Source: a virus. Taken from it: a stretch of DNA of 20,085 bases. Positions 1 to 20,085 of this stretch are shown piece after piece. Where the stretch lies: the IMG/VR virus record IMGVR_UViG_3300021356_000380, positions 1 to 20,085 of that record. The stretch is one strand, 5' to 3'. Every line of letters starts with the position of its first letter. Positions within the stretch are counted from its first letter, which is position 1. The notes under the pieces are model-generated. The model ran no database searches and had not been told where the DNA came from. It saw nothing but the letters and a program-made list of their open reading frames with translations. The position numbers and the translations under genes were made by a program.

Positions 1-623
1 TCGATGTCAGGCAGCCCAGCCGGGTCTGTCATAAGAAAACTCGGATCCGAGCTGTATCGGCCCGAGTACCCGTGCAGGATCGACCAGTGCCCGCAAGTTG
101 TGCTGCTGCACATAGGCGGTTCACCGCGAAGCATGTTGCCTTGATGCAGCCATCCGACCAGCACAGGGATGCCGGCGTCGATGGCTTCCATCACGTCTTC
201 TGCGTCAGCGTTATCAACAAAGCGCACCTGCAGGCCCAAGCTGGTTAATGCCTCGACGTGAGCGAAGACAGAAGTGGTGTCGCCGTATCGAGCCCTAATG
301 CGCTCATACTCTTCCTGTGTGGCAACTTTTTTGTAGTACGCGGCCACAGCAGCTGCCGCACTCGTGAAACACTTCCGCTCGCCGCCAGGCAGGTCTAGTT
401 GCTTGAAGTAACGAGGCAAATACACCTCCTGGTCGATGCCGCTGGCCTTCCAAGCCTGAAACCACTCAGCATCTTCTGACAACAACTCAGGGGGCATCGC
501 TTCCTCCAGCTGCTTAATGGCAGCCATGCGATGCGGCACGTCTGGCTTGTACCACTCAAAAAACGGCAGCAACGCGAGGCCCATGGCGATAAGCAGCAGG
601 GTCACTTGGATGATGCCGGACAA
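1..623 (-). CDS. C39-like cysteine peptidase, probable endolysin (partial, C-terminus outside window)
   Basis: This open frame runs off the left edge; 207 codons are visible from a TTG at 623. It has the layout of a C39/papain-fold cysteine peptidase: an oxyanion Gln75 (YFKQLD), nucleophile Cys85 in ERKCFTSAAAAVAAYY, His179 in CGHWSILHGYSG and Asp200 in TDPAG. Such domains cut peptide bonds; in phages they are used as cell-wall lysins, so an endolysin role is inferred. Residues 7-22 (VTLLLIAMGLALLPFF) form one mildly hydrophobic, Gly/Ala-containing segment, followed by charged residues, like a signal anchor. The start is uncertain: TTG 623, GTG 605 and ATG 584 are all in frame, and only the first two keep most of the hydrophobic segment. 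TTG 623 lies 3 bases after the stop of the 57-residue gene upstream, in the same frame, so translation is probably coupled. The peptidase assignment is fairly secure; the lysis role is less so. Confidence 0.8.
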   Translation of the reverse strand, partial: MSGIIQVTLLLIAMGLALLPFFEWYKPDVPHRMAAIKQLEEAMPPELLSEDAEWFQAWKASGIDQEVYLPRYFKQLDLPGGERKCFTSAAAAVAAYYKKVATQEEYERIRARYGDTTSVFAHVEALTSLGLQVRFVDNADAEDVMEAIDAGIPVLVGWLHQGNMLRGEPPMCSSTTCGHWSILHGYSGRYSSDPSFLMTDPAGLPDI

Positions 624-626
624 GGT

Positions 627-800
627 CTATTTTTCAATCCTTGTGTCAGGCAACAGCAAGTCGCGCAGATGCTTGACAGCCAAGTCATCCAAATCGTTAT
701 CAGTGCGAGTGACGATTTTCTCCAGCATCGCCACGATTAGCTCTTTAAACGCCCTAGAGCGCCACATGGTCATGACCAAAGGCTTGAGAACTAGAAGCAT
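627..800 (-). CDS. 57-residue hypothetical protein upstream of the C39 lysin
   Basis: ATG at 800, amber stop at 627-629. The peptide begins with a short hydrophobic stretch (MLLVLKPLVMTMW), then a basic patch and an amphipathic helix (FKELIVAMLEKIV), then an acidic TDNDLDDLAVKHL motif and a Leu-rich end. I do not recognise a named family. The TDN-x-(L/I)DD pattern is one I associate with small phage proteins next to lysis genes, but this is a memory impression. It ends 3 bases before the candidate TTG start of the C39 gene in the same reading frame, so the two are probably cotranscribed and translationally coupled. Its start lies 42 bases from the divergent plus-strand holin-like gene. No clear Shine-Dalgarno is seen; TAAGGGT lies rather far upstream. 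Confidence 0.55.
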   Translation of the reverse strand: MLLVLKPLVMTMWRSRAFKELIVAMLEKIVTRTDNDLDDLAVKHLRDLLLPDTRIEK

Positions 801-842
801 TGGATTGGCCTAGTTACCCTTAAAGCGTAGCTCTGTTGCGCT

Positions 843-1124
843 ATGGCAGAAACTCCACAGTCAAAAGCAGACGAACAGGACGAACAGCAGCACTCGTGGC
901 TGGGTGATGTTGTCCGCGTGACCATCCTGCTGTGGTCAATGGGTATCCTCACCGCCAACTATCTGGGCATCTTCTCCCAAGCCGTCGATCCAACTTTCCC
1001 GGCCAGCCTGTTGACAGGCACTGCGGCGTCTTATTCACCAGCTCTGGGCAAACTGGGCAAGAAAAAGAAAGAGGAAAACGGCGTTATCGTAGATAACAAA
1101 GACACCAAAGCTGGCATCAAATGA
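843..1124 (+). CDS. Holin-like small membrane protein
   Basis: A 93-residue protein with a charged, Gln/Glu/Asp-rich N-terminus (residues 1-20), one clear transmembrane helix (about residues 23-44, VVRVTILLWSMGILTANYLG), a second weakly hydrophobic stretch (about 52-68, FPASLLTGTAASYSPAL) and a Lys-rich cytosolic-type tail (KLGKKKKEE). Size, topology and charged tail fit a holin or holin-like pore protein, and the divergent C39 peptidase fits as its partner. The function is inferred from architecture only. It is the first gene of a four-gene plus-strand operon; its TGA overlaps the next ATG (ATGA at 1121-1124). No strong ribosome site precedes the ATG at 843. Confidence 0.7.
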   Translation: MAETPQSKADEQDEQQHSWLGDVVRVTILLWSMGILTANYLGIFSQAVDPTFPASLLTGTAASYSPALGKLGKKKKEENGVIVDNKDTKAGIK

Positions 1125-1615
1125 CCCGCGCACTTTTGGTATTGGGCATCACTTTGGTGGCTGGATTGCCTGCCCGTGCTGATCTCACCCACCGAATCAG
1201 TAGCAGCGTCCAGCTCGATGTCGGGGGTGCTTCAACCCGTGCCGTTCGCGTAGGCAACAGCTACAGCATCAGCGGCAGCGGAGTCGATACAACAGATGGA
1301 AGCACCGCAGGAGTCATCGGTGGCCTAGGCGCTCACACCGCTGGAGTTGGTGCATTAACCACGGTGACCGCATCACAGGCGACTGACGGCAACGCTTTTA
1401 GCTTTTCCAACAGCTACACCGTGGGCGACGCCATCCCGACAAGTGCACCAACTGTTGGCGAAGTCCCAGCCTTCGGAGACGTTACTTCTGAGTCTGCGGG
1501 CACAGCTTCAACGCTCGCAGGCACACTGACCACAGCAGGTGCCATCACTGTGACGGCAGGGGGAGCAAACACCAGCGCCATCGGGCAGGTGATCAGTGAA
1601 CTGCAAAGCCGCTAG
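1121..1615 (+). CDS. Secreted Ser/Thr/Gly-rich protein 1
   Basis: This 164-residue protein has a clean Sec signal peptide (MTRALLVLGITLVAGLPARA, cleavage expected before DLTHR). The mature part is low-complexity and rich in Ser, Thr, Gly, Ala and Val with almost no charged residues, as in beta-rich extracellular or virion surface proteins. The block NSYSISGSGVD and a later FSFSNSYTVGD have counterparts in the next gene (YTVSGSGVE and FQFAETYQGPG), suggesting the two are paralogues. Start and stop are coupled to their neighbours: ATGA with the holin-like gene, and a 20-base overlap with the next gene. From memory, similar secreted proteins occur in cyanophages without a proven function. Export is well supported; the role is unknown. 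Confidence 0.8.
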   Translation: MTRALLVLGITLVAGLPARADLTHRISSSVQLDVGGASTRAVRVGNSYSISGSGVDTTDGSTAGVIGGLGAHTAGVGALTTVTASQATDGNAFSFSNSYTVGDAIPTSAPTVGEVPAFGDVTSESAGTASTLAGTLTTAGAITVTAGGANTSAIGQVISELQSR

Positions 1616-1991
1616 TGCGCTTTTGCTGCTCTTGGCATCACCAGCCGCAGCGGTCCCTGTGGTCCCAAATTTTTCGCAGGGAGTTGTCTCGACCCACACA
1701 GAGACCAAGACGATTGTGAAAGAGAACATCGTCTCGGAATCGCACCGCACCGGCTGGGAGTACACGGTCAGCGGGAGTGGAGTTGAGCCAAGCAGCGGCA
1801 CTGTGAGCCCTGCTGTTAGCGGCACAGGCTTAGACCTTTCCAGTCGCAGCAGCTGGGTGCAATCAACACCTGGCGCTGCTTTTCAGTTTGCGGAGACCTA
1901 TCAAGGCCCTGGCCTGATTGAAAAAGTGACTATTGACAGAGAAACCATCATTGAAAGCGTGACCGACTCCACAAGCACATTCAGCCAATGA
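1596..1991 (+). CDS. Secreted protein 2, probable paralogue of the preceding gene
   Basis: 131 residues from a GTG start at 1596, chosen because it gives a complete signal peptide (MNCKAASALLLLLASPAAA, then VPVVP). An AGGTGA just upstream could act as a weak ribosome site. The mature protein has a Thr/Glu-rich start (THTETKTIVKENIVSES), a central YTVSGSGVE block and a FQFAETYQGPG block matching the preceding gene in order and spacing type, and an acidic, Ser/Thr-rich C-terminus. Its start lies inside the end of the preceding gene and its TGA overlaps the next ATG, so the operon is tightly coupled. No enzyme motif is visible. An exported structural or envelope protein is the best reading; the function is unknown. 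Confidence 0.75.
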   Translation: MNCKAASALLLLLASPAAAVPVVPNFSQGVVSTHTETKTIVKENIVSESHRTGWEYTVSGSGVEPSSGTVSPAVSGTGLDLSSRSSWVQSTPGAAFQFAETYQGPGLIEKVTIDRETIIESVTDSTSTFSQ

Positions 1992-2773
1992 GAGCGACAG
2001 CAACTGCGCTGCTACTCGGCTTGATTTACGCCACGCCTGCGGCTGCACAGGTGAGCGCAACTGCATCGCCTGTGAGCAATAGCAGTGGCTCAGTGGTCAA
2101 TCAGGCTGTGCAGGTCACTCCAGGTCAATATCAAAAGTTCAGCTTTGGGTCTGGGATTCAGTGCGACGGAGCAACGCTAAACATTTCCCCCTTCCTGTCC
2201 GGTGTTCACTCTTTCGGGAGACCTAACAATGAGTATTACGAGGAGCCGGTTTACGACAACAGCGACAACTACGGCCTCAAAGATCCAGAAACAGGCTTAG
2301 ACGGACCAGACGGAATACCCGACAATCCGGGCCGAGTCCTGTTCATGAAGCCAATGAGGACGGGCTATCGCAGCAACTACAGCAACAATTTTGGGATCAC
2401 CGCGACCATCTCATTGCCACTGGATCGTCGCGCGATTAACCAGTGCCTGAAAGCAGCAGAAAAGCAAGTTGCGCTGTACGAACAGAGCCTTGCCGATAAG
2501 AGACTCAACTACGAGATGGGCCGCCTTAAAGCTTGTGCGCAGGCGATCCGGGAAGGTTATGGCTGGTCTGACAACAGCCCGTTTAAAGCAATCTGTGCTG
2601 ATGTAGTTCTCAAGCCGATCCCTGTAGAGGGTCACACCCACGCCATCATTTACCCACAGCCCGACGTAAAGCCATTAGTGCGCGATTCCGATCTCTCTGC
2701 GCCAGGATCCGCTCCCGTAAAGATACCGGTTTTGCCTTTTTCAAAAGAAGCTTCTTCACAACCTTCTTCGTGA
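1988..2773 (+). CDS. Secreted protein 3 with central coiled-coil-like segment
   Basis: A 261-residue protein with a Sec signal peptide (MRATATALLLGLIYATPAAA, cleavage before QVSAT). The N-terminal mature part contains NSSGSVVNQAVQVTPGQYQ and a Cys at SGIQCDGATLN. The middle has an acidic, calcium-site-like stretch (DPETGLDGPDGIPDNPG). Residues of about 148-190 form a predicted helical or coiled-coil region (INQCLKAAEKQVALYEQSL). A Pro/Ser-rich tail follows HTHAIIYPQP. Four Cys in the mature part could form periplasmic disulphides. I recall similar proteins from cyanomyoviruses annotated only as hypothetical or structural. Its last 128 bases overlap, tail to tail, a minus-strand gene that also looks real. 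Other options are a spanin-like periplasmic lysis protein or a virion component; neither is shown. Confidence 0.75.
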   Translation: MRATATALLLGLIYATPAAAQVSATASPVSNSSGSVVNQAVQVTPGQYQKFSFGSGIQCDGATLNISPFLSGVHSFGRPNNEYYEEPVYDNSDNYGLKDPETGLDGPDGIPDNPGRVLFMKPMRTGYRSNYSNNFGITATISLPLDRRAINQCLKAAEKQVALYEQSLADKRLNYEMGRLKACAQAIREGYGWSDNSPFKAICADVVLKPIPVEGHTHAIIYPQPDVKPLVRDSDLSAPGSAPVKIPVLPFSKEASSQPSS

Positions 2774-3413
2774 TTGGCTTGGCCAGCTTTTGCAGCACTG
2801 ACGCAATCGGCTTGCTCAAGATGGCCGCAGTGGTGGCAAACGCGGCAGTTACCGCAACTGATACGGTCGGGCCAACATCAGGCACATAGTTGTTCACTAC
2901 CTGGCCAACAGGCACAGGGTCCCAAAGCTTTACGCACTTGCCGTCTTGCAGCTCATAACCCGCCAGGACCTCTGTCCCTAATTTGTTAAACGATCCGATT
3001 TCTTTCGAGCCAAAGGGTGGGCATGGCGCGCTTGGTGGCAAGTTGGAAGGGCCGGGGTCGGCTCTCGGTACACTTGGAGAAGGGACTGCGGCCGGGGTTT
3101 TTGGCTCCGGCTTTTTTGTGTCTGCTTGTGGTGGCTGCACCCATGTGAAGTCACGGGGCCTGTAGTCCGGCGCGTCATACACAGGAACCGCCCCATCGCA
3201 CAGCGTGACGTTGCCGCGTGGGTCATCCTCAAACGTTTGAACACCGCTGCCCTTGGCTATACGCGCACGCACGCATCCAGGCATTTCAATCACTGGATAC
3301 TTTGCAGACGTAACCGGTGGAGCCGTTGGTAAAACAGGGGGCGGGATTGGCTGGCCCACAGAGATGTCAGGCACGCCGATTCTTCGTACACCTATCTCAC
3401 GAATTTGCGGCAT
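2646..3413 (-). CDS. Pro-rich protein with C-terminal hydrophobic and highly basic segment
   Basis: 255 residues from ATG 3413. The N-terminus (MPQIREIGVRRIGVPDISVG) and the following PPPVLPTAPPV and EMPGCVRARI blocks resemble, from memory, a protein conserved in cyanophages and annotated as hypothetical or structural. The middle is a long Pro-rich linker (about residues 90-130). Next come a compact segment (GSFNKLGTEVLAGYELQDGK), a hydrophobic stretch (SVAVTAAFATTAAILS) and a very basic tail (KKVVKKLLLKKAKP, then RERILAQRDRNRALMALRR) that could bind nucleic acid or acidic membranes. It overlaps the convergent secreted protein by 128 bases, and its start codon overlaps the divergent start at 3412. 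Codon-level reading is convincing; the function is unknown. Confidence 0.75.
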   Translation of the reverse strand: MPQIREIGVRRIGVPDISVGQPIPPPVLPTAPPVTSAKYPVIEMPGCVRARIAKGSGVQTFEDDPRGNVTLCDGAVPVYDAPDYRPRDFTWVQPPQADTKKPEPKTPAAVPSPSVPRADPGPSNLPPSAPCPPFGSKEIGSFNKLGTEVLAGYELQDGKCVKLWDPVPVGQVVNNYVPDVGPTVSVAVTAAFATTAAILSKPIASVLQKLAKPITKKVVKKLLLKKAKPVSLRERILAQRDRNRALMALRRAVGK

Positions 3414-3729
3414 GAAGTCAGAGCGGTTTACGGCAGGTCAACTTTGGATTGAAAGGAACCGGAGAAGGGAGGGGCCTCCCATTGTTTACACCGTTCTCTG
3501 CGGTAAATCTGCCAGGCCGTTCACAGATACAAAGGCCATTCTGAAGTGGGTTAAGTGGCCCAAGGGCACGCCAACCGGGGACGCCTTGCGTGAGTGGCTA
3601 GCTTCGTTTGAGCAGAAACAAGAGGCACCCGCGCCAGAAGCGGACTTTGCTGAACGGATCAAGGCGGAAGGCTTCGGGCCGGAAGCTCACGACGACGATC
3701 CAACCGCTCACACCAAAATGATCACCTAA
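3412..3729 (+). CDS. 105-residue hypothetical protein
   Basis: ATG at 3412 shares the CATG at 3411-3414 with the start codon of the divergent minus-strand gene. An open frame extends upstream to 3253, but that part lies antisense to the other gene and looks non-coding. The body reads well: PPIVYTVLCGKSARPFTDTK, then ILKWVKWPKGTPTGDALREW and a charged acidic C-terminus. The Trp/Lys-rich core might be a small alpha/beta or DNA-binding fold; no family is recognised. An odd feature is a strong purine-rich AAGGGAGGGG at 3465-3474, part of a GGGAGG/CCTCCC inverted repeat, with no normal start codon after it. The true start could therefore be internal and non-standard. Two hairpins follow the stop. 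Confidence 0.6.
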   Translation: MKSERFTAGQLWIERNRRREGPPIVYTVLCGKSARPFTDTKAILKWVKWPKGTPTGDALREWLASFEQKQEAPAPEADFAERIKAEGFGPEAHDDDPTAHTKMIT

Positions 3730-3736
3730 ACAGTAT

Positions 3737-3774
3737 GCTTGGGGCTCCTTGGCAGGGAGTGATCCAGGCTTTTT
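3737..3774 (+). terminator. Probable factor-independent terminator after the 3412-3729 gene
   Basis: The outer stem GCTTGG (3737-3742) pairs with CCAGGC (3764-3769) with one G-T wobble. An inner stem GCTCC (3744-3748) pairs with GGAGT (3756-3760). TTTTT follows directly at 3770-3774, only 7 bases after the plus-strand stop codon. The small internal asymmetry makes it imperfect. Confidence 0.5.
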
Positions 3775-3791
3775 GTATGGGTCATTCGGTT

Positions 3792-3814
3792 AGCCCCGTT
3801 TCGGCGGGGCTTTC
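3792..3814 (+). terminator. GC-rich hairpin between convergent genes
   Basis: A perfect 7-bp stem AGCCCCG (3792-3798) / CGGGGCT (3805-3811) with a 6-base TTTCGG loop sits between the convergent ends of the 3412-3729 and 3820-4053 genes. The tail is a short TTT in the plus direction and there is no T-run in the minus direction. It may serve as a back-up or bidirectional terminator. Confidence 0.55.
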
Positions 3815-3819
3815 CTATG

Positions 3820-4053
3820 TCAAGGCATCTTGAAAGGCACAGCTGGACCAGTGCTGGTTGGCAACTCTGGCATCGCTTGATCAATCTGACCAGGCACCAT
3901 GTCGGTGATCATCTGGGTCAGCTCAAGTTTCAGCTCGCTGATGTAAAGCTTGGTCAGTGATGGGATGCGGGTGTAAAGCATCACCGATCCAGCGATCATG
4001 CCCGCTGACATCACAAAGGATGCGACGGACATTACGTTGAAAAGCTTTTGCAT
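3820..4053 (-). CDS. Small single-pass membrane protein
   Basis: 77 residues from ATG 4053 (MQKLFNVMSVASFVMSAG); an in-frame TTG at 4071 would add six residues but falls at the end of a terminator hairpin. A transmembrane helix spans about residues 8-28. The rest is an amphipathic segment (LTKLYISELKLELTQMITDM), then MVPGQIDQAMPELP and a Pro-rich end. I recall a closely similar small protein in many cyanomyovirus genomes, always annotated hypothetical. The topology would also suit a second holin or antiholin, so this is an alternative to the 843-1124 gene for that role. It is preceded by a minus-strand terminator and so is probably expressed by read-through or from its own unseen promoter. 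Confidence 0.75.
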   Translation of the reverse strand: MQKLFNVMSVASFVMSAGMIAGSVMLYTRIPSLTKLYISELKLELTQMITDMVPGQIDQAMPELPTSTGPAVPFKMP

Positions 4054-4069
4054 AGTTGTCGAGGCAAAC

Positions 4070-4103
4070 AAAAAGCCCCCGCGCTCTGCACAAGTACGGG
4101 AGC
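4070..4103 (-). terminator. Minus-strand factor-independent terminator
   Basis: Read on the minus strand, GCTCCCG (4103-4097) pairs with CGGGGGC (4081-4075) with one G-T wobble, and TTTTT (4074-4070) follows. It lies just after the beta-barrel gene and so ends the long structural operon. Confidence 0.65.
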
Positions 4104-4141
4104 CTCTTGCCGTCTGTGTGAGGAGACGATTGAGTTATAGC

Positions 4142-4483
4142 TCAGAAGCTAAATTTGGCACCAGTCTTGAAACCAAGGCCCAGTTCATCACCAGTGCTGA
4201 AAGAAACCTCGCCGTAGAGAGGACCGCCGCTGATTCCAGCCTTGCCGGTGAACTCAACTTCCTTCTCACCAGACGAAGGGAAAAGCACAGCAGGACCGGC
4301 TTGAACGTAAGCACCGTTGTCAAAGTCATAACCAATGTGGCCCTCAAGGCTGCCGGAGCCTGTGCCCGAATCAAGCCCTGCAGACATGTTGAGTTCCGGG
4401 TTGACGTACCAATCTGCGCGGGCAGAGAGGGGAGCCAAGGCAAGTGCGCCAGCGGCTACACCAAAAACAAGACGCTTGATCAT
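4142..4483 (-). CDS. Secreted small beta-barrel-like (porin-like) protein
   Basis: 113 residues with a Sec signal peptide (MIKRLVFGVAAGALALAPLSARA, cleavage before DWYVN). The mature protein of about 90 residues alternates polar and aromatic or aliphatic residues in short strands (LEGHIGYDFDNGAYVQAGPA, then KEVEFTGKAGISGG and GPLYGEVSFSTGD). It ends in LGLGFKTGAKFSF, with the terminal Phe typical of outer-membrane beta-barrel proteins. A gene of this type is, from memory, frequent in cyanophages. The inferred location is the host outer membrane or periplasm. Its length suits a small 8-strand barrel or a fragment of one. It starts 8 bases after the preceding small gene and is the last gene before the terminator. 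Confidence 0.8.
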   Translation of the reverse strand: MIKRLVFGVAAGALALAPLSARADWYVNPELNMSAGLDSGTGSGSLEGHIGYDFDNGAYVQAGPAVLFPSSGEKEVEFTGKAGISGGPLYGEVSFSTGDELGLGFKTGAKFSF

Positions 4484-4491
4484 TAGTCGAA

Positions 4492-4617
4492 TTAGCGTTT
4501 TCCCTGGCCACGGTACTTCTTGCGGCCCTTTTTTGGGCGTGAGTGTTGACCATTTCCCTGCGTGGTCCGTTTCGGTTTACCGACAACAAATGTTTGGCCG
4601 TTGAGTGATCTGGCCAT
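4492..4617 (-). CDS. 41-residue highly basic protein
   Basis: ATG 4617, TAA 4494-4492; the sequence starts MARSLNGQTFVVGKPKRTTQ and ends in a Lys/Arg/Gly-rich tail (SRPKKGRKKYRGQGKR). About a third of the residues are Lys or Arg, so nucleic-acid binding is likely by composition. I recall near-identical short proteins in cyanomyoviruses, which supports it as a real gene despite its size. Its ATG overlaps the TGA of the preceding gene (TGATG), indicating coupled translation. Role unknown. Confidence 0.7.
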   Translation of the reverse strand: MARSLNGQTFVVGKPKRTTQGNGQHSRPKKGRKKYRGQGKR

Positions 4618-4808
4618 CAGTAACCGTCAGTTGACTCCAGATTGCGGTACTTATGAGCCAAGCCGGTGAATAGACCGTGCATTGGGTGTGAAACCATGTC
4701 CCGGCCATCCAAGTAAAAAAGCTCCTCAAGCCATGCGGTGCGATTCGCGTTCGCAGCCACATCGGTCGCGCCATAAGTGGCGCAGATCATCGGGTCAGGT
4801 CGTTGCAT
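4617..4808 (-). CDS. 63-residue hypothetical protein downstream of the fibre gene
   Basis: The ATG at 4808 overlaps the fibre gene's TGA (TGATG), and its own TGA overlaps the next ATG in the same way. The protein (MQRPDPMICATYGATDVAAN, then WLEELFYLDGRDMVSHPMHG) is compact and charged with aromatic residues and no membrane segment. A related protein occurs in cyanophages as I remember, next to small structural genes. Because it sits at the end of the fibre genes, a fibre chaperone or assembly factor is possible, but there is no motif to show this. Confidence 0.7.
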   Translation of the reverse strand: MQRPDPMICATYGATDVAANANRTAWLEELFYLDGRDMVSHPMHGLFTGLAHKYRNLESTDGY

Positions 4809-5977
4809 CAGCTAGAGGCCATCAGGCCATGAGCACTCGCGAAGGCTAGGAGAGCTTCGACCTTTGCCTCAAGCTCGACGCAATACTCAAGCAATTCAGC
4901 GTTCGTCGGTGACGCCGCATCGGCGATCGTCACAGTCCCGTTTGCTGTTGGCAGCGTGCCGGTGGTCGCCGTCGTCGTGATGTCAGCGACGTGCGTGGAC
5001 TGTGCCGCAGCCGTGGCGCCAAAGAACCCGATGTTTGCTCCGCTGACCTCAAGCTGCGTGGAAAGCGTGCCAGCCTTTTCGACCTTGAACTTCAGTGCGC
5101 CGTCTTCTGACTCGTCGGTCGCATCGCTGATGCTGCCCTCAATCGCGCAGTAGTTCAGCTCCTCCGGCGTTGCGTTGTCGTTTTTGCCCCGGAAAAACAC
5201 GGTGCTCAGAACGTCAGCATCCTGACCGGCGCTTGATGCGCCACGGCGATGAAACAGAACGATGTCACCACCAGAGCCTGCATCGTCAGCCGTACATTCC
5301 GACTGGATCTGCGTGCCTGTTGAGCTAGTCGTCAGATGCAGCGGCTTCGTCGGCGTAGTTTCGCCGATGCCGATGAACGAGCCATACAGACGCAAGCGGC
5401 TTGCAGTCGTGCCGCCTGAGGCCGTCATCAGATCAAGAACGCCATCCTCAGCGCCGTCGGTGACGGTCTGAATCTGTGCGCTGACCTGGGCGTAGGCGTG
5501 CGTGGTGCCGCCAGAGTTCTCACCACGGAACTCAAGGTTGCCGAGGTTGTCGCTAGCGGCAGGTGATGCGCTGTTGCGATACAGCACCAGATCCGGCGCA
5601 GTATCAAGGCCAGCATCGGTGTTCTCGATGATGACCTGATCGGTGGTGTCACTGCCAAAAATGTGCAGCTGTGCCGCAGCGGTGCCAGAGCCGACCTGAA
5701 AACCTGAGGTCGTGAACTTGGCGTTGAACGTTGAGTTGTTGCTGATCGCAATCTCGTTCGCCGCTGTCCGGTAGATGCCAGACGTGGCGTTATCGCTGGC
5801 AAAGCCGATCGACGGAGCACCAACCGTGCCATCAGGCAAGGCGCGGAACATCGTCCCGTAGGTGATCTTTTTGTTCTTGTCGGCGTTGTCAGCCTCTGAG
5901 ATGTCAACGACGGGGAACAGATCCCCAGACGCAGGAGCAGTTAGCTCGGTCAGAGCTGAGATTTTGCGATCAGCCAA
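4808..5977 (-). CDS. Tail fibre-like protein, 389 residues
   Basis: It starts at TTG 5977, preceded by a GGTAAG-type weak ribosome site. The N-terminus MADRKISALTELTAPASGDL is the attachment-type start common to cyanophage fibre proteins. The body is repetitive and beta-rich, with phrases such as SIGFASDNATSGIYR, FQVGSGTAAAQLHIFG, RLRLYGSFIGIGETTPTKPL and LEVSGANIGFFGATAAAQ, as in trimeric beta-helical phage fibres. The C-terminus is a short helix (NAELLEYCVELEAKVEALLA) that looks like a trimerising coiled coil. It is likely a receptor-binding or side fibre exposed on the virion. The phrase pattern FASD-x-x-TG is shared with the larger fibre at 6348-8630. Confidence 0.85.
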   Translation of the reverse strand: MADRKISALTELTAPASGDLFPVVDISEADNADKNKKITYGTMFRALPDGTVGAPSIGFASDNATSGIYRTAANEIAISNNSTFNAKFTTSGFQVGSGTAAAQLHIFGSDTTDQVIIENTDAGLDTAPDLVLYRNSASPAASDNLGNLEFRGENSGGTTHAYAQVSAQIQTVTDGAEDGVLDLMTASGGTTASRLRLYGSFIGIGETTPTKPLHLTTSSTGTQIQSECTADDAGSGGDIVLFHRRGASSAGQDADVLSTVFFRGKNDNATPEELNYCAIEGSISDATDESEDGALKFKVEKAGTLSTQLEVSGANIGFFGATAAAQSTHVADITTTATTGTLPTANGTVTIADAASPTNAELLEYCVELEAKVEALLAFASAHGLMASS

Positions 5978-5982
5978 GGGAC

Positions 5983-6315
5983 TTACCAGCCAGAAGGTTT
6001 GCCAGACGCCTGAGTCGGCGTAATCTGTTCAACGATGCGTGCAGCCAGTGCATCTTGGATCTCAGTGACCTTTTCAGCGCCACCGAGTTTGGCCTGCACT
6101 GCTGCCACGATGTCAGCTTCAGTCAGATCCTCGAAGTCGGCCAGCGTGTCAGGACGATCCAGGCCGATGCTGCCGTAAGCGCCTGAGTTGTAGGCGTTGC
6201 CATCTGCGTCAACTTGATCGCTGATTGCGGTCACGGTGTAGTGAGCCGTGTGTGCGAATCCGTCACTGAGGTCACGGTTCAGATCAGCGATTTTCCAGAC
6301 GTAGGTGTTAGCCAT
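5983..6315 (-). CDS. Small fibre-associated protein, 110 residues
   Basis: The sequence begins MANTYVWKIADLNRDLSDGF, followed by AHYTVTAISDQVDADGNAYN and an acidic helical part (TLADFEDLTEADIVAAVQAK). This pattern (a short W-containing start, a beta-rich middle with conversion of a measured quantity, then a helix) is typical of a widespread phage family of unknown function found beside fibre genes. It may be a small fibre subunit or assembly protein. The end sequence ASGKPSGW is typical of the family as I recall it. It lies between two fibre genes, 5 bases before the TTG start of the next one. Confidence 0.75.
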   Translation of the reverse strand: MANTYVWKIADLNRDLSDGFAHTAHYTVTAISDQVDADGNAYNSGAYGSIGLDRPDTLADFEDLTEADIVAAVQAKLGGAEKVTEIQDALAARIVEQITPTQASGKPSGW

Positions 6316-6347
6316 GATGAAGTGAAGTCAGAGAAAGTTTAGGCCGA

Positions 6348-8630
6348 TCAGCAAGCCATCAGCACACAAGGTACGCAATAGCTGCCGTCTGAGTAAGTAG
6401 TAGAAACCGTGGTGCTAGTCACCTTGGCAATGGTCTTGGAACGCACGATGTCATCATCCTGCGGTTTTGCCGTTCCATCACCAGCAGACATCAGCAGATC
6501 ACCGCGTGCAACGGTTGTGCCCTGTGCAATGCGGATCACAAAGTCACCCGTCATCGCGCAGTAGAAGTCGTTGGTGTATGTGTCATCGTCATCGTCCCAG
6601 GTTTGGAATACGCCAGACACGTTGACATCACCTTCGACATCGCTGACTTTCATGCGGTTCAGCTGTTCGTTGTCTTCTGTTCCAGCCGCAACAGCAGGTG
6701 TCTTTACGTCGCCAACGTTTACACCTTCAGGAAGTTCATCCTCTTCGGTGTAAAGCACTGCGTCTTGGGCCTCATAAGCCCACTCGCACATTTCATCAAG
6801 GTTGCTCAGCACAGTACCACGCAAAATTTCAGTGCGTTCTGCGCCGCCTGCTAGTTGTGACCAACGAGCTAAGTGACCACCGTTGTAAGAAACAGTGGTG
6901 CCTGAAACGCTGATAGTTCCTTCTACTGAAGCACCTTGCCTGAAATTAACAATAACTCCATCATTGGTTAAACGTGCAAATTGTGCAGACACATTGCCAT
7001 CGCGCGTACATTCAATAAGTCCATGAAGGTTGCCTTCGGCACCAATACTTACACCTGCAGCATTAACGTTATAGTCACTTTTTCCGATGTGAAGTGCGGG
7101 GTTAGCATCACCAGTCAGCCGCATCCGCTCATTGCCAGATACGCTGTTGTTGTGATGGCGAAAACAAAATGCAGTATCGGTTCCAGAGGCTGAAACCCTT
7201 CGCAGTCCTACAGTCCAACCGAAATTATCTGCAGTACTTCCTGCATAGGTAATTCCAGTAAATCCATTACTGTCTGTTGTGTTTAGACATGTAAGTTTTA
7301 CATGGGAGTTTGCAAAAGTTCCTGCTGTTGTTGTGTTTTGAGCTTGTCGAACTACAAGCTTGCCATCGCCAGAAGTCGCCCCAACCATGAACCGCCCAAC
7401 GCTATCAACTCGCGCCTGCTCGGCATTGCTTGTATGAAACTGCAATGAATTGTCGGATTGTTCGTATTTAATTCGTCCAATGTTGTAATCACCTGTGTCA
7501 CCTAAGTTGAGGACGCTAGCGTGACTAGGGCTTGACATTATGTTTACTTCACAGGCTCCCGAACCGTTTTTGATTGTTAAAAACGAATCATCTGTAGCCG
7601 CACTAGTATCGTTAATCAGCACTCGGCCTTTTGAATCGATCCTGACTCTCTCCGTCGGGCTGCTTGCACCGTCCGCTGTGGTGCTAAAGACTAATCTCGA
7701 CGGCATAGAAGAAGCACTCTTTGTGCCCGCCTCTACAGCCGCAGTGATCCTCGCTCCTTCTTGGTAGTTACTTCCTGACGAGCCGTAGAAATACAGGTTT
7801 GCTAATACATCATCTGTCTGGACAACCGTATGTGATCCAATGGTGGCATTGCGGCTCTTATAGAAACTAATCTCAGGACCAGCAAACGTTGCGACAAAGC
7901 GAGACAGCCCAAGGTTTGCTCCGCCAGTCCCAGCAACCTGCAGAGTGTCATTGTTGCTATTGGGAACGTTCGAAGACGTCCCCACGAGGAGCCTGCCACT
8001 TGAATCGAGGCGTGCTCTTTCCGTTGTGCTATCAGTAAAGAAAGAAAGCGTATTAGCAGCAGGCAACTTAATAATCGGTCCGCCAGCGTTAAATTGAATT
8101 TGTGGATTTGCGGCAGTAAATATCTGATTGCCTGCAACGTCCAAAGTTGCTGCAGGCGACGAAGCGTTTATGCCGACGCGATCATTTCCTGCATCGACAA
8201 ACAGCATGTGAGTGTTGCCGTTTGACTCCACGCGGAAGTCAACATCATTGCTGGGGTCGTTAAATACAACCTCAGAGCTGCCAATCTCTAGGCGCTCTAC
8301 ACCGCCAGTAGCAAAACCAATCTTGTCAGCACCGCCGCTGAAAAAGCCTGTGTTGGTGTCTGATGCAAAACTGAGGCCAGGCGATGCGGCACTGCCGTCC
8401 TCCATCAGCATCGTGCCGTCAAGCTCGAAAATGGTGATCCATGCTGAGTTAGCCGAGTTCCTCAGCTTTAACTGGCCGGTCGTTGTATCGGCCCACCATT
8501 GATATGCGTAAGTGGTGGCTGGCGAAGTTGCGTTGCTGTTATTGCTGACGATCGCAGCGAGAGCATTATTAAGATCTGCCCTCACGCTCGCTCCCGAGGC
8601 GTTACTGATGATGTAGTCGTGAGTTGCCAT
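6348..8630 (-). CDS. Long tail fibre / receptor-binding protein, 760 residues
   Basis: The N-terminus (MATHDYIISNASGASVRADL, then WWADTTTGQLKLRN) is a typical cyanophage fibre attachment region. The shaft is made of many beta-rich repeats: LSFASDTNTGFFSGG, RVGINASSPAATLDVAG, ERARLDSSGRLLVGTSS, ERVRIDSKGRVLINDTS, QARVDSVGRFMVGATS. The recurring R-(V/L)-D-S-x-G-R-x-(L/M)-(V/I) motif marks repeated units. From about residue 610 a globular C-terminal domain follows (MCEWAYEAQDAVLYTEEDE, GDVNVSGVFQTWDDDDDTYT, ARGDLLMSAGDGTAKPQDDD) ending in SYCVPCVLMAC. This tip domain is one I have seen on many marine phage fibres, and it may resemble self-cleaving fibre domains. The DNA between about 6.9 and 8.1 kb is visibly more A+T-rich than its flanks, suggesting exchange of shaft modules. 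Confidence 0.85.
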   Translation of the reverse strand: MATHDYIISNASGASVRADLNNALAAIVSNNSNATSPATTYAYQWWADTTTGQLKLRNSANSAWITIFELDGTMLMEDGSAASPGLSFASDTNTGFFSGGADKIGFATGGVERLEIGSSEVVFNDPSNDVDFRVESNGNTHMLFVDAGNDRVGINASSPAATLDVAGNQIFTAANPQIQFNAGGPIIKLPAANTLSFFTDSTTERARLDSSGRLLVGTSSNVPNSNNDTLQVAGTGGANLGLSRFVATFAGPEISFYKSRNATIGSHTVVQTDDVLANLYFYGSSGSNYQEGARITAAVEAGTKSASSMPSRLVFSTTADGASSPTERVRIDSKGRVLINDTSAATDDSFLTIKNGSGACEVNIMSSPSHASVLNLGDTGDYNIGRIKYEQSDNSLQFHTSNAEQARVDSVGRFMVGATSGDGKLVVRQAQNTTTAGTFANSHVKLTCLNTTDSNGFTGITYAGSTADNFGWTVGLRRVSASGTDTAFCFRHHNNSVSGNERMRLTGDANPALHIGKSDYNVNAAGVSIGAEGNLHGLIECTRDGNVSAQFARLTNDGVIVNFRQGASVEGTISVSGTTVSYNGGHLARWSQLAGGAERTEILRGTVLSNLDEMCEWAYEAQDAVLYTEEDELPEGVNVGDVKTPAVAAGTEDNEQLNRMKVSDVEGDVNVSGVFQTWDDDDDTYTNDFYCAMTGDFVIRIAQGTTVARGDLLMSAGDGTAKPQDDDIVRSKTIAKVTSTTVSTTYSDGSYCVPCVLMAC

Positions 8631-8632
8631 TT

Positions 8633-11600
8633 TTAGGAACGCTCAGAGCCGTAGCCGACCGCTTGATACTGGAAGTTCCGATCAATCACGGCAGTGCTGC
8701 TGTTCTTGAACTTCACTGTGAATCCAGTCCTGGTGATCGAAGTCACTTCATAGTAATCGCCTGATGCAAGGTTGAAAGCCGTGATGCCAATGCTGGGCGG
8801 CGTGTTGTAGAAGACGCCATCTTGGAAAAACGCATTAGTGAACGTCACCGCCTTGCCGCCTGAGTCCGTGCCAGACGCGATCACAGAGCTGGTTTCTGTC
8901 CTTAGCGGCATCTTGGCCGTAAAGCCCAGCTCATCCAACAGCGGCGTTTGGTCAACGTGATCGCTGCTCAGCTCGCACTTGAACTGGAACAGGCGGCCTT
9001 GAAAGTGCCCGTTTCGTAGCGGCACCCAGTCACCGAACACCAAGTTGCTTTCTAGCTCTTGGTTGTCGTCATTCTCCAGCAGCAGCTTGTCGCCGTCTTC
9101 CGTCAGCTCGTCTTCTGCTGTGATGCCCGTGGTTGCGGCTCGTAGGTAGACCTCAGCGTTTACGTCGTCAGCCTCTAAGCCGTCGAAGTCGGTCCAGGTA
9201 TCGATTAGCGCCGTGCGCTCGTCGATGTCGTCAGCCGGATAGGTGCCACGCATCACCAAATGGCGGCTGAACTCAATGTCGAACTGTGCGCCCAAATCCA
9301 GCGTGTTGGCGAAGAAATACTCGCCGCTGCTCTTACGGGTGCCGAGGAAGTCAAAGCTGCTCAGGGCATCAATGTCCAAAATGTCGTCAATGGTTTGGTC
9401 TCCATCGATAACCAGCGCGTCGTATTCCTCTGAGTAGAACGTGTCGTTTTTCTGCCCTTGGAACTCAGGGGTATCGCTGTCCTCGCGATCCTCAAGGATC
9501 AGCAAGCGCGGCACTGAATCCGTCAGCGTATGAACGACTGAACGAACCGCTGAGCTTTTCTTGTTTTGGTCGTCGATAAACCGGACGAGGTATTCACCCG
9601 ATAGTTCCGGCAGGATCGCGTAGAACGTGTTGGCCTTGACGACAGTGAGCAACGAGCTGTTCGGCCAAGTGCCAGAGCCGTCAGTCTTTGAGCTGTGGCG
9701 GATCTCAGCGTTTAGCCTGTCGCTGGTTGCGCCCAGGCCCTCTTTCGGCACAGACCAAGTGACCATCACCTGATTCGAGCGATGGGGTTCCAGCTGCACG
9801 TTCTGCGGATCAGGTGGCAGCTCAGTAACCGTTGTGCCGCCCTCGGTTGTTTGGTCTTCTTTAGGAACAACAAATGACCCAGATGTCCAGGCCGAGTTTT
9901 TGAACGTGCCGTCACGGCCAATCGCACGAATCTGGAACGTCACGATTGAGCCAGGCTTGACGCCTTCAACCTTCAGTTCATTGGTCGTCTGCCTGACAGT
10001 TTGAAAGTTACCGTCGCCGACTTTGTAACGGATTTCAAAACCGCTGATGTTGCCATCATCGTCACGCTTGAAGCCCAGAAAAACGTCGTTGACGACGTTG
10101 TTGTTTCTGCGGACCTCTTTCGTCTCAAAGGTCAGACCGCTTGGAGCTGTCGGGATCTTGTCGAACGTCGTGACCGATTGGTACTCCAGGGCGTCGGCGT
10201 TGTCCGCTGTTGCATAGATGCTGTCGTTGTGCTGGACGCCGACGATCGCAAACGTGCCATCACCGCCATCAGCGACCGAGATGCAGCGGAACTTCTGATG
10301 GGCAACGGTTGACGACTGGATTGACCAAATCGACTGCGCCAGCGGTGCTGCGCTGAACGCAGACGACACTGTGATCACAGAGCCAACAACAGTGCTGATC
10401 GTCTTGGTTTCAATCGTGCCGTCGGGCAGCGTTGCGGTGAGCGTGTGACCTGCGCCACCGGGCAACGTCACCGTGATGTCTGCAGTGACCGTCGTTGTCG
10501 TCGCTGCGCTGCAACGCCCCGCGATGCGTGCGCCTTGCCGCATCTCATCGGCAACAGCAAACACCTGACCAGGCAAAACGATCGCGCCCTGAAGGCCAGT
10601 CGAGAACGTGACGGTTTCGCCGTCTAGCTCCTCTGATGCCATCATCCAGCGGCCCAAGCGGTACGCCTGGTTGCGTGACGTGCAGCCAAAGGCGACGACC
10701 TCGCGAACCTGATAGCCGTACTTAGTGATCAGCGCGGCGTCTTCGACGACAACAAAGTTCGGCTTATAGAAGTTGTCGGGGTCGTTGTAGCGGACGCGGA
10801 TGCTGGTGCTGCGCGTTTTGAGCGATGAGCCCGTGTAGTTGAAAACGCCTTCAATGACGTTGCTGTTCGTGTAGAGGTGAACCGGATCAATGGCAGAGCC
10901 GTCAAGATTGCCGTGATCAGCGGCCAGCTGCACGGTGTTGCTGCTCCAGTAGGACATTCCACGGAACACCGAGGCGAGATCCTGCAGCACGTTGTAAGCC
11001 GCTGCGCGATCACCGATGACAACGTTGCAGGCAAATCGTGGTTCTGTCGTGCCGTCTTGGTTCGTGACTAGCTGGTTTGCGTACTGAATTAGCGGGTAGA
11101 GATCCGTGTAGCTGATGTTGGACGCGGTTACAAAATCACCGCAGCCGTAGCGATCGTTGAGCACCATGTCGGCAAAGATGCAGACAGGGCAGGTCGTCCA
11201 TGACGTTCGGGTGCTGCCGTCAAACGCAACTTCCTGCGTCAGGTCAAGACTGCCATCATCACGGACCGCAGCATTATGCGGGATCTCTACCAGTCGCCCT
11301 TTCACTAGGTAGGCACGAGTCGGCAGGTTGCTGAACTGCCGGGTGTTTAGTTCAAGGCCAACGCAAGCGGTGTACGGGTAGGCGCTGCGGATCTCTTGAC
11401 GCTCAATGATTGACGACCAAATCAGTTGATTGGCTCGACCGTTCGCCAGCGGCGAGGTTTTAGGCACCTCTTCAAAGTTCGCGAACTTGACCTCAAAATG
11501 GTCTTCGCCCAGGTTTACCTTTTCAACCTTGATGTTCCACGGATAGCCCTCACCTTTGGCATTACGCGGCAACTCAATGACAGGTGTCTTGATCTGGTAG

Positions 11601-12115
11601 TCAGTCAGCGCGATGCCTGTGATCGTTTTGTCGAACACAACGTTGTAGGCAGAGCCTTGGGCTTGCACTGACACGCGAATCTGCAGGCTGCCGTTGAACG
11701 GCTGGCCTTTCGCCAAGCCTTCAACAGCAGTTGAAAGCAAACGCGGAATCGTGAACAACAGCTGCACCGAATCAACTTCTGAATCAGTGATCTGTCTGAT
11801 GACAGTGCCAGAGCCATAGTCGCGAGCTGTTACCTCATCGCTGTCGTTGACTGTTTCGGAATAGTTTTGCCCAACTTGAACTGCAACGCCTGTGATTGTG
11901 GTTGTTGCGTTGCCTGCTTGCAGCAAACGCTCTTGCCTTCGCCCGCCGAGACGATAGTCAACGTCTACATCCTCAGTCGGAAAGTTTGCGGCTTTGCCGG
12001 TAAATAACGGAGTTTCGTCTAAAAAGATCTGCTCATTGATTGCATCAAAACCCTCGATCGGGCCTTCGCACAGCAGGTCAACAAGCCGAACGCTAGAGGT
12101 TGAGTTAAGCGCCAT
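8633..12115 (-). CDS. J: Central tail tip / host specificity protein, gpJ-like
   Basis: 1160 residues, the size of lambda gpJ. The start (MALNSTSSVRLVDLLCEGPI) contains the V-x-L-V-D-L-L-(C/S)-E-G-P-I-x-G motif that opens gpJ homologues. The first 600 or so residues hold the hub domains, with GYPWNIKVEKVN, the Cys/Asn-rich DMVLNDRYGCGDFV and the segment NVLQDLASVFRGMSYWSSNT typical of the family. Two fibronectin type III-like domains follow at about residues 655-745 and 763-868. The last 290 residues are beta-rich and probably form the distal part linked to fibres. It forms the trimeric tail tip that penetrates the envelope and organises receptor binding. It follows gpI by 2 bases and precedes the fibre by 2. 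Confidence 0.93.
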   Translation of the reverse strand: MALNSTSSVRLVDLLCEGPIEGFDAINEQIFLDETPLFTGKAANFPTEDVDVDYRLGGRRQERLLQAGNATTTITGVAVQVGQNYSETVNDSDEVTARDYGSGTVIRQITDSEVDSVQLLFTIPRLLSTAVEGLAKGQPFNGSLQIRVSVQAQGSAYNVVFDKTITGIALTDYQIKTPVIELPRNAKGEGYPWNIKVEKVNLGEDHFEVKFANFEEVPKTSPLANGRANQLIWSSIIERQEIRSAYPYTACVGLELNTRQFSNLPTRAYLVKGRLVEIPHNAAVRDDGSLDLTQEVAFDGSTRTSWTTCPVCIFADMVLNDRYGCGDFVTASNISYTDLYPLIQYANQLVTNQDGTTEPRFACNVVIGDRAAAYNVLQDLASVFRGMSYWSSNTVQLAADHGNLDGSAIDPVHLYTNSNVIEGVFNYTGSSLKTRSTSIRVRYNDPDNFYKPNFVVVEDAALITKYGYQVREVVAFGCTSRNQAYRLGRWMMASEELDGETVTFSTGLQGAIVLPGQVFAVADEMRQGARIAGRCSAATTTTVTADITVTLPGGAGHTLTATLPDGTIETKTISTVVGSVITVSSAFSAAPLAQSIWSIQSSTVAHQKFRCISVADGGDGTFAIVGVQHNDSIYATADNADALEYQSVTTFDKIPTAPSGLTFETKEVRRNNNVVNDVFLGFKRDDDGNISGFEIRYKVGDGNFQTVRQTTNELKVEGVKPGSIVTFQIRAIGRDGTFKNSAWTSGSFVVPKEDQTTEGGTTVTELPPDPQNVQLEPHRSNQVMVTWSVPKEGLGATSDRLNAEIRHSSKTDGSGTWPNSSLLTVVKANTFYAILPELSGEYLVRFIDDQNKKSSAVRSVVHTLTDSVPRLLILEDREDSDTPEFQGQKNDTFYSEEYDALVIDGDQTIDDILDIDALSSFDFLGTRKSSGEYFFANTLDLGAQFDIEFSRHLVMRGTYPADDIDERTALIDTWTDFDGLEADDVNAEVYLRAATTGITAEDELTEDGDKLLLENDDNQELESNLVFGDWVPLRNGHFQGRLFQFKCELSSDHVDQTPLLDELGFTAKMPLRTETSSVIASGTDSGGKAVTFTNAFFQDGVFYNTPPSIGITAFNLASGDYYEVTSITRTGFTVKFKNSSTAVIDRNFQYQAVGYGSERS

Positions 12116-12117
12116 GG

Positions 12118-13362
12118 TTAGGAAATGCTCGGGCGGAAGCCGTGCCGAATAGTGAACACAACAGACGAATCAACTGATGCGTCGAGGATGGTTACGTCAA
12201 GGTTGTAGAAATCAATATTTGGCGCTTTGTTTGGGTCAAATTTGTGATACCAGCGATATGTATCGGTTGTTAGCCCTTGAATTGTGTATGACTCCCTAGC
12301 ATGGATGTTGTCAGTGTCTTGACGCCTTGATTCAATCATGTAGCTGATGAACCCATCAGTTTTTGTCGAACCTGTACCGCTGACAGAATCAAACAGTTTG
12401 TTAACTTCAAGGAACACAAAATACTCGCCGGGTGCTTTGGTTGGCCCTTCAGTAAATTCAAGGCGAAAATTGTTTGCAGCAGTCAGCTCATCATCTTTTG
12501 AGGGATTAACGAATCTGTCGGCACCTGTGTTCGATCTATTGTTCAAAAAATGCACCGAGTTCCAGCGTGCGCTGTTATCTCTGCGCTCACCAAACTCCAG
12601 CTTGTTACCGTTAAGCATGACGGTATCCGGGCTTGGCGTTCTAGTTGCTTTCTTGATCGGGTCAGATTCATCAGCAACGTCAACATCCGCCGATATGACG
12701 TGCGAGCCGATCAGCACCTTGCCGTAAGCCACCGGGATAGTCGCGCCAACACCAACGGTGTTCTGTGCGCCGAGATAGGCGTAAGACTGCTGGCCGTCAG
12801 CACCGCGATTGACTGACTCTGGCCGCGTTGCCTGGAACTCGCCCCGAGTGCTTACGCCGCCGTTTGGCAGCTCAGGCTGTGGTGACAGCATCTGCGTTAT
12901 GCCGCCCAGCACCATGCTTGCGCCAACAACTGACAGCGCCGTGCCGATCGCAGTGGCGTTCAAGACAGCAACAGACGAAACGCCAACGATGCCAGCACCA
13001 CCAGCACCGAACAAACCAGTAGTACCGAACAGGCCAGCACCAGGAAAGAAGAACGAAGCCGCAATCAGACCAATGCCTGCAAGGATTCGACCAGCGCCGT
13101 CCTGACCGATCAGCACAGGCGTGACGATCAAATCGTTCTGACCGATCGGCAGGTGCAGATCGTCAAGGTTCAGATCAACGCCAGCCTGCAGTACGCGATA
13201 ACCGATGCCGCTTTCGTGCGCTGCGATTAGCTCAGTCTTAAACGCTGGGTAGTTGATGCAAAGTAGCTTGATGGCATCAGCAGGCGTGCGGAGGTTTTGG
13301 TAGACGTGCTCTGCGCCGTACCGCTCGCCTAAATCACCCAGCAGTCGGACGACTTGCTGCAT
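12118..13362 (-). CDS. I: Tail assembly protein gpI with extra C-terminal domain
   Basis: Residues 1 to about 229 match the gpI family: an N-terminal ubiquitin-like part (VRLLGDLGERYG to VDLNLDDLHLPIG), a Gly/Ala-rich hydrophobic middle (about residues 89-155) with GITQMLSPQP, and the closing block VAYGKVLIGSHVISADVDV where lambda gpI ends at about 223 residues. Here the chain continues for another 185 residues, giving 414 in total. The extension is beta-rich (FRLEFTEGPTKAPGEYFVFL, YTIQGLTTDTYRWYHKFDPN, VVFTIRHGFRP) and resembles a small beta-sandwich. In lambda gpI assists tail tip assembly and is not found in the virion; the extension hints at an added role here. Its start overlaps the NlpC gene by 29 bases. 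Confidence 0.85.
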   Translation of the reverse strand: MQQVVRLLGDLGERYGAEHVYQNLRTPADAIKLLCINYPAFKTELIAAHESGIGYRVLQAGVDLNLDDLHLPIGQNDLIVTPVLIGQDGAGRILAGIGLIAASFFFPGAGLFGTTGLFGAGGAGIVGVSSVAVLNATAIGTALSVVGASMVLGGITQMLSPQPELPNGGVSTRGEFQATRPESVNRGADGQQSYAYLGAQNTVGVGATIPVAYGKVLIGSHVISADVDVADESDPIKKATRTPSPDTVMLNGNKLEFGERRDNSARWNSVHFLNNRSNTGADRFVNPSKDDELTAANNFRLEFTEGPTKAPGEYFVFLEVNKLFDSVSGTGSTKTDGFISYMIESRRQDTDNIHARESYTIQGLTTDTYRWYHKFDPNKAPNIDFYNLDVTILDASVDSSVVFTIRHGFRPSIS

Positions 13363-13726
13363 ATCGGAAGACCGCCGCGACCCTTGCCAAATAGTATCTG
13401 CTCAGCGGAATCACCGCACTTAGCGAATCACGTTGCTGGTGCAATATCCGCTCGTCGGGCAACAGAACAGCGGCGTGCATCGGAGTGCGCGTGGCGATTC
13501 TCATGATCAGAACATCGCCGGGCTGTCGGGTTTGCATGGTGACCTGCTTGAACCCGATGCGCTCAGCCTCTGCGAGGAAGATGCTTTCGCACGTTTGCGT
13601 GCTTTCTGGCCGCTCATAATCCGGCAGCTCAACGCCCTGCAGCTTGAACCAATCGCGCACGAGCGTAAAGCAATCGGTCTTGCCGTACTCCCACTGGCGG
13701 CCGATCAGGGATTGATAGTCAACCAT
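13334..13726 (-). CDS. NlpC/P60 peptidase, C-terminal half of gpK
   Basis: I place the start at ATG 13726 (MVDYQSLIGRQWEYGKTDCF), 130 residues; the frame is open up to 13777 but that part lies further inside the preceding gene. Catalytic residues are visible: Cys19 in KTDCFTLVRDW, His84 in TPMHAAVLLPD and a third polar residue His96 in ERILHQQ. NlpC/P60 peptidases cut D-gamma-glutamyl bonds in peptidoglycan; in lambda this domain is the second half of gpK, involved in tail tip assembly or local wall cleavage at entry. It overlaps both the JAMM gene (22 bases) and gpI (29 bases). Confidence 0.88.
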   Translation of the reverse strand: MVDYQSLIGRQWEYGKTDCFTLVRDWFKLQGVELPDYERPESTQTCESIFLAEAERIGFKQVTMQTRQPGDVLIMRIATRTPMHAAVLLPDERILHQQRDSLSAVIPLSRYYLARVAAVFRYAASRPTAG

Positions 13727-14013
13727 TCGTTCTGAGGCATCCGCAGAATGTGCCAAGGCACAGAGCCCTGACTGCACACAGTTTGGTCAGACTCGCTCGG
13801 CGGCCCACCTTGCGGATGCGAGTGAACAACAGCCTCGACTTTGCCCATCATTGCCGCGACGGCATAGTCACGAGGCTCTAGCACGAAGGTGTTTTCCGGT
13901 GCATCTGCTGCGTTACGGCATGGCCAATACTGCCCGTTGACGATGAGGCCACACGATTCGCGTGGGTAACACCGTGCAGCGTGCGCCTCAGCGTCACATC
14001 TGAAGTCGGGCAC
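13705..14013 (-). CDS. JAMM/MPN metalloprotease, N-terminal half of gpK
   Basis: 102 residues from GTG 14013. This start was chosen because GGAGG (14026-14022) lies 8 bases upstream and it keeps the overlap with gpL to 20 bases; an ATG at 14088 would put 25 non-matching residues in front. The zinc-site pattern of JAB1/MPN proteases is complete: Glu19 in PRESCGLIV, then His64 and His66 in VVHSHPQGG, followed by Ser73 and Asp76. In lambda gpK this domain is fused to NlpC/P60; here the two are separate overlapping genes. The end WLTINP matches the linker found between the domains in fused forms. Confidence 0.88.
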   Translation of the reverse strand: MPDFRCDAEAHAARCYPRESCGLIVNGQYWPCRNAADAPENTFVLEPRDYAVAAMMGKVEAVVHSHPQGGPPSESDQTVCSQGSVPWHILRMPQNEWLTINP

Positions 14014-14701
14014 CTGGGAAACCTCCGAACGGCAGATCGCCTTTAGGAAAGCGCAGCGTGCAGCTGGTGTAACGCTTGCCGCATACATCGTTGGCTTCAG
14101 TCGTCGGGTTGTTGTTGATGTCGAAGTAGTTCGTGCCCTTGTAACCGCATGTGCTTTCCTCGCGATACACCCAAGGGCAATGCTCCAACACTTGGCGACG
14201 TGGCAGCGCGACGTTGACTAAATCGAGCTTGCTTGCCAGCTCAAACTCAACTAAGAGCGGGTTCTCGTTCGCAACGCGGTCGATGTAATAAATCTGGTCT
14301 TCAAACTTGGCGGTAGGGTCTGCGGTCGCGTTTGTGCCGCTCGTGAAGTTTACGGCGTCCAAAAACTTTTTGCAGGTCTGGATTCGCGTGACCTTTGCCT
14401 GCAGCGGGTTGTAAAGCAGCAGCAGAGCCGAGATGGCGTTGCCGGTGTTTGCGATCCGCATTGTCGGCCGAGGCAGCACGCCTTTCGTTGACGCCTCGAA
14501 GCCGTCGACCTCGATTGCTGTTGCCGTATAAGTCAGGCCGTTAAACACAACGTCAGCGGTCAGCTCGTTTGTGCCTGCGTGGTAGTAGTAAACCTGATCC
14601 ACGCCGTTGACAGCCTGGGTCAGCTCCAGCTGGAACAGCTCGATAATCGCCGAGGGCTCTAAAGACTGCAGCTGCTCCTGAATCGACTGCGGTGTGCTCA
14701 T
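13994..14701 (-). CDS. L: Minor tail protein gpL
   Basis: 235 residues, close to lambda gpL (232). An N-terminal beta-rich domain (IIELFQLELTQAVNGVDQVY) is followed by the family segment FEDQIYYIDRVANENPLLVE and FELASKLDLVNVALPRRQV. The C-terminal part has four conserved cysteines (LEHCPWVY, ESTCGYKG, NDVCGKRY and YTSCTLRF), which in lambda gpL bind an iron-sulfur cluster, and ends with FPKGDLPFGGFPG. It forms part of the tail tip together with gpM, gpK and gpI. The ATG overlaps the gpM stop (ATGA). Confidence 0.92.
   Translation of the reverse strand: MSTPQSIQEQLQSLEPSAIIELFQLELTQAVNGVDQVYYYHAGTNELTADVVFNGLTYTATAIEVDGFEASTKGVLPRPTMRIANTGNAISALLLLYNPLQAKVTRIQTCKKFLDAVNFTSGTNATADPTAKFEDQIYYIDRVANENPLLVEFELASKLDLVNVALPRRQVLEHCPWVYREESTCGYKGTNYFDINNNPTTEANDVCGKRYTSCTLRFPKGDLPFGGFPGARLQM
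14011..14026 (-). promoter_or_regulatory. Shine-Dalgarno deciding the GTG start of the JAMM gene
   Basis: GGAGG at 14026-14022 followed 8 bases later by GTG at 14013-14011, inside the end of gpL. It is the clearest ribosome site among the tail genes, most of which have none and depend on overlaps. Confidence 0.7.
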
Positions 14702-15048
14702 GCTTCAAACACCTGCACAAAGGTTGTGGTCAGCTGAACCCGACCCTTAGTAGTCATCGTTTTGCTCCACGCAGAGCAACGCACTTTGATGCTGCTGCTT
14801 TCGCTCGGTGGCGTAAAAGTAAACTTCTCAGTGCCACCACGGGCATCTAAAAACGCCTCAACGGTGTCCGACTCTGACTCCGACAGGTTGTACGTAAGCG
14901 TGAACGACTTCGGGTTTTGGTTAATGCCCAGGCTGCCTACCTGTTCATAACCGCTGCCGAATCGTGCCCGTCGGACAAGCGGCTGGCTGCCCTTTGTTGT
15001 GCCGTAGGACGGCTGCAGGTTGACGGATGAATCCCAGCTAGCGGTCAT
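14698..15048 (-). CDS. M: Minor tail protein gpM
   Basis: 116 residues, similar in size to lambda gpM (109). The family signature is visible: an N-terminal W and Y-rich strand, RRARFGSGYEQVGSLGINQN, LTYNLSESESDTVEAFLDAR, then FTFTPPSESSSIKVRCSAWS and a closing VQLTTTFVQVFEA. gpM joins the tape measure to the tail tip. Start and stop overlap both neighbours by four bases (ATGA). Confidence 0.9.
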   Translation of the reverse strand: MTASWDSSVNLQPSYGTTKGSQPLVRRARFGSGYEQVGSLGINQNPKSFTLTYNLSESESDTVEAFLDARGGTEKFTFTPPSESSSIKVRCSAWSKTMTTKGRVQLTTTFVQVFEA

Positions 15049-16955
15049 CGGCTCAGAAGTCCTCCAGGTCGTTGCTGCTTAATTAACTCAGTCTGGACTG
15101 CAGCGCCAATCAAAGCGCCGAGCTGCCGTGACTGGCCCTCGTTGCCCTCGACGGTAGTGCCGCTGGCATCAACGTTCACAACGACGTTAGAGGCCATGGC
15201 AGCGCCGCCTCCACCTAGCTGATTGTTAGGGATGATCGTGCCAGCTCTATCGGGGACAAACAACTCGGGGCCGCGTTCACCGACGATCGAGGGGCGACCA
15301 ACAGGTGGACGACCACCGTCTGCGAAACCTAGGAAGCCGGTGAAACTAAAGCCCTTCAGCGCGTTAAGCAACTTCTGCTGGAGGATTAGCTTTGCCATCG
15401 ACTTGATGACACCCAGCAGGGAATCGCCTAGCGACTTAGTTCCTTCGATTGCTGCCGTGAGAGCGTCAACAATTCCAGTTCGGAAAGCATTATCAAGCTC
15501 TTCAGCTTTTTGCTTTTGCTCGTCTAGCTTTTTCTTCAGAGCTTCGTCTTGCTTTAGGCGAAGTTCATTGGCTTTAGTAATAGCTTCAGTGGCATCCTGC
15601 TGCTCAAACAGCGCAGTAGTTGCTTCAAGCTCTGCTTTGATTTGATCCTCTGTCAGGCCGCGTTTGTTTTCAAGAATGTCAGCAATTTGGATCTGGCGCT
15701 CGAACTGTTTCCGCTCCTCGTCTGTTAGCGCAGATGCGAGCAAAGTTGCCTGCTCTAATGAGCGCACACGATCTGCCGATGCTTGTGCAATTTGTGCGGC
15801 TTCCTCAGCAGGATCTTTGCCGCCAGTACCAGCTCTGCCCTGCAACAACTCAGGGATCGTCATGTCGGGTGTCTCGGGAGTTCTCAGGAAATCACTGTTC
15901 CTTAGCTCCTCAATCCTTGCTTGTCTTCGTTCAAAGAACTCTCGACGCTCTGCGACTGTGCGACCACCTGCAAATCGTTTCGCTGAACCCTTGCCGCTTA
16001 TTCCAAGCTCTTCGTCTACTTTTCTCGCAATCTCTGCTTCCCTAAACAGATTGTTGATCTGGTTCGTAATAGTTGTGAGGAAGTTAATAATGCCCTTAAA
16101 AATAGGTGACAGCACCTTGCCGATGTTCTGACCGAACCGCTGCAAAGCATCTTGCAACGTTGAAAGTTTGCCAAACAAAGTATCGGACTGGGCGACCGCA
16201 CCGTTTGCATATTTACCGCCTGCCTCTGTCAGCCTGATCAGAGCAACCTCTGCTGCTTTGGCGCTGATCTGTCCTTTCTCCAGTGCTTTGCTGAACTCAG
16301 TGCCGGTCAGGCCATACATCTTCCTTAGCTCGTCTTGGAGCGCGACGCCTCGCTCCTGCAGCTGCAGCAGCTCCTCACCTTGTAGTCGGCCCTTCGCTTG
16401 AATCTGGCCGAACGCCGTTGCGATGCCGCTCAGGTCGGCACCAGTCGCACCAGCAACATCAGCGAGTCGCTTGGTGATGTCAACGACCTGCTCTGTCTCG
16501 AAGCCGAAAGCCTTCAAGCGTTTCGACGTTTCGATCAGCTCTGTGCTTGTGAACGGCGTCACCGCACCGAACGCCTGCAGCTCAGAGATAATCCCCTTGG
16601 CTGTTTCCAGCGACCCGGTAAGAACTTGCAGGCTCTTAGTTTGCCTCTCTAGCTCGCCCGCCTTGCCGAATGAGAACTTAAGCAACGCTGCCGCACCCGC
16701 AGCCCCTGCAGCAAGTAAAGCCGCCTTGCCTAGTTTTCCAAATTTGCCTGCTGCTTGCCCTGCCTTTCTCGCTAAATCAGCCAGGCCCTTTTTGCCTTTG
16801 CGGCCCATATCGGCAAGCTTGTCGCCTGTATCTTTCGCAGCCCTCTTCAGGCTGTTTATTGCAACCTCTGCTTTTTTGCTAGCTGCCGCAACCGCGCGAA
16901 GTGGATTGATCGCCTTTACGGCGTTGACAATCAGATCGACGGATGACTGTGCCAC
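15045..16955 (-). CDS. H: Tail tape measure protein
   Basis: 636 residues from GTG 16955, with AGG six bases upstream. The basic, helical N-terminus (residues 1-65) leads to a short hydrophobic segment (LLAAGAAGAAALLKF). The tape measure N-terminal domain follows at about residues 95-280 (RQTKSLQVLTGSLETAKGII, PFTSTELIETSKRLKAFGFE, FGQIQAKGRLQGEELLQLQE). Then come a hydrophobic helix near 285-305, long charged coiled coils (about 310-520) and the typical C-terminus FADGGRPPVGRPSIVGERGP. It sets tail length: at roughly 1.5 angstrom per residue a tail of about 95 nm would be expected, which is short for a siphovirus. Confidence 0.93.
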   Translation of the reverse strand: MAQSSVDLIVNAVKAINPLRAVAAASKKAEVAINSLKRAAKDTGDKLADMGRKGKKGLADLARKAGQAAGKFGKLGKAALLAAGAAGAAALLKFSFGKAGELERQTKSLQVLTGSLETAKGIISELQAFGAVTPFTSTELIETSKRLKAFGFETEQVVDITKRLADVAGATGADLSGIATAFGQIQAKGRLQGEELLQLQERGVALQDELRKMYGLTGTEFSKALEKGQISAKAAEVALIRLTEAGGKYANGAVAQSDTLFGKLSTLQDALQRFGQNIGKVLSPIFKGIINFLTTITNQINNLFREAEIARKVDEELGISGKGSAKRFAGGRTVAERREFFERRQARIEELRNSDFLRTPETPDMTIPELLQGRAGTGGKDPAEEAAQIAQASADRVRSLEQATLLASALTDEERKQFERQIQIADILENKRGLTEDQIKAELEATTALFEQQDATEAITKANELRLKQDEALKKKLDEQKQKAEELDNAFRTGIVDALTAAIEGTKSLGDSLLGVIKSMAKLILQQKLLNALKGFSFTGFLGFADGGRPPVGRPSIVGERGPELFVPDRAGTIIPNNQLGGGGAAMASNVVVNVDASGTTVEGNEGQSRQLGALIGAAVQTELIKQQRPGGLLSR

Positions 16956-16978
16956 GGCGACCTAGCGATAAGCGAAGT

Positions 16979-17161
16979 CTACCGCCGCCCTTGCTTTGCG
17001 CGCTGCATAGCTTTTTCTTCCATCTCGGACTTCAGCTCATGGAAGGCCGCAAAATGCACCAGCTCGTCATCTGTCAGCTCAGTGCGAAGCCTGCTGACCG
17101 TCATCCCTAGTTCGCAGGCCAGGTGGAACTCATAAAAGACCCACTTGTCCTGCTTTAGTCG
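16979..17161 (-). CDS. T: gpT-type frameshift extension of the tail chaperone
   Basis: Reading the minus strand from the slippery site in the -1 frame gives 60 more codons ending in TAG at 16981-16979. The peptide (RLKQDKWVFYEFHLACELGM, then LRTELTDDELVHFAAFHELK and EMEEKAMQRAKQG) has the pattern of lambda T domains: an aromatic-rich first helix, a Leu-rich motif ending in F-x-x-(F/Y)-x-E-L-K, and a charged tail. There is no good start codon at its beginning, so it should be made only as a G-T fusion of about 177 residues. In lambda the T part recruits the tail tube protein while G binds the tape measure. It ends 23 bases before the tape measure start. Confidence 0.85.
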   Translation of the reverse strand, partial: RLKQDKWVFYEFHLACELGMTVSRLRTELTDDELVHFAAFHELKSEMEEKAMQRAKQGRR

Positions 17162-17511
17162 TTTTTTGCGTCTTCGAGGCTGGTCTCTTCACCGAGACCA
17201 AAGACGAACAGCTCGACTTCATTTAGGACAGACTCGGGCAGCTCGCGTTGCAGTTTCGCTGCATCAGCCGGAGCAAACGCCTTGGTGCCGTCTTCCAGCT
17301 CGGCAAGCTGGCAAAGCATGTTGGTGCTGATGTCTAGGGCTTCATCAGAACCAGCAAGATTCTGCGCCCGTTTGCGATCAGCACGGGTGATCGGCTTGAA
17401 GTAGAGATCAATGATCTTTTCCCCGTCGCCGTTCTTTAGCTCAAACTTGCGACGCTGGTTGAGATCAAACGCCCCAACCAGCAGATCAACCGTTCTTTGA
17501 GTCGCAGGCAT
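17155..17511 (-). CDS. G: Tail assembly chaperone gpG-like (zero-frame product)
   Basis: 118 residues from ATG 17511, whose first base overlaps the TGA of the tail tube gene (TGATG); a TTG one codon earlier is less likely. The protein begins MPATQRTVDLLVGAF and includes IIDLYFKPITRADRKRAQNL and a helical acidic C-terminus (ESVLNEVELFVFGLGEETSL), as expected for gpG-type chaperones that coat the tape measure. In the last codons, GCA AAA AAC GAC TAA contains the heptamer A AAA AAC in the correct frame, followed two codons later by the stop. Position between tube and tape measure genes is diagnostic. Confidence 0.9.
   Translation of the reverse strand: MPATQRTVDLLVGAFDLNQRRKFELKNGDGEKIIDLYFKPITRADRKRAQNLAGSDEALDISTNMLCQLAELEDGTKAFAPADAAKLQRELPESVLNEVELFVFGLGEETSLEDAKND
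17161..17167 (-). promoter_or_regulatory. Programmed -1 frameshift site A AAA AAC
   Basis: On the minus strand, A(17167) AAA(17166-17164) AAC(17163-17161) matches X-XXY-YYZ with the zero frame reading AAA AAC, and the zero-frame stop is at 17157-17155. A -1 slip fuses gpG to the 60-residue T frame. In lambda-like phages the G:GT ratio is set by such a site. Confidence 0.88.
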
Positions 17512-17933
17512 CAAATACCAGAGGTGATAGTACCGTTTGCAGTGAAGCTGATAGTTACAACTTCAATCTCGCCAACGGTAGCACCGAACTCTGCGTTGGT
17601 AACTAGAGCCGCAAACGACAACTTTTTGTCGCCGCTTTCATCTAGATACAGCTCAAAGTTAGCGTTAGCTGGATCCTCAGTAGTCAACGCCTCGTTGAAC
17701 AAGTCGAGCTTGTCGCCTGCACTTGGGGCGTCATAAAGCACCTCGCAGGAGCCAGTGCCGCTAACCAGTCCACCGACGTAAGCGCGGAAGGTGTCGCCGT
17801 GGTCGGTGACTTCCAGCTGCTCTTTGTCGATTGACATTGACCAAGACCGCACAGCAGCGATCTCGCCAAGTGCTGCACCTGCTGCGTCCTTGTCGAACTT
17901 AATGGTGCCCTGTTGTCCTCGGTAAAAAGCCAT
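17511..17933 (-). CDS. Major tail tube protein, copy 2
   Basis: 140 residues starting MAFYRGQQGTIKFDKD. It is clearly paralogous to the upstream gene (MAFYRGEEGSVKFDD), about half identical by eye along the whole length: SWSMSIDKEQLEV against SWSLTLDKEVLET, GGLVSGTGSCEVLYD against GGIISGNGSVEVIYT, and ATVGEIEVVTISF against ATVGEIEIITVNF. It has the beta-sandwich composition and C-terminal NGTIT ending seen in tube proteins of this group. It starts two bases after the stop of copy 1 and precedes gpG. This copy or its paralogue should be the main tube subunit; which one is not evident. Confidence 0.88.
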   Translation of the reverse strand: MAFYRGQQGTIKFDKDAAGAALGEIAAVRSWSMSIDKEQLEVTDHGDTFRAYVGGLVSGTGSCEVLYDAPSAGDKLDLFNEALTTEDPANANFELYLDESGDKKLSFAALVTNAEFGATVGEIEVVTISFTANGTITSGI

Positions 17934-17935
17934 GA

Positions 17936-18352
17936 TCAGATAGCGGTGGTGATGGTGCCGTTGGTCACGAAGTTGACCGTGATGATCTCGATTTCACCCA
18001 CCGTGGCGGAAAGCTCAGCCGATGTCACCACGCCATCGAAGCTGATCTTTTTCGCGCCGCTGGTATCGAGGAACAACTCAAACAGCGCAGTGCCTTCGTC
18101 AGTCGCGGTGTTGATGTGATCGATAAATGCTGCCGTCTCGTCAGAGGACGAAGCGGTGTAGATCACTTCGACGCTGCCGTTGCCGCTGATGATGCCACCG
18201 ACGTTTCCTGCGTAGGTGTCACCCATCACGGTGGTTTCCAGCACCTCTTTGTCCAGTGTCAGGGACCAGGACCGGGTGCTAGTGATTGCAGAAGCGGAAG
18301 AGCCAGCGTCGTCGAATTTGACGCTTCCCTCCTCACCGCGATAAAAGGCCAT
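17936..18352 (-). CDS. Major tail tube protein, copy 1
   Basis: 138 residues, a tail tube protein paralogue of the next gene (compare the identical MAFYRG start and the ATVGEIE and NGTIT blocks near the end). It is located immediately after the tail terminator gene, in the place of lambda V. Differences are concentrated in the exposed loops (MGDTYAGNV against HGDTFRAYV, SSSDETAAFIDHINTA against SAGDKLDLFNEALTTE), consistent with a shared core fold and changed surface or partner contacts. It is separated from its neighbours by only two bases on each side. Confidence 0.88.
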   Translation of the reverse strand: MAFYRGEEGSVKFDDAGSSASAITSTRSWSLTLDKEVLETTVMGDTYAGNVGGIISGNGSVEVIYTASSSDETAAFIDHINTATDEGTALFELFLDTSGAKKISFDGVVTSAELSATVGEIEIITVNFVTNGTITTAI

Positions 18353-18354
18353 GG

Positions 18355-18780
18355 TCAGAGTTCCTCGATAAATTCAAAGGTCACACGGACCTGAGTTGAA
18401 AAATAGCCCTCGGGAGCTGGTGAAGCCAGTGCCTCTGGACCGACGGGAGCGTCGAAGTAAACCCCCGACACGATGACCCTATTGTAAAGGTCTCGAACGC
18501 GCTTACCAATCACATAATTAGCGCCGGGGCCAACACCCTTAGGCGTGAAAATGTTGAACAGGATCAACCCTGTGATCCGATTGTCGGAGTCGGTAGTGCC
18601 ACCGAGGCTGAGATATTCATTGGCTCCGAAGGCCGTCAGGCACTGCACCCAGGAGCTGTTTGGCGTCGGCTCATAAGGCATGTTGTTAAACACGACCGGC
18701 AGCACGGGGCTGCCCGCAAGTTCGGTGGCAAGACGCCCTTCGATCGTTGAGCGGATCGAGTTGAGATCAGCAGCGGCCAT
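18355..18780 (-). CDS. Tail terminator protein (gpU-like)
   Basis: 141 residues beginning MAAADLNSIRSTIEGRLATE. The family features are an N-terminal helix, the VFNNMPYEP strand-turn (compare 'ENV-P' in the family), SWVQCLTAFGANEYLSLGG, and RITGLILFNIFTPKGVGPG. This matches phage proteins of the DUF4128 type that act as tail terminators, capping the tube and joining it to the head. The position between the gp10/Z-like gene and the tube genes fits. The ATG overlaps the preceding TAA. Confidence 0.82.
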   Translation of the reverse strand: MAAADLNSIRSTIEGRLATELAGSPVLPVVFNNMPYEPTPNSSWVQCLTAFGANEYLSLGGTTDSDNRITGLILFNIFTPKGVGPGANYVIGKRVRDLYNRVIVSGVYFDAPVGPEALASPAPEGYFSTQVRVTFEFIEEL

Positions 18781-19166
18781 TATCCGCGTCTCCGCCTGAC
18801 TTTATTCACGAGTTTAGGCACGTCTCTTTCGGCTACCTCGTCAGCGATCATCTCGGGATAGCCAGGCTTTGTGCCTTGCTTGGTCCGATATTTGTTGCCC
18901 CAAGACTTAGGCAGGTTCTCGCCCATAATCACGGGCTGTGCATAGACAGTGCGGTTGAATACACGCCCTTGCAACGGGTTATCCATCGTCTGCTCCCACG
19001 CGCCAATCAGCACCCCGCTATCAACAGGTGTGCCGACTCCGCCGTTTGTAGCGGCTTCGTACAGCTTGAGTTTGCTATGCAGTGCGAACGTCGTCTCCTT
19101 AACGACCTGCTCGACCTCCTCTCTGCAGAAGTCGCCGATGTCTCGGATTCGGATGCCGCGAGCCAT
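18780..19166 (-). CDS. Neck / tail completion protein (HK97 gp10-like, Z position)
   Basis: 128 residues: a helical N-terminus (IRDIGDFCREEVEQVVKETT), the characteristic GVGTPVDSGVLIGAWEQTM block (HK97 gp10-type proteins carry P-V-D-T/S-G-x-L-x-x-S/A-W), then YAQPVIMGENLPKSWGNKYR and a very basic end (KLVNKVRRRRG). These proteins complete the tail end that joins the head. The gene stands two bases after the stopper gene. Confidence 0.85.
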   Translation of the reverse strand: MARGIRIRDIGDFCREEVEQVVKETTFALHSKLKLYEAATNGGVGTPVDSGVLIGAWEQTMDNPLQGRVFNRTVYAQPVIMGENLPKSWGNKYRTKQGTKPGYPEMIADEVAERDVPKLVNKVRRRRG

Positions 19167-19168
19167 CG

Positions 19169-19525
19169 CTACGCCCTCAAGATCAGCTCGTAGGTGATCG
19201 CCGTATTGTCCTGGTCGATCGTCTGCACTTCGATGATTTGATGCACCACGGTGCTGATCACCACGCGGTCTTTGGTGCCGGGTGCCGTCGCCAGTTCCTT
19301 TGCCGCGACGATCAAGCGTTTGTCGCTGGCCTGCACAAGGTCGTTGACCTCGCTCTGCCTGATGTTCTGCACCACTCCTTTGATGGCGGTGTCGCTTTCG
19401 GTTTCCCCGATGACGCCCGTCGTCGTGTTGTAAGTGCCAGCCGTGACATAGCGGATCGTCACGTCTGCGCCCAGCGCGTCGATAACGTTACCGGCTACTT
19501 TCTCCAGCGACTGAGCAAGTCCCAT
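19169..19525 (-). CDS. Head-tail stopper / head closure protein
   Basis: 118 residues, beta-rich with YNTTTGVIGETESDTAIKGV and VVISTVVHQIIEVQTIDQD, and a conserved V-x-N-I pattern (GVVQNIRQSEVND). The V-(I/V)-x-x-G-x-x-(Y/H)-x-I-x-x-V motif and its place just before the gp10-like gene match stopper proteins of the SPP1 gp16 / lambda gpFII type that close the portal after packaging. The family assignment is by pattern and order, not by a search. Its start overlaps the stop of the next gene upstream by one base. Confidence 0.75.
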   Translation of the reverse strand: MGLAQSLEKVAGNVIDALGADVTIRYVTAGTYNTTTGVIGETESDTAIKGVVQNIRQSEVNDLVQASDKRLIVAAKELATAPGTKDRVVISTVVHQIIEVQTIDQDNTAITYELILRA

Positions 19526-19755
19526 CAGAGGTTATATGCAAGGCAAGCGCCACTGGTCAACGTGATGCTGGTGATGATTCCGCAGATGTAGGTGTCGGCC
19601 ACAAAAGTCTCACCAGCCAAGCTGTTGCCGGTTGCGTTCTTCACCGTGATCGCGCTGATCACAGTGTCTTCCTTGAAGTACACCTTGCTGAACCTGCCGG
19701 TGTGAGCAGCAGTGTCAGAGATGAACTCGAAGCCGCCTGAAAGGTCTGCGTACAT
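19525..19755 (-). CDS. 76-residue hypothetical protein in the head-tail junction region
   Basis: It starts MYADLSGGFEFISDTAAHTG and continues VYFKEDTVISAITVKNATGN, ICGIITSITLTSGACLAYNL. The protein is all-beta in appearance, uncharged and short, with a Gly/Thr-rich composition like a decoration, fibre-knob or small cementing subunit. Related short proteins occur, as I recall, among phage structural genes, often without assigned function. It lies between the connector and stopper genes, two bases after the first and overlapping the second by one base. It may stabilise the capsid or neck. Confidence 0.65.
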   Translation of the reverse strand: MYADLSGGFEFISDTAAHTGRFSKVYFKEDTVISAITVKNATGNSLAGETFVADTYICGIITSITLTSGACLAYNL

Positions 19756-19757
19756 GG

Positions 19758-20085
19758 TCAGCTCCGTTTAATAGCGATGTTGCCTGGTCCACTAATTCTA
19801 AGACCCGTCAAGTACCTTTCAAACATCGGCGGAACGTGGTCAGCTCCAACAGCACCGGCCTTGTCGGGCGTCACGTTGAGGCTGCCAATCTGAACGTTCT
19901 TGTAATCGTTCAGACCGCTGAGGCTGATGCCGTCCGTGTTGTTCTTCAGGTAAACAGCAAGCTCGATCTGAGCACGCTTCACCTGATCCGGAATCTCGGT
20001 GTCGGTGAAGTAATCCTCAGAGATTCGGAAAGGAAAGCCAGTGGCGTACGTGTTGACGTAGGTATCGGGCTTTCGCACGCCAGTA
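19758..20085 (-). CDS. Head-tail connector (adaptor), DnaT-like family, partial
   Basis: The frame is open to the right edge; a GTG at 20078 could start it, but the family has a longer N-terminus, so I treat it as truncated. Visible are GFPFRISEDYFTDTEIPDQV, a helical segment RAQIELAVYLKNN, then the typical end: VQIGSLNVTPDK, followed by PPMFERYLTGLRISGPG. Proteins of this type are often labelled DnaT-like ssDNA-binding but act as the adaptor ring attached to the portal. The gene's position at the upstream end of the stopper, neck and terminator series fits. Confidence 0.72.
   Translation of the reverse strand, partial: TGVRKPDTYVNTYATGFPFRISEDYFTDTEIPDQVKRAQIELAVYLKNNTDGISLSGLNDYKNVQIGSLNVTPDKAGAVGADHVPPMFERYLTGLRISGPGNIAIKRS

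Follow-up and report, generated by a model that had tools for sequence, protein, structure and literature searches.

A lambda-type G/GT tail assembly chaperone locus with a very probable programmed −1 frameshift in a probable marine cyanophage

The DNA analysed here, referred to below as the window, is a whole IMG/VR contig of 20,085 bp. It very probably carries a lambda-type G/GT tail assembly chaperone locus, in which a programmed −1 frameshift would give rise to two products, G and GT. That reading had been put forward in a preliminary description of the DNA, and it is supported by the phase of the slip site and its conservation among relatives, by −1-frame selection on T, by a conserved hairpin, by gene order and by the chaperone fold predicted for G. 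The minus strand of the window reads as a siphophage tail module, comprising head–tail connectors, a tail terminator, two tandem tail tube proteins, G, T, the tape measure protein and tip proteins. G thus follows the major tail protein gene and precedes the gene for the tape measure protein, the order being tail tube, G, T, tape measure. The features of the locus are as follows.

17936–18352, minus strand: first copy of the tail tube protein, sharing 51% identity with the second
17511–17933, minus strand: second copy of the tail tube protein, matching phrog_10528 (major tail protein) at E=4e-22
17155–17511, minus strand: G, tail assembly chaperone, the zero-frame product, 118 aa from the ATG at 17511 (phrog_20784, E=3.5e-39)
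17161–17167, minus strand: slippery heptamer A AAA AAC, in −1 phase and kept in relatives of the same clade (clade A)
17155–17157, minus strand: G stop codon TAA, one codon past the heptamer, TAA or TGA in relatives
17154–17160, minus strand: spacer GACTAAA, 7 nt, from the heptamer to hairpin H1
17114–17153, minus strand: hairpin H1, presumed frameshift stimulator, outer stem GCAGG/CCUGC, MFE −17.6 kcal/mol
16979–17167, minus strand: T, C-terminal part of the putative GT fusion, read in the −1 frame, with 62 codons from the slip onward and a TAG
17102–17104, minus strand: ATG inside T, at its codon 21, present without exception in clade A (102/102 and 148/148)
17058–17094, minus strand: covarying hairpin H2, lying about 66 nt downstream of the heptamer, with 12 of its 15 consensus pairs forming in the window
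15045–16955, minus strand: tape measure protein (PF20155 TMP_3, E=1.3e-22)

The two tail tube proteins are tandem paralogues. An in-frame TTG (17514) lies just ahead of the ATG of G. Among isolates, the closest are Synechococcus phage S-H1 and the Prochlorococcus phages MED4-184, MED4-117 and P-HS2, and the hosts of these phages bear out the earlier suggestion of a probable cyanophage. The window phage is marine, with a probably cyanobacterial host.

The 3′ end of G reads GAC GCA AAA AAC GAC TAA. It is apparent that A AAA AAC (17167–17161, minus strand) stands in exactly the phase needed for a −1 slip, as had been claimed. Among the 18 gene ends in the window, an in-phase heptamer of the form X XXY YYZ was found at that of G alone, and an Rfam search around the slip site gave no match. 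The −1 frame is open from 17188 to 16979, and T ends a short way before the tape measure gene. An open frame had been described correctly, whereas its given length of 60 codons had not: 62 codons are counted from the slip site, 58 of them beyond the G stop. In itself, a −1 frame that stays open beyond a stop is nothing unusual. Composition alone puts the probability of 58 such codons at about 0.12, and most of the neighbouring genes sit in the −1 frame here, so that open −1 frames beyond stops are common. It is the comparative evidence that marks the T frame as more than a chance occurrence, since T is kept together with the heptamer in every clade-A junction surveyed.

For that survey, IMG/VR was scanned with G and T, which yielded hundreds of relatives. 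The G/T junctions were found with tblastn, using G and T as queries and without reference to the slip site, and distinct junctions were counted. In clade A, to which the window belongs, T lies in the −1 frame in 175/175 distinct junctions, with A AAA AAC as the site in 171 of them and A AAA AAA in the other 4. The comparison of the heptamer across relatives that the preliminary description had proposed therefore finds A AAA AA(C/A) throughout the clade, and the lack of conservation of the T frame, named there as grounds for rejecting the frameshift, was not observed. The G stop alternates between TAA and TGA in clade A, and an in-frame fusion of G and T was found in 0 of the 327 G/T junctions. 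At the slip site, GCA, AAA and AAC make up three of the only four codon columns without synonymous change among 66 conserved degenerate columns of G, a set that had been chosen by the site, so that the 175-junction survey is the unbiased count. In G, GCA accounts for 24% of Ala codons and AAA for 37% of Lys codons.

Nucleotide diversity in the T region, by −1 codon position, was 0.165/0.111/0.381, which is a coding pattern; in the stretch between the G stop and T codon 21 it was 0.160/0.138/0.249. From the junction onward, right after the stop, codon-position variability tracks the −1 frame, including the part that precedes the internal ATG. Because of this switch, the sequences indicate translation of T in the −1 frame and selection on it at the protein level. 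A viral protein in BFVD, D6PII1 (179 residues), matches T at 52% and is of a length compatible with a GT fusion, which might reflect a homopolymer sequencing error.

The same data bear on the way in which T is expressed. It had been claimed that T has no start codon of its own. This holds in that ATG, GTG and TTG are absent between the slip site and T codon 21 in the window, and in that the sister clades lack the ATG; it does not hold in that codon 21 is an ATG throughout clade A. That invariance, together with the S-H1 record, in which a separate ORF of 47 codons is annotated from this ATG, favours a reading of T as a separate small protein (41 aa in the window) made with no frameshift at all. 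Such an origin is highly improbable, however, given that the T codons ahead of the ATG are themselves under −1-frame protein selection and that the aligned codon is Lys in nearly all members of sister clades B and C, in which T is nevertheless retained. The AGGG that abuts the ATG is too near to it for a good Shine–Dalgarno sequence, and the invariance of the heptamer and the hairpin would be left unexplained. Reinitiation at the G-rich AGGA/GGGGG past the G stop was also considered, and was rejected on the grounds that the T frame offers no suitably spaced start codon. Were the frame to be changed not by the ribosome but by RNA polymerase slipping on the A run, the 6–7 A found in clade A would provide a place for it; a run of six A is, however, short for slippage during transcription, and clade B, which has only AAAGG, still has T in the −1 frame. 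The hairpin 7 nt downstream likewise suits ribosomal frameshifting, and slippage by the polymerase can be given very little credence.

Hairpin H1 begins 7 nt past the heptamer, a canonical spacing, within the 5–9 nt range of structures that act in bacterial −1 programmed frameshifting of the dnaX/IS-like kind. Nine consensus pairs are retained in 147–148 of 148 sequences. The codons that form the stem (T codons 4–17) show near-zero synonymous change, with Gln as CAG in 148/148, Cys as TGC in 148/148 and Ala as GCC in 134/134, GCC being the rarest Ala codon in the remainder of T. Pair 20/47 shifts between CG, TG and TA and is the sole H1 pair with a two-sided change. As the outer stem hardly varies, the case for H1 is drawn from this synonymous constraint and from that one pair. 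The folding energy gave a z of about −3.1 to −3.4 against a synonymous-codon null, and a plain dinucleotide shuffle of the window sequence alone gave only −1.9. The second hairpin, H2, at +73 to +109, has 89% of cells paired versus 30–43% when the structure is slid along the alignment, with two-sided changes at 5 pairs. It lies inside T in clade A and repeats the GCAGG of H1.

From its position and constraint, H1 is presumed to stimulate frameshifting. The frameshift might be real and H1 nonetheless be no stimulator, its synonymous constraint arising from another function of the RNA or DNA, such as mRNA processing. H2, which is constrained as well yet is too distant to make contact with a ribosome positioned on the slip site, is consistent with that proposal, as is the description of lambda-type G-T shifts as seeming to lack stimulators (PMC5009743). 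On the other hand, H1 starts exactly 7 nt past the heptamer, and in clade B an unrelated pairing begins at the same position, which makes a function of H1 apart from frameshifting unlikely.

Relatives that keep the T frame without the heptamer, which the preliminary description had held to speak against the frameshift, do exist. In clade B, the clade of P-HS2 and MED4-184 (70 junctions), T is in the −1 frame and the consensus is NNA AAG GAA TCY TAA RGG GGG A; the heptamer is absent and only an invariant A_AAG tetramer is found. As A_AAG is a known −1 shift motif (PMC5009743), this clade is taken to have changed its site, not to have lost recoding. From the invariant TAA RGG GGG A a hairpin of different pairing can be formed at the same spacing, with weaker statistics (mean p 0.06). 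In the more distant, also marine, AG-345-A17 clade, T lies in the +1 frame in 79/79 distinct junctions. The +1 frame opens exactly at the AAA of TTR AAA AGC, within an invariant AAA AG(C/T/A), and for this reason the slip is assigned as +1 on AAA_A, the only option with full re-pairing. An SD-like RRGGRGG is present upstream in 79/79, and between it and the slip site lies a mini-hairpin, GGC-NNNN-GCC, in which 2 sequences carry A-U in place of a G-C pair through a compensatory double change. The designation AG-345 refers to an extracellular sort gate (PMC6122165). In the relatives of S-2L, C CCA AAG is found in −1 phase 52 nt upstream of the G stop in 4/4, and the two frames overlap further there. 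These sites form a series, A AAA AAC with H1, A_AAG, C CCA AAG and +1 AAA_A(GC), and they suggest, with the balance about even, that in one homologous chaperone pair of marine phages one means of recoding has given way to another on several occasions, with both products kept. If so, the series would be a natural one for how phages rewire a frameshift, and it would include dedicated RNA stimulators for G-T shifts, which are not described in the literature examined.

G belongs to phrog_20784, a family without an assigned function, and gave no match in Pfam. The AlphaFold model of G (pLDDT 78) has as its best PDB match the HK97 tail assembly chaperone gp13 (2OB9; E=1.9e-3, prob 1.00, TM 0.51–0.59), although sequence identity to it is just 8–11%, and distant members of the family match phrog_344, 'tail assembly chaperone' (E=1.4e-5). 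By its predicted fold, then, G is a tail assembly chaperone, as the zero-frame gene had been called. A PDB sequence search with the G and T profiles found nothing relevant. The AF2 model of T consists of three helices (pLDDT 87), and T matches phrog_337, 'tail protein', in 12/12 members tested. In hhalign the T profile shows a weak alignment (P=9e-4, probability 22%) to lambda gpT, over the 40 N-terminal residues of the latter, which, together with the helices, agrees with the helical, T-like character described earlier. TIGR01715 (phage_lam_T) was matched at E=0.082 in one T member other than that of the window; the window T had no match in Pfam or NCBIfam. A scan of genome contigs for prophage relatives of T found none.

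A model covering slippage on the ribosome, its frequency, stimulation by H1 and the roles of G and GT may be proposed. Most ribosomes would terminate at the G stop. A minority, paused by H1 just downstream, would move back by one base at A AAA AAC, with the P-site tRNA-Lys and the A-site tRNA-Asn re-pairing in the −1 frame, and would read 62 more codons to give GT. By analogy with lambda, G would coat the tape measure protein and the T part would recruit tail tube subunits. In lambda the GT fusion is a minor product, at about 1:30. As in lambda, the chaperone pair is encoded between the tail tube and tape measure genes, a short chaperone ends in a slippery site, and T is predicted to be helical and lies in the −1 frame. 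The window differs in its heptamer, A AAA AAC, in its conserved downstream hairpin, in a T of 62 codons versus 144 annotated in lambda, and in a G with no detectable sequence similarity to gpG, no relation between the two being found by hhalign. A point against the frameshift is that in Escherichia coli A AAA AAC is far less shift-prone than A AAA AAG (PMC5009743); its behaviour in cyanobacteria may differ. The g-t frameshift of the haloarchaeal virus HCTV-2, whose host is unrelated, uses the same heptamer, A_AAA_AAC (PMC5009743).

Closer at hand, S-H1 (MK105819) is 79% identical in G and 73% in T and has the heptamer and spacing of the window, but its G and T were deposited as two hypothetical proteins. 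P-HS2, MED4-184 and MED4-117 have homologous G (60%) and T (51%), the latter again in the −1 frame, but with A_AAG in place of the heptamer and another hairpin pairing, and the T frame is unannotated in MED4-184. The records of S-H1 and MED4-184 thus leave the frameshift of this marine cyanophage group unannotated. G-T frameshifting as such was already known; what is added here is a conserved hairpin and an apparent repeated change in the type of recoding among relatives. If the hairpins act as proposed, G-T frameshifting in this group would be tuned by conserved RNA structure. The presence of different sites and directions in sister clades makes the evolution of programmed frameshifting testable on one protein pair, in cultured phages of Synechococcus and Prochlorococcus.

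Elsewhere in the window, the ORFs at 1988–2773 (plus strand) and 2646–3413 (minus strand) overlap tail to tail by 128 bases on opposite strands, and both have strong PHROG matches (phrog_848, E=2e-70, and phrog_570, E=8e-52, respectively). A Peptidase_C39-like protein is encoded at the contig edge (3–623, minus strand).
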